Part shown: positions 1 through 64,000 of the stretch, piece by piece | Layout of the letters: each line of letters starts with the position of its first letter | Numbering within the stretch: position 1 is the first letter of the stretch | Source: Candidatus Hinthialibacter antarcticus | GTDB lineage: Bacteria; Hinthialibacterota; Hinthialibacteria; Hinthialibacterales; Hinthialibacteraceae | DNA: 64,000 nucleotides | Assembly: GCA_030765645.1 (NCBI GenBank) | Contig: JAVCCE010000019.1 | Span: forward strand, 1 to 64,000 | Direction: 5' to 3' | Translations under genes and position numbers: made by a program | The notes under the pieces: generated by a model | Seen by the model: the letters and a program-made list of their open reading frames with translations, nothing else | The model's database searches: none | Told to the model about the DNA's origin: nothing

Positions 1-78
1 GGGCAGGAAACGGTTTCCATTGTGCGTCCTTTCTAATTCGGAGGGTCGAACATTGAGGCCAGCGGCGGTAAACCAAAC

Positions 79-110
79 GGGGGCCGGGACGACCAAGCGG
101 CCCAGCCCCC
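79..110 (-). terminator. Candidate terminator hairpin after the first flagellin
   Basis: A GC-rich inverted repeat (79-88 pairs with 101-110, one mismatch, loop of about 12 bases) lies about 50 bases downstream of the flagellin stop codon. On the minus strand it is followed by a moderately T-rich stretch (GTTTGGTTTACC) and not by a clean T tract, so intrinsic termination is only likely. The first 162 bases hold no gene that I can see. Confidence 0.4.
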
Positions 111-162
111 ATCTATCATAAAGTAATCGGGTGCGTCTGACTATAGTTGATTCGGTCGCGCG

Positions 163-2700
163 CTATCCAAGCAGCGACAAGAACGACTGCGGCAAGAAGT
201 TTGCCTGCGCGAGAATCGAAACGCCTGCCTGTAGCAACACCTGGTTTTGCGCAAATTCGCTTGATTCAAGCGCGATATCTGCATCGCGCAGTCGCGATTC
301 GGCTGCGGTCAGGTTTTCTGATGCGACGCTCAAACTGGCGATGGTACCTTCTAAGCGGTTGGTCGCGGCGCCAAGCAACGAGCGCGTACGATTGACCTGG
401 TCAAGCGCTTCGTCAACGATGCGTAATGCCTCGTCAACGCCTTCGACGGTTCGGATGTCGATATTTTCTATGGTCCGTCCGCTGCCGCGTCCGAAGCCAA
501 GGTTTTGAGAACTTAAATCGCCGATCGCTGTGCGGAAGCGTTGTTCTGCAAATGCGCCGATCTGGAAGTTCACCGCATTGTTCACAACGGAAATCAAGAT
601 GGTTGTTCCAGGATCGGGTATCGTTGCGGCCGTTGAGGTGATATCCATGATGCCGTCAAAATCAACTTGCAGCACCTTGGCAACGCCCGTGTTGAAACTG
701 CCGTCGTCTACGAACACCACATCCTGGGCGCCGTTTTGGAACGTGACGGCAGGCCCGCCGTTGAGACGCCCAACGTATTCTTGTCCTTCAACGATGATGG
801 TGTCTGTGCCGACGGTCAGCCCTGTCCCGACGCGGAAGGTCAATTGCGGTTGCACTTTGCCCTCACGGGTCGACTCGGCGCCATACGCAGTCACCATGTC
901 GCCTGCATTTGCACGGAACGCATCGCCGCCGTTGAGCCTGAAGGTTGCGCTTTCGGCGAAGCCTTCATTGATCAATTCGGCGTCATCGGAGATGGTATAC
1001 GGCGTGGTGGTTGACGTATCGGAATCATTGAACGTCAACGTAAAGTCGAGTTGAGAGTTGTCACGTCCGACATCATCAATGAGTTGCAGCACGCCGCTGG
1101 GCGAGAAGGTAAAAATCGCCGATTCAAAGCGCGTCAAATCACCATTTTGGGTATTGCCTGCGCCATAAAAGCGCGTGCGGTAATTCAATTCTGAAATGAG
1201 GCCGGAGACCGAAGCAAAAGTAAAATCGGCTAACGCGGCGTCTGTTGTAGCGACATTGCTAAAGGTATAGGTAGACTGGAAGGTCGTACCATCGGCTTCG
1301 ATCCCGCGCAATGTTACGGTATCGCCGGAACTCACCGAAACGCCGCCCGTGTAAACGCCTGCGACAAATGAACCGTTGAGTTGCAACCCGGCAGTGTTGT
1401 GGGTCATCGAAGTGTTGCGGTTGATGATGTTTCCATTGTGATCGCGGAAACTAATTGTGCTTTCGAGTTTGCGGTTTTGGGCGCTTTGCACGTCTTCGAC
1501 GCTGATTTCAAAGTCGCCGCCGCCAAATGTTGAACCCGTAATGGCCGTAACGGCGTTGCCGATCTGGCCTTGGCCCGACAAGACGGACGCACCACCAATG
1601 GCGCCGGAACGCGTAACGCCCACCGCTTGTGTAACCATCTCGCCATTTTTAACCACACGGACCGACAGATCAGACAAATTGACGCTCTCACCAGTGCTGC
1701 GAAGCAAGATACGCCCTGCATTGGCGCCTGTCGTTTGTGCGACCGCCGTCGTTTTGAATGTTGTCGGAACATTGGCTGATCCGCCAAAGATGGAAGATTC
1801 CGCATTGGCAATGGCTACGCCAATCGCGGAGGTAAAGCCTTGAAAGGTAACGCCAGCAGCCTGGTGAAACGCACTAATCGCGCCGTAGAACTTAGTCGTA
1901 CCGTCTGAAAGAACACCTTCAAATGAGATGACGTCCGTTCGGGCAACCGAAACGCCGTTGAAAAAACCAGCAGCGATGGTATCGCCGGTTGCGTTTAATC
2001 CGGTGCCGTTGGTCAGGCCAGCGTTGCCTTCAGAGAAATAAGCGAGGCTGACGGCGAAGTCAGTGGCATTTTGGATGCCAGCGTTAATCGTGCTGGTGAT
2101 GCCATTATCATCGAGTCCGCCGACAAATTGTTGGAACCCGTTGCTGGTTTTGACAATATTTAGAAAATGGACGCCGTTTTCAAGCGTGTTGGATGCAGGG
2201 CCGCCGTCAATATTGATTCCAAAATTCTGGGGCCCGTCTTGCCCAGGCTTGACCTGGGCGTCCACAGCAAAGTCGCCGTTTAACAACCGGTTTTTGCTGA
2301 ATTGAGTGGTATCAGCAATGCGGCTGATTTCGTCAATACTTTGAAACACTTCGTCTTGAAGCGCTTGGCGCGCTTGCATATCGTTGACGCCCGTGTTTCC
2401 AGCCTGGACGGCCAGAACACGGATGCGGTCGAGGCGGCTGGTCATTTCTTCCATCGCGCCTTCGGCCACGTTAATCATATTGATGCCGTCTTGCGCGTTC
2501 ATCACGGCGCGGTTTAATCCTCGCACCTGTGAACGGATACGCGTTGCGACGGTCATACCGGCAGCGTCATCGCCGGCGCGGTTGATGCGAAGACCTGAAG
2601 ACAGGCGTTCGATCGATTTTTCGAGCTGTTGGCTGGTGCGCGACAAATTAAAGTTCGCATTCAGCGCAGCAACATTGTTGTTAATACGCGAGATACTCAT
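163..2700 (-). CDS. Flagellin, giant type (845 residues)
   Basis: Structural subunit of the flagellar filament, exported through the flagellar type III apparatus. The N-terminal D0/D1 region (about residues 1-165) starts MSISRINNNVAALNA and carries ERLSSGLRINRAGDDAAG. The C-terminal D1/D0 region (about 745-845) contains VDEALDQVNRTRSLLGA and ends in FLPQSFLSLLG. The roughly 580 residues between them are low-complexity beta-type sequence rich in Gly, Thr, Asn and Asp, with repeats of the type G-[ILV]-x-x-DGTT-[FK]. Typical flagellins are 270-550 residues, so the outer domains are unusually large. The frame stays open upstream, but the ATG at 2700 follows GGAGG at good spacing and matches the family start. 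A paralogue lies at 4322-6880. Confidence 0.95.
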   Translation of the reverse strand: MSISRINNNVAALNANFNLSRTSQQLEKSIERLSSGLRINRAGDDAAGMTVATRIRSQVRGLNRAVMNAQDGINMINVAEGAMEEMTSRLDRIRVLAVQAGNTGVNDMQARQALQDEVFQSIDEISRIADTTQFSKNRLLNGDFAVDAQVKPGQDGPQNFGINIDGGPASNTLENGVHFLNIVKTSNGFQQFVGGLDDNGITSTINAGIQNATDFAVSLAYFSEGNAGLTNGTGLNATGDTIAAGFFNGVSVARTDVISFEGVLSDGTTKFYGAISAFHQAAGVTFQGFTSAIGVAIANAESSIFGGSANVPTTFKTTAVAQTTGANAGRILLRSTGESVNLSDLSVRVVKNGEMVTQAVGVTRSGAIGGASVLSGQGQIGNAVTAITGSTFGGGDFEISVEDVQSAQNRKLESTISFRDHNGNIINRNTSMTHNTAGLQLNGSFVAGVYTGGVSVSSGDTVTLRGIEADGTTFQSTYTFSNVATTDAALADFTFASVSGLISELNYRTRFYGAGNTQNGDLTRFESAIFTFSPSGVLQLIDDVGRDNSQLDFTLTFNDSDTSTTTPYTISDDAELINEGFAESATFRLNGGDAFRANAGDMVTAYGAESTREGKVQPQLTFRVGTGLTVGTDTIIVEGQEYVGRLNGGPAVTFQNGAQDVVFVDDGSFNTGVAKVLQVDFDGIMDITSTAATIPDPGTTILISVVNNAVNFQIGAFAEQRFRTAIGDLSSQNLGFGRGSGRTIENIDIRTVEGVDEALRIVDEALDQVNRTRSLLGAATNRLEGTIASLSVASENLTAAESRLRDADIALESSEFAQNQVLLQAGVSILAQANFLPQSFLSLLG

Positions 2701-2727
2701 GAGCATCCTCCGTGAATGGGGTTCATC

Positions 2728-2741
2728 CGGCATCCGTGCCG
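2728..2741 (-). promoter_or_regulatory. GGA-loop hairpin in the first flagellin leader
   Basis: Read on the minus strand, CGGCA-CGGA-TGCCG forms a five-pair stem with GGA in the loop, 28 bases upstream of the start codon. A second GGATG follows at once, and the Shine-Dalgarno itself reads ACGGAGGATG. This is the shape bound by CsrA/RsmA proteins; binding is inferred from the shape only. Confidence 0.45.
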
Positions 2742-4228
2742 AATGGGTTTTCAGCCGTTTGGGCTGCACCTGCCCGCTATCTGCAGTGGGTGCTGCACTG
2801 GTTGACCATTGCCGCCGGGGCGTCGAGTGAGGCGCCTCGGCGATCGTCATCCAGTCGCGGGTCAGGCGTTAGGGCGCTTATTTCCGGCGCAGCGTTGAAG
2901 GGCGGTTCCGACGAGTGATCGGACGCGTCTTCGGCTTTGCTGGAATGATTCATGCGCTTGGCGGATGCCCGGCGGCTGTCAAAACGGAGTTTGATCGCTG
3001 CCAGGGGGGGCTGTAAACGACGAGCGCATGAAGGGTGCTTTGCGTTTGAGATTGGCCATAGCCAATGTCATGAGAATATTCGCCATTGCCGTCGACGCCA
3101 GGAAGTCAACCTGGCCCACTCCGAACTTCACGAAGTGGAGACGGGGCTATGTTGTGTTGCGTGACGTCGCCTACCTCCTTGGGAATCTTTTTTTGGTTTT
3201 CTTTAAGCGCAGTTGCGCATAGTTCTATATTTGTTCATCCACTCGCATCCGGTGGGCCAGACTTGGCCCTGGCCGGGGAGGTGGTTTTTTCCTGATAAAA
3301 ATGTATCGGGTCTTGCGGTGTTTCATTGTTCGTCCCTCTTCGCTTCTTTTGACGGCGCCAGCGCTTGCGTAGAGCTTCGCTGTGATGACCGCCTACACAC
3401 TGCTTTGAATCTTCGCGTACAGGATTCGAACCCGTCCCGCCTATCTCGAACGCCGCCTCAGGCCGCCCAATCGCGAGTCAGGCGATTGCAGCGCGTTGCG
3501 TTCCCTGCCGGGACTTCTGTCGCCCAGGCAAGAAGGAAAGGCCCCTGAAAGCACCGCGACCAAGGCTCCCGCCCCTGCGGGAATGACCAGTTCCTCGGAA
3601 ACGCAATGGGCGCATTGAGCCGCAGAACCACTGTGTTTCAAGGACCTTCCTTTGCGTTCGTTCTAAGAAACCTGCGCCGTTGGCTGACGCATCACTTCGG
3701 GAGCCCTCATTCCCATCCCGTGGATGGAGGAAGAAAAGCTGTATCCGCCGGATGGCATGAGAGGGTAAATTCCGCACCGTCTCGTTCTCCCTACTGGCCC
3801 GCCGAATCGCCGTTTGTCGCACCGCACAGCAAAAAGGCGGAGGATGTCGCCGGCAAGCGTCGCCGGTATCCGTTTCTTCGTTATTCGTTCACTGTTTCAA
3901 CTGCATCCCTGGCGCCGAAGCGCTTTAGGAATACGCCAACCGGCAAGCCGGCGACTGCCGAAATGCTTTGCGTAGTTGTCTACGAAGCCCGTCGGCGAAG
4001 TCCATCACTGAGTGAATCAATACCATCGTCGTTCTCCTCGCTGTCAGGTTGCAAGCGTCGTTCAGCAGTAGAAACCATCTCTGTAAGCATCGCTGGACTA
4101 CACTCCTGAAGAGTCCCCGTCCGGGGGATCGTCTCTTCAACGCCAGGGCCAATGAAACCTTTTCGTTGACACTGGGGTTGAGGCGGCGATCCTTTGTCTG
4201 GTTTGTCGTTTTCTCCTTATTTTTAGGC

Positions 4229-4283
4229 GCAATCCGGGCGGGGTGGAGCTGCGGAGCGTCGTGCTCCACCCCGCTCCGGTTGC
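4229..4283 (-). terminator. Strong hairpin downstream of the second flagellin
   Basis: A 12-pair perfect stem (4238-4249 with 4263-4274) is extended by GCAA/TTGC and CCGG pairs with a one-base bulge. It sits 39 bases after the flagellin stop codon. No T tract follows on the minus strand, so it may stabilise the 3' end or be a palindromic repeat, and not a classical intrinsic terminator. A second hairpin lies at 4108-4138. Confidence 0.45.
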
Positions 4284-4321
4284 AATTACCGAGCGTTTCC
4301 AACAACCAAGGGGAAGACCCC

Positions 4322-6880
4322 TTATCCGAGTAGCGAGAGTAAGTTTTGCGGCAAGAAGTTTGCCTGCGCGAGGACTGACGTCCCCGACTGGAATATGATC
4401 TGGTTAGACGTAAAGTTAGAGACTTCTTGAGCGAAGTCCACATCGCTGATGCGTGATTCCGATGCAGACAAGTTTTCTGAAGCCACTGACAGGCTTTGAA
4501 TGGTCGTTTCTAAGCGATTGGTGAATGCGCCTAGCGCTGCCCGCGTCCGGCTGATTTGGTCAAGAGCCTTGTCGATGATCTCAAGCGACTCATTGGCGCC
4601 TTCAACGGTGGTCACGTTGATGTTACTGATGGTGCGTCCACTGTCTAAACCAAAGCCTAAACTTGTTCCATGTAGGCTTGGAATATTGACTTGTAAGTCT
4701 TGTCCTTTGAACGGCCCCACCTGAAAATTCAACGCATTGTTGGTGGTGGTCAGCTGTATCGCCATGCCGTTATTGCGCGAGCCATCGGTTGGAGGCCCGG
4801 TGATATCGAGGATGGCGTCAAAGTCAAGCATGATGGTTTCGGCTACGCCGTCGCTGAATCCACTTTCAAAGAAGACATTGCTGTCGCCGTTTTGAAAGGT
4901 CACTGTGGCGCCGCCGTTGAGGCTGCCGATAAATTCTTTTTCAATAACCGCCGCTGTATCTGTGCCGCGATTGAAGATCGCATCGTCGATAGCCGTGCGG
5001 AAACCAGAGCCAAGACGCATCACCAGGCGTTCTTGCGCTTCACCGAATTTTGTCGGCGTCTGCCCCAGCAGTTCAAGCGTATCGCCAATGACGACGCGCT
5101 GACGCGGGCCTCCGTCGATGCGAATCGTGGCGGTTTCAGGCGTTCCGTCGAAGATCAATTCGCCGCGGTCGGGTACTGTCCGAGTGGTATTTTGGTCTTT
5201 CACTGTGAAGAAGATGCCCGATTTCGAGAAATTGGCCTCATCATCAACCAGACGCAACGTACCGTTGCCCGACACCGTAAGCATGGAGTCTTGGAAGCCG
5301 CTTTGCAGGTTCGGGCCGTTGACGCCGCGTGAACGGTCGCGGTAATTCAGTTCATCCACCAAACCGCCTAAGGTCGCGATGGTTCCGTCGCCCAAGTTGG
5401 TATCGGTCAATGGGTCTTGGGAAATGGTGAAGATGGTTTCAAAGGTCGTACCATCGACGTTGATTCCCTGCATGGTCAGCGTATCGCCAGTTGCCAGGGC
5501 AATACCGGTGTCGTTCGTCGTGAAGGTTCCGTTGACGAAGGTGCCGTTAAGAATGACCTGGTCGTTGGTTCGCGCCAATGAGATACTGCGGTCAATGACC
5601 GTGCCGGAGCGCAGACGGAAACCAAGCGTGGTTTCGGTCTCGCGGCGGCGCGGCGGTACGATATCGGTCACTTCGATGCCGAAATCGCCCGAACTAAAGG
5701 TCGAGCCAGTGATGGCTTGCGACAAGTTGCCGATTTGAGCGCCCACTTGCTGGCCCTGGACGTAGTCGCGGGTAATGCCCATCGAGTTACGCTGGACGCC
5801 AGCCGTAGTAATGACGGTAAAGTTAATATTAAATTGCGACGGCGCATCCGTCGTGCTGGCATTGGTGGTTGTTGTCGTACCCGCCGCTTGTGCGCTCAAG
5901 AAGCGCATGCGTCCCAAACCTTGGGCGGTGGTGAAACCGTTTGCCGCCAAAGAAACGTGGGTTTGAACAAACGAACCGGGGATATTCGTCGCAACGCCGC
6001 CGAATAATGCGGTTTCGGCGTTATCCACTGCGGTTTGAATTTGCGTTTCGAGGTTGGCCATGGTCTGCGTACCAACGCTGATCGAACCCGCAAACGGGGT
6101 CACGCCGTCTGATAACACGCCCTGGAAGGCGATCACGTCGCCGGTAACGGTTGAAACGCCGTCAAACGTGATGGCGTTTAATGCGGTTGTACGCGCGGCG
6201 GCTGTCGTCGTGGCGGCTTGTAGGTTGAATTGACCGACGGAAACCGCGACGTCTGTCGCATCGCCGATTCCAGTCGCAAAAAAGGCTTGCCCGTCTTCTT
6301 CTTTAAAGGGAAGAAGTTTTTCGGAACCCGCCTCAGTCTGAACGATATTAAGGATTGAAATGCCTGACTTTAGGTTACTGGCATTGGGGTCTTTAGAAAC
6401 ATTAACGCCCAAATCGTCTTGCCCTTTTTTCACTTCCGTCTTGTTGGCGTTGTCGCCAGAGAACAAGAGACGGTTGCTAAAGCGGGCGGTGGACGCAATG
6501 CGGTTGACTTCGTCGATTTGTTGGAAGACTTCTTCTTGGATCGCCTGGATGGCTTCGCTGTCGAGTGTGCCTGTGTTTCCGGCTTGAATCGACAGTTCAC
6601 GAATCCGCTGTAGGCTTTGAACGAGCGCATCAAGCGAGGCTTCAGTGGTATTGACCATACTGATGCCGTTTTGCCCGTTTTGGATGGCTTGGTTAGTGCC
6701 GCGGATTTGGGTACGGAGGCGTTCACGAATCGTCAAACCGGCTGCATCGTCGCCAGCGCGATTGATGCGTAAGCCCGAAGACAATCGTTCGATATTTTTG
6801 GCGAGCGCGTCGCCATTGGTGTTGAGGTTTCGTGTTGCCCGAATGGCGGCAACATTGTTATTAATGCGGGTAATACTCAT
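4322..6880 (-). CDS. Flagellin, giant type (852 residues)
   Basis: Second filament subunit. The N-terminus MSITRINNNVAAIRA and ERLSSGLRINRAGDDAAG, and the C-terminal VDFAQEVSNFTSNQII and FLPQNLLSLLG, are the conserved D0/D1 helices. The central 570 or so residues are a large variable domain. It shares blocks with the paralogue at 163-2700 (IAFQGVLSDGVTPF, LTMQGINVDGTTFE, SLNGGATVTFQNG), so the two arose by duplication and then diverged. The ATG at 6880 is chosen because GGAGGAT lies just upstream and the conserved N-terminus begins there; the open frame continues 42 codons further into the leader. A sigma-28-like promoter lies at 7083-7108 and a GGA-hairpin leader at 6881-7015. Confidence 0.95.
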   Translation of the reverse strand: MSITRINNNVAAIRATRNLNTNGDALAKNIERLSSGLRINRAGDDAAGLTIRERLRTQIRGTNQAIQNGQNGISMVNTTEASLDALVQSLQRIRELSIQAGNTGTLDSEAIQAIQEEVFQQIDEVNRIASTARFSNRLLFSGDNANKTEVKKGQDDLGVNVSKDPNASNLKSGISILNIVQTEAGSEKLLPFKEEDGQAFFATGIGDATDVAVSVGQFNLQAATTTAAARTTALNAITFDGVSTVTGDVIAFQGVLSDGVTPFAGSISVGTQTMANLETQIQTAVDNAETALFGGVATNIPGSFVQTHVSLAANGFTTAQGLGRMRFLSAQAAGTTTTTNASTTDAPSQFNINFTVITTAGVQRNSMGITRDYVQGQQVGAQIGNLSQAITGSTFSSGDFGIEVTDIVPPRRRETETTLGFRLRSGTVIDRSISLARTNDQVILNGTFVNGTFTTNDTGIALATGDTLTMQGINVDGTTFETIFTISQDPLTDTNLGDGTIATLGGLVDELNYRDRSRGVNGPNLQSGFQDSMLTVSGNGTLRLVDDEANFSKSGIFFTVKDQNTTRTVPDRGELIFDGTPETATIRIDGGPRQRVVIGDTLELLGQTPTKFGEAQERLVMRLGSGFRTAIDDAIFNRGTDTAAVIEKEFIGSLNGGATVTFQNGDSNVFFESGFSDGVAETIMLDFDAILDITGPPTDGSRNNGMAIQLTTTNNALNFQVGPFKGQDLQVNIPSLHGTSLGFGLDSGRTISNINVTTVEGANESLEIIDKALDQISRTRAALGAFTNRLETTIQSLSVASENLSASESRISDVDFAQEVSNFTSNQIIFQSGTSVLAQANFLPQNLLSLLG

Positions 6881-7015
6881 GATCGTATCCTCCGTGATAC
6901 TGAACCCTGACCATCCTGGTCGGGTGTTTGCTTTCCTGGAGTCCGTCTCCAGGGCCGCGAGAGGCTGCCGCCGTTTCCTGAGCGCATCCTGCGCTCTTGG
7001 GCTCATCCTTGAGCC
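6881..7015 (-). promoter_or_regulatory. Flagellin leader with four GGA-loop hairpins (CsrA-type)
   Basis: On the transcript strand four hairpins follow each other: GGCTCA-AGGA-TGAGCC (7015-7000); GAGCGCA-GGA-TGCGCTC (6996-6980); a seven-pair stem with loop ACGGA (6953-6935); and ACCA-GGA-TGGT with an extended stem (6923-6905). Next comes the Shine-Dalgarno ACGGAGGATA, which also holds GGA. Three loops read ARGGAT, the core of the CsrA binding consensus. Multiple sites ending on the ribosome site are the classical layout for CsrA translational repression. CsrA itself is not in the window. Confidence 0.7.
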
Positions 7016-7082
7016 GGGCGAATGCCCTTTATTCTAAACTCGCGCCTCAACCAAATTCAATAAAAAGTAAGTATGTTAGTTA

Positions 7083-7108
7083 GTATCGGCTTTTCACAAA
7101 ATCCTTTA
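7083..7108 (-). promoter_or_regulatory. Sigma-28 (FliA-type) promoter of the second flagellin
   Basis: TAAA (7108-7105) is followed after 14 bases by GCCGATAC (7090-7083). The flagellar sigma-28 consensus is TAAA, 15 bases, GCCGATAA. The expected start is near 7076, giving a leader of about 195 bases that contains the GGA hairpins. One base short in spacing, otherwise near perfect. Confidence 0.75.
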
Positions 7109-7289
7109 GACTTTTTTTTATTTTTCTCTGCTGAAGTCTATTCGCCAATACACGTTAAATGATCGACGAATCCCTGCGCGACTTTATACTTTTTTTTGCG
7201 TATTTCTTTTTCACTCTTCTCACGCATATATATATTGTCGCCATTATTTGGCAGACTACGGGAGAATTCATTTTCCAGGAGAGACTACA

Positions 7290-8555
7290 ATGGAGTATCA
7301 TTCATCACGCAGGCAATTTTTGTCCACCGCCGCGCTTGCTGCAATCAGCGCACCCACCGCCCTTTCACAAGCAACGCCTAAAACGATTCTGCTGCGGTCG
7401 AGTTGGCAAGACGTCAACATCGGAGACATTGCTCATACGCCTGGCATGATTGAGTTCATCAAACAACGCCTGCCCGGCGTTCGGGTCATTTTGTGGCCCA
7501 ACCAGATGAACGGCCCGGTTGCGTCGATGCTCTACAAGAAATACCCGAAATTAAAGATCGTGAAAGGCGACCTCAAAAATGGCGAGCCATACGAGCGCGA
7601 TTTGAAGCAGGCCTTCGAAGACGCCGACTTGTTTCTGCACGGTTCCGGGGCGGGATTTTATACGTTGCCCCACATGCAGGCCTGGAAAAAACGGACGGGC
7701 AAACCCTACGGCGTGTTCGGCGTGACATTCTCTTCTGTCAAGGAAACACAAAAAGAGATTCTAAATAGCGCGGCGTTTCTGTTTTGCCGTGAAACCCATT
7801 CCATCAAAAATCTGCGCGAGGCGGGAATTCATTCTCCCGTGATTGATTTTGCGCCGGACGCGACCTTCAACTTGAATCTAAGCGATGACGCCAAAGCAAC
7901 CGCCTACATGAAGAAACGCGGACTGGTTGAGAACGAGTTTATCTGCTGTGTACCGCGTTTGCGCTACACCCCTTACCACCTGATGAGGATGGTCGGATGG
8001 AGCGAGGACGAAATCCTACAAAAAACCAGCGTCAATGAACTGCACAAAGAAGCCGATCACGCCAAAATGCGGGCGGCGATTGTCCGTTGGGTGCGCGAAA
8101 CCGGCAAGAAGGCGCTGCTCTGCCCTGAAATGACCTACCAGATCGCCCTATTAAAACCCATGTTGTTCGACCCGCTGCCGGATGATGTAAAGAAAAACGT
8201 GGTCATACGACAGGTCTATTGGCGGCCTGATGAAGCGGCGTCTGTCTATCGGCGGGCTTTTGCCGTCATCAGCATGGAATGCCACTCGCCGATTATCGCC
8301 GCCGTGAATGGAACGCCATTCATGTATCTGCGCCAGCCGCAAGACACCATCAAAGGGCAAATGTATTACGACATTGGCGCTGACGATTGGGTCTTTGAGA
8401 TTGAAGAATCCACGGGCGTACAAATCTCAGACAGGCTGATGGAAATGGCTTCATCGCCGGAGCAGACGAAAAACGATCTGGCGAATGCAATGGAAAAGGT
8501 AAATGAACGCTATAAAGCAGCGGCAAAGATCATGCAGGATTTTTTGCCACTATAA
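7290..8555 (+). CDS. Polysaccharide pyruvyl transferase family protein with Tat signal
   Basis: A 421-residue protein of the polysaccharide pyruvyl transferase type: N-terminal WQDVNIGDIAHTPG, central FLHGSGAGFYT and a late SMECHSPIIAAVNGTPF with the conserved His/Pro loop. Family members usually move a pyruvyl ketal from phosphoenolpyruvate to a sugar, but many relatives are uncharacterised. The N-terminus SRRQFLSTAALAAISA is a twin-arginine signal, so this copy is probably exported, unusual for an enzyme that needs phosphoenolpyruvate; another activity is possible. The ATG at 7290 follows AGGAGA at 7277-7282. It stands alone; its 3' end overlaps the convergent hemolysin III gene by six bases. 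Confidence 0.75.
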   Translation: MEYHSSRRQFLSTAALAAISAPTALSQATPKTILLRSSWQDVNIGDIAHTPGMIEFIKQRLPGVRVILWPNQMNGPVASMLYKKYPKLKIVKGDLKNGEPYERDLKQAFEDADLFLHGSGAGFYTLPHMQAWKKRTGKPYGVFGVTFSSVKETQKEILNSAAFLFCRETHSIKNLREAGIHSPVIDFAPDATFNLNLSDDAKATAYMKKRGLVENEFICCVPRLRYTPYHLMRMVGWSEDEILQKTSVNELHKEADHAKMRAAIVRWVRETGKKALLCPEMTYQIALLKPMLFDPLPDDVKKNVVIRQVYWRPDEAASVYRRAFAVISMECHSPIIAAVNGTPFMYLRQPQDTIKGQMYYDIGADDWVFEIEESTGVQISDRLMEMASSPEQTKNDLANAMEKVNERYKAAAKIMQDFLPL

Positions 8556-9194
8556 AACATAAAAATACACAGCATAAAAATGACAGGCGCTGCCCGCCAA
8601 GACGAAGCAATGCCAGATGGCATGATGATACGGAAGATTTTTTTTGATATAAAAAATCACGCCGAAGGTATAAAATAACCCGCCCGCCAGCAGCCACAAG
8701 AACCCATCATAAGCAATCGCATCGACCAAAGGCTTGAATGCAATCACTGCCACCCAGCCCATGCCGATATACACCAGCGACGAGATGACCCGCCAACGTC
8801 CGGTTGTGAATATTTTGAGGCCGATACCGACCAACGCCAGCCCCCAGATCACGCCGAAGAGCGACCATCCCCACGCGCCGCGTAAGGTCACCAGGGTAAA
8901 CGGCGTGTAACTGCCAGCTATCAATAAATAAATAGATATATGGTCGAAGATACGAAACGTCCGTTTCAAGTCCGGCGCCTGGACAGCGTGATACAGCGTC
9001 GAAGTAGAATAGAGGATGACCAGGGTGGCGCCGTAGATACTGACGCTGACGATGCGCCAGGCGTCGCCGTTGGACGAAGCCTCGACCACCATGCCAATCA
9101 GCGCGATGACCCCTAAGATGACGCCCGCGAGATGGGTGAGAATATTCGCCCGTTCTTCAGCAGGCGTGTAGACATGCGGAATGTTGTGCGACAC
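8550..9194 (-). CDS. Hemolysin III family (PAQR-like) membrane protein
   Basis: About 214 residues with seven hydrophobic helices. The family motifs are present: an N-terminal EERAN, STSTLYHAV, FDHISIY and a C-terminal HHAIWHCFVLAGSACHF, whose Ser, Asp and His residues form the metal site in the PAQR/YqfA superfamily. Function in bacteria is unclear; links to membrane fluidity have been proposed and the name hemolysin is historical. The frame can start at TTG (9206), but GTG at 9194 is preceded by GGAAG at good spacing and gives the usual length. Confidence 0.85.
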   Translation of the reverse strand: MSHNIPHVYTPAEERANILTHLAGVILGVIALIGMVVEASSNGDAWRIVSVSIYGATLVILYSTSTLYHAVQAPDLKRTFRIFDHISIYLLIAGSYTPFTLVTLRGAWGWSLFGVIWGLALVGIGLKIFTTGRWRVISSLVYIGMGWVAVIAFKPLVDAIAYDGFLWLLAGGLFYTFGVIFYIKKNLPYHHAIWHCFVLAGSACHFYAVYFYVL

Positions 9195-9326
9195 CTTCGC
9201 TTCCAATCTAAATCAACAATATATATGAATGATCATTTAAGAGACTTCAAGCAAGTATAGGGTACAACAATCCAGATAAAATTCACGGTTGGAGCGCTGC
9301 GGCCTGAATGGTTATTATTGTAAGTT

Positions 9327-9413
9327 GTAGGGTGGGATGAATGGAATGAATCCCACCATTTGTTATTAGTAAGTTTATATTGGTGGGATTCGCTTCGCTC
9401 ATCGCCACCCTAC
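9327..9413. repeat. Imperfect inverted repeat, about 33-base arms
   Basis: Arm one (9327-9358) begins GTAGGGTGGGATGA and arm two (9381-9413) ends in its near complement, ATCGCCACCCTAC; the arms share the inner TGGTGGGATTC. The spacer is 22 bases. It fills the gap between the hemolysin III gene and the AT-rich gene at 9433 and would form a long hairpin on either strand. It looks like a dispersed palindromic repeat (REP or MITE-like). Confidence 0.7.
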
Positions 9414-9432
9414 TTGAAAAAGTTTAATTCGA

Positions 9433-9717
9433 TTAACCATCAATCAAGGGCTGTCCGCTTCGCGGCCTTGCCCTTGCCACCCATTCATCCTCGGCAATTC
9501 TTTTACAATCAGTGAAATGATCAGATATGTTGTCAGGGAGACCAGAATTATAGAAATATCCATTATTGGGGTTTCTAATTAAAAAGGTGTATAGATATTG
9601 AGATGATTTGATAATAATATCTAATTCTGGAGATTGCATAAATTCAACCTCATCAAGATGAGCAATAAATTTGTCTCTATATATTTTCGCCTTTTTGATT
9701 TCGAGTTCACAGAGCAT
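9433..9717 (-). CDS. AT-rich hypothetical protein with RDKxxAHLD motif, possibly truncated
   Basis: A 94-residue product containing IYRDKFIAHLDE, the R-x-K-x-x-A-H pattern typical of HEPN/AbiU2-type proteins. Those act as RNases or as partners in toxin and phage-defence systems, but assignment here rests on this short motif. The same frame is open further upstream, to about 9924 inside the 3' end of the next gene, with plausible sequence (WCKLFCDKKGKHYYSKLVAN) but no ATG or GTG. The gene may therefore have lost its 5' end. Its last 17 codons fall in a dispersed repeat (9444-9482). Low GC compared with both neighbours suggests acquisition. Confidence 0.45.
   Translation of the reverse strand: MLCELEIKKAKIYRDKFIAHLDEVEFMQSPELDIIIKSSQYLYTFLIRNPNNGYFYNSGLPDNISDHFTDCKRIAEDEWVARARPRSGQPLIDG
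9444..9482. repeat. Dispersed repeat TCAAGGGCTG...CCTTGCCCTTGCCACCC, copy 1
   Basis: Shares both ends with copies at 26566-26609 and 61660-61703: TCAAGGGCTG at one end and GCCTTGCCC-x-TGCCACCC at the other, with a variable middle. This copy is shorter and forms the 3' end of the small gene at 9433. Confidence 0.6.
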
Positions 9718-9860
9718 TGCATTGATAAAATTAGTTTCATTAGCAACTAGTTTTGAATAGTAATGCTTTCCCTTTTTGTCACAAAAAAGTTTACACCACT
9801 CTAAAATGCAAATATCTAAATTGTTATTCTTAACTGTTATCCTCAGAGATATTAAATTAT

Positions 9861-10556
9861 TTACGGCAAGACAAAAAAATCTTGCAACGCTTTCAATCGC
9901 GAGGGGCCAACATTCGAGACGCCGTCAACTTCGTCCCAGGACTTGAAACCGCCCAGCCGTTGGCGTTCCAGCAAAATCGCCTTGGCCAGCTGCGGGCCGA
10001 TGCCGGAGACTTGCTGCAATTGCTGCATCGTCACCCGGTTGAGCGACGGCTTGGCGTTTCGCTGGGCGCGATTGAAAAGTGGATATTCATACGGAACGCG
10101 GCGAGCGACCGTCGGCGAGAACACCGGGATTGGTCGGGGCGTGGGTTGAAGCGCCTGTTGTCGCAAGAAGGCCTCGATCTCTTCCATCTTGGCGGCGCCG
10201 ATGCCGGAGACTTCCATTAATTGTTCAAGCCGAACAAACCCGCCATTGGTCGCGCGAAAATCAAGAACCCGTTGCGCGAGCACCTCGCCCACGCCGGGCA
10301 GTTGCTCGATTTCTTTTTTGGAAGCACGGTTAAGATAGGCCAGCGCGGCGTCTGGTTGAGGCTGCGCGGCGGGAATGACGGGCGCCGTCTCGCTCAGGGT
10401 GGGGACGGGCTGCGCGGCGGCGTCGAAAGGGGTCCCGCCCTGGCGGGCGATAATCACCTCGGCGGTTTTGGGCGCGCCGCGATAGTTCTGCCACGCCACG
10501 CCGCACAACAACACGGTAACCAATAACAACGCCAATAGGGTTTCGCTCTTGTTCAT
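9861..10556 (-). CDS. ComEA-like double helix-hairpin-helix protein
   Basis: 231 residues: an N-terminal membrane anchor (about 6-23, LLALLLVTVLLCGVAW), a Pro/Ala-rich linker, then two ComEA-type HhH units, at about 72-135 (LNRASKKEIEQLPGVGEVLAQRVLDFR, then VSGIGAAKMEEIEAFL) and about 170-228 (LNRVTMQQLQQVSGIGPQLAKAILLER). Such proteins bind duplex DNA at the outer face of the membrane during uptake in competent bacteria. Two units in one chain is less common than one. No comEC or comF is nearby. The convergent-looking AT-rich frame at 9433 abuts its stop codon. Confidence 0.8.
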   Translation of the reverse strand: MNKSETLLALLLVTVLLCGVAWQNYRGAPKTAEVIIARQGGTPFDAAAQPVPTLSETAPVIPAAQPQPDAALAYLNRASKKEIEQLPGVGEVLAQRVLDFRATNGGFVRLEQLMEVSGIGAAKMEEIEAFLRQQALQPTPRPIPVFSPTVARRVPYEYPLFNRAQRNAKPSLNRVTMQQLQQVSGIGPQLAKAILLERQRLGGFKSWDEVDGVSNVGPSRLKALQDFFVLP

Positions 10557-10624
10557 AGCGCCTATTGCAACACGAGAAATATGGTTTGTTCAAGGACAAG
10601 CCAACGTGTGGATAAAAATTTCTG

Positions 10625-11377
10625 CTAGAAACGAACGGTTTGGATTTCGCCCCACACCATCGGCCCAAGCGGCATAAACGGAACATAAATACGAACAGAG
10701 GCGGATTGATTGGGCAGCAGTTTTCGCGACAACCGCATGTAACCGGTCAGGCTGTCTTGGGTCAACGGTGCATACGCCCTCTGCGGCGGACGCACCCACG
10801 CCGAACGCGCCCAACCATCAATGCCTCTCACAAAATACAACACCTGGCTTTCACGCTGGTACGCGTCGCCGTTGAAGAACCACGTCCAGTTGTCTTGCCA
10901 GGGCAGCGGCGCGTCGATGGTTTCGCCGAGCGCTCCTTTTTGTGAAAGAAACATGCCGCGCCCGCCGGTTTCTTGCGGGCTGTGCCGCCACGCGCACCAG
11001 AACACCGCATCAGACTGCGCCCCCGGCTTCGCGACAGCGGTCGCATCAATCACGCCCACGCGTACGGTCGCGCTGGTGGTTTGCACCACCACTTCAGCGG
11101 CGTGAAATTGATAGACGTGATCGCCAAAGTCTACGGAGAAATCCATCCCCCCCTGAGCGTTAGGGCGAAATAGTTTTGGAGCCACGTCAGCGCGGTCGCC
11201 GACGAACAATTGCAACTCGCCCTGCGCCGCTTGCAGCGTTCCACTAGCGGTCAGAACAATTCCATTGGGGATAGAACGGACAATTTCTTCTTGGCTATAG
11301 ACAAAATGAGAAGCAAGAGCGAAAAGGCTCAATGCGCTGAGGCAGGCCGTCATGCAGCGGAAGAATCGCGTCAACAT
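10625..11377 (-). CDS. Secreted protein of unknown function
   Basis: 250 residues if started at the ATG at 11377, which gives a clear signal peptide (hydrophobic stretch LSALSLFALASHFVYS, likely cleavage before QEE). The rest is beta-rich and aromatic (DNWTWFFNGDAYQ, YFVRGIDGWARSAW), ending in a segment that reads like a beta-sandwich module. I do not recognise the family. The start lies only 14 bases from the terminator of the upstream rplI gene, so it needs its own promoter or read-through. Confidence 0.65.
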   Translation of the reverse strand: MLTRFFRCMTACLSALSLFALASHFVYSQEEIVRSIPNGIVLTASGTLQAAQGELQLFVGDRADVAPKLFRPNAQGGMDFSVDFGDHVYQFHAAEVVVQTTSATVRVGVIDATAVAKPGAQSDAVFWCAWRHSPQETGGRGMFLSQKGALGETIDAPLPWQDNWTWFFNGDAYQRESQVLYFVRGIDGWARSAWVRPPQRAYAPLTQDSLTGYMRLSRKLLPNQSASVRIYVPFMPLGPMVWGEIQTVRF

Positions 11378-11390
11378 AAGACTATCGTAA

Positions 11391-11419
11391 AACAAAATTG
11401 GGCCGGGAGAACCCCGGCC
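11391..11419 (-). terminator. Intrinsic terminator of rplI
   Basis: On the minus strand a GGCCGGGG-TTCT-CCCGGCC hairpin is followed by AATTTTGTTTTAC, a stem with a T-rich tail. It starts 28 bases after the rplI stop codon. Confidence 0.7.
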
Positions 11420-11446
11420 CAATAGAAATTGTCTACGAAATAGCGC

Positions 11447-11893
11447 TTAGGCTTCTTTTTCGACCAAGACTTTGAGTTCGGCGATGGTCTCGCTGGAAAA
11501 ACGCACCGGGACGGTATAAACGCCCAAGGCTTTGATGGGTTCGTCGAGTTGAATCTTGCGGCGATCCACAACAACGCCTTTTTCCGCCAACGCGTCGGCG
11601 ATGTTCTGGGCGGTGACGCTACCGAACAGGCGATCTTCGTCGCCCGCCTTCACGTGAATTTTGACCATGGTGCTCGCCAAGCGGTTGGCGACGTCTTGTT
11701 CGGTTTTCAACACGCGTTTGCGCTTGTCAAGCAACATCTTTTTGGTGTGCTCAAGCGCTGCCGCATTAGCGCTGGTCGCGATGAACGCCAGCCCTTTGGG
11801 GATCAAAAAGTTGCGGGCGTATCCGCCTTTGACTTTAACAACGTCGCCTTCGACGCCTAAGTTTTTGATGCTTTCAGCCAAGATTACTTCCAT
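11447..11893 (-). CDS. rplI: 50S ribosomal protein L9
   Basis: 148 residues, matching the usual length of bacterial L9. The N-terminal rRNA-binding domain shows GVEGDVVKVKGGYARNFLIPKGLA, the family signature; a long connecting helix (about 45-75) leads to the C-terminal domain that ends VPVRFSSETIAELKVLVEKEA. The ATG at 11893 follows GGAAGGAAC. L9 is normally co-transcribed with rpsF, ssb and rpsR; here it stands alone, with a divergent gene upstream and its own terminator downstream. Confidence 0.95.
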   Translation of the reverse strand: MEVILAESIKNLGVEGDVVKVKGGYARNFLIPKGLAFIATSANAAALEHTKKMLLDKRKRVLKTEQDVANRLASTMVKIHVKAGDEDRLFGSVTAQNIADALAEKGVVVDRRKIQLDEPIKALGVYTVPVRFSSETIAELKVLVEKEA

Positions 11894-12086
11894 GATTCTG
11901 TTCCTTCCTATCAATCAAGACGGACGCTTTGTCCGCAATTCGTCCAAGTTTAAATTTGCAAACGAGAATTATGCTCGCAGAAGTGAGTTTTTCCAAGGGT
12001 AACAGCCCGTTGAGGCGATAAATCGCGCAGGCCCGTCATGACAGCCGTTGAAGTCCTATTATAATGTCACATCTTCGTTTCGAGAT

Positions 12087-13538
12087 ATGAGGCTTATGTA
12101 CAGACGACTTCCTTTTGTTTTATTTTTGCTTGCGCTGGTCATTTCTGTTGATTTTTGCTTGCGAATTTTTCTATTCGACGCCGCGCCGCCGGTCCATCCT
12201 CCCACGTTGGAGCAATATGTGGACTTCCTGGCTCCACAGCAGGTCGGCGCGTTGAACCCCAACTTGCCCCTTCTAACAACATCAGAATCGACGCTCAACC
12301 ACTTTGGCATGAGAGCGGGCGAGGTTCAAATCAAAAAGTCCCCAGACATCGTGCGCATTGCTTTGATGGGCGACTCGACCACGTATGGATGGGGCGTTTC
12401 GCAAGACAAAACCTTCGCCGCTCAGTTAGGCGCGCTTCTCAACCAAGACGATGGGCCGAAAGTCGAAACGCTCAACTTCGGCGCACCGGGGTTCACGTCT
12501 TATCAAACCTTGAAGCAATACGAATGGCTGGTGCATAACTTTGACCCCGACGTTCTGGTGCTCGCCTTCGGCCTCTACGACGGCTTCGAAGCCCGCGTCT
12601 CGGACGCCGAATGGTACGCCCCGCTCGAACAAGCCGGGACCGGCAAACAGCCCGGCCTACTCGACCGTTTCAGCGCGTTGGTACACTGGCGAAATACGCG
12701 CAAGCAAAACGCCGCGCTCCAACAAGTTCAATCGCTCTACACCACCCGATTGCAATCCGACGAATGGGTGGAGCGCGTTTCCAATGATGAGATGACCGCC
12801 AACCTCTCCGCGATCATCCAACACCACAAGCAAGACGGCGGTTCGGTCATTTTGGCGAACCTCAATTTATTGAATTACCGCACGGAAAAACCCTTACAAA
12901 CATTGGCGCAAGACATGGGCGCCGCCTATATGGACGCCCGCTCTATGTTTGACAACGTGGGAGGCCGCAGCGAACGTGAACGCGCCGCCAACCTAAACGT
13001 CGCGCCAGCCAAACGCACCGAAACCGCTTTTAATGAAACGCCTCGCGTCACCTTTCGGCTCTATGCGCCGCCGGGCAAATTTAAGGTTAAGGGATTCTCG
13101 ATTGTCGGTCCAAACGATTGGCTGGGCGGCGGCGTTCCAGGCCGCGTGCAGTTATATGATGATGGAACTCATGGCGACGAACGCCCTCTCGATTCGGTCT
13201 GGACGCTAACCACCGACTCGCCACCCGCCCGACCGATTGATTACGCCTTTACGCCGACGCTCAAAGAAGGAGCATGGAGCGACCAGAAAAACGACGCGCT
13301 GAACGATGAGAAGAACCACGCCTTTTACTATCGCCTGCCCGAAATCCACTGGGCGAACGCCGTCAATGAGAGGACGGTGATCCATGAATTCGGCGCCGCG
13401 CCGTTTGAGGAATTTCTACTGCCGGATACAGAAGCGCTGCCCAATGCGCAAGGACACGCCGCCATCGCGCGACGACTGGCGAGCGTAATTCAACAACACG
13501 CCCTGCCCGCGCAAAACGTGATTACACGAAAAGAATAA
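12087..13538 (+). CDS. SGNH/GDSL hydrolase-like membrane-anchored protein
   Basis: 483 residues. One N-terminal transmembrane helix (about 9-30) places the rest outside the cytoplasm. The SGNH core is visible: block I IALMGDSTTYGWG (Ser about 97), block II NFGAPGFTS, block III LVLAFGLYD, and a C-terminal LPNAQGHAAIA whose His would be catalytic. Between blocks III and V lies an insert of roughly 200 residues with a beta-rich section (FRLYAPPGKFKVKGFSIVG). Family members remove acyl groups from lipids or surface polysaccharides; the substrate here is unknown. ATG at 12096, after GAGG, is an alternative start. Confidence 0.7.
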   Translation: MRLMYRRLPFVLFLLALVISVDFCLRIFLFDAAPPVHPPTLEQYVDFLAPQQVGALNPNLPLLTTSESTLNHFGMRAGEVQIKKSPDIVRIALMGDSTTYGWGVSQDKTFAAQLGALLNQDDGPKVETLNFGAPGFTSYQTLKQYEWLVHNFDPDVLVLAFGLYDGFEARVSDAEWYAPLEQAGTGKQPGLLDRFSALVHWRNTRKQNAALQQVQSLYTTRLQSDEWVERVSNDEMTANLSAIIQHHKQDGGSVILANLNLLNYRTEKPLQTLAQDMGAAYMDARSMFDNVGGRSERERAANLNVAPAKRTETAFNETPRVTFRLYAPPGKFKVKGFSIVGPNDWLGGGVPGRVQLYDDGTHGDERPLDSVWTLTTDSPPARPIDYAFTPTLKEGAWSDQKNDALNDEKNHAFYYRLPEIHWANAVNERTVIHEFGAAPFEEFLLPDTEALPNAQGHAAIARRLASVIQQHALPAQNVITRKE

Positions 13539-13586
13539 ATTGACCGGGTAAATTCAACACACACATCATGCACAGGCAGGATGCGA

Positions 13587-14084
13587 TTATTTCACGATGG
13601 GCAGGGCCGTCCAGCGGCCATTGTTTTGGACGCAGAGCATTTTTACTTTGCTTTGAATAAATGAGTTGCGATAGGGCGCTTTGACGCGCGCGCTGACTAA
13701 AATGGTTTCCCCGGTCGTTTTTAGATTCAACTCATCCAAAGGCGCATCGACTGCTTCAACCGTATACAGACACTGCGCCGTAAATGCGCGCGGGTCAGGG
13801 CCTTTGCTGCGGGTGGGGTCGCTGGCGATATACGACGGCGACAACGCAACCTCATATTGGCTGGATACTGGCAGCGCTTCGTCTGGGTTGAACGAAGCCA
13901 ACGCCTGCTCAACCGTGGACGCCGCCAGCCAGTCGGTTTGCAATTTCACCAAACCACGATGGGCGCCGTTCGCCTTTTGTTGAATGCGCATCGAAAGCCC
14001 GATGTGCATTATCAGAAATACGCTGATAATCACCAAGACGGTCGTAAGAAACGCAAAGCCGCGCTGATTGTGTTTTGCCTTCAT
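13587..14084 (-). CDS. Pseudopilin-like protein, GspK/PilX-like position
   Basis: 165 residues. The N-terminus MKAKHNQRGFAFLTTVLVIISVFLIMHIGLS has a basic leader, a Gly-Phe prepilin cleavage site and a hydrophobic helix, but the usual Glu at +5 is replaced (FAFLT), as is common in GspK and PilX proteins that cap pseudopili. The rest is globular and unassigned. The ATG at 14084 overlaps the stop of the upstream gene (ATGA), which decides the start and implies translational coupling. Last gene of the seven-gene operon that begins with the sigma factor at 18405. Confidence 0.65.
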   Translation of the reverse strand: MKAKHNQRGFAFLTTVLVIISVFLIMHIGLSMRIQQKANGAHRGLVKLQTDWLAASTVEQALASFNPDEALPVSSQYEVALSPSYIASDPTRSKGPDPRAFTAQCLYTVEAVDAPLDELNLKTTGETILVSARVKAPYRNSFIQSKVKMLCVQNNGRWTALPIVK

Positions 14085-14557
14085 GGCCGCGCTCCCTTCA
14101 CCGACGCCAACAGCAACAACCGCTGCCCTTTGCGCTGCCCGGGCCGCTCCACGCCGGGGCGGGCCCATTCAAGGCGCACCATCCCGCCGGTGATGCTGAC
14201 CGCAAGATGGGCGCCGTTTAGCGACGTCACCGTCTCAGGCAAAGCGTTCGATACGTCGCGGACGAGATCGCCGTCTTCAATAACGTAGCGCACCGTTCGC
14301 TGTTGGAAGCCGTCTTCGATCTGCGTCAGCGCCAGCAAGGCGTCGTCCGGCGTTTGCGCCTGGATGGAGGATTCGATATCAGAACGCAGCCGCTCCAACA
14401 CCAGTTCGCCTTGGTTCGCCTGGTGCAAATTGGTGCTCGCCATGCGGTTGACCTTTTCCATACCGATCCACAAGCGCCCCACCACGCCGCTCATCACCGT
14501 CAATATCAGCACCACGATCACAAGCTCTAGCAATGTGAATCCACGAGTCGGTTTCAT
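14081..14557 (-). CDS. Type II secretion/type IV pilus pseudopilin, GspJ-like
   Basis: 158 residues beginning MKPTRGFTLLELVIVVLILTVMS, a textbook prepilin: short basic leader, Gly-Phe cleavage site, Glu at +5 and a hydrophobic helix that packs in the pilus core. The following helix (VNRMASTNLHQANQGELVLERLRSDIE) and beta-rich tail fit minor pseudopilins of the GspJ type. Its ATG overlaps the stop of the upstream gene (ATGA at 14554-14557) and its own stop overlaps the next start, so the three genes are translationally coupled. Confidence 0.75.
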   Translation of the reverse strand: MKPTRGFTLLELVIVVLILTVMSGVVGRLWIGMEKVNRMASTNLHQANQGELVLERLRSDIESSIQAQTPDDALLALTQIEDGFQQRTVRYVIEDGDLVRDVSNALPETVTSLNGAHLAVSITGGMVRLEWARPGVERPGQRKGQRLLLLASVKGARP

Positions 14558-15627
14558 GGCGTCGCCTCCGCCGCCTGGCGCCGCGCAATCAGGCGAAAAT
14601 GGGTTTCTGATGGAAGACCGGGGTGTTGCAGCAGATGGACTTGCATCTCAACCAAACCCGCGACGCCGGTTTGCGCCACAGTGTAATAGCCGTTCATGCG
14701 CTGTGCGCCGAATTCCTCCAACGCAATCGGCAGCGGCTGCTGCGCATCAGACGGCGGCGGCAATTCGTCCATTCCGTTGAGCGCCGTCATTTCCGATTGG
14801 AGGATGGCGTGAATTTGGGTGCGGTCGATCAGTTGTTTATGAACTACGATGTTCTGCGTCCAGACCGAGAAGGTACCCCCGAACAAGATGCCTATAATCG
14901 CGATGACAATCAGCAGTTCGATTAAGGTGAATCCTTGTTCGGCGGTTTTGTGTTTGATGGGTTTGCGGATCCGATACGCGGGCCAAATCCAATCGCTCCA
15001 AGTCACCATGCGGGGAATATACGCGCAGGCGATGACCAGAGGCGCAATCACTAGCAGCATGACTGGATTCATAGTAAATGTAATAAACCGCAGCATCGTC
15101 TGTAAGAAATTATGATGAGACATAAAAGAACTTGAATTAAAAATCCATTGCGCACTTAAACTAGTCAGCAAGTGATAGAGAACACTCAAAACGAACATCC
15201 CCATCATTACGATAAAGGCGAATTTCGGTAAGCATTGAAATACCAGAAACACCGTGACCGTAACCGCCAATATCGCTGTCGCCGTGAGTTGAATTTCTTG
15301 AAAATCATTCGCCAGGGCGCTGATCAAGATTAACGCGACCAACGAAAGCGAAATGGTCATACGCGCCAGGCGGTCGTTTTTGATGGAATACGCCATCAAT
15401 ATAATGCTCAAGAGGCTGAATATCTCCGTCGCAATCACTGCGATAAATGCAGATTCTGAAGATTTCACCACTTCTTTGCTCACCGCGAACACACAATAAG
15501 CAATGAATAATCCGGCAATCACAAATACAACCGTTTGGAAGATCCACCAGATCGAAAGCAGCAATCGTATCTCGAAGCGGGGCGGTTCCGTGTTTTGCGG
15601 TTCCGTTTTTTGTAGAGCGAGATTCAT
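14554..15627 (-). CDS. Polytopic membrane domain fused to a prepilin-like domain
   Basis: 357 residues with an unusual layout. Residues about 20-205 hold six hydrophobic helices (for example TVVFVIAGLFIAYCVFAV and FAFIVMMGMFVLSVLYHLL). A basic loop (RIRKPIKHKTAEQG) then leads to a perfect prepilin motif, G232-FTLIELLIVIAIIGILFGG, and a small pseudopilin-like domain. Cleavage after Gly232 would free a normal pseudopilin. The pilin could instead start at the in-frame ATG at 15009 (Met207), giving a 26-residue leader, but no ribosome site precedes that codon, whereas the whole frame is open and fits the operon spacing (13 bases after the gspF-like gene). Confidence 0.65.
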   Translation of the reverse strand: MNLALQKTEPQNTEPPRFEIRLLLSIWWIFQTVVFVIAGLFIAYCVFAVSKEVVKSSESAFIAVIATEIFSLLSIILMAYSIKNDRLARMTISLSLVALILISALANDFQEIQLTATAILAVTVTVFLVFQCLPKFAFIVMMGMFVLSVLYHLLTSLSAQWIFNSSSFMSHHNFLQTMLRFITFTMNPVMLLVIAPLVIACAYIPRMVTWSDWIWPAYRIRKPIKHKTAEQGFTLIELLIVIAIIGILFGGTFSVWTQNIVVHKQLIDRTQIHAILQSEMTALNGMDELPPPSDAQQPLPIALEEFGAQRMNGYYTVAQTGVAGLVEMQVHLLQHPGLPSETHFRLIARRQAAEATP

Positions 15628-15640
15628 CAGAAGCGCTCCC

Positions 15641-16708
15641 TTAGCTGGTGATGGTGAACGTCGTCGTGATTAACGGGATAATGAAATTCACCAGCGGCAA
15701 ATAAAACACCAACAACATCAGCGTCACCATGACGGCGACCGCCAACAACAAGACTGGCTCCATAAATTCCCGGACGAAACTCGCGGTCAGATCCATTTGG
15801 CGGTGATGGTGTTGCGCCAGGCGTTCGAGCGTTTCGGCGAGTTCTTCGCCGCCGCCGGTTTGCGCCAACATCCACAAGGTCGCGGGCGGGACTAACGTGT
15901 GAGGGTCTTGCGGCTCGAAATCCTGCCCCGACGCAATCGCGGCGTCAACCTCATCCAGCGCCTGATGAAGCGCAGGGTTTTCGACCGCCTGCTTGGTGAT
16001 CGCAACCGCTTCGCGTCCGCTGCGCCCCGCTCCCGTCAACACGCCGAGCATTTCACAGACTTCGCCCGCTTTGGCGTGGCGCTGAACCGCGCTGAGAAAC
16101 GGCAAGCGCATCGCCAGCGTCTCACCAAACGAAGAGCCGCCGGAACGATGTTCCGCCAACGACCCCAGGCTGCCGACCACCAGCCACGCCAGATAAAACA
16201 ACATCCCCATTACCACGGTCGCCATCACGGGACCGTATTGAATTATAGTTTGGCCGACATACGACGCCTGTTGCCCGCTCATTGCGGTGATTTTTTCGTA
16301 ATTGGGCGCGACCAATAACATCACCACCGCCATATCGACCAACAACACCGTCCAGATCAAAAACGGATAGATCATGCACTTTTGCAGGCGGTGTTGCATC
16401 TCGCGGGCGAAGGTCAAATAGCGCCCTGAGTTGCGCAACATAGCGGGCAACGCCTGGCCTTGTTCGGCGGCCTTCACCATGCGCTGCAACGGCGCCGGAA
16501 AGAAACGCGGATAATTGCCCAGCGCCTCCGACAACGGCGAACCCAGCCGCACCAACTCCGCGATTTTTTCTTGCGCCGAGCGCCAGTTTTTGTCGGAGGT
16601 CTCCTGGCTCATGACCCTGATCGCCTTATCGAGCGGAAGGTTCAAACGCGCAGCGGCGGACAGTTGTTCGACAAATAATATGAGATGTTCCCATTGATAG
16701 CGGGCCAT
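15641..16708 (-). CDS. Type II secretion system F family inner-membrane protein
   Basis: 355 residues with two T2SSF domains: an N-terminal one (about 10-125, FVEQLSAAARLNLPLDKAI and FPAPLQRMVKAAEQGQALPAML) and a second at about 200-320 (CEMLGVLTGAGRSGREAVAI and WMLAQTGGGEELAETLERLA). Each is followed by hydrophobic helices (about 120-140, 165-185 and 325-350). GspF/PilC proteins form the inner-membrane platform that couples the ATPase to pilus assembly. The ATG at 16708 follows AAGGAG. No GspE/PilB ATPase or GspD secretin gene is in the operon, so those must be encoded elsewhere. Confidence 0.88.
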   Translation of the reverse strand: MARYQWEHLILFVEQLSAAARLNLPLDKAIRVMSQETSDKNWRSAQEKIAELVRLGSPLSEALGNYPRFFPAPLQRMVKAAEQGQALPAMLRNSGRYLTFAREMQHRLQKCMIYPFLIWTVLLVDMAVVMLLVAPNYEKITAMSGQQASYVGQTIIQYGPVMATVVMGMLFYLAWLVVGSLGSLAEHRSGGSSFGETLAMRLPFLSAVQRHAKAGEVCEMLGVLTGAGRSGREAVAITKQAVENPALHQALDEVDAAIASGQDFEPQDPHTLVPPATLWMLAQTGGGEELAETLERLAQHHHRQMDLTASFVREFMEPVLLLAVAVMVTLMLLVFYLPLVNFIIPLITTTFTITS

Positions 16709-16718
16709 TTTGCGCTCC

Positions 16719-17282
16719 TTAAGGACCAAATGTTACGATGAACCCAGCCGACATCACGCCGTTGCTGGGGCCATAAACCGTGATGGGTTGACCGACCGGC
16801 CAAACTTGCGACTCTTCAATCAGCGGGCTTACGCTATACAGCGAATAATTGGCGTTGCCGCCATAACCGTAGGGCGAAAGAGGCATGCGCTGGCCATCAT
16901 TCATCTGGAGAAAATTGATGTACGAATACCCCAGATATTTCGAGCGTTTTCGGATGAGGTCTTGCGCCTTCACGCTATTGCTCATCAGAAAAGCATCGGA
17001 CGGGATGTAGGACAAATAGGCGAACGGCGTGGTCAGCAGCGTCAAATCCGGCGGCGACGCGGCGCCTGCCACCCGATTTTGGGGATAGGCGTCGTTGTCT
17101 AGGTGATAGGTTTCCAGCGCCCACATAATGAGTTCCTGGTCGCTGATTGCGCGCGCCATTTGCGCCCGTGAGACGGCGTTGAGAAAATTAGGCATGGAGA
17201 TCGACGCCAGGATGGTCAAAATCACCATCACCGTCATCAATTCAATCAAAGTAAACCCGCTCGACCGAGTTCGATCTTTCAT
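16719..17282 (-). CDS. Major pseudopilin-like protein, GspG-like
   Basis: 187 residues starting MKDRTRSSGFTLIELMTVMVILTILASISMPNFL, the most canonical prepilin signal of the operon, with Glu at +5 and the Pro at +22 typical of type IV pilins. The next helix (AQMARAISDQELIMWALETYHLDNDAYP) matches the conserved GspG pattern in which a helix ends in DN-x-x-YP. The C-terminal part (YGYGGNANYSLYSVSP) recalls calcium-loop regions of GspG but is not clear. Lies 19 bases after the anti-sigma gene and 10 bases before the gspF-like gene. Confidence 0.8.
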   Translation of the reverse strand: MKDRTRSSGFTLIELMTVMVILTILASISMPNFLNAVSRAQMARAISDQELIMWALETYHLDNDAYPQNRVAGAASPPDLTLLTTPFAYLSYIPSDAFLMSNSVKAQDLIRKRSKYLGYSYINFLQMNDGQRMPLSPYGYGGNANYSLYSVSPLIEESQVWPVGQPITVYGPSNGVMSAGFIVTFGP

Positions 17283-17301
17283 AGCGAAGGTCCTTTCCGG
17301 C

Positions 17302-17814
17302 TTAGGATGCCGATTCTAAATGCGTTTGCGGGGGGTCGGGTTCTTTCGACTCAGCGGCGATTTCCGGCTTGAATTCATGAAGAACGCCCTGTTCGCGAAA
17401 GACATCGACCGCTTCTTTGGAGTACATCTTCTCGAAGAACGCGCCGCGTGAATCCCATTCGGACGCGCTGCGGTCAATCTGACTGACCAACCCCCAAGCG
17501 CCGCCCAGGGCGAGCGCACACACCGCCGCCGCGCCCACCGCCCAGTTGCGCACCGACTGCCAGTTTTGCCGCGACCAGTCTTCATACAGCCGTACCTGGC
17601 GCTTCACGCGCGGGACCAATTCTTGGGGCGCGTCGCTGACCTCCGCCGCCCAACCGTCGAAGCGCCCCAACAGGCCGCGCCATTGCGCTTCTTCGGCGCG
17701 GCACGACTCGCATTGGTTGAGGTGCTGCACAAATGCGGTTTGCTCCGGCTCGCTCAACTCGCGGTAGAGGTGTTCGGGCCAGCGCGATTGAATTTCGTCA
17801 CAGGTAAAGCGCAT
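17302..17814 (-). CDS. Anti-sigma factor with zinc-finger (zf-HC2)
   Basis: 170 residues. The N-terminus has HLNQCESCRAEE, the H-x3-C-x2-C motif of zinc-binding anti-sigma domains, preceded by YRELSEPEQTAFVQ, the usual helix. One transmembrane helix follows (about 90-112, VGAAAVCALALGGAWGLV), then a short outer tail ending DPPQTHLESAS. It would hold the adjacent ECF sigma factor inactive at the membrane. Start fixed by AAAGGG before the ATG at 17814; 12 bases separate it from the sigma gene. Confidence 0.8.
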   Translation of the reverse strand: MRFTCDEIQSRWPEHLYRELSEPEQTAFVQHLNQCESCRAEEAQWRGLLGRFDGWAAEVSDAPQELVPRVKRQVRLYEDWSRQNWQSVRNWAVGAAAVCALALGGAWGLVSQIDRSASEWDSRGAFFEKMYSKEAVDVFREQGVLHEFKPEIAAESKEPDPPQTHLESAS

Positions 17815-17826
17815 GGTTCGCCCTTT

Positions 17827-18405
17827 CTATTGGTCTTCCGAGCCGTTGGCTTGATGGTTGATATTCACGGCGCATAACAGTCCGCGAAGTTTTTTCAGGG
17901 TTTGATGCAACGTCGCCTTGACCGTCCCGACTGACAGCCCCATTGCTTCGGCGATTTCGTTCATTTTGAGGTTTTGAAAATGGCGTAAGACAAACACCGC
18001 CCGTTGTTTTTCCGTCAGCGATTCCATCGCGAGCTGTAGTTCGTTCCAGTCTTCGCTTTGCGCGGCGCGTTCGGCGGGGCCGGCGCTGCGGTCGATGCGG
18101 GCGAGGTCAATGATTTTTTCATCGACTTTGATTTCCGCGCGGGGCAGCGTACGCAGCCGGTCGATGCACGCGTTAATGGCGATGCGATACGTCCAGCGTT
18201 CCAAATTAAACTGAACATTGAGTTTCGGCGCGAACCGCCATACTTTGAGAAATACTTCCTGCGAAGCGTCGAGCGCTTCTTCGCGGTCGCCCAACATGCG
18301 CAGCGCGGTAAAATACACCCGCCGTTGAAAGCGCCGCACATAAATCTCAAAGGAACCCGGGTCGCGGGCTTTGATTCCCCGGATGAGGTCGTCATCGCTG
18401 TGCAT
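17827..18405 (-). CDS. ECF-type RNA polymerase sigma factor
   Basis: 192 residues. Region 2 (about 8-80) contains RFQRRVYFTALRMLGDREEALDASQEVFLKVWR, with the typical D-A-[SE]-[QD] core; region 4 (about 120-180) contains LTEKQRAVFVLRHFQNLKMNEIAEAMGLSVGTVKATLHQTLKKLR, a clear helix-turn-helix for minus-35 recognition. The ATG at 18405 is preceded by GGGGAG. First gene of an operon that continues with its anti-sigma factor and the pseudopilin set, so pilus genes may be under its control by auto-regulation. Confidence 0.92.
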   Translation of the reverse strand: MHSDDDLIRGIKARDPGSFEIYVRRFQRRVYFTALRMLGDREEALDASQEVFLKVWRFAPKLNVQFNLERWTYRIAINACIDRLRTLPRAEIKVDEKIIDLARIDRSAGPAERAAQSEDWNELQLAMESLTEKQRAVFVLRHFQNLKMNEIAEAMGLSVGTVKATLHQTLKKLRGLLCAVNINHQANGSEDQ

Positions 18406-18665
18406 TGAGTTCTCCCCAAAATCAATTGGCACGTTCGATCATTAAAGACGGTAATCTATAGGATAAGGTTTAGTCCAGTAGAATAAGAAATTATTCAATG
18501 GTTATGTTTGGCGGGTTCCGGCGTCAATGTCATTGCGACCGAAGGGGCTTTCGGCCCTGTTGCACAGGCGCTCATAGAGTTGCACCCACGCCGAAGCCTG
18601 TTATGACTGAATTATAATGTTTACATTGGCTTGATTACTCAGAATAAAACGTGAATTGAATCTAT

Positions 18666-19409
18666 ATGCAGCCGGAAGCCTATCAACTCAATTTTGAATA
18701 TGAAGAAAGCCATTGGTGGTTTCTGGCGCGTCGCGAGATCATCCTTTCACGCATTCAGGCGATGATCGACAGAGGCGCGGCCCCGTCGCAGCCGTGGCAA
18801 ATACTCGATTTTGGCTGCGGCACCGGCGGTCTCACCCAGGCGCTGGGGCAATTCGGCTCCGTCGAAGGCGTCGATTTCTCTGATGGTGCGCTGGATTATT
18901 GCCGAAAACGTGGGTTAGAAACCGTCCGGCGCATCAGTTCCGCCAGCGACCTCAACAGCGAATCATATAACCTCATCGCAACCTTCGACGTGTTGGAGCA
19001 TATCGAAGACGACGCCAGCGTCTTGGGCGAACTACATCGCGCACTCAAACCCGGCGGCCTGCTAATCGCGACCGTCCCCGCGCTCCGTATTCTTTGGGGA
19101 GGCGAGGACGAGGTCTCGCTGCACGTCAGGCGCTATACGCGCCGAGAATTGACCCAAAAAGCGCAACAGGCAGGCTTTGAGATCGTCCAAGCGACCTATT
19201 TTAATACGTTGTTGTTCCCGCTGATTTTTGGAACCCGCGTATTCAATCGCCTGTTTCGCCCGGGAACCCTGGCCCAATCGGACGTCAAGCCGGTTTCGCC
19301 CTTGCTCAATGCCTTGTTATTCCGTATTTTCACTGCTGAGCGGCTTCTTTTGCGTCAAGTTTCGTTGCCTATCGGCGCATCGGTTCTTTTGATTGCAAAA
19401 CGCAATTGA
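18666..19409 (+). CDS. Class I SAM-dependent methyltransferase
   Basis: 247 residues. Motif I is ILDFGCGTGGLTQAL (about 44-58), with the acidic motif II VEGVDFSDGALD and motif IV-like LIATFDVLEHIEDD followed by LKPGGLLIATVPA. An N-terminal YEESHWWFLARREII is typical of methyltransferases found in polysaccharide and lipid gene clusters. Two C-terminal hydrophobic patches (about 175-190, 210-245) suggest membrane contact. The substrate cannot be read from the sequence. It is divergent from the ECF sigma gene and upstream of tRNA-Ser. Confidence 0.8.
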   Translation: MQPEAYQLNFEYEESHWWFLARREIILSRIQAMIDRGAAPSQPWQILDFGCGTGGLTQALGQFGSVEGVDFSDGALDYCRKRGLETVRRISSASDLNSESYNLIATFDVLEHIEDDASVLGELHRALKPGGLLIATVPALRILWGGEDEVSLHVRRYTRRELTQKAQQAGFEIVQATYFNTLLFPLIFGTRVFNRLFRPGTLAQSDVKPVSPLLNALLFRIFTAERLLLRQVSLPIGASVLLIAKRN

Positions 19410-19482
19410 GAGTAAGCGCTCATTGCCGTTCGGGCAGGGTTCCGCTACAATCCAAGGCTGTTATTGCGATCACAAAAAAACT

Positions 19483-19571
19483 GGAGAGGTGTCCGAGCTG
19501 GCCGAAGGAGCACGACTGGAAATCGTGTAAACCTCTAAAGGGTTTCGTGGGTTCGAATCCCACCCTCTCCG
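19483..19571 (+). tRNA. tRNA-Ser (anticodon GGA)
   Basis: Acceptor stem GGAGAGG pairs with CCTCTCC; discriminator base G; CCA is not encoded. The anticodon loop CTGGAAA gives anticodon GGA, which reads UCC/UCU serine codons. A long variable arm (about 15-19 bases, AAACC/GGGTTT) is typical of class II tRNA-Ser. The T arm reads GTGGGTTCGAATCCCAC. A strong terminator follows. Confidence 0.97.
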
Positions 19572-19587
19572 TTCTATTTACAAAGCA

Positions 19588-19621
19588 AATCCCCCGCGCG
19601 GTTTCCGTTCGGGGGATTTTT
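19588..19621 (+). terminator. Intrinsic terminator after tRNA-Ser
   Basis: AAATCCCCC pairs with GGGGGATTT across a 15-base loop, ending in a T tract. Its position also suits the convergent arsM gene, whose stop is at 19649. Confidence 0.85.
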
Positions 19622-19648
19622 CATTCTCTCTTAATCCATGAATGAAAA

Positions 19649-20530
19649 CTAACAGCAGCAGCCTTTGGCGTTTGGGTCGGGTTTTGAGGCTGAGAAATTC
19701 ATGCTGACCACATAATCGCTAATCGACTCGCCTTCACTGAAATGTTGCTTGATGCCCTGGTAGAGCGGGTCTTTCATATCCACCATTTTTTCGATGTAGT
19801 CGGCTTTTTCTTCGATGCGAATACACCCCAGCCCGGCGGTCTCAGCCATCTGTTGGGTTTCGTTGACCAACACCGCGCCAGCGATGCAGCCAATCAGCGC
19901 TTCGGCCTTTTCGCGCACCGGTTCCGGCAACGCTTTTTTCAATGCTAAGTCCGAAACCGCCACGCGTCCGCCCGGTTTCAAGACGCGGGCAATCTCGCGC
20001 CAGACCTGCGCTTTGTCGGGCGAGAGGTTAATCACACAGTTGGAAATCATTACATCGACGCTGTTGTCAGCCAGCGGCAGGTGTTCGATCTCGCCCAAAC
20101 GAAACTCGACGTTATCGAGTCCAGTGGATTGATGATACTGGGCCGCATTTTTACGCGCTTTGGCTAGCATCTGCGGGGTCATATCGACGCCGATGGCGCG
20201 GCCTTGCTCACCGACTTTGCGCCCAGCGATGAAAATATCAAAACCGCCGCCGCTACCGAGATCAACCACGACTTCGCCCGGTTTGAGCGACGCCAGCGCG
20301 ACCGGGTTTCCGCATGACAGCCCCATGTTGGCGCCGTCTGGCAGCGCTTGCAGATCGTCGAGATCGTACCCCACGGTTTGCGCGAGTTCGGTCGCCGCTT
20401 CGCCCGCATCCGAACCGCAGCAGGATGACGGCCCACAGCACGAACCCTCCTGCGCGGCGATTTCGCCATAACCATCGCGCACTTTTTGACGCACTTGATC
20501 TTGTTTGATTGTTTGTTCAATCGAGCTCAT
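19649..20530 (-). CDS. arsM: Arsenite S-adenosylmethionine methyltransferase
   Basis: 293 residues. It methylates As(III), making volatile or less retained methylarsenicals. The SAM fold shows VVDLGSGGGFDIFIAG (motif I) and VGEQGRAIGVDMTPQML. The three cysteines required for As(III) binding in ArsM are present: Cys73 (MGLSCGNP), Cys165 (MISNCVINL) and Cys215 (LIGCIAGAV). Extra Cys pairs occur near the N-terminus (SCCGPSSCCGS) and at the end (GCCC), as in many bacterial homologues. AAGGAG precedes the ATG. Last gene of the ars cluster, 44 bases after arsC. Confidence 0.93.
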   Translation of the reverse strand: MSSIEQTIKQDQVRQKVRDGYGEIAAQEGSCCGPSSCCGSDAGEAATELAQTVGYDLDDLQALPDGANMGLSCGNPVALASLKPGEVVVDLGSGGGFDIFIAGRKVGEQGRAIGVDMTPQMLAKARKNAAQYHQSTGLDNVEFRLGEIEHLPLADNSVDVMISNCVINLSPDKAQVWREIARVLKPGGRVAVSDLALKKALPEPVREKAEALIGCIAGAVLVNETQQMAETAGLGCIRIEEKADYIEKMVDMKDPLYQGIKQHFSEGESISDYVVSMNFSASKPDPNAKGCCC

Positions 20531-20574
20531 GTAATTCTCCTTGCTTCTTTTTCATCGACTCAAACTGTTATTTC

Positions 20575-21015
20575 TTACAGTGCTTTATTGTGGAGGCGCT
20601 CCGGCAGGGTGTTCACAAAGTCGCGAATCTCGTCGCGCACCCGGCGATAATGCCCCAGCGCCTCGTCTTCATTCGCCGCGTCTTTGGCGAGTTTGGGCGG
20701 GTCGTCAAAACCGACGTGAACCACCTTTGTTTTCGCCTGAAACATCGGGCAATTTTCGTCTGCATGTCCACAGACGGTAATCACATACTCGAACTCAACA
20801 TCTTGATATTCGCTGACGTTGGTTGACTGTTGGCGGCTGATATCGACGCCCGCCTCGGCCATCACTTTGACCGCGTTTGGGTTCAGTTCGTGCGTTTCAA
20901 TGCCTGCCGAATACGCTTCGAATGCGTCCGCCTTCAGATGGCGCGCCCAACCCTCCGCCATTTGGCTACGGCATGAGTTGCCCGTGCAAAGAAACAGTAT
21001 TTTCAATTTATCCAT
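20575..21015 (-). CDS. arsC: Arsenate reductase, thioredoxin-coupled type
   Basis: 146 residues of the low-molecular-weight phosphatase fold. The P-loop is CTGNSCR (Cys10 to Arg16). Cys82 and Cys89 (VITVCGHADENCP) form the redox relay of thioredoxin-linked ArsC, and their positions match the Staphylococcus enzyme. It reduces As(V) to As(III), the substrate of the downstream methyltransferase. The ATG at 21015 gives the conserved N-terminus DKLKILFLC; the frame upstream runs into a palindromic repeat and is not coding. No arsenite pump gene (arsB or acr3) is in the cluster. Confidence 0.93.
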   Translation of the reverse strand: MDKLKILFLCTGNSCRSQMAEGWARHLKADAFEAYSAGIETHELNPNAVKVMAEAGVDISRQQSTNVSEYQDVEFEYVITVCGHADENCPMFQAKTKVVHVGFDDPPKLAKDAANEDEALGHYRRVRDEIRDFVNTLPERLHNKAL

Positions 21016-21029
21016 TTTTATATTGCCTG

Positions 21030-21073
21030 ATCCCCCCGGCGCTTGCAGCGCCACCCCCCTTAATAAGGGGGGC
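21030..21073. repeat. Palindromic repeat, GGCGCTTGCAGCGCC family, copy 1
   Basis: CCCCCC, then GGCGCTTGCAGCGCC, then CCCCCCTTAATAAGGGGGG: two nested palindromes. Almost the same sequence is at 21620-21672, and a diverged copy at 26480-26531. Sits between the DGC gene and arsC. Confidence 0.8.
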
Positions 21074-21114
21074 AAAAATCAAGCCCTTTTGAGAAGAATG
21101 TAAAACCTGATCGT

Positions 21115-21480
21115 CTAAGCCAATGACCTTCGGGCGAGATCAACCACTTCATTAATGCGCTCTTCGGTGGCGGGCGACTCGCCTTTTTTCATGCCCATGT
21201 CTTCGAGTTGAATATGAGTGAATGAATTGAACCCCGCCTGCGCTAAAATATGTTTGGCGCAGTCTTTGGTGCAACCGTCAATCACGATGATCTGGCTGCT
21301 TTGCTTGGCCTTCTCTTCGATTTCAGGGATGCCCGCCGCAATGGCGGCCACGCAACACATGGGCGCGTCTTTTTCTTTTGCTAGCCGCCTCGCCGCCTGA
21401 TCGCTGATCGCCCCCACGTCCGCCGCCCCCGAACACGCGAATACCATCGGCTTGTCCGTATGTTGTACTGTTATGTTCAT
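21115..21480 (-). CDS. DGC-domain cysteine-rich protein (putative zinc-binding)
   Basis: 121 residues with conserved cysteines at about 16 (FACSGAADVG), 42-43 (APMCCVAAI), 70 and 74 (VIDGCTKDCAK). The IDGC signature defines the DGC family of putative metal-binding proteins. Its place between arsR and arsC suggests a part in arsenic handling, for example binding or delivering As(III), but that is inference. The ATG at 21480 follows GGGGGAAGACC. A recurrent palindromic repeat lies on each side of the gene. Confidence 0.75.
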   Translation of the reverse strand: MNITVQHTDKPMVFACSGAADVGAISDQAARRLAKEKDAPMCCVAAIAAGIPEIEEKAKQSSQIIVIDGCTKDCAKHILAQAGFNSFTHIQLEDMGMKKGESPATEERINEVVDLARRSLA

Positions 21481-21619
21481 GGTCTTCCCCCCCGGAAAAT
21501 GATTTTGTTTGCTCGTGTTCATCTAAAAAAATGCCTGTTACGTCATTGCGATGGAGTAAATAGACCGAAGCCTGGGGAACCTCCCAACGCCATGAATTTA
21601 CGGAAAAAGCGCTACTGTT

Positions 21620-21672
21620 ATCCCCCCGGCGCTTGCAGCGCCACCCCCCTTATTAAGGGGGGCAGGGGGGAT
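21620..21672. repeat. Palindromic repeat, GGCGCTTGCAGCGCC family, copy 2
   Basis: Identical over more than 40 bases to the copy at 21030-21073 apart from TATTAAG in place of TAATAAG, and it continues with GGCAGGGGGGATTTCAAAA, an end shared with the copy at 26480-26531. The remainder of 21481-21713 shows no gene. Confidence 0.8.
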
Positions 21673-21713
21673 TTCAAAAGTAAGACCTGCCTTCGTTTGC
21701 ATCAAAGGCTCTC

Positions 21714-22139
21714 TTAATTTCGAGATTGCAGCGTCGGCCTATCGCTTGAGCAGCACGCCTCGCCCGATTCACGCGACTCCGACTGGCGGCGGCACAGCGT
21801 TTCCGGTTCGATATTCAGAATCGCCTTGAGACGCTTCTGGTCGAATTTGACTTGCTCGTCGCGTTCGATGTTGCTCGCAATATATTGAATCGCTCCGGCG
21901 GCGGGCGCGTTCTCATCGGACGCTAATTCGAAATACATCCAGCGGCCGTCTTTGCGCGAATCGACCAAGCCCGCGTTCTTCAAAATCGACAGGTGCTTTG
22001 ACACCGTCGACGGCGCCAGCCCCAGCAGTTCAATGATCTGGCAGGCGCACAGTTCGCCGCCGCGCAGCGCCAAGAGAATGCGCACCCGGTTTTCATCCGC
22101 CAGCGCTTTTAAAATAGGCATCAACAGTTTTAAGTTCAT
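21714..22139 (-). CDS. arsR: ArsR family arsenic-responsive repressor
   Basis: 141 residues. Winged helix-turn-helix: LKALADENRVRILLALRGGELCACQIIELLGLAPSTVSKHLSILKNAGLV. The ELCAC motif (Cys at about 31 and 33) in helix alpha-3 is the As(III)/Sb(III) sensor of classical ArsR. An extra C-terminal tail of about 50 residues ends with another CC pair (GEACCSSD). It should repress its own operon (arsR, DGC gene, arsC, arsM), and a candidate operator lies just upstream. Confidence 0.92.
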   Translation of the reverse strand: MNLKLLMPILKALADENRVRILLALRGGELCACQIIELLGLAPSTVSKHLSILKNAGLVDSRKDGRWMYFELASDENAPAAGAIQYIASNIERDEQVKFDQKRLKAILNIEPETLCRRQSESRESGEACCSSDRPTLQSRN

Positions 22140-22155
22140 CTTTTCTCATTTCTAT

Positions 22156-22201
22156 AATTCGCCATGTAACGAAATAATAACACACAAGAGATTCAACGCA
22201 A
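22156..22201 (-). promoter_or_regulatory. Candidate ars promoter and ArsR operator
   Basis: On the minus strand TTGCGT (22201-22196), 16 bases, TATTAT (22179-22174) forms a sigma-70-like promoter. It runs into ATTTCGTTACATGGCGAATT (22175-22156), an imperfect palindrome of the TTCG-N8-CGAA type, suitable for a dimeric ArsR repressor. Its position between the minus-10 and the start codon suits repression. Confidence 0.5.
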
Positions 22202-22230
22202 GGGGAATCTTTCTGGTCGAGAAATACAAA

Positions 22231-22318
22231 ATTTAGTGCGGGTGCATCTCTGTGAGCGCCTGTGCGAAAGGGCTTGAAAGCCCGCACTGAAGCAAAGAGA
22301 GATGTACCCGCACTAAAT
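22231..22318. repeat. 21-base inverted repeat flanking a small hairpin
   Basis: Arms 22231-22251 and 22298-22318 match at 20 of 21 positions (core TTTAGTGCGGGT). Inside the 46-base loop GGGCTTGAAAGCCC forms a second hairpin. Part of the loop (22280-22301) recurs with two changes at 31639-31660, so this is a dispersed element. Confidence 0.65.
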
Positions 22319-22325
22319 GCAACGC

Positions 22326-22398
22326 CGCAAGGGATTGGGTGGAGCGGCTTTCGTGGTCAGCGGTAATAAGCCGCGACGGGGGCAAGTGCAACTCCGAG
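22326..22398 (+). repeat. Dispersed 73-base repeat with GCGGCTT/AAGCCGC stem, copy 1
   Basis: Contains GGATTGGGTGGAGCGGCTTT and AATAAGCCGCGACGG. A close copy lies in reverse orientation at 62619-62695, 40 kb away. GCGGCTT and AAGCCGC can pair. Together with the neighbouring inverted repeat it fills the 317-base gap between arsR and the AEC transporter; no gene is seen there. Confidence 0.7.
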
Positions 22399-22456
22399 CG
22401 ATTTTATCATACGGCAATCAAATCCGTCTATCTTTTTCATAGAACCGTTGAAAATA

Positions 22457-23404
22457 TCATTCGCCAATCGGGATATAATAATTGACCGCGAGTTGCACCA
22501 ATGGAATCGACAAGAAACTGAGCAAAACGCCCAGCGATACGCATAAAATCGTAAAGCGCTTCTCAGCCGCCCGCCCATAAAACGCCGCCAACATCACGGC
22601 GTACACGCCCGTCGGCGCCGCCGATGAGAGCACCAGGGCGCGTTTCAGGTAGAGGTCTTCGATGCCCATCAGGCTAACAATCAGCAGGGCAATCAAAGGC
22701 GAAATCAATAATTTCAAGACCAGACACAAGCCAATGCCGGGCAGCAAACCAAAGCATTCGTCAATCTGAACAAAATACACCATCCGTCCAAACACGATGC
22801 CGCTGATAATCAGCGCAGCGGGAATCGCCATGGTATACAGGTCGTCAATCGCAGCCAGAAGTTCATACTGCAATTCAACATGAGCGATGCTCAACCCCAG
22901 CCCGACCACAATCACATACAAAAACGGCGTCTTAAATATATCTAAAAAACGCTCAAGCAGCCGTTCACGCCCGGCGCACAAATAAATGCCCAAGGTCGCC
23001 AGGGTGACGAGATGAAAGAAAATCAGCGTATTGACCACCGGGACGCCCTGGTTCGCATCCGGCCATAACAGTTTGAGTTGGTTGAGACCGGAGAAGCCAA
23101 TCAACATCACATTGACAATATAAAAATGCCTCATCGGCAAGGCGGAGCCGATCCAGGTAAAGAACTGGCTGGTCAGGCCGAACAGCAACGCCGTATGAAA
23201 CAAGATAAAAAAGAGGATAAAACTAAACTGGTGTTCACCGGGCGACTGCCCCATCGACAGCCGAAACATCACAGCAGGCGTAAAAATAAACAAACAGACA
23301 GCCGCCAGCGACCGTTCATCCAAGCGGGGAACGATACGCGCGATGAGAAAACCAATGATGGGAAACGCAATGTCTGTATAAATCGAAAAGCCCAAAGGGC
23401 CCAT
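22457..23404 (-). CDS. AEC (auxin efflux carrier) family transporter
   Basis: 315 residues with about ten hydrophobic helices, in two halves as in the AEC/bile-acid transporter fold (N-terminal IAFPIIGFLIARIVPRLDER; C-terminal LVLSSAAPTGVYAVMLAAFYG). Bacterial members export or import organic acids such as malate; the substrate here is not evident. The ATG at 23404 follows GGAG; longer forms run back into the uvrA promoter and are unlikely. It is divergent from uvrA. Adjacency to ars genes does not by itself imply arsenite transport. Confidence 0.75.
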   Translation of the reverse strand: MGPLGFSIYTDIAFPIIGFLIARIVPRLDERSLAAVCLFIFTPAVMFRLSMGQSPGEHQFSFILFFILFHTALLFGLTSQFFTWIGSALPMRHFYIVNVMLIGFSGLNQLKLLWPDANQGVPVVNTLIFFHLVTLATLGIYLCAGRERLLERFLDIFKTPFLYVIVVGLGLSIAHVELQYELLAAIDDLYTMAIPAALIISGIVFGRMVYFVQIDECFGLLPGIGLCLVLKLLISPLIALLIVSLMGIEDLYLKRALVLSSAAPTGVYAVMLAAFYGRAAEKRFTILCVSLGVLLSFLSIPLVQLAVNYYIPIGE

Positions 23405-23496
23405 AAAACCGGCTCCATCCCCACGCCCACAGGCTGAGGCCCTGTGATGCGCACCGCCGAATTCAAACAATCCTCGCCGAATCGTCCGTTCGCGCC

Positions 23497-23524
23497 TTAA
23501 TTGATTGCTTGAGGATACTATAAT
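23497..23524 (+). promoter_or_regulatory. Candidate uvrA promoter
   Basis: TTAATT (23497-23502), 16 bases, TATAAT (23519-23524), 60 bases before the uvrA ATG. The minus-10 is perfect and the minus-35 weak. I see no clear LexA-type operator overlapping it. Confidence 0.5.
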
Positions 23525-23583
23525 ACGCAAGCCGTTCGCAAGAGTCCGCCAGCGGCCAACCCTCAGAGAGGCTGATACCCCCA

Positions 23584-26415
<2,832 letters not shown>

Positions 26416-26479
26416 ATCAAATCCTCACCCCAAGATGGGGCGAGATTTAAGGGCAATATCATTGACTTAAGGCTTGTAG

Positions 26480-26531
26480 CCCTCCTTTTTAAGGGGGGAC
26501 GGCGCTAAAAGCGCCAGGGGGGATTTCAAAA
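26480..26531. repeat. Palindromic repeat, GGCGCT...AGCGCC family, copy 3
   Basis: CCCTCCTTTTTAAGGGGGG, then GGCGCTAAAAGCGCC, then AGGGGGGATTTCAAAA. A diverged member of the family at 21030 and 21620, sharing the GGGGGGATTTCAAAA end. It lies in the 330-base gap after uvrA, which also holds the repeat at 26566 and a CCCTCTCCC/GGGAGAGGG hairpin at about 26689-26710; no gene is seen there. Confidence 0.65.
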
Positions 26532-26565
26532 CAGCACAAATAAAACGATACATTCAAACAATATT

Positions 26566-26609
26566 TCAAGGGCTGGCTTCATTTTATTCAGCCTTGCCCA
26601 TGCCACCCC
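26566..26609. repeat. Dispersed repeat TCAAGGGCTGGCTTC...CCTTGCCC-TGCCACCC, copy 2
   Basis: Shares TCAAGGGCTGGCTTC and TCAGCCTTGCCC with the copy at 61660-61703; a shorter relative is at 9444-9482. Confidence 0.65.
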
Positions 26610-26745
26610 TTAAGTTAATGACATTGAATTAAGGGATGGTGAAGGCCCAACGAACAATATGAGCATCATCCAACAACCCTCACCCCAACCCTCTCCCAGG
26701 GGGAGAGGGAGTAAGCCGCGCAAATATAATAAGGAAATAGAACAA

Positions 26746-27474
<729 letters not shown>

Positions 27475-27486
27475 CATTAATTTTCC

Positions 27487-27515
27487 TTGTCGAAACCGAT
27501 AAAACTTTGTATAAT
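27487..27515 (+). promoter_or_regulatory. Sigma-70-type promoter for the gene at 27560
   Basis: TTGTCG (27487-27492), 17 bases, TATAAT (27510-27515), ending 44 bases before the ATG. Optimal spacing and a perfect minus-10. Confidence 0.6.
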
Positions 27516-27559
27516 TATTGGTATCCGGTAACAAAATACGTTTAAGACACCCTACAACT

Positions 27560-28048
27560 ATGAATGATTGGGCATTATCTTCTACACTTGACTTAATACA
27601 GCGGTTCCCCGTGTTGGCCCAGACTCAAGACGGCAAGTTGCCGTTTAATACATGGACGCCCACCGAAACGGACCCGGTTACCCTTCTCTCAGTCGTAGGC
27701 GGCATCGTCACCGTTATCATGTTGATTGTCTTTGGCACCTATCAATTTAAAAAATGGAAGCAATTTAGAACCTTTGAAGATGAAATGCGCAGCCTCGACC
27801 TCGACCCGAAACAAGAAGGCACTTTCGCCGACATGGTGAAACGCTATTCGATGGACGAGCCCGTCAATATCCTCTACTCGCCGAGGCTGTTTGATGAGAT
27901 GGCGGCTTCTGAAATGTTAAGAGTATTGGGAAGCCAGGGGTCAGTGAAAGCCAAACAAGAATTTATCGACACCGTCTACAAAATTCGCATCAAAACCTAC
28001 AACCCCGATTGGGAACAAGTCGCCGACGCTGACGAAAGCGCGGCTTGA
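27560..28048 (+). CDS. Single-pass membrane protein of unknown function
   Basis: 162 residues. An outer N-terminal segment of about 40 residues is followed by one transmembrane helix (about 44-66, LLSVVGGIVTVIMLIVFGTY), a basic stop (KKWK) and a cytoplasmic helical domain (EGTFADMVKRYSMDEPVNILYSPRLFDEM). That last pattern resembles the helical segment in front of PilZ domains in some motility proteins, but no PilZ domain follows; the resemblance is my impression only. I do not recognise a family. Its stop lies one base from the convergent FemAB-like gene. Confidence 0.55.
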   Translation: MNDWALSSTLDLIQRFPVLAQTQDGKLPFNTWTPTETDPVTLLSVVGGIVTVIMLIVFGTYQFKKWKQFRTFEDEMRSLDLDPKQEGTFADMVKRYSMDEPVNILYSPRLFDEMAASEMLRVLGSQGSVKAKQEFIDTVYKIRIKTYNPDWEQVADADESAA

Positions 28049-28049
28049 T

Positions 28050-29036
28050 TCACCCCAGCAACCATTTCCGGTGGTAACAAAAATAGTCTTTCTCTTCCGC
28101 CCCAAAAAGGCCTTTAAATTGCCCAACGCCTGATTGTCCGGCGCTGCCGCCAAAATTGAAATGCGAAATTTTTCGTTCACACGCGTCTTCTAAAATCGAC
28201 GCCATCAACGCGCGCGGCGCATTCAATTTTGAGTGTTCCCGGTTTGACGCTCCAACAAAATATTGCGCTTCCTGTTTTCCATAGAGCACTAAATCGGCAG
28301 CGATGACTTCGCCGTTATATTCAGCCAGCCAAACCTGAACACGCTCATCAGGATGATGAACTAGCGCGTCAAAAAATTGCGTAGGGACGGTTTCGACGCC
28401 GCTCCAATACTCGTTCTGCGCGACCTGATACAAACGCTGCAAGGCGCGAACCGCGCTTTCATCACTCCCCGCGCGGACCGTAACGCCTTCCTCACGCGCC
28501 CGCCGGATGGTTGACCGGTTGCGCGATTGAAACTTCGACCAGAGCGCATCCACGTTATCAGGAACCGCTAAGATATGCGTCGTTTGTTTGGTATATTTTG
28601 TTACGTCAAATGTAGCGTCGTTATCTGTAGGGTGGGTTCTTAACGCACCGGATACGCCCACATCCAACGGATTGAATCTGCATTCAAAAATCGGCGCACG
28701 AAACGAAAGCAACTTTTTCGCAGCGGCTTCGCGGTGATCGTGAGTGATTGGCGACGCGCTTAGCAAATCGCCGTACACGCCCCACGGCAGCGACTCCAAT
28801 TTATGAAATCCAAAGCGCTTTCGGCTGGAAAACAACGGCAGCACGGCTTCGACGCCATCGCTAAATGTGAACCATGCGGGCTGCATAGTGGATTCAGGCA
28901 ACGAAGCACTCAGAATTTTCGACCAGTGCGGCGTTTGAAAATATGAATAACACGATTTTGCCTTGAGAACCGACTGCCACGCCGAATGGAGGCTCTCACT
29001 GGGGCCGAATTCACATCGATCCACCCGCAGCCTCAT
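28050..29036 (-). CDS. FemAB/GNAT-like acyltransferase (Acetyltransf_6 type)
   Basis: 328 residues. The C-terminal half has the GNAT-like pattern of this family: FQSRNRSTIRRAREEGVTVR, QVWLAEYNGEVIAADLVLY, AQYFVGASNREHSKLNAPRALMASILEDA and HFNFGGSAGQSGVGQFKGLFGAEE. Relatives sit in exopolysaccharide and peptidoglycan clusters and transfer aminoacyl or acetyl groups. The ATG overlaps the stop of the WecG-like gene (ATGA at 29033-29036), so both are co-translated; a role in modifying the same surface polymer is likely. Confidence 0.75.
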   Translation of the reverse strand: MRLRVDRCEFGPSESLHSAWQSVLKAKSCYSYFQTPHWSKILSASLPESTMQPAWFTFSDGVEAVLPLFSSRKRFGFHKLESLPWGVYGDLLSASPITHDHREAAAKKLLSFRAPIFECRFNPLDVGVSGALRTHPTDNDATFDVTKYTKQTTHILAVPDNVDALWSKFQSRNRSTIRRAREEGVTVRAGSDESAVRALQRLYQVAQNEYWSGVETVPTQFFDALVHHPDERVQVWLAEYNGEVIAADLVLYGKQEAQYFVGASNREHSKLNAPRALMASILEDACERKISHFNFGGSAGQSGVGQFKGLFGAEEKDYFCYHRKWLLG

Positions 29037-30682
29037 TCGACTGGCCCTTCTTTGCGTTCAATCATAGCTTCGAGCGAACCGTCGAGCGATACGGTAATCA
29101 CCCGCGCGCCGCCGAGCCGCTTCACTTCTGACGAGACGCCCAACAGTTCATGCAGCGAAGGGATGATGCTCAGTTGGACCCGATGTTGGCGGCAGAGTCG
29201 GACAACTTCGGCGAGTTCGAGCAGCGGTAAATCCTGGTCGGCGACCAACACCTCATCAATTTTTCGCGCAGGCAGCAAGCGCTTCAAATCGCTAACGCGC
29301 CCCAACGTCGGCACAGGCCCGGCTTCATCCATTTCGACCGTTTCATTCACGACGAACCCTAGCGGGCGGTTGCCCCACTCCGGGCGTTGCAGCATGTCCT
29401 TCGCGAGTTGTTGCGCGAAAGGGGTGCGCCCCACGATCAGGATACGGTCCAGGCTCAGGCCGCGGCAATGCAGCCCATGTTCTAACCAACGAAACCCAAA
29501 CCGCCACAGCGCCAGCGACGCGAAATTGAACGCGCCGAAAAATGCAAAGGTCGCGCGTGAATACCCCAAAAATCCATACTCGCTATAGATTTCGCGGTAG
29601 ATGTCTTTAAACACGAACTGTACGCCAATGAGCAGAAACACGTTCAACATTGCGGCTTTTGCGGTTTGCAACGCCACATCGCGCGGCTCCATATATTTGT
29701 CGCGGGCGTAGAGACGACACAACGCAGGCCCGGCGATTCCAATCAGGGCGACGAAGGCAAGCAGATCGCTATAGGCCGGCATCTGCAACAGCGCCGCGTT
29801 GGGAAACGGATCAGTATCGCTGAAGAAGCCGCTGCGAAAATACGCCCAGTAGGAAAGCACAAACGAACACGCAGCGAGCAAAGCATCCACAACGCCTAAC
29901 AGCATAGGACGCACCCATTGGGTGATGCGCTTCTGGATGCGATAGGTTAACAGATCAAAATACAACAAGCAGAACGACGGCGCGTTGCGTAAGATGCGCT
30001 TCCAGATTTCGCCGGGGCGCTGTCCGAAGCGGTACACGCTTTCGAGGCCGAGTTTTTGCAGCCATTGTGGAGCGCGCTTTTCGCGGCCAATGATAAAATT
30101 AAACGCACCGCCGATGCCAATCATCACTGGAGCGCCAAGTTCGTCCTTAAATTTTGTGATCCATTTCTCTTGTTTGGGGCAGCCCAACGCAACAAATAAA
30201 ACTGAAGGCTTCGCGGCTTTTACAACGTCAATGGTCTTACGTAATTCTTCGGGGTCCTCTTCAAAACCAAATGGGGGGAAATAGGTCCCGGCGATTTTTA
30301 AACCATCAATTTCATTCGACAGTTTTTGCGCAACTGCTTCGGCCACGCCTTCTTCGCCGCCTAACAAAAACACCGAACCGCCTTCTTCGACCGCCAAACG
30401 GCATAAGTCAGGAACCAGATCGACTCCGGTGATACGCTCTTTGAGCGGAGCGCGCATCCATCGCGAGGCAAACACCACCGGCATTCCGTCGGGCACAACC
30501 AGGTCGGCGTTACGCACCACCTCGCGAAATTCTGCATCGCGGCGGGTGAGAATAATCTGTTCAACGGCGGGAGTCACGATCTGGTGAGGCGCGCCCGAAC
30601 GCAGCATTTCACGGACGCGCTCCAGCGCCTCCGCCTTGCTGCAATTGTCGATCTCAACTCCGAGAATTTCTACACGTTCCAT
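29033..30682 (-). CDS. WecG/TagA/CpsF glycosyltransferase fused to a membrane and Rossmann module
   Basis: 549 residues in two parts. Residues 1-240 are a complete GT26 WecG/TagA/CpsF domain (VTPAVEQIILTRRD, VVPDGMPVVFASRW, ERITGVDLVPDL, LFVALGCPKQEKWI, GIGGAFNFIIGREKRAPQWLQKLGLESVYR), which adds a sugar to a lipid-linked acceptor. Residues about 255-395 hold about four membrane helices, and about 410-530 a CoA_binding_3-type Rossmann fold (RILIVGRTPFAQQLAKDML). This second part equals the N-terminal half of polyprenyl-phosphate sugar phosphotransferases (WbaP type), but their catalytic C-terminal domain is absent. The fusion could tether the enzyme to its lipid substrate. Confidence 0.82.
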   Translation of the reverse strand: MERVEILGVEIDNCSKAEALERVREMLRSGAPHQIVTPAVEQIILTRRDAEFREVVRNADLVVPDGMPVVFASRWMRAPLKERITGVDLVPDLCRLAVEEGGSVFLLGGEEGVAEAVAQKLSNEIDGLKIAGTYFPPFGFEEDPEELRKTIDVVKAAKPSVLFVALGCPKQEKWITKFKDELGAPVMIGIGGAFNFIIGREKRAPQWLQKLGLESVYRFGQRPGEIWKRILRNAPSFCLLYFDLLTYRIQKRITQWVRPMLLGVVDALLAACSFVLSYWAYFRSGFFSDTDPFPNAALLQMPAYSDLLAFVALIGIAGPALCRLYARDKYMEPRDVALQTAKAAMLNVFLLIGVQFVFKDIYREIYSEYGFLGYSRATFAFFGAFNFASLALWRFGFRWLEHGLHCRGLSLDRILIVGRTPFAQQLAKDMLQRPEWGNRPLGFVVNETVEMDEAGPVPTLGRVSDLKRLLPARKIDEVLVADQDLPLLELAEVVRLCRQHRVQLSIIPSLHELLGVSSEVKRLGGARVITVSLDGSLEAMIERKEGPVE

Positions 30683-30808
30683 AACAGCCCCATTCTAAAG
30701 GCGCTTCAGGCAAGTACAAAGGAAGGGAATCACTCTAACGTCGTTTAAAGAAATTGGCGGGCGGCAAAAACGGCTTCCGATGAATTCAGAACCCATCCTA
30801 CGGCGCTA

Positions 30809-31552
30809 TTAATCAATATTCACATACGTAATTGGATTTTGAGAATGATTAGAGAAATATTTTGAAACAGATTTGTATTGGTATTTATTTCGGATTTTCT
30901 TTGGCGCAATATTGCCAATAAACTCGTATCTTTCATCGTACAGTTCCCAAGGTTTGCCTTCATCTCTACATGAAAAAAATGTCCCACCAGGATGCCAAGA
31001 ATGAATTGCATATACTTCACGGACAATTCCATGATATACAGCAAGGGCATACTTTGCTTTTTCTCGGCGTTCACCAACAACCCAATACTGCCGCGTTGCG
31101 TCATAGAGTTCGTTATGCGGCATGCCATGATAAAACATTTGGTTAATTCGAATGAGGATTACAGGATCATCAATTACAACATCCTCTTGCAGATATTTTG
31201 CGTTTAACAATTCGGCGCTAATGCGTCCATGAGTTATGCTTTTGTGTCCTCTAACTTGATTTGTAAGATTAACTGGCTCGAGTAAATCAATTATCGCTGC
31301 CTCAATCCTTAACGCTGTTTCTTCATCATCAAACCCATGGACTAGAATCTCTATTTCAGGCTCAGCATTACGATTTCTTATTTCTTCGATATATTGCGCT
31401 TTCTCTGATTCCTTTTTGTCTTCAAGATGAGAAAAAGCACGATTCCCTTTTCCTTTTCCTACATAAAAAATTTCTTTTGTATCAGGATTAATGTAAAGAT
31501 AAACATAGTATTTCATCTGCTCAATCGCTTCAGGAGAGAATTTTTTAAGCAT
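30809..31552 (-). CDS. GIY-YIG nuclease-domain protein (LEM-3-like)
   Basis: 247 residues. The N-terminus YYVYLYINPDTKEIFYVGKGKGNRAFSH is a GIY-YIG-type fold of the LEM-3-like subgroup (Y-x-Y ... Y-V-G-K-G ... R ... H); IEAAIIDLL supplies the conserved Glu. The C-terminal 140 residues are not recognised and include tryptophan- and tyrosine-rich segments (YWVVGERREKAKYALAVYHG). AAGGATG precedes the ATG. The gene is much richer in A+T than its neighbours and is flanked by intergenic repeats, which suggests acquisition. It may act in DNA processing or defence; no partner gene is adjacent. Confidence 0.7.
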   Translation of the reverse strand: MLKKFSPEAIEQMKYYVYLYINPDTKEIFYVGKGKGNRAFSHLEDKKESEKAQYIEEIRNRNAEPEIEILVHGFDDEETALRIEAAIIDLLEPVNLTNQVRGHKSITHGRISAELLNAKYLQEDVVIDDPVILIRINQMFYHGMPHNELYDATRQYWVVGERREKAKYALAVYHGIVREVYAIHSWHPGGTFFSCRDEGKPWELYDERYEFIGNIAPKKIRNKYQYKSVSKYFSNHSQNPITYVNID

Positions 31553-31740
31553 AATGAATCATCCTTTTGAATCACTTATGATACGCACAAATATTTAACT
31601 AATTCATCATATCACATAAGAGTGGATCGAGGCGGCAAGCCCGCACCGAAGCGAAGAGAGTTGCGCCCCAGCCCGGGTTTATAACACGCCGCTTAGATGC
31701 AAGACGCTTCGGCGATAAACTATCCGGCGAGGTGAATGTA

Positions 31741-32865
31741 ATGAAAATCGAGCGCATTCAGGCGTTTCCTGTACGTTATCCAACCCGTGGACGATTCAAA
31801 TTTTTTGAAAGCCCCGACGGCAAACCGCTGGGCCGTCCAGCGGTGTTAGTTAAGATCACCGCTGATGACGGAACCGTCGGCTGGGGCGAGAGTGTGCCCG
31901 TGCAAGCCTGGAGCGACGAAACCCTCGAAGGCGCAACCTTTGCCATCCGCAATTACCTCGCGCCGGTTCTCATCGGGCTGGACGCCTTCGACCTCAACGG
32001 CATCCATCTGATTATGAACAAAGCGCTGGCGCCGGGCTTCACCACGGGAGCGCCAATCACAAAATCCGGCGTTGATATGGCGCTGCACGACCTCATCTGC
32101 AAATCAAAAGGCCTTTCGCTCGCTCAATATTGGGGACGCGCCAGCGGCGGAACGATGACTCTCAGTTGGACATTGAACCCTGTCTCATTAGACGATCTCG
32201 ACGCATTAATCGACGAAGGTTGGAACCTCGGCTATCGCAACTTCAACGTCAAAGTCGCGCCAGACCCCGCGTACGATCTCGAACTCTGCCGCCGCGTGAA
32301 AAAACGCGTGCCCGACGGTTTCTTATGGGCGGACGCCAACGGCGGTTACGAACTCGCGACGGCGCTGCGCATCGCCCCTAAATTAGCGGACATCGGCGTG
32401 GACGTGCTCGAACAACCGTTGCGCCCCAACCAAATCGCTGGATATCAACGCATGCGGCGCCAAAGCGCGTTGCCGATTATTTTAGATGAAGGCGTCATCG
32501 CGCCGCGCGACCTGATCGAATGGATCCGGCTCGATCTGCTCGACGGCGTCGCCATGAAACCCGCCCGCTGCGGCGGACTGCGCTCCGCCCGCCGCCAGGT
32601 CGAGATTCTCGAAGACGCCGGGCTGCTATTTTTAGGCAGCGGCCTGACCGATCCTGACGTGTCGCTCTCTGCGACGCTGGCGTTATACGCTGCCTTTGGA
32701 CTGCGTTTTCCTGCGGCATTAAACGGCCCGCAATTTTTAGCGCATAGCGTTCTCAAAACGCCGCTCATTCAAACTGACGGCGCCATGCCCGTCCCTGCCG
32801 GACCAGGACTCGGCGTCGATGTAGACGAAACAAAAATTACTGAAATTATTTCGGAGCCTCGCTAA
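31741..32865 (+). CDS. Mandelate racemase/muconate lactonizing enzyme family protein
   Basis: 374 residues of the enolase superfamily. Residues of the metal site are seen: Asp198 (WADANGGY), Glu224 (VLEQPL) and Asp249-Glu250 (IILDEGV). Candidate base residues are Lys171 (FNVKVA; the first Lys of the usual K-x-K is Asn) and Lys273 (AMKPARCGG). The pattern fits the muconate-lactonizing/dipeptide-epimerase side of the family, but the substrate is open. The ATG at 31741 is preceded by GAGGTG; an in-frame GTG three codons earlier is less likely. Confidence 0.85.
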   Translation: MKIERIQAFPVRYPTRGRFKFFESPDGKPLGRPAVLVKITADDGTVGWGESVPVQAWSDETLEGATFAIRNYLAPVLIGLDAFDLNGIHLIMNKALAPGFTTGAPITKSGVDMALHDLICKSKGLSLAQYWGRASGGTMTLSWTLNPVSLDDLDALIDEGWNLGYRNFNVKVAPDPAYDLELCRRVKKRVPDGFLWADANGGYELATALRIAPKLADIGVDVLEQPLRPNQIAGYQRMRRQSALPIILDEGVIAPRDLIEWIRLDLLDGVAMKPARCGGLRSARRQVEILEDAGLLFLGSGLTDPDVSLSATLALYAAFGLRFPAALNGPQFLAHSVLKTPLIQTDGAMPVPAGPGLGVDVDETKITEIISEPR

Positions 32866-32912
32866 TCTTTTTTATAGTGACTTTTAGAAATAGGTTCACA
32901 TTTAACTTTCCC

Positions 32913-32931
32913 CCTGCCTGCGGCAGGCAGG
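32913..32931. repeat. Short perfect hairpin CCTGCCTG-CGG-CAGGCAGG
   Basis: Eight-pair palindrome between the enolase-superfamily gene and the Trm11-like gene. No T tract follows, so it is better seen as a small palindromic repeat. Confidence 0.45.
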
Positions 32932-32971
32932 CTGCGGGCGCGCTAAACGCACAGAATTCGAGAACCACTCT

Positions 32972-34225
32972 ATGCCGAATTATCTGATTCAACTTGGACG
33001 CAACACCGACCTTTCCGCCGCCGAAATCACGGCGGTCAACCTGCGTATGGGGTCGCCCCTGCGCATTCAAGAACGCCGGGGCGAAGCGGTGTTCGCCGAA
33101 GCCGAAGGTGATGGCGTCGTGCGTACATTGTGCGAGCAATTGGGCGGTTCGATCCGTTTTGCCGAATGCCTCTCTCACTTGGCTAACGACGCGCTCACGC
33201 CCGATACCATCGCCGCCGAATTAATTCAGACTCCGTTATTTCAGTCGGATGAACCGTTGGAAAAAGTGGTGTTGGGATTTTCCCTGATTGGCGACGCATC
33301 GCATTGGGGCGGCAAACGTAAGGTATATGGACTGCTGCATGACGCGGCGGGCGCATTAAAACGTATTCTCGGCGAGCGCGACGTTTCCTCGCGATTCGTC
33401 TTGCCTGATCCGCAAGGCGATAACCTGACTTTGTCAGGCGCACAGGTCGACCGCAACCATTTATTCAAACGCGGCGGCGAGTGGTTTTTTCACGCCGACC
33501 CCGAACGCGGCGTGACCATTGCGCAAACCAAGTGGCTGCAAGATTACGAAGCGTTTTCCAACCGCGACTATGGCCGACCGCAACGCGACGCCAAATCGGG
33601 CATGTTGCCGCCCAAACTGGCGCGTATGATGCTCAATCTGGCGCGTACACCCGAAACAGAGATGGTGCTTGACCCGTTCTGCGGTTCCGGCGGCGTTCTC
33701 ATGGAAGCCGCGCTGATGGGGCTTCATTCGATCGGCGTTGATAAAAGCCCGAAGGCGATTAAAGACGCTTCCATCAACGGCGTGTGGCTGCAAACCCGCT
33801 TTGGCCTGGGCGAGCCGCCCCACGTCATCGAAGGCGACGCACACAAATTGCGCGAACTGTTTGAGCCTCTCTTTTTCGACGCCTGCGTCAGCGAGCCTGA
33901 CCTCGGCCCGCCCCTACGAAAACCTCTCGCAGAAGATAAATTCGGCGAAGTGATCGCCCAACTCAGCGGATTTTACACCCGCGCACTGGCTGAAATCCGC
34001 ACCGTCGTACGCCCCGGCGCGCGGGTGGTGTTTATTCTGCCGCGCTTCGCCGTACAGGGGCGCAAAGAGCATATCAAAATCAACATGCTGGGCGATATTC
34101 GCCTGATGGGCTACACCATTCTTGATCCCGGCAACGGCTTTCAACCCGCGACGGGCCGCGCCACACTGCTTTATGCGCGCCCGAACCAATTCGTCCAACG
34201 CGAAATCTTCGTCTTGCAAGCCTGA
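32972..34225 (+). CDS. Trm11-like RNA methyltransferase (UPF0020 type)
   Basis: 417 residues. The N-terminal part (1-170) resembles the THUMP-bearing region of Trm11/TrmG10 proteins (LIQLGRNTDLSAAEI). The C-terminal SAM domain has MVLDPFCGSGGVLMEAALMG (motif I) and SIGVDKSPKAI. Motif IV reads SEPDLGPPL where the archaeal tRNA m2G10 enzymes have DPPYG; a Pro-Pro core is kept but the leading residues differ, as I recall for an uncharacterised bacterial branch. It probably methylates the base of a structured RNA, perhaps tRNA. The UDG gene follows 22 bases later. Confidence 0.72.
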   Translation: MPNYLIQLGRNTDLSAAEITAVNLRMGSPLRIQERRGEAVFAEAEGDGVVRTLCEQLGGSIRFAECLSHLANDALTPDTIAAELIQTPLFQSDEPLEKVVLGFSLIGDASHWGGKRKVYGLLHDAAGALKRILGERDVSSRFVLPDPQGDNLTLSGAQVDRNHLFKRGGEWFFHADPERGVTIAQTKWLQDYEAFSNRDYGRPQRDAKSGMLPPKLARMMLNLARTPETEMVLDPFCGSGGVLMEAALMGLHSIGVDKSPKAIKDASINGVWLQTRFGLGEPPHVIEGDAHKLRELFEPLFFDACVSEPDLGPPLRKPLAEDKFGEVIAQLSGFYTRALAEIRTVVRPGARVVFILPRFAVQGRKEHIKINMLGDIRLMGYTILDPGNGFQPATGRATLLYARPNQFVQREIFVLQA

Positions 34226-34247
34226 GGCGTTTCTTCATAATAGAACC

Positions 34248-34922
34248 ATGAGCGAACCAACACTTTCATACCCAGACGGCCTGCGTCTCTTTCTCGAACA
34301 ACTCAAAGCGCTGGGTTTGGACTCCGTCTACGCAGATGCCAGCGTTCTGAGTTCGATGCAGGGCAAGGCCGACATGCTCAATCAGATGGACGAGGCTTTG
34401 CGCGGCTGCACCCGCTGCAAGTTGTGCGAACAGGGCCGTACGCAGGTGGTATTCGGCGCGGGCAGCGCCGAGGCGCAACTGGTGTTCGTTGGCGAGGGGC
34501 CGGGCTTTGAAGAAGATAAACAGGGCGTCCCATTCATCGGCAAGGCGGGGCAGCTGTTGACCAAGATGATCAGCGCGATGGGGCTGTCACGCGACGACGT
34601 CTATATCTGCAACGTGATCAAATGCCGCCCGCCCAATAACCGCAACCCGGAGCCGGATGAAATCGCGACTTGCGAGCCGTTCATGGTCAAGCAGTTGCAG
34701 ATCATTCAGCCAAAGGTGATCGTTGCGCTCGGCAAGTTCGCCGCACAGACGCTGCTGCGCGTCCAAACGCCCATCTCGCGTATGCGAGGTCAGTGGCATG
34801 AATACAACGGCGTCAAACTGATGCCGACCTTCCACCCCGCCTATCTCTTACGCAGCGAAGCCGACAAACACAAAGCCTGGTCTGACCTGCAACTGGTGAT
34901 GAAAGAACTCGGGCTGAAGTAG
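34248..34922 (+). CDS. Uracil-DNA glycosylase, family 4 (iron-sulfur type)
   Basis: 224 residues. It removes uracil arising from cytosine deamination. Motif A is VGEGPGFEEDKQGVPFIGKAG, motif B MPTFHPAYLLR. Four cysteines at about 54, 57 (CTRC), 126 (NVIKCRPP) and 142 (IATCEPF) are the 4Fe-4S ligands of type-4 UDGs. A roughly 50-residue N-terminal extension precedes the core. The ATG at 34248 is chosen because the frame upstream overlaps the preceding gene. Two genes further on lies vsr, which repairs the T:G product of methylcytosine deamination. Confidence 0.9.
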   Translation: MSEPTLSYPDGLRLFLEQLKALGLDSVYADASVLSSMQGKADMLNQMDEALRGCTRCKLCEQGRTQVVFGAGSAEAQLVFVGEGPGFEEDKQGVPFIGKAGQLLTKMISAMGLSRDDVYICNVIKCRPPNNRNPEPDEIATCEPFMVKQLQIIQPKVIVALGKFAAQTLLRVQTPISRMRGQWHEYNGVKLMPTFHPAYLLRSEADKHKAWSDLQLVMKELGLK

Positions 34923-34976
34923 CAGTTATACAAAACACCCAGTTGCCCCGTTCCGCATTACGGAATATAATAAATC

Positions 34977-35258
34977 ATGATTTTAAGTTTCTCTTGCAAA
35001 GACACAGAACGCTTATTTCATAATGAGAGCGTATATAAATGGCGGGCATTTGAATCAACTGCAAGACGTAAATTGAAAATGTTAAATGCGGCGCACGACA
35101 TTATCGACCTTAAAATCCCACCAGGAAACCGTTTAGAAAAACTCCATTTAAAAAAACAAGAATGGTGGTCGATTCGAATTAATGCTCAAATGCGCATTTG
35201 TTTTCGGTGGAAAAATGATGCAGCACAAGACGTTCACATAACGGACTATCATTCTTAA
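34977..35258 (+). CDS. higB: HigB-type toxin (RelE superfamily)
   Basis: 93 residues. The N-terminal MILSFSCKDTERLFHNE and the later DLKIPPGNRLEKLHLKKQEWWSIRINAQMRICFRW are the HigB signature; the C-terminal residues end ITDYHS. HigB cuts mRNA on the ribosome. The antitoxin gene follows 13 bases later in the usual toxin-first order. Base composition is richer in A+T than the surrounding genes, as expected of a mobile toxin-antitoxin pair. Confidence 0.9.
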   Translation: MILSFSCKDTERLFHNESVYKWRAFESTARRKLKMLNAAHDIIDLKIPPGNRLEKLHLKKQEWWSIRINAQMRICFRWKNDAAQDVHITDYHS

Positions 35259-35271
35259 AGGAGTATCCACA

Positions 35272-35592
35272 ATGGCGAAAAAACTGGAACCAATCACACC
35301 CGGTCAAATTCTTAAAGAAGAATTTCTCAAGCCGTTAGATATTTCACAAAGGCAATTCGCCGTAAGCATTGGCGTTAGTCCAGGCCGTATTAGCGAGATT
35401 ATCTCAGGCAAACAAGGCATTACGGCGCCTATGGCGCTGCGTCTTCACAAATTCTTTGGAACCACCCCGGAATTCTGGTTGAATTTGCAACAACATTATG
35501 ATCTTGAAATCGCAAGGGCGAAAAAAGGAAAAGAAATTGAAAAACGAGTAATCCCGTTTCGATATGAAGAACCGATGGCGACGACGCCGTAA
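35272..35592 (+). CDS. higA: HigA-type antitoxin (XRE family)
   Basis: 106 residues. The start PITPGQILKEEFLKPLDISQRQFAVSIGVSPGRISEIISGK is the HigA/VapI helix-turn-helix, followed by ITAPMALRLHKFFGTTPEFWLNLQ, the family hallmark. It binds HigB and the operon promoter. AAGGAG precedes the ATG. The vsr gene begins 18 bases after its stop. Confidence 0.93.
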   Translation: MAKKLEPITPGQILKEEFLKPLDISQRQFAVSIGVSPGRISEIISGKQGITAPMALRLHKFFGTTPEFWLNLQQHYDLEIARAKKGKEIEKRVIPFRYEEPMATTP

Positions 35593-35610
35593 AGTATTCT
35601 CTTTTAACTC

Positions 35611-36018
35611 ATGGACAATCTCACTCCAACCCAGCGGCGCAAGACCATGCAGCGGGTGCGCAGCAAAGACACCAAGCCGGAGATGATCGTGCGGCGGCTG
35701 GCGCACTCACTGGGCTTCCGCTTTCGCCTGCATCGCGCCGACCTGCCCGGCAAGCCCGACCTGGCGTTTCCCCGGCTGCGTAAAGTGATCTTCGTCCACG
35801 GCTGCTTCTGGCACAGCCACCGCTGCAAACACGGGCGCCGCCGCCCCCAGTCCAATCAAGAGTACTGGACCGCCAAACTCGACCGCAACAAACAACGCGA
35901 CCAAAAACACCGCCGCGCCCTCAAACGGCTCGGTTGGAGTGTGCTGGTCGTTTGGGAATGTCAGTTAAGCGATTACGATACGCTACAATCGAGAATTAGC
36001 GATTTTTTGGCGGACTGA
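35611..36018 (+). CDS. vsr: Very short patch repair endonuclease
   Basis: 135 residues, the normal Vsr length. It nicks DNA 5' of the T in T:G mismatches that come from 5-methylcytosine deamination. Conserved features are MQRVRSKDTKPEMIVRRLAHSLGFRFRLHR, GKPDLAFPRLRKVIFVHGCFWH (active-site Asp and first His) and the zinc ligands in HSHRCKHG, ending LGWSVLVVWECQL. It lies one repeat away from a C5-cytosine methylase gene, the partner it normally accompanies. Confidence 0.95.
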   Translation: MDNLTPTQRRKTMQRVRSKDTKPEMIVRRLAHSLGFRFRLHRADLPGKPDLAFPRLRKVIFVHGCFWHSHRCKHGRRRPQSNQEYWTAKLDRNKQRDQKHRRALKRLGWSVLVVWECQLSDYDTLQSRISDFLAD

Positions 36019-36068
36019 TTTTACGTTCCCTTAACCGGGCGTCCAACAAAACGGGAGAAGTTTATGTT

Positions 36069-36180
36069 CTCCCCCTGAAGTTCGGGGGGGAGTTAGAGGG
36101 GGGTTGGTTTGGTCAAAATTACTTAACCACACCTATTCATTATCAACCCCCTCCTAACCTCCCCCAATCTTTGGGGGAGG
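36069..36180. repeat. MITE-like imperfect inverted repeat between vsr and the methylase
   Basis: Arms of about 38 bases (36069-36107 and 36144-36180). The first ends GGGGGGTTG and the second begins CAACCCCC; each arm also folds on itself (CCCCCTGAAGTTCGGGGG; CCCCCAATCTTTGGGGG). It separates vsr from the methylase gene and accounts for most of 36019-36262. Confidence 0.7.
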
Positions 36181-36262
36181 AACCCAAAAGCGCTACATCG
36201 TTAGCGATCAGTTCTGTAAAAAAGCAGAATTTTTGGGATTCAAACTAAATATCAAACAAAAA

Positions 36263-37420
36263 ATGGCGCGAAAGCGATTTGACTATTACGAGTTTTTTGC
36301 GGGAGGCGGCATGGCGCGCCTGGGCCTGGAGCCGCGCTGGCGCTGCCGGTTCGCCAACGACAACAGCCCCAAAAAAGCGCGCGCCTACGCCGAAAATTTC
36401 AACGGCAACCACCTGCTCTGCAAAGACGTCGCCGAGGTGACGCTCGACGAACTCCCAGGCCGCGCCTCGATGGCGTGGGGGTCGTTCCCTTGCCAAGACC
36501 TCTCACTCGCAGGGCAACGCGGCGGGCTGCGCTCCAAACGCAGCGGCGCGTTCTGGCCCTTTTGGGATTTAATGTTGCAACTCATCGGCGATGGGCGCCC
36601 CACGCCGATCATCGTGCTTGAAAACGTCGCGGGCGCACTCACCTCGCACAGCGGCAAGGATTTTCAATCATTGCTGCAAGTTCTGACCGAAGCAGGCTAT
36701 CAGGTCGGGCCGTTGCTGGTCGACGGCGTCCATTTCACGCCGCAGTCGCGCCCGCGCTTGTTTCTCATCGCCGTTCGCGACGAAATGCAGGTTCCTAAAA
36801 AATTGCTTACTGGCGCCCCGACAGATTTATGGCGGCCCGCGTCAATTCAAACCGCCTATGAACGCGCCGACGTTTCTATTCAAACCAATTGGTTGTGGTG
36901 GAACCTGCCCACGCCACCGCCTCGTACGCAAACCTTGATGGATTGCCTCGAAGACAATCCGCCGGACGTGCCCTGGCATACGCGGGAAGAGACGAAAATC
37001 TTGCTCGACAAAATGAGCCCCGTGAACCGCGAAAAACTCAAACAGGCGCAGGCGTCTGGCAAGCGCGTCGTCGGCGCGGTTTACAAACGCACCCGCCGAA
37101 ATGAAGACGGCGTCAGCGTGCAACGCGCCGAGGTGCGCTTCGACGGCGTCAGCGGATGCCTACGCACCCCGGCAGGCGGTTCCAGCCGCCAGACGCTGCT
37201 CATCGTCGAGGGCAAGAAAATCCGTTCGCGCCTGTTGTCGTCTCGTGAAGCCGCGCGGCTGATGGGCGCCCCTGACGATTACCAATTGCCCAAGGCGTAT
37301 AACGAAGCGTATCATCTGATGGGCGACGGGTTGATCGTGCCCGCTGTGTCCTGGCTGGATACGCACATTCTCACGCCGCTGGCTAAAGCAGCGCAGCCTA
37401 TGTTGAAAGGCGCATCATGA
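36263..37420 (+). CDS. DNA (cytosine-5-)-methyltransferase, type II
   Basis: 385 residues. Motif I FFAGGGMARLGLE (11-23), motif IV GSFPCQDLSLAG with the catalytic Cys at about 77, motif VI VLENVAG (118-124), motif VIII QSRPRLF (161-167), and a late motif IX/X region (REAARLMGAPDDYQLP ... YHLMGDGLIVPAVSWL). The target-recognition region between VIII and IX (about 170-310) is unlike any I can name, so the recognition site is unknown. It overlaps the next gene by four bases (ATGA). A start codon TTG at 36233 is also open, but the ATG fits motif I position better. Confidence 0.93.
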   Translation: MARKRFDYYEFFAGGGMARLGLEPRWRCRFANDNSPKKARAYAENFNGNHLLCKDVAEVTLDELPGRASMAWGSFPCQDLSLAGQRGGLRSKRSGAFWPFWDLMLQLIGDGRPTPIIVLENVAGALTSHSGKDFQSLLQVLTEAGYQVGPLLVDGVHFTPQSRPRLFLIAVRDEMQVPKKLLTGAPTDLWRPASIQTAYERADVSIQTNWLWWNLPTPPPRTQTLMDCLEDNPPDVPWHTREETKILLDKMSPVNREKLKQAQASGKRVVGAVYKRTRRNEDGVSVQRAEVRFDGVSGCLRTPAGGSSRQTLLIVEGKKIRSRLLSSREAARLMGAPDDYQLPKAYNEAYHLMGDGLIVPAVSWLDTHILTPLAKAAQPMLKGAS

Positions 37421-38292
37421 GCGACGAGCAGCCGATTGTCTTTTGTGAACTCAACGCGACGCGCCGCAAGGCCGTTCAGGCGTACGCTCAAGCCCTTAAA
37501 GACATCGCCCCGCAAGTTGGCGACCACGGCTTACCCATTAAAGAATTTTGGGAATCGGGCATCTTCAACAGCGCCATCGAAAGCCTGCGCGGGACCAACG
37601 CCGCCTCGATGGTGAATAAACGCGAGTTTGTCGAAGCCGTTTTTAATCAATTACAAACAGCAGGTGAAATTCAATCCTGGGCGTCCACCGGCGCGGGCGA
37701 ACGCTTTGATTATGAAGTCGTCATGCCGGACGGCTGGCGCAGCGTCGTCGAAACCAAGGGCTGCCTCGACGGCAATAATACAAACATCTTCGAACGCCCT
37801 CCGCAGGCGGACGAATTTATCATCTGGTCGCTATGCCAAAACCCCGGCGCCGATCCGCGTAAAAATGTAAAGTCCGGCATCCACACCCGCCTGGGCGCGG
37901 AGATCATCAAAAACAAACAACGCGTCGACGGCTTGATCGTGTGGGATATGGTGTGCGGTTCCGCCGGGCGGCCTTGTCTTAAATTGTCCGGCGAGAAACC
38001 GCGCGTCGCGCTTCGTTTCAAAGACCGCAACGCGCCCCCGCCGTGTTTTTACCTGTTTCCGCGCAGCGTTCCCGATCCACGCAATAATCCCGAACCGCAA
38101 TCGTGGCGGCTCCATGAAGTGCGCCTGATTGCCGCGATGCACCGCGCGTTTCAATGCGATGCGAATGATGTGGTCGATGTGCGCATCGAGGCGCGTATGC
38201 AAGACAACGACATTCAACGCCGCAGCCGCTTGACCCGCGACGGCGATGAATTCATGGTTACCAAATGGACGACCTTGAAACGGGCGCGCTAA
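37417..38292 (+). CDS. Predicted type II restriction endonuclease (PD-(D/E)XK-like)
   Basis: 291 residues with no family I recognise. Its first bases overlap the methylase stop (ATGA), the normal arrangement for a restriction partner. A candidate nuclease site is seen: Asp98 (RFDYEVVMPDG) and, 14 residues later, Glu112-Thr-Lys114 (SVVETKGCLDGNN), the D...E-x-K pattern, with a preceding helix containing NKREFVEAVFNQL. The C-terminal half is rich in Arg and Pro (YLFPRSVPDPRNNPEPQSW) and could bind DNA. Assignment rests on context plus this motif; the site would be whatever the methylase protects. Confidence 0.65.
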   Translation: MSDEQPIVFCELNATRRKAVQAYAQALKDIAPQVGDHGLPIKEFWESGIFNSAIESLRGTNAASMVNKREFVEAVFNQLQTAGEIQSWASTGAGERFDYEVVMPDGWRSVVETKGCLDGNNTNIFERPPQADEFIIWSLCQNPGADPRKNVKSGIHTRLGAEIIKNKQRVDGLIVWDMVCGSAGRPCLKLSGEKPRVALRFKDRNAPPPCFYLFPRSVPDPRNNPEPQSWRLHEVRLIAAMHRAFQCDANDVVDVRIEARMQDNDIQRRSRLTRDGDEFMVTKWTTLKRAR

Positions 38293-39152
38293 TGAACGCT
38301 GAACCACTGACCCTTGTCATTCCCGCTTGGAACGAAGCCGACGCAATCGCCCCCGTTGTCGAGAACGTACGCGAGGCCTTATCGGGGCGAGAGATCGAAA
38401 TTCTCGTCATTGACGATGGAAGCAATGACGATACCGCTGCGCGAGCGCAAGCGGCGGGCGCAACCGTGATCCGCCAATGGAAGCAAAAAGGCTACGGCGC
38501 CTCGCTCAAGACGGGGGTTCGGCAAGCGAAGCACGAACGGATCGCCATCATGGACGCCGACGGGCAACACGACCCGACCGACATCGTTCGATTGTTAGAT
38601 GAATTGGCGAAAGGGTACGATTCCGTCATCGGCGCGCGCGACCGTAAATCCTTTCAATACGCCTCGCGGATGCCGGGCAAAGCCTTTCTGCAATGGTTCG
38701 CCGGGTTCCTGGTCGGCGAGACCCCCGACGATGTCAACTCCGGCCTACGCGTATTCAAAAAACAAGACGCGCTGCAATACATCAGCATCTTGCCCAACGC
38801 CTTTTCATTCACCACAACGCTGACTCTCGCCATGATGAAAGACGCCTACCGCGTCGGCTTTGTCTCCATCCAGACGCGCCCGCGCCAGGGGCGGCGCAGC
38901 TCGGTGTCGTTGCGCGACGGCCTGCGTACCGTACTGCTCATCATCCGCATCGCGGCGTTGTTTAACCCGCTCAAAGTGTTTCTGCCCATCAGCGCCGTCT
39001 TGTTTCTGACGGGCCTGGGCTATGGCGCCTGGAACCTGATGCGCGAGTTCAATATCCCCAGCGGCGCGGTGTTGTGCCTGACCTCAAGCGTCATCGTTTT
39101 CTTCTTCGGCGTGTTGGCCGACCAGCTCGCGTCCATCCGCAGAGGGCGATAG
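38292..39152 (+). CDS. Glycosyltransferase family 2, DPM1-like
   Basis: 286 residues. The GT-A domain shows LVIPAWNEADAIAPVVENV, ILVIDDGSNDDTAARA and the D-x-D-like IMDADGQHDPTDIV, followed by VNSGLRVFKKQDAL. The C-terminus has two hydrophobic helices (about 215-240 and 250-275), so it is membrane-bound, like enzymes that load sugars on polyprenyl phosphate. Its ATG overlaps the preceding stop by one base (TAATG), which couples it to the restriction genes, perhaps by chance of insertion. Confidence 0.87.
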   Translation: MNAEPLTLVIPAWNEADAIAPVVENVREALSGREIEILVIDDGSNDDTAARAQAAGATVIRQWKQKGYGASLKTGVRQAKHERIAIMDADGQHDPTDIVRLLDELAKGYDSVIGARDRKSFQYASRMPGKAFLQWFAGFLVGETPDDVNSGLRVFKKQDALQYISILPNAFSFTTTLTLAMMKDAYRVGFVSIQTRPRQGRRSSVSLRDGLRTVLLIIRIAALFNPLKVFLPISAVLFLTGLGYGAWNLMREFNIPSGAVLCLTSSVIVFFFGVLADQLASIRRGR

Positions 39153-39280
39153 AGACCGTTAAAAAAACTCAATCCGCCATTTTCTAGAAACGACGACAAA
39201 ATCCGCTCTCATTCACTCTAGCTCAGATCAAAGTACAATATTCGGCTGCTAGATCATTTTGTTGTTGGAGGAACACGATC

Positions 39281-41164
39281 ATGAACCAGGACGCACAAAC
39301 GCCCAATTTAGAAACCCGTGAGTTTCAAGCCGACGTCAAGCAGGTGCTCGACATCGTCATTCATTCTCTATATACCCATCGCGAAATTTTCATCCGCGAG
39401 CTGATCTCAAACGCCGCCGATGCGCTTGAGAAACTGCGTTACGAACAATTGCAAAACCAGGACATCGCCGACGCGGAACTGCCGCTCGAAATTCGCATTA
39501 ATGTCGATGAAGAGAAAAAGACTTTCACGATTTCCGACGCGGGCATCGGCCTCAGCGAAGAAGAAGCCGTGAAAAACCTCGGCTCCATCGCCCATTCCGG
39601 CTCGCGTGAATTTATTGAAAAACTCAAAGAAAGCGGCGGCGACGCCCAACTGATCGGTCAATTCGGCGTCGGGTTTTATTCAGTCTTCATGGCGGCGGAC
39701 CGCGTCACCGTACAAAGCCGTTCCGCCCAACCCGACGCAGGCGGCATCGAATGGCGCTCCGAAGGGACCGGCTCCTACCAGATCGGCCCCGCTCCCGCCT
39801 TGTCGCGCGGCACCCGCATCACCGCCCATTTGCGTGAAGACGCGTACGAGTTCGCCTCCAAAGACCGCGTCAAAAACGTGATCGAACAATACTCAAACTT
39901 CGTCCCGTTTGACATTTATCTCAACGACGAAAAGGTCAATACCGTTCAAGCAGTCTGGACGCGCAACAAAAACGAAATCAGCGACGATGAATACAACGAG
40001 TTTTTCAAATTCATCGGCAATGAGCACACCGAACCCAGTTTCCGCCTGCATTTCTCCGCCGACGCGCCCTTGCAGATCAACGCCCTGCTCTTCGTTCCTC
40101 AGCAGAATTTCGAGAAAATGGGCTTCGGCAAACTCGACCCCGGCGTCAATCTCTATTGCAAAAAAGTGCTCATCCAGGAGCAATCAAAAACCATCCTGCC
40201 CGATTGGCTGCGCTTTGTGAAAGGCGTGGTCGACAGCGAAGACCTGCCGCTCAATATCTCGCGCGAGTCCATGCAAAACAACGCGCTGGTAACAAAACTG
40301 AAAACCGTCGTCACCAAACGCTTTATCAAATTTTTGAATGAAGAAGCCAACAAAGACGCCGAAGCCTACGCCAAGTTCTGGGAACAGTTCGGCGGCTTCA
40401 TCAAAGAAGGCGTCGCCGTCGATCTTGAACACCGCGACGCGCTGGCGCCGTTGCTGCGCTTTGAATCGTCTAACGAAGAAGCCGGCAAGCGCATCTCGCT
40501 GATAGACTACGCCGCCCGCATGAAAACCGACCAGAACAAAATCTATTACGCATTCGGCGTCAACCGCAAATCCATCGAAGCAGGCCCCTACATGGAAGCA
40601 TTCCGCGCCAGCAAAACTGAAGTGCTGTTCCTGCACGACCCCGCCGATGAGTTCGTCCTCAATGGGCTGCGTGAATTCGACGGCAAGGCGTTTGTCTCCG
40701 CCGACCAGGCCGACCTCGATTTGCCAGAACCAAAAGAAGACGACAACAAAGACGGCGCAAAGGGCTTAGACAAAGAACAAACCGAAACCCTGGCGGGTTG
40801 GTTCAAGAGCGTCTTGGGCGAACGCGTCGGCGCCGTGCGTGAATCAAAGCGGTTGGTCGATAGCCCGGCGATCCTGGTGAATTCCGACTCGTATTTCACC
40901 ACCAGTATGCAGCGCATCATGAAAAGCATGAACCAGGAGATGCCCGCCGCCGGGACGCACAACTTAGAGATCAACCCCAAGCATCCGCTGATGATTCGAC
41001 TTTCAGAGTTAAAGAAGGAAAACGCAGAGGAAGCGTTTCTCACGACGGCCGCCGAGCAAATTTTTGATGCAGCGCGCCTCGCAGCCGGGCTAGAAACCGA
41101 GCCGCAGACGCTGATTCAACGCAGCCACGCCATTTTAGAAAAAGCGCTGGGCGCAAAAAAATAA
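39281..41164 (+). CDS. htpG: Molecular chaperone HtpG (Hsp90 family)
   Basis: 627 residues, the usual bacterial Hsp90 length. The N-terminal ATPase domain carries SLYTHREIFIRELISNAADAL, TISDAGIGLSEEEAVKNLGSIAHSGS and LIGQFGVGFYSVFMAADRV; the middle domain has LPLNISRESMQNN; the C-terminal dimer domain follows an Asp/Lys linker at about 485-500. No MEEVD tail, as expected in bacteria. GGAGG precedes the ATG. I see no CIRCE element in the 128-base upstream gap. Confidence 0.97.
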   Translation: MNQDAQTPNLETREFQADVKQVLDIVIHSLYTHREIFIRELISNAADALEKLRYEQLQNQDIADAELPLEIRINVDEEKKTFTISDAGIGLSEEEAVKNLGSIAHSGSREFIEKLKESGGDAQLIGQFGVGFYSVFMAADRVTVQSRSAQPDAGGIEWRSEGTGSYQIGPAPALSRGTRITAHLREDAYEFASKDRVKNVIEQYSNFVPFDIYLNDEKVNTVQAVWTRNKNEISDDEYNEFFKFIGNEHTEPSFRLHFSADAPLQINALLFVPQQNFEKMGFGKLDPGVNLYCKKVLIQEQSKTILPDWLRFVKGVVDSEDLPLNISRESMQNNALVTKLKTVVTKRFIKFLNEEANKDAEAYAKFWEQFGGFIKEGVAVDLEHRDALAPLLRFESSNEEAGKRISLIDYAARMKTDQNKIYYAFGVNRKSIEAGPYMEAFRASKTEVLFLHDPADEFVLNGLREFDGKAFVSADQADLDLPEPKEDDNKDGAKGLDKEQTETLAGWFKSVLGERVGAVRESKRLVDSPAILVNSDSYFTTSMQRIMKSMNQEMPAAGTHNLEINPKHPLMIRLSELKKENAEEAFLTTAAEQIFDAARLAAGLETEPQTLIQRSHAILEKALGAKK

Positions 41165-41325
41165 TCAGCCGAACCAATTCTGTTTCGCCATTCGGTAAAT
41201 GTTTACATAAACACAAGCATCCGCCAATTCGCTTGGAACAAAACCCTATTGATGTTACGATTAACAAGTGCGCCCATACAAACCATGCGGGCGCGCGACA
41301 ATGATCGATGTAGGAGAAAATCAAA

Positions 41326-42324
41326 ATGGTCCGTTTGGGATCCGTTTTTTTCAGTGGATTGGCGTTACTCATCTTCGCAGCGGCAATACAAGCGCAACCG
41401 AGCCTTAAACTGAACCTGGATACGCGCGATTTTGGCAAAGTCGCGCCGTTTGAAAAATTGCGCCATGATATCGTCGTCACAAACATCGGCGACCAATTGC
41501 TTGAAATTATCAACGTCGGCACCACCTGCGGCTGCACCGCCGCCGTCCCCTCAGCAACGGGGATCCCCGCTGGCGCCACCAGCATCGTCTCCGTCACCAT
41601 GACAGCGTCGAGCAGCACCACCCGCATGAACAAACAAGTGAAAATCATCACCAATGATCCCAAACAAAAAGAAGTGCGGGTCACATTGATCGCCGACGTA
41701 CGCAATCTATGGACGTTCTCCCCTGCGTCAATGATGAAATTTGACGATGTTCCTTACAAGGCGGAACGCTCAGAGACGCTCTACCTCAGCAATAACGAAG
41801 GCGCACCCTTTAAGGTGCTGGAAGTACAAACAGACCGGCCCGAATTTCGCGCGGAAGCGGGCGAGCCGACTGATAATGGAACCCCGATTACGGTCTATTT
41901 CAATTCAGGCAAAAAACGCGAACTCATCACCGCGAGCATCGAAATCATCACCGACCACCCACAACAGCCTCGCGCTCACGCGCGAATTACAGCGTCAATC
42001 ACCGGCTATATAAAATTTACGCCGTCCTCGCTCTATTTTGGACGTTCTCCCGCAGGCAAAACGGTTGACCGTGAACTACGCCTGGCTCTGACTGACAAAT
42101 CAAAAGCCGACATCTTTGAAATTACGAACATCAAAAGTGGAGACGAAGTAAAAGCGGAAGTGATCGGCAAGAATGCGTTGGGGCAACTGCGGGTCAAAGT
42201 GAGTTACCAGGTTCCTCAATCTCCTGGCTACCATCGCGGCGAGATCACGCTGGAAACCAACCTCGAAGATGAACCGACAGTGACCGTGCCTTATTCCGTC
42301 CTGGTACCCCGGTCAGGTTCTTAA
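41326..42324 (+). CDS. Secreted DUF1573 protein
   Basis: 332 residues. Signal peptide (about 1-23, VFFSGLALLIFAAAIQAQ) then an Ig-like DUF1573 domain (RDFGKVAPFEKLRHDIVVTNIGDQLLEIINVGTTCGCTAA), whose TTCGC motif is the family mark. A second, related beta-sandwich covers about 125-225 and a third about 230-330. Function is unknown; DUF1573 proteins are frequent near rhodanese and MauE-like genes, as here. AGGAG precedes the ATG. First gene of a three-gene operon (gaps of 24 and -4 bases). Confidence 0.85.
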   Translation: MVRLGSVFFSGLALLIFAAAIQAQPSLKLNLDTRDFGKVAPFEKLRHDIVVTNIGDQLLEIINVGTTCGCTAAVPSATGIPAGATSIVSVTMTASSSTTRMNKQVKIITNDPKQKEVRVTLIADVRNLWTFSPASMMKFDDVPYKAERSETLYLSNNEGAPFKVLEVQTDRPEFRAEAGEPTDNGTPITVYFNSGKKRELITASIEIITDHPQQPRAHARITASITGYIKFTPSSLYFGRSPAGKTVDRELRLALTDKSKADIFEITNIKSGDEVKAEVIGKNALGQLRVKVSYQVPQSPGYHRGEITLETNLEDEPTVTVPYSVLVPRSGS

Positions 42325-42348
42325 GACACCGCAAACGGCATTGATAAA

Positions 42349-42816
42349 ATGAAAAATAAATTCTTACGCATTCTGTTTCAAGCGGCGTTGTTGGCCGCCG
42401 TTTCTGTCGCGATTGGGCTGGCGGTCAATGCGATGTCGTCCGGGCCGCTGCCGCTGCTTCGCCAGCCTGTGCTTGATGAAGATGAACCATGGCCGGTAGT
42501 CGACGGCGACGCCGTATTCGAACACTTTAACAACGGCACGGCGATTATGATTGATGCGCGTCCGGTTGAAGACTACGAACGCGGCCATATCCCCGGCGCG
42601 ATTAATCTACCCTACAATGATTTCGAAAACTATTTCGCTGAGTTGAGCGCGACGTTGCCGTTAGAAGAGTTATACATTGTCTATTGCAGCGGCGGCAATT
42701 GCGACGACAGCCATGAGGTATTAACTCAAATGGAAGCCTTTGGCTTCGAGCAATTAATGCTGTACAAACCCGGCTGGGAAGAGTGGTTCAAAAATGATTT
42801 CCCGAGAGAACAATGA
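42349..42816 (+). CDS. Membrane-anchored rhodanese-like protein
   Basis: 155 residues. One N-terminal transmembrane helix (about 8-28) puts the rhodanese domain outside the cytoplasm. The fold shows MIDARPVEDYERGHIPGAINLPY and the active loop YCSGGNCDDS, with Cys113 as the sulfur-carrying residue. The last four bases overlap the start of the MauE-like gene (ATGA). It may carry persulfide sulfur or reduce disulfides in the envelope with its operon partners. Confidence 0.87.
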   Translation: MKNKFLRILFQAALLAAVSVAIGLAVNAMSSGPLPLLRQPVLDEDEPWPVVDGDAVFEHFNNGTAIMIDARPVEDYERGHIPGAINLPYNDFENYFAELSATLPLEELYIVYCSGGNCDDSHEVLTQMEAFGFEQLMLYKPGWEEWFKNDFPREQ

Positions 42817-43331
42817 ACGATTCATTGCCAACTCATCAATCTAACCGGAGTTCGTTGTCCCTCTGGATCGAACTATTGCTGCGCGTTGTGTTGGGCTGCG
42901 TTTTATTGATTGCGGGCGGATTGAAACTCTTTCACATGCCATTGATGGCTGACTCGATCATCAACTATCAAATCATGCCGGACGCCTACGTAAACATCGT
43001 CGCGATTGTGTTGCCGCCGATGGAAATATTGGTGGGGATTGGGTTAATCGCAGGATTGTTTTATGACGGCGCACTGCTCATCGCGACATCATTGTTCGCG
43101 GTGTTTTGGATATCGGTTGCCTATGCCATGTCGCAAGGGTACGACATCGACTGCGGCTGTTTTGGCACCGCCAACGTGACCCGTGTTGGGTTGTTGGCGC
43201 TGGGGCGCAATTCATTATTGCTGTCAGGCGCCGTGTTGTTGTGGGTAATGAATAGCGGACGCTGCCGATTTGACAACCTCTGCTTTAAGCGGCCCGCCGC
43301 GCCGCCGCCCGAATCAAGCCCGCACGTTTAA
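42813..43331 (+). CDS. MauE/DoxX family membrane protein with CGCFG motif
   Basis: 172 residues with four hydrophobic helices (about 17-38, 60-83, 86-107, 125-147). The fourth is preceded by YDIDCGCFGTANVTRVGLLALGRN, the C-G-C-F-G motif of the MauE/DoxD group, thought to pass electrons or thiol groups across the membrane to disulfide-forming or sulfur-handling partners. Together with the DUF1573 and rhodanese genes it makes a plausible envelope redox module. Its 3' end overlaps the convergent flgN gene by 18 bases. Confidence 0.82.
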   Translation: MNDSLPTHQSNRSSLSLWIELLLRVVLGCVLLIAGGLKLFHMPLMADSIINYQIMPDAYVNIVAIVLPPMEILVGIGLIAGLFYDGALLIATSLFAVFWISVAYAMSQGYDIDCGCFGTANVTRVGLLALGRNSLLLSGAVLLWVMNSGRCRFDNLCFKRPAAPPPESSPHV

Positions 43332-43805
43332 CCCCGCGCGAGGCGGTACGCCGCCTTTCGATTTACGTCCCGATGCGTTATAGGTTTTGTCGTCTTTGAC
43401 TCGAATCAAGTCGCTTATTTCACAGTTCAACGTTTTGACTGCGCGGTTTAGCATAAGGCGGTTCGCCGTATTGATGCTCCTCACCTCGTGCGCAAAGCGC
43501 CGCAGGTCGTCGCCTACGGTTTCGAGTTCAGGCCGATTGGCGCTGGGCATCGCTTCCAGAATTTCTTTCAGGGTTGCGTTTTCCTCAAGCCCCAGAGCGC
43601 GAGCAATTTCAGCGCTGCGTTGGCGGCGTTCTGCGTCAAGCGTCATAGCGTGTTCGGCCAGGTCTTGCAGTTCTTCGGCGGTTTGCAGCAACTGCCCGGC
43701 GGCGCCGACCGCAATCCATTTGCGTTCTTCGCGTTTCGCCAGCAGAATTTTCTCGTGCACTTTTTGCTCTTCGCGCAAGGCGTCAATCAACGGTTTCAGG
43801 TTCAT
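43314..43805 (-). CDS. flgN: FlgN-like flagellar chaperone
   Basis: 163 residues, largely alpha-helical: MNLKPLIDALREEQKVHEKILLAKREERKWIAVGAAGQLLQTAEELQDL and a C-terminal EVRSINTANRLMLNRAVKTLNCEI fit the FlgN fold, which escorts the hook-filament junction proteins FlgK and FlgL. Sequence similarity is weak, but the position after flgJ in the flgF-to-flgJ operon supports the call. The ATG at 43805 follows TGGAG. flgK and flgL are not adjacent: convergent genes end the operon here. Confidence 0.75.
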   Translation of the reverse strand: MNLKPLIDALREEQKVHEKILLAKREERKWIAVGAAGQLLQTAEELQDLAEHAMTLDAERRQRSAEIARALGLEENATLKEILEAMPSANRPELETVGDDLRRFAHEVRSINTANRLMLNRAVKTLNCEISDLIRVKDDKTYNASGRKSKGGVPPRAGLNVRA

Positions 43806-43842
43806 GTTTAGTCTCCAGTTGGAGCAGGCCGCATTCGGCGGC

Positions 43843-44403
43843 TTAGTCTTGCGCGATCTTCGAGGTCGAGATGCGCGTACGCCCGCCCAGCGGCATAAAT
43901 TCTTCACCCTTCGGCGGCAAGTCGATCATCTTGGGGCCCTGGTTGCGGTTCAACGATAGAAATTCTTCCGTTGAGGTTTCCAATGGCATAAAACCGTCTT
44001 CGGTGCGGTTTTTGAGTTCATGAAATTTTGATTGGATATCTTGCGGGTTCGCCAAGCGGTCGTTCTTTTCTTTGAGTTCGCTATAGATGGCGTCGTCTAG
44101 CCCGAAGTTATTGTTCTCCGCGATGTTCTTGGCGAGATGATCGTCGCTCATGTCCATATACATACTCATCGCGTGCGAGTCACCGAAGAAGCCGTCTTCT
44201 TTGGGCACCGATTTGCGCATCTCTTTTAACAACTGGCGCAAGACCATCGACTCAAATTCGTTGGCGACGTCTTTCATTTCTTCGTCGCTCATTTTGCCTT
44301 TGGAACCGCCCAGCGATTTCATATTGAGCTGCGCGGCTTGAGCGTCGAAGCGCTGGTTGGTCAAAAGGTCTGGAGACAAATTTAATGCCGGGTCCATATC
44401 CAT
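43843..44403 (-). CDS. flgJ: Flagellar rod assembly protein, FlgJ rod-binding domain
   Basis: 186 residues. The rod-binding domain lies at about 35-105 (SDEEMKDVANEFESMVLRQLLKEMRKSVPKEDGFFG ... DHLAKNIAENNNFGL). The muramidase domain found in enterobacterial FlgJ is absent, as in many other phyla; the C-terminal 80 residues are charged and unassigned. FlgJ caps the growing rod. Placed 10 bases after flgI. Confidence 0.85.
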   Translation of the reverse strand: MDMDPALNLSPDLLTNQRFDAQAAQLNMKSLGGSKGKMSDEEMKDVANEFESMVLRQLLKEMRKSVPKEDGFFGDSHAMSMYMDMSDDHLAKNIAENNNFGLDDAIYSELKEKNDRLANPQDIQSKFHELKNRTEDGFMPLETSTEEFLSLNRNQGPKMIDLPPKGEEFMPLGGRTRISTSKIAQD

Positions 44404-44413
44404 ACGGGGTTCC

Positions 44414-45652
44414 TTATTGGATGACGATTTCAGCTTTCAGTGCGCCCGATTCAGCCATCAGTTGCAAGATGGCGATCAAGTCGCGCGGCGAGTATCCCAA
44501 CGCGTTTAAGTTGGTGACCACGTCGCCGATGGTGGTGCCTTCGATGACCGCCACCTTGTCGCCGGTTTGGGCGGTAACGGCGGTCTGGTTGGTTTGTATC
44601 GGAGCGCCGCCGGGACCGAGACCCGCTGGCGTCACTTCCGGCGTATTTTGTATGGTGATGCGCAACGGGCCGTGCGCGACTACGGTGTCGTCGACGCGAA
44701 TATTCAATCCCGCGACTACGGTACCGGTGCGTTCGTTGATGATGATGCGCTCAGGCTGGTCGGTTTCGATCTGAGCTTCTTCCACATAGGCGATGGCGTC
44801 AACCAGCGAGTTAAAGGCGCGGTCGCCGAGAATGATCTGTCCGTTCTGGTTGAAAATCTCCTGAGCGCCGGGAGGCCCCACTTTGACAAGAATGGCGCTG
44901 GCGTCTTCGGCGATGGCGATGCGGCGCCCGGCGATAGAATTGATCTTGCGCTGCATGTTGGAGGCCGTCTTCCAATCGGGTTTGGAGAGCAGCCAGCGCA
45001 GTGTGTTGTTGTCTTGTAAGACTTCGTGTTGTACGTATTCGCCTTCGATGATGATGCCGTTCGGGACGCGGCCTACGGTGGTGTGGTTTTCTTGAACCAC
45101 TGCGCCGCCTCCACCGCCTCCGCCGCCTGATACAATAAAGCCACCGATGGATACGGGGCCTTGCGCGAGACCGTGCCACTTGCCGTCCGCGCCTTTCAAC
45201 GGGGTGGATAACAAATAACCGCCCTGCAGGCTTTGCGAGCGTCCAATGCTAATGACAGTCGCGTCGATCTTCGCGCCCGGGCGAACAAACGGCGGCAAGA
45301 CCGCAGTCACGATCACCGCCGCCACGTTTTCGGGGACAACTTCTGTGGTGATGGTTTCAGGATCAATCACATTGACGCCCATGCCCGCGACCAGGTTATT
45401 GAGCGATTGGGCGGTGAAACCGCGGCGTCCGTCGCCAGTGCCGTTGAGACCAGCAACCAAGCCGTAACCGATCAACTGGTTGTCTTGGATGCCGTCTAAC
45501 TTGGCGATTTCTTTGATGCGCGATACGGACGGTTGCGCGTAAGCGCCGTGCGCGAAGATCATCAGCAGTAAAGCGATGAAAAACGCGAAGACGACGGCGA
45601 TCAGTCGCATCGGCGGATGTTGGTTTAAAATGGCTTGTACGCGGTCGCGCAT
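44414..45652 (-). CDS. flgI: Flagellar P-ring protein
   Basis: 412 residues. A signal peptide with hydrophobic core VVFAFFIALLLMIFAHGAYA is followed by the family start SRIKEIAKLDGIQDNQLIGYGLVAGLNGTGDG and later GRRIAIAEDASAILVK and RIIINERTGTVVAGLNIRVD. The C-terminus ends TNLNALGYSPRDLIAILQLMAESGALKAEIVIQ, as in FlgI. A Gly-rich loop (about GGGGGGG, residues 172-180) is an addition. FlgI forms the periplasmic bushing ring in the peptidoglycan. The ATG at 45652 follows AGGAGAG. Confidence 0.95.
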   Translation of the reverse strand: MRDRVQAILNQHPPMRLIAVVFAFFIALLLMIFAHGAYAQPSVSRIKEIAKLDGIQDNQLIGYGLVAGLNGTGDGRRGFTAQSLNNLVAGMGVNVIDPETITTEVVPENVAAVIVTAVLPPFVRPGAKIDATVISIGRSQSLQGGYLLSTPLKGADGKWHGLAQGPVSIGGFIVSGGGGGGGGAVVQENHTTVGRVPNGIIIEGEYVQHEVLQDNNTLRWLLSKPDWKTASNMQRKINSIAGRRIAIAEDASAILVKVGPPGAQEIFNQNGQIILGDRAFNSLVDAIAYVEEAQIETDQPERIIINERTGTVVAGLNIRVDDTVVAHGPLRITIQNTPEVTPAGLGPGGAPIQTNQTAVTAQTGDKVAVIEGTTIGDVVTNLNALGYSPRDLIAILQLMAESGALKAEIVIQ

Positions 45653-45681
45653 GAGGCTCTCCTGAAAGCGTTCCAAAAAAA

Positions 45682-46290
45682 TTAAAACAAGAAATTGAAC
45701 AAGCGTTGAACGATGGTCGGCTTGTTGTAGTCGTTATAGGTTCCGCTGCCGAGATAACTGATTTCGGCGTCGGCGACCTGCCACGAAAATACGGTATTGT
45801 TGATGATGTCGCGCGAGCGAATCTTGCCCGACAACACAATGGTTTTTCGCTCTTCGCCAATGCGAATGGTGCGACGCGCTTCGACCAGGTAGTTCCCAAC
45901 CGGGTCAACTTTAACGATGGTGGCCGAGATGCGCGAATTGAACGTATTCGATTGATCGACGGCGGAGTCGCCATCCAGTGAGTTTTGAGAATTAAATTCA
46001 AAGCCCGGCGGATCGCCCGCGTCGCCAAAGACCTTATTCATAAAGCGGTTGTTGAACACCAAACTCAACAGACCGCTCATTTGATGCGAACGCTGACCTT
46101 CTGACTCGGCGGTGTCGTTGGCGCTATGGTCTTCCTGCACCACAATGCTGACGATATCGCCCACGCGAGAGGCGTTGGCGTCGGTCACCAAAAAATTCAG
46201 GCGCGAATCTTCCGTCCATAACGAACGCGCTCCAACGGTGGGCGCGAGAACGGTCGCGATGCAAATGAAAAGGATGAAATATCGAGTCAT
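45682..46290 (-). CDS. flgH: Flagellar L-ring protein
   Basis: 202 residues. Signal peptide (FILFICIATVLAPTVGA) then RSLWTEDSRLNFLVTDANASRVGDIVSIVVQEDHSANDTAES, the conserved FlgH start, and NYLVEARRTIRIGEERKTIVLSGKIRSRDI near the C-terminus. FlgH forms the outer-membrane ring, so the cell has an outer membrane. The usual lipobox cysteine is missing from the signal region, so this copy is probably not a lipoprotein. The ATG at 46290 has GGAG upstream; earlier in-frame ATGs lack a ribosome site. Confidence 0.93.
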   Translation of the reverse strand: MTRYFILFICIATVLAPTVGARSLWTEDSRLNFLVTDANASRVGDIVSIVVQEDHSANDTAESEGQRSHQMSGLLSLVFNNRFMNKVFGDAGDPPGFEFNSQNSLDGDSAVDQSNTFNSRISATIVKVDPVGNYLVEARRTIRIGEERKTIVLSGKIRSRDIINNTVFSWQVADAEISYLGSGTYNDYNKPTIVQRLFNFLF

Positions 46291-46309
46291 GGTCCGGGTC
46301 TCCATTGAT

Positions 46310-47323
46310 TTACTGAGCGAATTCAACCAGGTCGCGGCTAATGACTTTCGCCATCACCACCTGACCGGTGATGTTGGTTTTCACGGGGATCACATCGCCC
46401 GGCGCCGCGCGTTTTTGCGCTTTGGCCAGGGTGTGCATGGTCATGCCGTTTTGGCGCACGATCATGGTGACGGGCGAACCGTGCCGCAGCACCAGGTTGC
46501 TTTCTAAGGAAAAAAGTTTAATCGGGTCGTTACGGCTGAGCGGCATCTTGCAGCGCGCGCCGATCAGTTCCTCTTTATCGCTGACGATCTGACGATCGAG
46601 GGATTCATTGTCAATGAAAACCACACGCTCAATCAAATCGCTTTCTTGAATCACGTGTCCGCGTTTGAGGTCGTCTTTGGGGACGAGAATCGTACGGCGA
46701 TGTTCAGACGCGACGATGAAGATGGCTTTGTTTACTTGAAGCCGCTCGATGTAGCATTCGACTTCATAGCGAGACGCGCCTTGGATTTGCTTGCTGACCG
46801 GATTGACGAACAATGTTACGTCGCCGGGCGGCAACCATAGTATTTGAGTGGGGCTGCTGAGAACGCGCATCGACAATTCGTCTTTGCCCCATCCGGTTTC
46901 ACGCAAAATCTGCTTTTGGATGGCGTCGATCATGTCGTCCATGGAGACCATTTGCCCCGCGCCGAAAATGTTAGTGCGGATGGCGCCGCGCAAATCGATG
47001 CTCATATAGTCTAATTTAGCTTTACGAATTTCATGTAAGATGTTGACGTTCGAGATGCTCTTCTGTTCGCCGGGTTTCGGCGCGACGGTAATTTGCAAGT
47101 CGCTGAGTTCTTGAATGAACGCTGGCTCGCCGCCTGCAATCGAATCGACCAAAGCGCCCAACGTAACGGAGAGGATTTCTTCGTCCGCAATCACGAACGA
47201 TTCGGGCAAATGGATGGCGGTGCGTTCTTTCGCCGAAGCGGTCGAACACAGGGCCGCAGCGGCAATGAATGCGCCGAACCAAAAGCCCCACCGTACTGTT
47301 TTTCGCCGATACTCGTTCATCAT
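46310..47323 (-). CDS. flgA: Flagella basal body P-ring formation protein FlgA
   Basis: 337 residues. Signal peptide at the N-terminus (FWFGAFIAAAALCSTASA). A C-terminal SAF/FlgA domain (about 205-335) shows ILVPKDDLKRGHVIQESDLIERVV, ELIGARCKMPLSRNDPIKLFSLE and the typical end GDVIPVKTNITGQVVMAKVISRDLVEF. FlgA is the periplasmic chaperone for FlgI. At 337 residues it is longer than the enterobacterial protein because of an added N-terminal region (about 35-200). AAGGAC precedes two adjacent ATGs; either could be used. Confidence 0.88.
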   Translation of the reverse strand: MMNEYRRKTVRWGFWFGAFIAAAALCSTASAKERTAIHLPESFVIADEEILSVTLGALVDSIAGGEPAFIQELSDLQITVAPKPGEQKSISNVNILHEIRKAKLDYMSIDLRGAIRTNIFGAGQMVSMDDMIDAIQKQILRETGWGKDELSMRVLSSPTQILWLPPGDVTLFVNPVSKQIQGASRYEVECYIERLQVNKAIFIVASEHRRTILVPKDDLKRGHVIQESDLIERVVFIDNESLDRQIVSDKEELIGARCKMPLSRNDPIKLFSLESNLVLRHGSPVTMIVRQNGMTMHTLAKAQKRAAPGDVIPVKTNITGQVVMAKVISRDLVEFAQ

Positions 47324-47353
47324 CTCGTCCTTTAGTTCTCGTTACTCACTTGC

Positions 47354-48145
47354 TTATTGTTTCAGTTGAAGCGCGGTTTGAATCATCTGGTCGCCGGTCC
47401 GCACGGCGCGTGAGTTCACTTCGTAAGCGCGTTGGGCGGTGATTAAGTTGACCAGTTCTTCGGCGACGCTCACGTTAGAGTTCTCTAAAAACCCTTGCGC
47501 TAAAATGCCGACGCCGTTTTGTCCGGGGTTGCCCGCGATGGGCGCGCCGGACGATTCGGATTCCTGAAAGATGTTCTTCCCAATGGCGCTCAAGCCCGCC
47601 GGGTTCACAAACGTCGCCAGCTGAATTTGCCCGACTTGCTGAATGGTGTTATTGGGTTGAGTGACGGCGGAAACAATGCCCTCTTCGCTGATGTTGATCG
47701 CCACCGCATCCTGGGGGATGGTGATGGCCGGATTCACGAGAAAGCCGTCGGATGTAACCAACGCGCCGTTTTCATCAAGACTGAATGCGCCGTCGCGGGT
47801 GTAGCCAGTGCTGCCGTCAGGCAAGTCAACCTGAAAGAAGCCGCGCTTGCCAGCGATGGCGACGTCGAGCGGGTTTTCCGTCACGCGCAGGGCGCCTTCG
47901 GTGAAGACGCGACGCGTGCCCGCCACCCGGACGCCGTGACCAATTTGGATGCCGGTCGGCAAGCGGTTGGTGGCGTAAGCCGAGGTGCCCGCAGGTTTGA
48001 CGGTTTGATAGAGGAGGTCTTGAAAGTCGACGCGGACTTTCTTAAACCCGAATGTGTTCGCATTGGCCAGGTTGTTGGCGATGTTGTCCACCATGAATGA
48101 TGAAGCGTGCATGCCTGCCGCTGCGGTAAAGAGTCCTCTTAACAT
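47354..48145 (-). CDS. flgG: Flagellar distal rod protein FlgG
   Basis: 263 residues. The start MLRGLFTAAAGMHASSFMVDNIANNLANANTFGFKKVRVDFQDLLYQ is the rod/hook N-terminal signature and the end EELVNLITAQRAYEVNSRAVRTGDQMIQTALQLKQ the C-terminal one. A Gly/Ser-rich segment (SESSGAPIAGNPGQNG) precedes it. FlgG forms the distal rod. GAGGAG precedes the ATG. The gap from flgF is 72 bases. Confidence 0.96.
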   Translation of the reverse strand: MLRGLFTAAAGMHASSFMVDNIANNLANANTFGFKKVRVDFQDLLYQTVKPAGTSAYATNRLPTGIQIGHGVRVAGTRRVFTEGALRVTENPLDVAIAGKRGFFQVDLPDGSTGYTRDGAFSLDENGALVTSDGFLVNPAITIPQDAVAINISEEGIVSAVTQPNNTIQQVGQIQLATFVNPAGLSAIGKNIFQESESSGAPIAGNPGQNGVGILAQGFLENSNVSVAEELVNLITAQRAYEVNSRAVRTGDQMIQTALQLKQ

Positions 48146-48217
48146 CGCTTTGTTCTCCTCTGTCTCGCTTGTTCTGCCATCATTGCCATACGCCGTGCTG
48201 GGCGTTTTATTCTTCGA

Positions 48218-49045
48218 TTATTGCGGACGGCCCACTTCGTTGACCGTGCGTCGCAGCGTCTGGTCTTGTGCGCGCAACACCCGCGAACTCGCCTCAAAAA
48301 TACGATACGAGTCGATCATCTTCACCATTTCGGTGGTGATCGACGCGTTTGATTGTTCGACATAGCCTTGGGCGATGCGATAGTTATCTGGAATGATGAT
48401 GTTGTCTTGATCGCCTTCTTCAACGCGATACAAGTTACCTTGTTCGCGGAACAACTTATCTTTGTCGGCAAAGTCGGCGACCACCATCTGGTCGATCAAC
48501 ACATCGCGCATTACGCCGTTTTGATCGGGCTGTTGGGCGAAAATCTCGCCGAAGTGGTTGACGTGAAATTCATTCACGCCCACCTGAATCGGCCCTTTTT
48601 CATTATTGTTATTGACGCCCTGGCCCATGGCGTAATGGCCTTGGGGTGTAATTAAAAAGCCCTCTTTATCGACCATAAAATCGCCGGAGCGAGTGAAACG
48701 CGTCCCGTCGGGGGTTTGAACGGCAAAAAAGCCTTCGCCAAAAATAGAAATATCGTTTTGATTTCCCGTGTATTTCATTTGTCCGCCCGAATGGTCAACG
48801 TAAGTCCAGTCGACGCCCGCGCCTGTGCCCAAACGGCCGATGACGTGGTTATAGCGGGGTTTATCGGTTGATTTCGACAAACCGCGGTAGGATTCAGTCA
48901 ACATCACGTCAGGAAACGAGCGCACAACCACTTCTTCGCGCTTGAAACCGGGCATGTGCGCCCCGGCCATGTTTTGCGAGAGCACGTCTTGTACCCGCTG
49001 TTGGATAATCATGCCGGATGCGGCTGAATAGATTCCTGTTAACAT
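48218..49045 (-). CDS. flgF: Flagellar basal-body rod protein FlgF-like
   Basis: 275 residues. MLTGIYSAASGMIIQQRVQDVLSQNMAGAHMPGFKREEVVV and the C-terminal STEMVKMIDSYRIFEASSRVLRAQDQTLRR match rod proteins; its order before flgG indicates FlgF, the proximal-rod partner. The middle (GNQNDISIFGEGFFAVQTPDGTRFTRSGDF) is the standard rod-protein core. GAGGTAGG precedes the ATG. First gene of the operon, behind a sigma-54 promoter match. Confidence 0.9.
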   Translation of the reverse strand: MLTGIYSAASGMIIQQRVQDVLSQNMAGAHMPGFKREEVVVRSFPDVMLTESYRGLSKSTDKPRYNHVIGRLGTGAGVDWTYVDHSGGQMKYTGNQNDISIFGEGFFAVQTPDGTRFTRSGDFMVDKEGFLITPQGHYAMGQGVNNNNEKGPIQVGVNEFHVNHFGEIFAQQPDQNGVMRDVLIDQMVVADFADKDKLFREQGNLYRVEEGDQDNIIIPDNYRIAQGYVEQSNASITTEMVKMIDSYRIFEASSRVLRAQDQTLRRTVNEVGRPQ

Positions 49046-49088
49046 TGCCTACCTCTTCGAGTTCGATACGAGTCTGAAGAATGAATTG

Positions 49089-49104
49089 AGCAAGGTGTGT
49101 ACCA
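49089..49104 (-). promoter_or_regulatory. Sigma-54 promoter of the flgF operon
   Basis: TGGTACACACCTTGCT on the minus strand matches the sigma-54 consensus TGGCAC-R-N4-TTGC-W at every defined position except C to T in the minus-24 block. GG and GC are ten bases apart as required. The start point is expected near 49077, about 32 bases before the flgF ATG. No sigma-54 activator gene lies in the window. Confidence 0.7.
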
Positions 49105-49213
49105 AGCCCAATATTTAACTTGGATTTAGCCGCCGCTTGATATAAAGTATTAAAATTATGAGGGATAGAGAATAAGAGGCTAATTATTACACCAGCTGAA
49201 ACTTATACCTTTT

Positions 49214-49669
49214 ATGCCCTCGTTAGTACCAGGAAAGGCAAATTTTTCCGGCATGGATCATTCAAAAATCATTCTCATGGGGCAGGATGACGCCACCTTT
49301 TTGGGTTATGGATGGTTTGGCGTCGAGCGTTCGCCTGAGGATGTATTATTTCGAGCGGCGGGAAAGCAGGCGATCTTTCGCCTACCATTAACGGCTGATC
49401 GAGTTGAACTTGCGTTTCTCGCTGCCGCCCGTCCGCTTCACGCGGGAGAACCACTGCAATTTGGAATCAACCGCGATGGAGAACGCCTAATCACCTGGAC
49501 GCTGCATACCAACGGCTGGACAGTGCGCTGTGGAGTCATTGAGCGCTATTCAGGCGAAGACCTGATGTTGGAAGCAGACAACCCCTGGTCTCCAGATAAG
49601 CTGTATCAAAATGGAGATTCCCGCCTTTTGAGTGTGCTGGTCTCATCCATTCGCGTCTCATTTGTATAG
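49214..49669 (+). CDS. Hypothetical protein, probable beta-sandwich
   Basis: 151 residues from ATG 49214, or 138 from the ATG at 49253, which has AGGAAAGG upstream at long spacing. Sequence such as FLGYGWFGVERSPEDVLFRAAGKQAIFRLPL resembles carbohydrate-related beta-sandwich domains that open with G-W and an acidic pair in polysaccharide enzymes; I would not assign a function. No signal peptide is seen. Transcribed away from the flg operon; the shared 168-base gap is AT-rich and holds the sigma-54 site. Confidence 0.5.
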   Translation: MPSLVPGKANFSGMDHSKIILMGQDDATFLGYGWFGVERSPEDVLFRAAGKQAIFRLPLTADRVELAFLAAARPLHAGEPLQFGINRDGERLITWTLHTNGWTVRCGVIERYSGEDLMLEADNPWSPDKLYQNGDSRLLSVLVSSIRVSFV

Positions 49670-49698
49670 ATAAACACTATGTAAAAGGATATTTCCTA

Positions 49699-49727
49699 TT
49701 GACTTCCGATTGAATATTAGGAATAAT
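49699..49727 (+). promoter_or_regulatory. Sigma-70-type promoter of the tandem-domain secreted protein
   Basis: TTGACT (49699-49704), 17 bases, AATAAT (49722-49727): five of six matches in each hexamer at optimal spacing, followed by an AT-rich leader of about 75 bases. Confidence 0.65.
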
Positions 49728-49810
49728 CTCGCTTTGTATACGGAATTATTTAGGATTTATATATGCTTTGGTTAATCAAGCATAATTTTATACTCGGGGA
49801 GAATATAGTT

Positions 49811-51088
49811 ATGATGAGAAAGTTTAGTGTATTAGGTACTGTTGCGGTTGCTTGCTTAATTGCAGCCTCAACATCGTGGAGCCAAGTCGGTATCTTTGAT
49901 GCCGCAGTCGACGTTGATGGCGGAAATTTAGGCGCTGCTGGAAGCACTGAATATGACCCTGCCCTTGATCGCTATACCGTAAACGGTAGTGGTCACGACA
50001 TTTGGGACGCAGCAGATGATTTCCAATTTGTTTATACCGAATGGAGCGGCGACTTTGTTCTGGAAGCGGACACTGGCGTCAGCGGCGGCCTGCCTACCCA
50101 AGGCTGGATCAAGTCGGTATTGATGGCGCGCCAAGACCTCAGCCCGGGTTCGGCGAATGCTGCCACACGACTTCGCCGCGATGGCCAGTACAGCATCCAA
50201 TGGCGTGATGTTGCTGATGACACCGACTCAAAGGGCGGTACAGACGCTGCTTTGCGCGTAACGATCCCTAACCCGTCCCGTCAACGCCTGACCCGCTTGG
50301 GCGATACATTCATTTGCTCCTATCTCAGCGCAGACGGCGAATGGGTTGAAGTTGATCGCCATGACCTCGTTTTGACCGACCCGATCCTGGTCGGCTTGGG
50401 CGTTACTGCTCACGACAACGGTCAAATCGCAACCGGTACATTCACAGGCGTTGACCTTGGCGCTCCAGTTGACGGCACCTCATTTGCCGCCCGCGACATC
50501 GCGTTGCCCGACCGTTTAGGCGCTGAAGGCAGCAGCAATTTTGCAGACGGCGTTTTTACAATCACAGGCAGCGGTTGGGACGTTTGGGAAGCGGATGACG
50601 CCTTCCAATTTGCGTACACCCGCGTACGCGGCGACTTCACCTTGATTGCTGACGTTTCAATTGACGGTGGTTTGGCCTCACAGGCTTGGATCAAATCAAT
50701 GCTGATGGCGCGTCAAAATCTGACCCCGGGTTCACGCAACGTGACCACCCGCGTTCGTCGCGATGGTCAATACAGCATGCAATGGCGCACAATTCAAGCC
50801 GATACCGATTCAAAGGGCAGCACCGCTGGCGATGCGCGTCCGGTTGGTTTGAACCCCAGCAAGCAACGCTTAGACCGCGTTGGCAATACCTTCATTTGCT
50901 CATACATGGATGAAGCAGGCGCATGGGTAGAAGTAGACCGTCATGATGTCGTTTTGTTTGACCCAATTATGGTCGGACTCGGCGTTTGCGCTCACGACAT
51001 CGGCGAAATCGCAACGGGTACGTTTAGCAACATCGAACTGACCTCGACCGGAAAATCCGGCGCAGCAAATTGGGAACTGTTTAACTAA
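49811..51088 (+). CDS. Secreted protein with two tandem homologous domains
   Basis: 425 residues. Signal peptide (MMRKFSVLGTVAVACLIAASTSWSQ) then two copies of a domain of about 190 residues. Parallel segments are YTVNGSGHDIWDAADDFQFVY and FTITGSGWDVWEADDAFQFAY; QGWIKSVLMARQDLSPGS and QAWIKSMLMARQNLTPGS; FICSYLSADGEWVEVDRHD and FICSYMDEAGAWVEVDRHD. The all-beta look is like DUF1349/laminin-G-type sugar-binding folds, by impression. A strong promoter, early GGGGAG ribosome site and strong terminator suggest high expression. Function unknown; extracellular binding is a reasonable guess. Confidence 0.7.
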   Translation: MMRKFSVLGTVAVACLIAASTSWSQVGIFDAAVDVDGGNLGAAGSTEYDPALDRYTVNGSGHDIWDAADDFQFVYTEWSGDFVLEADTGVSGGLPTQGWIKSVLMARQDLSPGSANAATRLRRDGQYSIQWRDVADDTDSKGGTDAALRVTIPNPSRQRLTRLGDTFICSYLSADGEWVEVDRHDLVLTDPILVGLGVTAHDNGQIATGTFTGVDLGAPVDGTSFAARDIALPDRLGAEGSSNFADGVFTITGSGWDVWEADDAFQFAYTRVRGDFTLIADVSIDGGLASQAWIKSMLMARQNLTPGSRNVTTRVRRDGQYSMQWRTIQADTDSKGSTAGDARPVGLNPSKQRLDRVGNTFICSYMDEAGAWVEVDRHDVVLFDPIMVGLGVCAHDIGEIATGTFSNIELTSTGKSGAANWELFN

Positions 51089-51110
51089 ATCTCAATTCAT
51101 CACGAATACG

Positions 51111-51144
51111 AAAACGGCCCGGAAGTTTCCGGGCCGTTTTTTTT
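51111..51144. terminator. Bidirectional intrinsic terminator
   Basis: AAAACGGCCCGGAA pairs with TTCCGGGCCGTTTT and ends in eight T residues. It serves the secreted protein gene on the plus strand and, through the A run, the minus-strand gene that stops at 51164. Confidence 0.9.
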
Positions 51145-51163
51145 GTCTATCAAAACAGTGAAA

Positions 51164-52102
51164 TCACGGCGCGATTAATTGTGACTCTGCGGGTTCCCAG
51201 CGAAACTGCGACTGGATGCGAATTTTCATTCCCTGCTGGGTTTTAACGGGTTTGTTTGAGCCTTCCCAATTGCTTTTCATGTTGAGTTTCCAAAGCCCGT
51301 GCTGTTCTGACTGGGTCACTTTGCCTTTATCAATATTGAATTCAATCACGCCTTCGAGCTGAATGGTCAGCCCCTCTAACATCGCGGCGGGAGCGCCGCC
51401 CGCGCCGGATTGGCTGGCGGTTGTGAGATCGCCAAGGCCCAGATTGCTAAAATCAGTGGTCTTGCGATACCGGATAATCGCAGCCTTGCCCTGCGCCGTA
51501 TTCTGTATCCGTTCCAGAAGGTATACCCGCTGCCCCTGCACATCGCCCTGCTTGGCGTTGCGGGGAATAATCTGCCCATTTTCTGACCATTGGTCGCCAA
51601 CCTTCACGCCTTCACTGGGGAAGGTCGGAAACTCAAACCCGCCGCCGCTCGACATGTTGTCCGGCAGCGAGATGCCCAATTCTTTGAGACCGCTGTCATC
51701 CGACCCCTTCACCTTGCCTAAGGGCGAGACCTGCATCTGCATGGACGATTGATTGAACATGGTTTTTTGGAGGGCGTCGTCTTTCAGGTCTTCACTAAAG
51801 ATCTCTTCGCCCATTGTTCCCTTGGTGGTCATACGCATGACGTCGACCTGGAGGTCTGCGACGCCAGCCGGGTCAACGCTTTGGGCGTTGATCTCACGCA
51901 GCATGTTGATCGACATATCGGTCGGCGCCTGTTTACCATGGATAATCGAGTCGCCCTTCATCTGCACAAGCGTCTTGACGTAGGCCTTGGCGCCCGGCTC
52001 AAACTGGTGGCGCAACATCACCCCTTGCGACATAGAAGAGGCTGAAAAAACGAGAGTTACAACGATAGAGATACTGAAAAAATAAGCACGGTGGTTCATC
52101 AT
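51164..52102 (-). CDS. Secreted protein, DUF6263-like
   Basis: 312 residues. Signal peptide about 1-26 (FFSISIVVTLVFSASSMSQG). The mature part begins MLRHQFEPGAKAYVKTLVQMKGDS, the kind of start seen in DUF6263-type outer proteins, and proceeds as repeated beta strands with a Gly/Ala-rich loop (SQSGAGGAPAAMLEG). No enzymatic motif is visible. It is convergent with the tandem-domain gene through a shared terminator and divergent from trxA. Confidence 0.6.
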   Translation of the reverse strand: MMNHRAYFFSISIVVTLVFSASSMSQGVMLRHQFEPGAKAYVKTLVQMKGDSIIHGKQAPTDMSINMLREINAQSVDPAGVADLQVDVMRMTTKGTMGEEIFSEDLKDDALQKTMFNQSSMQMQVSPLGKVKGSDDSGLKELGISLPDNMSSGGGFEFPTFPSEGVKVGDQWSENGQIIPRNAKQGDVQGQRVYLLERIQNTAQGKAAIIRYRKTTDFSNLGLGDLTTASQSGAGGAPAAMLEGLTIQLEGVIEFNIDKGKVTQSEQHGLWKLNMKSNWEGSNKPVKTQQGMKIRIQSQFRWEPAESQLIAP

Positions 52103-52264
52103 GATTCCCCCTGTAAGAATCGGTTCCCTACGACTATATCACAGCGTAAAGGTTTCCTCAGCACAGATTTTCGCGAATGAGATTGAAAAATACTCGCTCA
52201 ATAGTTGGCAAGCCGTCGAATAGTCTATAGTATGTATTACTGGACGCGGCTGTGGGACGTTGAC

Positions 52265-52293
52265 TTGCCGCATCTAAGGGTACAAGTTATAAT
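52265..52293 (+). promoter_or_regulatory. Sigma-70-type promoter of trxA
   Basis: TTGCCG (52265-52270), 17 bases, TATAAT (52288-52293). A perfect minus-10 about 37 bases before the start codon. Confidence 0.65.
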
Positions 52294-52329
52294 TCGTTCT
52301 TGTGAAAAATCTGTGATAGAGGTGAAACT

Positions 52330-52656
52330 ATGTCGAATGCACCCGAAGTGGCAACCGCCACCTTTGAAAGTGAAGTGATTCAATCCAGCGTTCCGGTTTT
52401 GGTTGATTTCAGCGCCACCTGGTGTGGCCCCTGCCAAAAAATGGCCCCGTTAATTGACGAACTCGCCAGTGAATATGACGGCAAAGCGAAAGTCGTTAAG
52501 GTTGATGTTGATAACAGCCAAGACCTCGCCACCAAGTATGGCGTGATGAGCGTCCCGACCATTGTCTTGTTAAAAGGCGGCGAAATCGTCAATAAATGGA
52601 TCGGTTTCACCCCCAAACAAACTCTCGCCGACGCCCTCGACGGCTCCGTCAGTTAA
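52330..52656 (+). CDS. trxA: Thioredoxin
   Basis: 108 residues with the active site FSATWCGPCQKMAP (Cys32 and Cys35) and the cis-Pro loop YGVMSVPTIVLLKGGE. Reduces protein disulfides, and would regenerate the thioredoxin-linked ArsC encoded at 20575. AGAGGTG lies before the ATG. Own promoter and terminator: a single-gene unit. Confidence 0.95.
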   Translation: MSNAPEVATATFESEVIQSSVPVLVDFSATWCGPCQKMAPLIDELASEYDGKAKVVKVDVDNSQDLATKYGVMSVPTIVLLKGGEIVNKWIGFTPKQTLADALDGSVS

Positions 52657-52677
52657 GAGAAGCAATACTCGACCTAC

Positions 52678-52705
52678 AAAAGGCCGCCTGATTGGCGGCC
52701 TTTTT
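52678..52705 (+). terminator. Intrinsic terminator of trxA
   Basis: AAAGGCCGCC, loop TGATT, GGCGGCCTTTTT: ten-pair stem with a T tract, 21 bases after the stop codon. Confidence 0.9.
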
Positions 52706-52787
52706 CATTTTCAGTTGCAAATATCGCTTACGCCTGCGCTCCAATTCCATTACAGTAATCCCAAACCAATACGAAAAGCACACTGAA

Positions 52788-54506
52788 ATGTTAAAAGGCA
52801 TCTTCCGCTGGCTCTATTCATGGGTCGATTTTTTTCGCCGCAACCTGGCGCAGAACCCCATTCTGTCGCGCGAATTAATTCGCTACTTACGCCAAACGCG
52901 TTCGTTTGTTTTGTTGGGGTGCATTCTGCTCGGTGGAGCGGTCTTGTTAATTTGGATGTGGTCGACGCCCTCGAACAACCTGTCGCCGGTCGGGCGCCGT
53001 TTGTTTTACGCCACCGTGGGCGGCGAGATTCTGGTGTTGCTCTTACTGTTGCCGGGCTATGCCGCGCAGTCGTTTATTACCGAACGCGAACGCAACACCT
53101 TGGCCTTGTTGCTCACGACGCCGCTGGGCGAAGAACGCATCGCGGCGGGCAAGCTCGCTTCGGTCTTGGGCGTGATTGCGTTGATATTGTTCGCGACCTA
53201 TCCGCTCATTGCGGTATGTCTGGCGCGCGGCGGGGTGGCGCCGTGGGAGGTCTTGTTGGCAGGCGTGGGCGCCTTGACCGGCGCGTTTATCATTTCGTCG
53301 TTCGCGCTGTATTTTTCTCTGATCGCCAAGACTCTGTTTCGCGCCGTAATGTTGACTCAGATGAGTTTGTTAACGATTTACATCGGCGGAATGTTTTTCA
53401 CATTCATGCTTCTCAGCGCAGTCGTTCTTGTCCTCTCGCTGATTAGCATGGCTGTCCCCGGGATACAAGCGACCTTCGCCGTAATCGCTGTCGTCGCCGC
53501 AGTCTGCATCATCATCCCCTTCACGCTGTTGATTCCCCTGGGGATGTTTAAACTCACGGCGTCTAAATTGCGCTCGATTGGGGGCGACTTGGCCAATTCC
53601 AAAGGCTACGACCAAGAAGTCGCGTTTCAGTTTGGACAAGACGTGGTCTCGGAACCCATCGGAACGCCGCGCTCAAAATGGAACGTCCCCGACAACGCCA
53701 ACGCGTTTTATTGGCGCGAAAAAATGAGCAACGCGGTGTCATCGCCGTTTTTGGCGATGCCGTCGTGGTACATCGTCGCCATTTTGGTCTATCACCTCTG
53801 TCTGGTAACGCCGATTCAAAACGGCTGCTGGCTGGCAATCGCAACGCTCTGCCTGTTATCGCAAATGGGGGGCGCCTACGCCGCGCGTTCGTTCGCCGGC
53901 GAGAAAGAAAGCGAAACCTGGGACCTGCTCATCACCACCACTTGCCGCAATGGAGACCTGCTGAAAGGAAAACTGCTCGGCGCTCTTCAACCCTGCCTGA
54001 CGCGCGGCGCCGCCATGTTTTGGATTCCCGCAGCGCTGTTCGCTTTCATTGACCTCTGCATTTCACTATTCAGTTATAGCAACATGCCGGGCATTGGCGT
54101 CCCGGTCAGTCATCAACTGGTTTACGCAACAGTAATCACGGTAAATGTGTGTCTGGTTTGTGCGTTGGGTTTATTTTTTTCGTCGATCAAACGAAGCGTC
54201 AACCAAGCCTTGTTATGGACGTATGGAACCATCGCGGCCTATTATTTCGGGCCGTTATTTTTTTACGCAATCATACATGGAAGCGCACAGAATCTTTTCA
54301 TCACTTACATCAGCCCGTTGGCCGTATTGGGACGGGTTGGATCCACGAAAGGAATTCCACCAGAAGAAGCCTACACGCTGCCTGTCACCATCTTATTTGA
54401 GCCGATTCAGATACTCCCCTTGGTCGCAATTCATGTCGTTGTAACCGCGCTTATAGCCATTGCATTACTTAAGAAGACGCAGTGGCAGTTAAATCAAAAT
54501 CGCTAG
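52788..54506 (+). CDS. ABC-2 type transporter permease, fused double unit
   Basis: 572 residues with about 12 membrane helices. Two ABC-2 halves are seen: each has an early NPILSRELIRYLRQTR- or NAFYWREKMSNAV-type amphipathic segment and then an ERERNTLALLLTTPLGEERIAAGKL or GEKESETWDLLITTTCRNGDLLKGK stretch, the coupling motif of gliding-type (GldF-like) permeases. No ATPase gene is adjacent, so its partner is encoded elsewhere. Start taken at the ATG at 52788; longer forms cross the trxA terminator. Confidence 0.75.
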   Translation: MLKGIFRWLYSWVDFFRRNLAQNPILSRELIRYLRQTRSFVLLGCILLGGAVLLIWMWSTPSNNLSPVGRRLFYATVGGEILVLLLLLPGYAAQSFITERERNTLALLLTTPLGEERIAAGKLASVLGVIALILFATYPLIAVCLARGGVAPWEVLLAGVGALTGAFIISSFALYFSLIAKTLFRAVMLTQMSLLTIYIGGMFFTFMLLSAVVLVLSLISMAVPGIQATFAVIAVVAAVCIIIPFTLLIPLGMFKLTASKLRSIGGDLANSKGYDQEVAFQFGQDVVSEPIGTPRSKWNVPDNANAFYWREKMSNAVSSPFLAMPSWYIVAILVYHLCLVTPIQNGCWLAIATLCLLSQMGGAYAARSFAGEKESETWDLLITTTCRNGDLLKGKLLGALQPCLTRGAAMFWIPAALFAFIDLCISLFSYSNMPGIGVPVSHQLVYATVITVNVCLVCALGLFFSSIKRSVNQALLWTYGTIAAYYFGPLFFYAIIHGSAQNLFITYISPLAVLGRVGSTKGIPPEEAYTLPVTILFEPIQILPLVAIHVVVTALIAIALLKKTQWQLNQNR

Positions 54507-54603
54507 ATTACAAATCCAAATACACACCCACGCAAAAGTAACCACGCAGCCAGTCTTTACCGCAACGAAGACAAGCGCAACCCAACCGCAAGGCGTTCTT
54601 GAA

Positions 54604-56337
54604 CTATGGCAATACAATCTCCGTTTCGATGCGCCCGCCCTTGAGCGAGTCAACAACCACTTTCGCTTTGCCGCGCCCGGATACAATAAACTGCACCCGC
54701 TCAGAATCGAGCCCCGAAATGCGGTCTAACATCAGGCGTTCAGGCCGCGCTTTGACGGCTTCGACGCGATTGAAATATTGGTCGATGACCCGACCGCCGC
54801 TGATGACTTCGACGCCCTTGCCGGACAGCGTCACCAAATCGGCGCGATTGATGTTGTGTTTAATGTCCTGCTGTAATCGCGTCGGGATCATGCCCTGGTT
54901 GCGCACTTCGACCCAGACTTTCGCGAGGCCGTCGCGCAGCGGTTCCACTTTGATTTCACCGAATTCAAGCAGCGGCGTTTGTGCAGCATGGTAGAGCGCG
55001 AACGCCATATTGCGATGGCATTCTTCTTCCAGCAAAAACGAAGGCGGCACCCGGCCAAACTCTTTTTTGACGCCGCCAATTTCAATGGCGCCGTATTGCG
55101 GATGGTCGTATGGCTTCCATTCGACCACGCCGTCGTTGAGCAATAGATACCGTAAAAAATCGCCTTCGGCCTTATCGTTTGTATCATTGCTGCGAAACAT
55201 ATTTTTCGGCGTCCACAATTCGTTGGTGAAGGCGGTGATTCCGCGCCCGGCATAGAACCAGTCGAACTGCCCGCCCCAGACCGGGTAGAGGTCTTCCCAC
55301 GAAATCACATTTCGATAGAACGGCAACATCCGCTCGCCGCGTTTGGCGATATCAAACATCACCTGTTCGTCGCCGGGTTCCAACGGCCCGCCGTCGCGGT
55401 TCGGCCCGCGCAAAATATATCCGCCGTAATTATGAAAGGTCAACATTCCAGCAATGTTCGGGTGCGCCAACACAAACTCGCCGACGGCGCGAATCGCGGG
55501 AAACGAGAAGGGGAAATCTTTCGCCCAATACTGGACGTAATGCGGCTGCCAATCGAACGCCCAGTTGCGGTTGGGGTCATAGCCGCCGGGGTTGTCTTCG
55601 TTAACGCGCCCGTCGCCGTCGTTGTCGACTCCTTCATAACCGAGCATCGTATACTCGCCGCGTTCGTCAGCCTCCACCCGCCGCATTTGAAATTCGGGGT
55701 AATCGTTATCAGGAAGATAACGCCCGTCGGGGTCGCGCTTGCGCATCATGGTGATGGAGCCGTCGCCGTCGAGATCATCGAACGGGTCTTCATCAGCGAG
55801 GCCGTCTTTGTCTTCGTCGGTCGGGATCTGCCCCGTACGCGAAGAATGCTGCGTATTGGCGTTGTGGAACCAATAGTCGCGCCCATCGGGATTCACGCTC
55901 GGCAGAATATACAACACACGCGAATCGACCAGGTCGGTAATCAAATCGACCTGGCCGTAGTTTTCACACAAATACCAAGCCGTATACGCGACCACTTCGC
56001 CTGCCTGCACCTCGTTGCCGTGAATATTGCCGTCGATGTACATGCCCGGCTTGCGGTCGGGGTCGCCGATTTCGCGGTTGGTAATCTCCAACACCCACAC
56101 CGGACGCCCCTGGTATGATTCGCCGATGGAATAGAGTTTGGTGATTTTGGGGTACGCGTCATGTAAGCGCTGCAAGATCGAACCCAGCCCTTCGATATCG
56201 TGAAAGCGGTTCCAGGCGACATCGACTTTGCGTTCCGCTGGAGCGCCCAATGCTTTAAAGACGTTCTCATCCTCCGCGAATGAAAGCCCCAAAGAAGCGA
56301 TAACGAAAACACTTAACAGGAAGGTTTTTCGTAACAT
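54604..56337 (-). CDS. Secreted zinc carboxypeptidase (M14 family)
   Basis: 577 residues. Signal peptide about 1-20. The M14 catalytic set is intact: zinc ligands His106 and Glu109 (GNIHGNEVQAGE) and His302 (TFHNYGG), substrate residues Arg257 (DPNRNW), and catalytic Glu373 (FTNELW); NPDG at 149-152 is also conserved. A loop at about 174-192 (DEDKDGLADEDPFDDLDGDG) looks like a calcium-binding repeat. A C-terminal beta domain (about 440-577) follows. AAGGAG precedes the ATG at 56337; the upstream gene ends two bases earlier, so the two are co-transcribed. Confidence 0.9.
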   Translation of the reverse strand: MLRKTFLLSVFVIASLGLSFAEDENVFKALGAPAERKVDVAWNRFHDIEGLGSILQRLHDAYPKITKLYSIGESYQGRPVWVLEITNREIGDPDRKPGMYIDGNIHGNEVQAGEVVAYTAWYLCENYGQVDLITDLVDSRVLYILPSVNPDGRDYWFHNANTQHSSRTGQIPTDEDKDGLADEDPFDDLDGDGSITMMRKRDPDGRYLPDNDYPEFQMRRVEADERGEYTMLGYEGVDNDGDGRVNEDNPGGYDPNRNWAFDWQPHYVQYWAKDFPFSFPAIRAVGEFVLAHPNIAGMLTFHNYGGYILRGPNRDGGPLEPGDEQVMFDIAKRGERMLPFYRNVISWEDLYPVWGGQFDWFYAGRGITAFTNELWTPKNMFRSNDTNDKAEGDFLRYLLLNDGVVEWKPYDHPQYGAIEIGGVKKEFGRVPPSFLLEEECHRNMAFALYHAAQTPLLEFGEIKVEPLRDGLAKVWVEVRNQGMIPTRLQQDIKHNINRADLVTLSGKGVEVISGGRVIDQYFNRVEAVKARPERLMLDRISGLDSERVQFIVSGRGKAKVVVDSLKGGRIETEIVLP

Positions 56338-56339
56338 GA

Positions 56340-58094
56340 TTATTCTCCTTCCCATGTCATGGTCTGTTGGACGGTTCCGCCCAACGCTGAAATTAATGAG
56401 ATCATCGTTTTGCTTCCCGGCGCGGCTTGTAACACGAAGCGCGCCTCTCTCACTTCACCTTTAGCAATCGGCCCGAAGTTAGTACGCGGCTTACCTGCGA
56501 GAAACGCCTCGTCGGGCAGGTCGATCATCAAGCGGGTCGGCAATACGTCCGTGGTGCGTTCGCCGTGATGAAGCACCGTCGGCAGGTAACCAGTATTGGT
56601 GACCCGCACGGTGATTTCATACACGCCGCGCCGTAAGGTTTTTACATCGACGTCTTCAATCGCAACCTGCGGCAGCGTCTGACTTAATTTCATCAAGAAT
56701 TCGACTTGCGTTTGCTTCCAATTATCAAACACAACCGCAGGCGGTGTGGTGAATGAATACGGCGCCCAGCCGCCAACCTCGACCGTCTTGCCGGGGAAAT
56801 CAGGATGATCGACCGGTTGCCATGGAGTGAAATAGGCTTCGGCGCGTTCGCCCAGCCAGGATAAATATTCCACTTCTTCCTTGCCGCGTTTTTCCTCTTC
56901 GACTTCTTCGCCGTCTGTTTCTTCGCTGGCGGCTTCGATGTCTTCAGACGCAGCCTCTTCTTTAGACGCGCCCTCTTCTTCGTTTTCTTCTTTCAATGCC
57001 AGCGCAATGGCGGGGCCCCAACCTGCGGCGCTAAGCCCCATGCGCCCGCGATGAAAATACACCCAATCAACCAATGACCCCGGAACGCTAGTCGACTCGA
57101 CGATTTCTTTTATGCCGACGATATCTCGATACTGCTCGCCCAAGTGCTCGTAATACTTTGCATCGTCTTCTGTGATCTTCGTTTGGGGAACGCGACGCGA
57201 CGTAGCGTCGTCAGACGGCGGCGTTTTTGACAGGTTATCATTCGACGCAAACGTAAACACCACGCCAATATGTGGGTGGTCAATAATAAAGCGCCCCAGC
57301 GCATAGGTGATTTTTTCTTTGAGCGGATACATGCCCGCCTGCGCATCGAACCATGGATACTCAAACGTAAATTGCTTATTAAAATTCACGCCGCCGACGC
57401 CGTCTTCGTTCAACTCTTTGTCGCCGTCGTCATCGCGGCCTTCACGCATGTACACCCACTGTCCGTCTTCGCCTTTGACCGGGTCCGCCTCGATCAAAAC
57501 ACGATCATCATTGGGATGCAGCATCAATGCGCCGTCGGCGTCTTCGATGCGCATCCACGAGACCAAACCGTCGCCGTTGATGTCTTGCGGCGCGTCTTCA
57601 TCCGTGAAACCATCGCGGTCGTCGTCGTATGGAGTAAAGTTTGAATTGCGTTGCAATAACGGCTTCGCAAAATAACGCTCTGACGCATCGGGGTTCAACC
57701 GTGGAATGATATACACCACCACCTCGCCCAAACGCGATTGGTTTTCATCCGCGACAAGTGATTCGGCAAACGCCAGCGCAGCCTCGCCGCCTGCGAGCCG
57801 GTCGCCCTCGACATCGCCCACCACCAACATCGCAGGACGCAGCAGCCGTTCGTCTTTGTCGCCGCCGCCGAGTTCCAACACCCAGACGTCGCGGCCCTGG
57901 TTTGATTTTGCCAGCGAATGAAGATGCACAAGTTTTGAATGGTGTTGGCTGAGCGACTTCACCTCTTGCGTCAGATCGCGATAAGGAGAAAACGCGGGCA
58001 TCGCCTCATTTGCAAATACAGACGCGATAAACATCGCAGCGGCAAGCGAGACAACACAAGTAACAAACGGGTTGTACCGGGGAGAAATTTTCAC
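56340..58094 (-). CDS. M14 carboxypeptidase-like protein with lost active site
   Basis: 584 residues from GTG 58094, chosen because AAGGAA lies six bases upstream and it yields a clean signal peptide (MKISPRYNPFVTCVVSLAAAMF). The fold and layout match the neighbour: GDVEGDRLAGGE aligns with GNIHGNEVQAGE, NFNKQF with DPNRNW, TFASNDN with TFHNYGG. All key residues differ: His to Glu96, Glu to Arg99, Arg to Lys240, His to Ala283, catalytic Glu to Gly358. It also carries the DINGDG calcium-type loop and an acidic insert of about 40 residues (369-408). It is probably a binding or regulatory pseudoenzyme. Confidence 0.78.
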   Translation of the reverse strand: MKISPRYNPFVTCVVSLAAAMFIASVFANEAMPAFSPYRDLTQEVKSLSQHHSKLVHLHSLAKSNQGRDVWVLELGGGDKDERLLRPAMLVVGDVEGDRLAGGEAALAFAESLVADENQSRLGEVVVYIIPRLNPDASERYFAKPLLQRNSNFTPYDDDRDGFTDEDAPQDINGDGLVSWMRIEDADGALMLHPNDDRVLIEADPVKGEDGQWVYMREGRDDDGDKELNEDGVGGVNFNKQFTFEYPWFDAQAGMYPLKEKITYALGRFIIDHPHIGVVFTFASNDNLSKTPPSDDATSRRVPQTKITEDDAKYYEHLGEQYRDIVGIKEIVESTSVPGSLVDWVYFHRGRMGLSAAGWGPAIALALKEENEEEGASKEEAASEDIEAASEETDGEEVEEEKRGKEEVEYLSWLGERAEAYFTPWQPVDHPDFPGKTVEVGGWAPYSFTTPPAVVFDNWKQTQVEFLMKLSQTLPQVAIEDVDVKTLRRGVYEITVRVTNTGYLPTVLHHGERTTDVLPTRLMIDLPDEAFLAGKPRTNFGPIAKGEVREARFVLQAAPGSKTMISLISALGGTVQQTMTWEGE

Positions 58095-58274
58095 GGAATT
58101 TTCCTTCACAAATGTCGTAAAATCGAAAGACAACATACTAACAGCTAAAAATAGAAAACTTCACGCGCTTCATCAAGGCCTTGCGCTTGCATTCGATCTG
58201 CGAGTTACGTTAGACTGTAGAGTTATTCATCCATGCGTCACAATCTGTAATCAAATTGCCCTGGAGGGTTGTTC

Positions 58275-59885
58275 ATGGCGAACCAAATCTCGAATGATAT
58301 GCCGCGCGAAAACTGGGGAACAAAAATCGGCGTGATCCTGGCGGTTGCAGGCAGCGCAGTCGGGCTAGGCAACTTTTTACGCTTCCCCGGCGTTGCCGTG
58401 CAAAACGGCGGCGGCGCATTTATGATTCCCTACTTCATTGCGTTTCTCTTAGTCGGCATCCCCATTTGCTGGGCCGAATGGATTATGGGCCGCCGCGCCG
58501 GGCGCCTCTCCGGCCTCGCTTCAGCGCCGGGCTTGTTCGGCGTATTGACCAACGGCAGTCCATTGCGTTACCTGGGCGCGTTGGGGTTGTTTGTTCCGTT
58601 CATTATCTATTTATATTACGTCTATATCGAGTCATGGTGTCTCGCCTATTTCTTCTTCATGCTTACTGGCGACCTGGGGCTGAAAGATTCAACCATTGTC
58701 GGGGCCTACAGCCAGTTCTTCACCGAATATGTCGGCAATGACGCAACCACATCTGACTTCTTCTCCGGCGTCAGCGTCGCGTTTATATTTTTCGTCATTA
58801 CATTTTTCATTAATTTCTTTTTCATTTACCGCGGCCTGAACCGGGGCATCGAACTCTTCTGTCGCGTGGCCATGCCGGCGCTGATGATCATGGCGGTCAT
58901 TATCGCGATCCGGGTCGTCACATTGGGGTCGTTGAATCCCGACGCGCCCGACCAAACATTCATCAACGGGCTTGGGTATATGTGGAACCCTGACTGGTCG
59001 CAGCTCAGCGAACCCGAAGTATGGATCAACGCCTGCGGGCAAATCTTCTTCTCGCTCTCGGTCGGCTTCGGCATCATTATCACCTACGCTAGTTATCTCA
59101 GCAAAAAAGACGATGTGGTTCTCAGCGGCCTCACAGCCTGTTCGATGAATGAGTTTTGCGAAGTGTGTTTAGGCGGCTTGATTGTCATTCCCTCCGCGCT
59201 GATTTTTCTGGGTATTTCACAAATGGAAGTCGTCGCCCAGCAGGGCACCTTCGGCATTGGCTTTGTCGTCATGCCCGAAATTTTCGACCAGATGCCCGCA
59301 GGCCACTTGTTTGGCGCGATGTTCTTTTTCTTGCTATTTCTCGCGGGCGTCACCTCGTCGCTCTCAATGCTGCAACCAGTCATTGCGTTTTTAGAAGAAG
59401 GCTTCGGCCTCAACCGCAAAGCCTCCGTCGCCATTCTCGGCTTGATTACGTTCCTTGGCGCCAGCTCGATCATTCTATCCCCGGGCCTGACCGCGATGGA
59501 CACGGTCGATAAATACTCAAACAATTTGGGCATTCCACTGTTAGCGCTATTTGAAGTCATCATCTTTATCTTTGTGTTGAAAGTTTCTAATGGAATCAAA
59601 GAAGCCGAACACGGCGCCGACATGAAATTGCCCAAGGCGTTCGGCTACATCATTTATGTCTCGCCCGTGTTTTTGTTGTTGATCTTAGGCTGGTGGGTGA
59701 AAGTGCAAATTGAAGACTACATGGCGGGCACGGCGCCAGCGATGGGGACCATCGAAACCGTATCTATCGTCAGCATGGTTGCGATCTTGTTTATGTTCGC
59801 CCTGTTGCAGAAACTGGCGTGGCCGCGCATGAAACGCCGCCACATGGCGTATAAGAAAATGATGGAAGCGGAACCGTTAGACTAG
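58275..59885 (+). CDS. Sodium-dependent transporter, NSS/SNF family
   Basis: 536 residues with about 12 membrane helices. Helix 1 reads WGTKIGVILAVAGSAVGLGNFLRFPGVAVQNGGGAF, the NSS sodium- and substrate-site signature (the common W-R-F-P is L-R-F-P here). Helix 6 contains ACGQIFFSLSVGFGIIITYASYL with the unwound Ser region, and helix 8 LAGVTSSLSMLQPVIAF. Bacterial members carry amino acids; the substrate is not evident. GGAGGG lies six bases before the ATG at 58275. The small membrane protein that follows 14 bases later is probably its partner. Confidence 0.92.
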   Translation: MANQISNDMPRENWGTKIGVILAVAGSAVGLGNFLRFPGVAVQNGGGAFMIPYFIAFLLVGIPICWAEWIMGRRAGRLSGLASAPGLFGVLTNGSPLRYLGALGLFVPFIIYLYYVYIESWCLAYFFFMLTGDLGLKDSTIVGAYSQFFTEYVGNDATTSDFFSGVSVAFIFFVITFFINFFFIYRGLNRGIELFCRVAMPALMIMAVIIAIRVVTLGSLNPDAPDQTFINGLGYMWNPDWSQLSEPEVWINACGQIFFSLSVGFGIIITYASYLSKKDDVVLSGLTACSMNEFCEVCLGGLIVIPSALIFLGISQMEVVAQQGTFGIGFVVMPEIFDQMPAGHLFGAMFFFLLFLAGVTSSLSMLQPVIAFLEEGFGLNRKASVAILGLITFLGASSIILSPGLTAMDTVDKYSNNLGIPLLALFEVIIFIFVLKVSNGIKEAEHGADMKLPKAFGYIIYVSPVFLLLILGWWVKVQIEDYMAGTAPAMGTIETVSIVSMVAILFMFALLQKLAWPRMKRRHMAYKKMMEAEPLD

Positions 59886-59899
59886 AAAGGTCGCGAATC

Positions 59900-60079
59900 A
59901 TGGAACCCATTGGATGGCTTATCTTTCTCGTTTCAAATACAGCCGTTATTACACTCGTGGTATTTTGTTTTAGCCGCGTGTTGTCGGTCGATCAGGAACA
60001 CATGCACTCGCCGCTCGACATCGACACCCACGACCTCAACGATAACGACGAGGATGACGCACCGCTGAATCAAAACTGA
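59900..60079 (+). CDS. Small membrane protein, putative NSS transporter subunit
   Basis: 59 residues. MEPIGWLIFLVSNTAVITLV begins a single transmembrane helix (about 5-24), followed by a charged tail (IDTHDLNDNDEDDAPLNQN). Some NSS transporters, such as MetP, need a small MetS subunit of similar size encoded next to the permease; this gene has the same layout, with AAAGG before the ATG, only 14 bases after the transporter. Its stop is two bases from the convergent lexA stop. Confidence 0.7.
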   Translation: MEPIGWLIFLVSNTAVITLVVFCFSRVLSVDQEHMHSPLDIDTHDLNDNDEDDAPLNQN

Positions 60080-60081
60080 CC

Positions 60082-60732
60082 TCACATTGAGCGGATCAGC
60101 CCGACGACGATGCCCAGCAGGGCGAAATTTTGCCCGCCGTCGGCGCCGCCCTCGTCAGGAATATGAATTGGACTATAAGCGCGGTTCGCCGGTTCGAGAA
60201 TCACCTCACTGACGCCGCGCTTAAATCGTTTTACGGTCGCTTCGTCTTCCAACCGCGCTACCACAATATCGCCGTTGTTGGCGTTTTCCTGCTGACGCAC
60301 CACCACAATATCGCCGTCGTGGATTCCCGCCTCCACCATACTGTCGCCGTTGACGCGCAAGCCAAACAAGTCAGGCTCAGCGGCGCGGTCGCCGAAAAAT
60401 TGCGGATCAACCGTCAGTTCATCTTCGCGAATGTCCGGCTCGGCCAGGCTGAACGGCCCGGCGGGAACGCGCCCAATAATCGGCATCTGATAGGTGCGTC
60501 CGGGAGGCAGCGGCGCGGGGCGATCCGTGCGGCGCATTCCACGCGAGGTGTTGGGTTTTACTTCGAGAACGCCCATCTTTTGCAAGCGTAGCAGGTGATA
60601 GCGGGCGCCGTTGGTCGAAGCGATGGAGAACTTTTTACAAATCTCCCGCAACGTGGGTGGATACCCGGTCTCATTCGAGCATTGGTCGATGAAATCTAAA
60701 ATATCTTTTTGCCGCTTGGTCAGTTCTTTCAT
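60082..60732 (-). CDS. lexA: LexA repressor
   Basis: 216 residues. Winged helix-turn-helix KELTKRQKDILDFIDQCSNETGYPPTLREICKKFSIAS (1-39), with an unusual TNGARYHLLRLQKMG recognition region. The autocleavage site is Ala91-Gly92 (GRVPAGPF), the catalytic pair Ser131 (NGDSMVEAG) and Lys168 (EATVKRF). RecA-stimulated self-cleavage would induce SOS genes. A linker of about 15 residues is longer than in E. coli. GGAGAG precedes the ATG at 60732. A candidate operator lies upstream at 60743-60784. Confidence 0.95.
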   Translation of the reverse strand: MKELTKRQKDILDFIDQCSNETGYPPTLREICKKFSIASTNGARYHLLRLQKMGVLEVKPNTSRGMRRTDRPAPLPPGRTYQMPIIGRVPAGPFSLAEPDIREDELTVDPQFFGDRAAEPDLFGLRVNGDSMVEAGIHDGDIVVVRQQENANNGDIVVARLEDEATVKRFKRGVSEVILEPANRAYSPIHIPDEGGADGGQNFALLGIVVGLIRSM

Positions 60733-60742
60733 GGCGCTCTCC

Positions 60743-60784
60743 ACATAAGTGCTATTTTGTTCAATATTATATGTACACTTATGT
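60743..60784 (-). promoter_or_regulatory. Candidate LexA operator region
   Basis: ACATAAGTG (60743-60751) and its inverse CACTTATGT (60776-60784) flank an AT-rich stretch of 24 bases, upstream of the lexA start. Extended, the distal copy reads GAAC-N6-GTAC on the minus strand, similar to GAAC-type boxes used by LexA in several phyla. Autoregulation is expected; the exact motif is a guess. Confidence 0.4.
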
Positions 60785-60916
60785 TCACTGTCAAGCGGTT
60801 TTTTTTATAGAAAGAGCAGCGAGGGAAAATTGTAGGATGAATGGCGTTTTTTGGCCCATCAATGGTAAAAAGAATTTTTAATTAATACAGAATTCAAATC
60901 AGCCTCATTTTGGGGT

Positions 60917-61171
60917 TTATCTGGAACATTCGATTATACGAATGCTTCCTGCGAGATACAGCGTGTCGTAACTGAAATCCTGCTCGTGAGGCCATTCAAC
61001 GCTACCCGCGACTACTTTGACCTGGCGAAAATATGAAAGGTCTTTTAATTCCGCAAAAATGCCTTTGTCCAGATAAGGGTTCACGTCAAATTCTCGAACT
61101 TCATCATTTTCGAATGTGACGATCAGCGTATGGTTGTCTGTAGGCTCTACCTGTTTAACTTTGGGATTCAT
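60917..61171 (-). CDS. DUF2442 family protein
   Basis: 84 residues. LIVTFENDEVREFDVNPYLDKGIFAELKDLSYFRQVKVVAGSVEWP is the DUF2442 pattern, ending with a strand LYLAGSI. It starts just after the DUF4160 gene, with GAGGTG spanning that stop. The pair resembles toxin-antitoxin modules; which partner is toxic is not established, so this is inference. Confidence 0.85.
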   Translation of the reverse strand: MNPKVKQVEPTDNHTLIVTFENDEVREFDVNPYLDKGIFAELKDLSYFRQVKVVAGSVEWPHEQDFSYDTLYLAGSIRIIECSR

Positions 61172-61174
61172 ATT

Positions 61175-61444
61175 TCACCTCAATGGAACGATTGTAAACA
61201 CTTTCTGGCCTTCAATCGCCAGCTGCCAGTTCGCCATCAAATCTTCTTGATGTATCTCTACCCAAGCATGGATTAATTTCAATTTTTGCGGTTTTAATTC
61301 TCCCTCTAATACAGCCCCATCGGGTATCCTGATCACAACTTGTTGTTCGCCGTATTGAACGTGAATGTGCGGAGATTTGTGCTTCTGATTATCAAAATAG
61401 TACATCCGAATAATCAATCCATAAAACATTGAAATAACCGGCAT
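61175..61444 (-). CDS. DUF4160 family protein
   Basis: 89 residues. MPVISMFYGLIIRMYYFDNQKHKSPHIHVQYGE is the DUF4160 signature (a short basic loop with H-x-P-H-x-H), and KLKLIHAWVEIHQEDLMANWQLA its C-terminal helix. Almost always encoded next to DUF2442 proteins. GAGGAG precedes the ATG. A candidate half of a two-gene stress module. Confidence 0.85.
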   Translation of the reverse strand: MPVISMFYGLIIRMYYFDNQKHKSPHIHVQYGEQQVVIRIPDGAVLEGELKPQKLKLIHAWVEIHQEDLMANWQLAIEGQKVFTIVPLR

Positions 61445-61659
61445 TTTGATTGCTCCTCATCTTTCACCACAAATGGCCTGTACTTCATTATTATACATTT
61501 ATGAAAGAAAAATAAACCACCCGAATAACGCTCGTGCATCCATTGCCGCTGTGGACAGCGGCGCTCCGGTTTTTATCCTGAAATTCTATTTATCATGTCC
61601 GCCGTAGCGAATATCCTGATTCAGACAATTGTAATGCGGCGCGAATTATCAACATTGTC

Positions 61660-61703
61660 TCAAGGGCTGGCTTCGTGTCACTCAGCCTTGCCCTTGCCAC
61701 CCA
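61660..61703. repeat. Dispersed repeat TCAAGGGCTGGCTTC...CCTTGCCC-TGCCACCC, copy 3
   Basis: Closest to the copy at 26566-26609, with identical ends and a changed middle (GTGTCAC in place of ATTTTAT). It lies in the 341-base gap (61445-61785) between DUF4160 and the permease; nothing else is seen there. Confidence 0.65.
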
Positions 61704-61785
61704 GCCCCCTCATAAGTTTAACTCTTCCAGTGGCGCGGGGGCGGTCTCTCACCTATAGTGAGCGATACAATATTTGAGCACGACC

Positions 61786-62601
61786 ATGAAACAGCAAATC
61801 AAACATATTCTTTTCCATCGCCATTTGATCTATGAGTTTCTCAAGCGCGACTTGCAGGCGCGCTATCTGGGAAGCGCCATCGGGTTTTTCTGGTCGGTGG
61901 TGAATCCGCTGATCCTGCTGGCGGTGTATACCGTCGTATTCGGCTACATCCTCAAGGCGAAATACGACGCGCTGGGCTTCGGAGAGGCGGGCACGGTCGC
62001 GTTCGCATTTTATATCTTCAGCGGGCTGATGCCGTGGTTTGCGTTTCAAGAATCACTGATGCGCACCACCACTTGCATCGTCGACAACGCCCATTTAATC
62101 AAACAAGTACGCTTTCCGGCGAAAGTGCTGCCCGCCTACCTGGCGATATCAAGCCTGGTCAATCAATTAATTGGCACCTTCATCTTCATGGCGGGCTACA
62201 TGCTGATGACCTGGAGCGCTCATTGGACCTGGCTGGCGCTGCCGCTGGTGATAGCAATTGAATTTGTGATGTTCTTCGGGCTGGGACTGTTCTTCTCGAC
62301 GCTGCACACGTATGTCCGCGACGTAGGGCCGCTCATCAGCATCGTCACCATGATTTTGATGTGGACGACTCCCATGCTCTACACCATGGAGATGGCGCAG
62401 CAAGCGCCGCAATGGGTAGAGTCGATTCTTTACCTGAACCCGATTACTTACTTGATTCTGTTGCATCATGATTTGATGCTCAACGGCGTGTGGCCCGCAC
62501 TGTGGCTATGGCTGACCTTCGGAGCGTTGTCATTGATTTCGCTGACAGCGGGGTATGCGCTGTTTACGCGTTGCCATAGCGAATTCGCTGATTTACTCTG
62601 A
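61786..62601 (+). CDS. ABC-2 permease of a polysaccharide exporter type
   Basis: 271 residues with six membrane helices. FLKRDLQARYLGSAIGFFWSVVNPLILLAVYTVVFG is the classical start of TagG/KpsM/RfbD export permeases, and VRDVGPLISIVTMILMWTTPMLY and YLNPITYLILLHHDLML are late signatures. It would move a lipid-linked glycan across the inner membrane, but no ATPase gene is adjacent. ATG at 61786 starts this product; a TTG four codons earlier is also open. Confidence 0.87.
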   Translation: MKQQIKHILFHRHLIYEFLKRDLQARYLGSAIGFFWSVVNPLILLAVYTVVFGYILKAKYDALGFGEAGTVAFAFYIFSGLMPWFAFQESLMRTTTCIVDNAHLIKQVRFPAKVLPAYLAISSLVNQLIGTFIFMAGYMLMTWSAHWTWLALPLVIAIEFVMFFGLGLFFSTLHTYVRDVGPLISIVTMILMWTTPMLYTMEMAQQAPQWVESILYLNPITYLILLHHDLMLNGVWPALWLWLTFGALSLISLTAGYALFTRCHSEFADLL

Positions 62602-62618
62602 AAGCGAACGAAAGAAGC

Positions 62619-62695
62619 CTCGGGGTTGGGTTTCGCTTGTCTCCGTCGCGGCTTATTGCCGCTGGCTCCGAAAGCCGCTGCACCCAATCCCCTGC
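62619..62695 (-). repeat. Dispersed repeat with GCGGCTT/AAGCCGC stem, copy 2
   Basis: Reverse-orientation copy of the element at 22326-22398; it includes ATTGGGTGCAGCGGCTTTCG and CAATAAGCCGCGACGG on the minus strand. Sits right after the permease stop. Confidence 0.7.
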
Positions 62696-62750
62696 GACTT
62701 CTTTAGCGATTGCATGAAAATGATGTAAGAACAACGCATCTTCATTGTAA

Positions 62751-63178
<428 letters not shown>

Positions 63179-63188
63179 GCGATCAGCG

Positions 63189-63908
63189 CTAGGCGTTGCA
63201 GCTGCCTTTGAATTCAAATTGATTGATGAACTCAAACACAGCGTCCGCCAGGACCGAATCGAGTTTCGAGGCGCGGACGCCGAGTTGTATTAGCGAACCC
63301 AACGCCCAGGGCTTTCGCGCCAGCGTCCGCAGCGAAGCGCCGATGTTGGGGAAACCGTCCACGCCGATGCACTGCAACGCTTCCGCTGGAATCGCCTCTT
63401 CTGCGCCGTCTGATACTGCCTTGATCCAGGCGAAACACTCGCCCCGGCTTTTCGCATGACGCGCAACCGCAGCGGATTCCATATCCACCAGGTCAGCGCC
63501 CAAGCGCTCATGGCTTTCCGCCTTGCTTTGCGGCGTCAATAACGGCGTTTCGCTGCAATAAAGCGTCGACGAACCATCGCCAATCCAAGTGGATTCAAAG
63601 CGAACGTCGCCGCTGTCCGTCACAACGTCCGTACCTCTAAGACAGGAACCAACGGCGATATCCGGGCGCAGTCCACCCGCCGCTCCAATCGACAACCAAC
63701 ACGCAGTCGGCGCATCCGGCAATGCGTCCAATTGGGCCTGCATTCGCTGACAGCCAACGCCGGAGGCTATCACAACCAGCTCGGTATCACTAAACGGGCT
63801 TTGCGCTTTGGCAACGGTGCGCTTGGGCGTAAGCAGCGGGATATCCAAACGCCGGCAAATCGAGCGCGTCTCCATCGGCATAGCGGCGCAAATAACAATA
63901 CGGTTCAT
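63189..63908 (-). CDS. Nucleoside phosphorylase-superfamily protein (MTA/SAH nucleosidase-like)
   Basis: 239 residues. Features of the PNP/UDP phosphorylase fold are LVVIASGVGCQRMQAQLDAL, WLSIGAAGGLRPDIAVG, LVDMESAAVARHAKSRGECFAWIKAVSDGAEE (with the conserved M-E and D residues of the base site). The pattern is closest to hopanoid-associated (HpnG-like) or generic MTA/SAH-type proteins. No hopanoid gene is in view, so substrate remains open. Its 3' end lies 10 bases from the sulfatase remnant. Confidence 0.8.
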   Translation of the reverse strand: MNRIVICAAMPMETRSICRRLDIPLLTPKRTVAKAQSPFSDTELVVIASGVGCQRMQAQLDALPDAPTACWLSIGAAGGLRPDIAVGSCLRGTDVVTDSGDVRFESTWIGDGSSTLYCSETPLLTPQSKAESHERLGADLVDMESAAVARHAKSRGECFAWIKAVSDGAEEAIPAEALQCIGVDGFPNIGASLRTLARKPWALGSLIQLGVRASKLDSVLADAVFEFINQFEFKGSCNA

Positions 63909-64000
63909 GTGGAACTCAGTTTCTATAACGAATGTGCTTCGTGCATTCTAAAGGCATCAAATAAAAATGCACAAGCCAATTGAGCAATCGCACTCATGTA

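Follow-up and report, generated by a model that had tools for sequence, protein, structure and literature searches.

The analysed window, a stretch of 64,000 nucleotides from 'Candidatus Hinthialibacter antarcticus' (genome of 5.1 Mb; close relatives JABLXU, 'Candidatus Omnitrophota' bacterium Ch114, and WGLV01, RI_285), contains two flagellin genes, designated flagellin A and flagellin B (Table 1). The source genome encodes seven Flagellin_N genes with open frames of about 800–910 aa, which is long for flagellins. Flagellin A was called giant in the initial annotation, a term that in published use is applied to flagellins of over 1000 aa (PMC6248924) and does not fit a protein of its length. 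One ortholog of flagellin A per genome was found in 9 genomes of the order. The start of flagellin B was placed by alignment with other flagellins. The region between the two genes (2701–4321), of about 1.6 kb, contains no obvious gene. Upstream of the flagellin A promoter, and divergent from flagellin A, lies a gene for polysaccharide pyruvyl transferase (7248–8555, plus strand).

Table 1. Flagellin genes of the window and the elements of their leaders.
Feature	Position	Strand	Sequence or remark
Flagellin B	163–2700	−	second flagellin of the window, by domains
Flagellin B SD site	2706–2716	−	TTCACGGAGGA
Flagellin B upstream hairpin	2724–2745	−	CATTCGGC-[ACGGAT]-GCCGGATG
Flagellin A	4322–6880	−	852 aa; Flagellin_N and Flagellin_C
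H5	6885–6900	−	GTATC-[ACGGAG]-GATAC; Shine–Dalgarno (SD) inside the loop
H4	6909–6921	−	GACC-[AGGAT]-GGTC; upstream half of the phylum-wide pair
H3	6935–6953	−	CCTGGAG-[ACGGA]-CTCCAGG; folds
H2	6980–6996	−	GAGCGC-[AGGAT]-GCGCTC; folds
H1	7000–7015	−	GGCTC-[AAGGAT]-GAGCC; folds
Sigma-28-type promoter	7083–7108	−	TAAAG-N13-GCCGATAC; matched in f1 orthologs

Analysis of the flagellin A leader on the minus strand showed the presence of five GGA-loop hairpins, H1–H5, all upstream of the coding sequence. The minimum-energy folds of 6850–7076 (z = −3.7) and 6878–7025 (z = −2.5) contain all five. When 24 nt of coding sequence were folded together with the 196-nt leader, the H5 3' arm paired around codons 2–4 instead, which gives H5 a competitor close to the start codon. 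Within 6860–6890, this arm, GATAC, can pair with GTAT of codons 2–4 to form a rival hairpin that covers the start codon. Among 200 dinucleotide shuffles, none reached five GGA hairpins in 170 nt (mean 1.2). In a scan of both strands of the whole window, the flagellin A leader was the only place with at least three GGA hairpins per 140 nt, while the runner-up places, among which is the leader of flagellin B, have two within the same distance. Rfam has no family matching the array, and only a tRNA reaches the gathering score in the window.

An array of this kind had been described in the initial annotation as four hairpins, three with ARGGAT and one with ACGGA in the loop, ending at an SD that contains GGA. 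Folds, shuffles and the window scan bear out the array and its end at the SD, but the count rises to five because the SD itself lies in the ACGGAG loop of H5. The ACGGA loop is that of H3, and only H1 is literally ARGGAT, the loops of H2 and H4 being (C)AGGAT. H4 of the window has a pentaloop, unlike the hexaloop usual elsewhere, which counts against the main reading proposed below. The GGA-to-GGA distances from H1 to H5 are 19, 45, 28 and 23 nt; they fit bridging by a CsrA dimer, since all fall within the 10–63 nt over which one dimer can bridge two sites (PMC7652899).

Matches to the sigma-28-type promoter were found between −228 and −256 in each of the six orthologs of family f1, with no mismatches in G000, G005 and G003, one in G001 and G002 and two in G004. 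This promoter and its similarly placed matches suggest that the five-hairpin array is probably located inside the flagellin A transcript, with a predicted start at about 7075 and a predicted leader of about 195 nt.

Genes of both regulatory proteins are present in the source genome, which contains one csrA (81 aa) adjoining fliW (186 aa). The best solved-structure matches are 5dmb_D for CsrA and 5dmb_A for FliW, both from the Geobacillus FliW–CsrA complex. The CsrA sequence contains the RNA-binding residues L4 and R44 as well as N55, and is of the FliW type. PMC6692469 lists nine conserved critical residues; by inspection, eight of them are identical, and position 18 is V and not I. Among the 14 genomes of the phylum, csrA was found in 13 and fliW in 12, and where both were found they are close together on one contig. 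The search in G002 detected neither csrA nor fliW, and that in G001 no fliW; assembly gaps are the likely reason for these absences, because csrA of G001 is cut by a contig end.

Conservation was analysed in 40 flagellin leaders read from the 14 genomes of the phylum. The motif CANGGAG is located at the SD in all 40 leaders, and a GGA hairpin, mostly centred near −40, lies upstream of the SD in 36 of them. The H5 site, UCANGGAGGA, is invariant among 35 distinct aligned sequences. In a small control set, CAN before the SD was found in 0/15 non-flagellin genes with a GGAGG SD; a script had counted 21 such genes, from which six positives, all with flagellin N-termini, were dropped.

Loops of five, six and seven nucleotides prevent a single alignment register for all leaders, so covariation in H4 was scored on 21 distinct leaders with a hexaloop, and again on a 26-row alignment. 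All 7 pairs of H4 show double-sided changes, with a covariation score of 0.586 versus 0.211 in shuffles; the scores are 0.292 versus 0.099 for H5 and, for the six f1 orthologs, 0.511 versus 0.211 for H1. The shuffles ignore relatedness of the sequences, while a slid-partner control, which keeps it, lies far below the observed covariation for H4, H5 and H1 alike. Accordingly, the orthologous leaders carry compensatory stem changes with the loop GGA kept. Neither of the two circumstances that the initial annotation had named as refuting its proposal, a genome lacking csrA or orthologous leaders with stems and loop GGA not conserved, was therefore encountered.

The upstream hairpins are conserved in the f1 orthologs to different degrees. 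H1 keeps its NNGGAN hexaloop in all six, with the stem changed on both sides. H2 is present as a hairpin, judged by eye, in all six, but its loop GGA occurs in only three (G000, G005 and G002). H3 was found in five of the six as a long hairpin whose loop contains GGA and whose stem letters are replaced; it is weak in G002. Under one counting rule, the flagellin A leaders of f1 contain 5, 5, 4, 4, 4 and 4 GGA hairpins, and the orthologs of the sister family f2 contain two each. Among the leaders examined, the array of four to five hairpins is confined to the six f1 orthologs.

The pair H4 and H5 was represented by a covariance model, R1, of 54 positions, built from 26 leaders of this phylum only. 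Within the phylum, with at most 150 candidates scored per genome, R1 found flagellin leaders in 14/14 genomes. Its matches fall to background at E of about 1e-4; none of the four weak matches inspected at or above this value stands before a flagellin. In the source genome, four flagellins were matched (two on contig C19 and one each on C57 and C73), while no two-hairpin site was detected by R1 at either of the two flagellins of contig C66 or at the Flagellin_N gene of C37.

The C66 genes form a second flagellin pair (L029 and L032; orthologs L018, L030, L031, L080, L028 and L083). Both lack the CANGGAG SD site as well as the two-hairpin unit, and by these sequence features they may escape CsrA control. 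In L028 of G003, CCAGGGAGGATG is located before the start. The motif TTATAGGC-N-CTTTAGC is conserved upstream of the second flagellin of the C66 type (L032, L030, L080 and L083; weaker in L081 and L082); it is the reverse complement of a sigma-28-type promoter and is directed away from the flagellin.

A search with R1 over 290 genomes at a cut-off of E <= 1e-5 gave 17 places in 13 genomes of other phyla. Sixteen of them lie directly before flagellin-like start regions, including one next to a contig end, of which only 17 residues can be seen (G222), and one with a divergent N-terminus (G172); the sole place not before such a start is G241a. A strong match in genome G241, L153 (C10:239745-239799), lies upstream, by about 240 nt, of a flagellin leader that itself carries an R1 match; the frame behind L153 encodes 19 aa, and the locus may represent a small gene or a tandem copy.

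A further 80 flagellin leaders outside the phylum were drawn from the top entries of the flagellin list, a non-random sample to which some genomes contribute several; CANGGA[GT]G was found near the start in 55 of them. In this set, from which the phylum itself was excluded, each leader contains at most three GGA hairpins. R1 matches were not significantly associated with fliW among flagellin-bearing genomes outside the phylum (12/13 vs. 71/95, p = 0.14). Counted per genome, the SD site tracks fliW: it was found in 40/47 genomes with fliW and in 2/8 without (one-sided Fisher p = 0.0013, a value that serves as a guide only, since this test was chosen after the one with R1 had failed and the leaders are non-random).

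Several known systems share features with the flagellin A leader. Gene hag of B. subtilis is transcribed by SigD, of the sigma-28 class, and the predicted promoter would place flagellin A under the same class. The hag leader has two CsrA sites, one over the SD and one further in the leader (PMC7652899, PMC6529632). The likeness extends to a flagellin mRNA with an SD-overlapping site and a leader site, in a genome with fliW and csrA together; the differences are five GGA hairpins instead of two sites, a different phylum, and seven Flagellin_N genes instead of one major flagellin. In C. jejuni, the flaA leader contains two GGA stem-loops, with the ribosome site in the downstream one, and FliW acts as the antagonist (PMC4894983, PMC6692469). 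The organization of the flagellin A leader is similar, but with five stem-loops, and the sponge role shown for flaA is here a conjecture.

Several CsrA sites in one leader, putative in the case of flagellin A, are also present in E. coli, namely four in glgC, in which an upstream hairpin is bridged to the SD, and six in pgaA (PMC7652899). These are not flagellin mRNAs and have no FliW, and pgaA also uses Rho-dependent termination. Serial GGA-loop hairpins are typical for the small RNAs CsrB and RsmZ, where they bind several CsrA dimers. Those RNAs are non-coding, whereas the array has no Rfam match, runs up to the flagellin start codon and leads into coding sequence; it is thus not a non-coding transcript of the CsrB/RsmX/Y/Z kind. 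No report of a five-site flagellin leader was found in the open-access literature searched, to which most subscription papers do not belong. Two-site flagellin leaders and the multi-site leaders of glgC and pgaA are already known. The best reading of the flagellin A leader is that of an expanded CsrA/FliW translational switch.

In all likelihood, the leader is a CsrA target with multiple sites, through which flagellin A comes under an export-feedback switch of CsrA and FliW. The initial annotation had likewise taken this mRNA for a putative CsrA/FliW target coupling flagellin synthesis to export, a proposal well supported by the fliW–csrA pair, the covariation and the tracking of fliW by the SD site. 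According to the mechanism proposed, a sigma-28-type RNA polymerase would produce an mRNA whose leader, about 195 nt long, carries five CsrA hairpins. CsrA dimers on the upstream hairpins would bridge to H5, with the ribosome site in its loop, and translation would be blocked. Export of flagellin would free FliW, which would remove CsrA and allow translation to restart; with accumulation of flagellin, FliW would be held by it and repression would return. The same scheme is known from hag and flaA (PMC6529632, PMC4894983, PMC6692469). H4 and H5 would represent the widespread minimal unit, and H1–H3 an addition of one family that may raise avidity and occupancy and possibly titrate CsrA from other flagellin mRNAs.

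The last of these effects could also be the main one, the leader of a presumably abundant flagellin mRNA acting mainly as a sponge whose five sites titrate CsrA from other flagellin or flagellar mRNAs. The flaA mRNA of C. jejuni does so with two sites (PMC4894983), and three further flagellin mRNAs of the source genome could respond, as they have the two-site unit. With H5 lying over the ribosome site, however, direct control of the mRNA's own translation is needed in any case, and as the main role the sponge appears unlikely, if by no means negligible. A sponge role and the translational switch do not exclude each other. It is improbable that the hairpins merely shield the 5' end of an abundant mRNA from decay, with GGA being incidental: they are stable (z from −2.5 to −3.7) and the H2 stem is kept without GGA in three orthologs, but the stems of H1, H4 and H5 vary while their GGA is fixed, the opposite of what a purely structural role predicts, and the SD site tracks fliW.

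Two other explanations concern the loop sequences themselves. The anti-SD of 16S rRNA is able to pair with GGA, and the loops could in principle be SD-like ribosome standby sites that raise translation; the upstream loops are of the form ANGGAN and lack the extended purine run of an SD, and the conserved A in front of NGGA plays no part in anti-SD pairing, which makes this explanation very improbable. Hardly credible, finally, is the possibility that the ATGs of the GGATG loops serve as start codons, either of an upstream reading frame or of an extended flagellin. The frame is indeed open in the window from 7006 to the annotated start, but the H1 ATG, at −126 in the window, stands at −128 in G005, a shift that breaks the frame; G003 has GGACG at this position, and no SD precedes the H1 ATG.

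With the expanded CsrA/FliW switch as the preferred reading, the analysis extends this type of regulation to an uncultured phylum, with covariation as evidence. It also provides a searchable model: R1, from 26 leaders of one phylum, finds flagellin leaders outside it almost without error and offers a route to the age and generality of post-transcriptional flagellin feedback. A broader proposal, which we regard as doubtful, is that H4–H5 might be an ancient cross-phylum element of flagellin mRNAs outside Rfam, and that its five-site version in f1 might both repress its own flagellin and order several flagellins via CsrA titration. For the family f1, the array raises the question of what a cell with multiple flagellins may gain from five CsrA sites, when two suffice elsewhere.

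Follow-up and report, generated by a model that had tools for sequence, protein, structure and literature searches.

Two adjacent genes of the M14 metallocarboxypeptidase family lie on the minus strand of the window, i.e. the whole 64,000-nucleotide stretch of DNA analysed here. The upstream gene (56340..58094, GTG start) encodes an inactive M14 homologue of 584 aa with a hydrophobic N-terminus, an M14 fold and a C-terminal beta domain; directly downstream lies the gene of a 577-aa active-type M14 carboxypeptidase (54604..56337) that possesses a complete catalytic set. The first-pass annotation placed the two genes two bases apart, and both ORFs are indeed found there, with the stop codon of the inactive gene at 56342-56340 and the ATG of the active gene at 56337. 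The final codons of the inactive gene contain an AAGGAG sequence (56345..56350, minus strand) that probably serves the active gene as its ribosome-binding site, suggesting that translation of the two genes is coupled. No other M14 genes were found in the 5.1-Mb source genome. A gene of the sodium:neurotransmitter symporter family (58269-59885, plus strand) diverges from the pair, and its homologues adjoin the pair in both G002 and G004. The plus-strand region 49763-51088 encodes a secreted-type protein whose translation consists of two internally repeated halves, each some 200 residues long.

Both proteins score above the curated cut-off of Pfam Peptidase_M14 (PF00246; E 4.9e-16 for the inactive and 1.3e-46 for the active protein) and are thus M14 peptidases by descent, sharing 26% identity over 487 columns; no NCBIfam model matches either of them at E <= 0.01. 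The M14 fold of the inactive protein is kept in its AF2 model (pLDDT 88.9, pTM 0.87), which is confident across most of the M14 domain and the C-terminal beta domain, and the best PDB matches found by Foldseek are M14 carboxypeptidases. Carboxypeptidase T and CPD/CPN/CPM-type M14 enzymes provide the closest solved structures to the active protein by sequence and are among the best matches to the inactive protein by fold; these enzymes are active, and in the alignment with carboxypeptidase T the profile positions of the Asp-rich stretch that links the NPDG and NRN motifs have no counterpart. Asp-rich calcium-type repeats are present in both genes of every aligned pair. Most members of the inactive and of the active group have a recognisable export-type hydrophobic N-terminus; several were missed by a crude hydropathy scan at places where the anchor motif failed. 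The acidic insert described for the upstream gene is present (56871..56999, minus strand, about residues 366-408), forming a charged variable loop that is unstructured in the AF2 model, with the lowest confidence at residues 379-393. Its length and sequence are variable, and the G019 relatives have a short version or none, so that it is neither a defining feature of the protein nor a functional novelty.

The catalytic residues of the active protein were assigned by alignment with carboxypeptidase T, using the CPA residue numbers of Table 2 in a 2024 review of inactive metallopeptidases (PMC11266112), as given in the available part of that source. The active protein features the HGNE zinc motif at residues 106-109 (56011..56022), with H106 and E109 as ligands, together with R167 (55837..55839), R257, the third zinc ligand H302 (55432..55434), Y351 and the catalytic Glu E373 (55219..55221), all on the minus strand, and therefore has everything expected of a catalytic M14 carboxypeptidase. 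R257 is the equivalent of R145, and Y351 that of Y248; Y248 and N144 follow the CPA numbering too and are not taken from Table 2. R167 is the equivalent of R127 and is invariant in 34/34 active partners; R199, the arginine of an MMR motif, was considered for this role and ruled out by the carboxypeptidase T alignment. H69, E72, R145, H196 and E270 are likewise found in all 34 active partners. The inactive protein of the window retains none of the four residues H69, E72, H196 and E270 and so falls outside the catalytic M14 enzymes. In agreement with the loss of zinc ligands and catalytic Glu noted in the first-pass annotation, alignment shows that EGDR (residues 96-99, 57798..57809) takes the place of HGNE, A283 (57246..57248) that of H196, and A357 (57024..57026) that of E270, all on the minus strand. 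The loss of the substrate Arg is likewise confirmed, with refinements. The R127 position is deleted, as is that of Y248, both being gaps in the alignment; at the R145 position there is a conservative change to K240 (57375..57377, minus strand), and Arg is kept there in 22/35 inactive proteins.

Across the family the same absence recurs in different guises. Thirty of the 35 inactive sequences keep none of H69, E72, H196 and E270, and the other five keep one; H69 is retained in 1/35 and E72 in 4/35. The column of the third zinc ligand contains Gly in 20/35 and His in none, and Glu never occurs at E270. R127 is a gap in 32 sequences and Pro in three, and the Y248 column is mostly gap. The HxxE motif reads reversed, as ExxH, in 11/35, and its first position is E, D or Q in 28/35. 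The expectation of the first-pass annotation that relatives would carry the same five substitutions was not borne out: the replacing residues vary by lineage, and what is conserved is the lack of the catalytic set. N144 is kept in 23/35 inactive proteins; R145 is lost in 13/35, the window's Lys included, so not all of them share a carboxylate pocket. A second inactive type with an RGDE or RGNE zinc motif was seen in L096, L119 and L120, the active gene coming first in L096 and L120, and L043 (from G019) contains two overlapping tandem M14 genes that both possess the zinc ligands and the Glu.

Within the window's own phylum, the inactive-family profile matches 5 of 14 genomes (the window genome and G002-G005), all from the window's own family, of which G001 gave no match to the profile search. 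The two genes are adjacent in four of the five. The fifth, G003, still has both M14 genes: the active one has the same flanking genes as the pair in the window, homologues of an ABC permease and a sodium:neurotransmitter symporter, and the inactive one is beside a BshC gene on a separate contig, which may be a binning error. The pair recurs in four other genera of the family, with its genes on different contigs in one of them, as well as in many further phyla; recurrence in related genomes was the check that the first-pass annotation had proposed. A scan of the species-level genome collection with a single protein as query gave no matches, and with an alignment as query it returned 33 loci. 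Seventeen of these contain an inactive member (L046-L060, L064 and L073), including L060 with a partly masked upstream gene and two loci, L064 and L073, where a contig end cuts the active partner and the inactive gene, respectively; the other 16 are lone active-type M14 genes. Named carriers include members of Phycisphaerae, Planctomycetaceae, Pirellulaceae, Isosphaeraceae, Siphonobacter, Bacteroidales, Aminicenantes and Gemmatimonadales, and an Oxalobacteraceae MAG that also carries it may represent a mis-binned contig. Among 386 sampled genomes there are 20 with a match at E <= 1e-60; the loci fetched contain pairs in G070, G080, G087, G107, G221, G225, G246, G341 and G369, and lone active genes in G213 and G352. 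Matches at E <= 1e-70, lone active-type genes included, occur in 34/82 genomes of the G341 phylum and 35/296 sampled genomes of the G087 phylum.

Matches at E < 1e-130 were called inactive-like, a cut chosen after both groups had been seen and accompanied by active-site checks in 20 stretches. By this measure 25/35 inactive-like places of the G341 phylum and 28/29 of the G087 phylum (53/64 in total) have a same-strand active-like gene no more than 1 kb away. In 51 of the 53 adjacent cases the inactive gene precedes the active one; the order is reversed in G341 C23, G420 C9 and G459 C109. With start codons assigned by a mechanical rule, the intergenic distance is -4 to +23 nt in 20/34 pairs; for the window, the starts adopted here give +2. 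As for the 11 non-adjacent places, an active-like gene is found on another contig in G403, G442, G457 and G669; none was found for G429 and G464 (inactive gene near a contig end) or G437 (a 3.2-kb contig); the partner is 2.3-3.9 kb away in G433, G434 and G441, with opposite-strand sequence between the two genes; and G404 has an extra inactive gene with no M14 neighbour plus a normal pair elsewhere in the genome. Conversely, 31 of 84 active-like matches are not beside an inactive-like one; some are partners on other contigs or 2.3-3.9 kb off, and the unpaired matches checked in G656 and G663 (C55) proved to be other M14 types. As evidence against its reading, the first-pass annotation had named relatives whose first gene is fully active, or degraded in a way that shows recent random loss; this pattern was not encountered. 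No inactive gene whose active-site columns could be checked is active; a single relative, G593, has a frame-broken copy, which is followed by two active genes. An all-against-all comparison of neighbouring genes revealed no conserved third gene, nothing being common to more than four of the compared loci, those being of the window's family.

Several loci deserve separate mention. In G048 the two M14 genes are split by a methyl-accepting chemotaxis protein gene (L101, 6408-8543, minus strand). In L115 and L116 (L114-L116 correspond to G433, G434 and G441) one of the opposite-strand genes that separate the M14 genes is HSP90-like, judging by its N-terminal sequence. L061 from Calditrichota was considered as an active gene of the pair clade without a partner, a reading that was rejected: its contig begins just before an adjoining, Pfam-confirmed HSP90 gene, and since opposite-strand sequence splits the pair in G433, G434 and G441 of the same phylum, the partner may lie beyond the contig end.

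The inactive gene arose by one old duplication and not by recent local loss. A tree of 88 proteins places all 36 inactive sequences in one group that requires a single label change (SH-aLRT 98; mean of 27.9 for shuffled labels), and the active partners of inactive genes in another; in a 55-row tree built without ten active-site columns, one change still suffices, with support of 86 for the inactive group and 99 for the active partners, both trees being quick trees with some long branches and one very long inactive row. Recent local duplication was rejected, as a tree in which both genes of the window's family, together with those of its nearest relative L046, were joined into one group gave an AU p of 1.9e-6. 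The trees of the two proteins mirror each other over 34 pairs (r = 0.70, reached in 0/10000 permutations), the nearest neighbour is the same in 27/34, and in G019 and G341, which have two pairs each, the matched partners fit better than swapped ones; mirror trees indicate co-inheritance, an outcome that shared ancestry gives too. The dN/dS values (NG86, at dS 0.7-1.4) are 0.11 for the inactive versus 0.08 for the active gene in G019/G041, compared as two fragments, and 0.23 versus 0.18 in G048/G049; G246/G107 gave no dS, and dS is saturated for the window and G004. The inactive gene is therefore constrained almost as strongly as the active one, and its proteins evolve faster, with a mean tree distance of 2.98 versus 1.86.

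Among known systems, the closest parallel in organization is from a different family. The alpha/beta M16B peptidases, including the mitochondrial processing peptidase and the bacterial SPH2681/SPH2682 and TTHA1264/TTHA1265, likewise consist of two homologues, one of them without the zinc motif, and the bacterial pairs are encoded by two-gene operons or neighbouring genes as here, according to the available parts of the 2024 review (PMC11266112) and of a 2025 M16 review that describes the bacterial heterodimers (PMC12731061). The window pair has no M16 domain, Pfam giving M14 only, and while the M16B complexes have been proven by structures, for the M14 pair we infer one. M14 proteins that have lost catalytic residues are also known: AEBP1, CPXM1, CPXM2, CPD domain III and Ecm14 are extracellular and share the M14 fold, like the dead protein. 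Table 2 of PMC11266112 shows both H69 and E72 kept in four of these five and H69 in CPD domain III, in contrast to the counts of 1/35 and 4/35 above. E96 and R99 at the zinc motif place the window's inactive protein outside the known M14 pseudopeptidase types (AEBP1/CPXM, CPD-III and Ecm14). The M14 cases in the available part of the 2024 review are from vertebrates and yeast, the bacterial two-gene operons there being M16, and that part mentions no bacterial inactive M14 case. Among the titles and abstracts retrieved from the open-access literature, none describing a bacterial M14 active/inactive pair was found. The vertebrate and fungal M14 pseudopeptidases are not known to be encoded next to a single obligate active partner.

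Given the side-by-side placement kept across phyla, the dead protein probably serves the live one as a dedicated partner. We lean towards the interpretation that the two genes form one unit, consisting of a secreted zinc carboxypeptidase and a dedicated, catalytically dead sister subunit. Gene order and tight coupling would also suit an inhibitor, a zymogen-like brake or a folding chaperone that is made first and silences or folds the enzyme until export. A/B-type carboxypeptidases are held by prodomains, and the abolition of cleft residues including Y248 and R127 in a protein with its fold kept points the same way; the similar gene lengths and export-type N-termini of both proteins speak for stable subunits rather than a short inhibitor, and the loci with the active gene first run counter to such an order, so we rate this as rather unlikely. 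A slightly smaller chance is given to a dead protein with its own binding job in the same pathway, such as peptide capture or cell-surface adhesion, that is merely co-transcribed and has no contact with the enzyme. Where N144 and R145 are kept a peptide C-terminus could still bind, and the vertebrate M14 pseudopeptidases act as matrix binders according to the available part of PMC11266112, but the near-strict one-to-one pairing with matched trees, even with two pairs per genome, exceeds what a shared pathway would need.

A reading of the dead protein as an enzyme whose metal site has been rebuilt is improbable. The reversed ExxH and the frequent E, D or Q at the first motif position could still bind metal; the third ligand is mostly Gly and never His, E270 is never Glu, the R127 and Y248 columns are largely deleted, and the window motif itself is ExxR. 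Least probable by far is a decaying duplicate heading for loss, a fate that the faster evolution, the frame-broken copy in G593 and the lack of a match in G001 of the window's own family might be taken to indicate; a single ancient origin, intact ORFs across phyla, an intact predicted fold and dN/dS values of 0.11-0.23, which reflect purifying selection, all argue against it.

Under the preferred interpretation of a live enzyme with a dead sister subunit, the two proteins would both be exported and bound to each other. A single-chain fold of the read-through pair, modelled for in-frame loci on an alignment of 8 rows, is of low confidence (pTM 0.46, pLDDT 65). The suggestion in the first-pass annotation that the dead protein may bind substrate for, or regulate, its active partner fits the conserved pairing. 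The dead subunit might capture or position peptide C-termini, or stabilise the live subunit, a role comparable to that of alpha-MPP towards beta-MPP in M16; the retention of N144 and R145 in about two thirds of the inactive proteins makes the handling of peptide C-termini plausible, though not in every lineage. The live subunit would trim C-terminal residues, which the cell would then import, a putative link to the sodium:neurotransmitter-type symporter gene that adjoins the pair in the window's family.

There is an even chance, in our estimation, that these pairs represent an undescribed class of two-subunit secreted M14 peptidases in several phyla, with an obligate dead subunit of one origin, as an independent parallel to the alpha/beta M16 enzymes. 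Partner proteins that are dead enzymes have been studied well in animals and among M16 peptidases, and a bacterial M14 case was not found in the open-access literature. Genes annotated plainly as M14 carboxypeptidases may be incapable of peptidase action, and old, once-evolved pseudopeptidase pairs, even two per genome, provide a natural matched series for the study of how a dead subunit acts.
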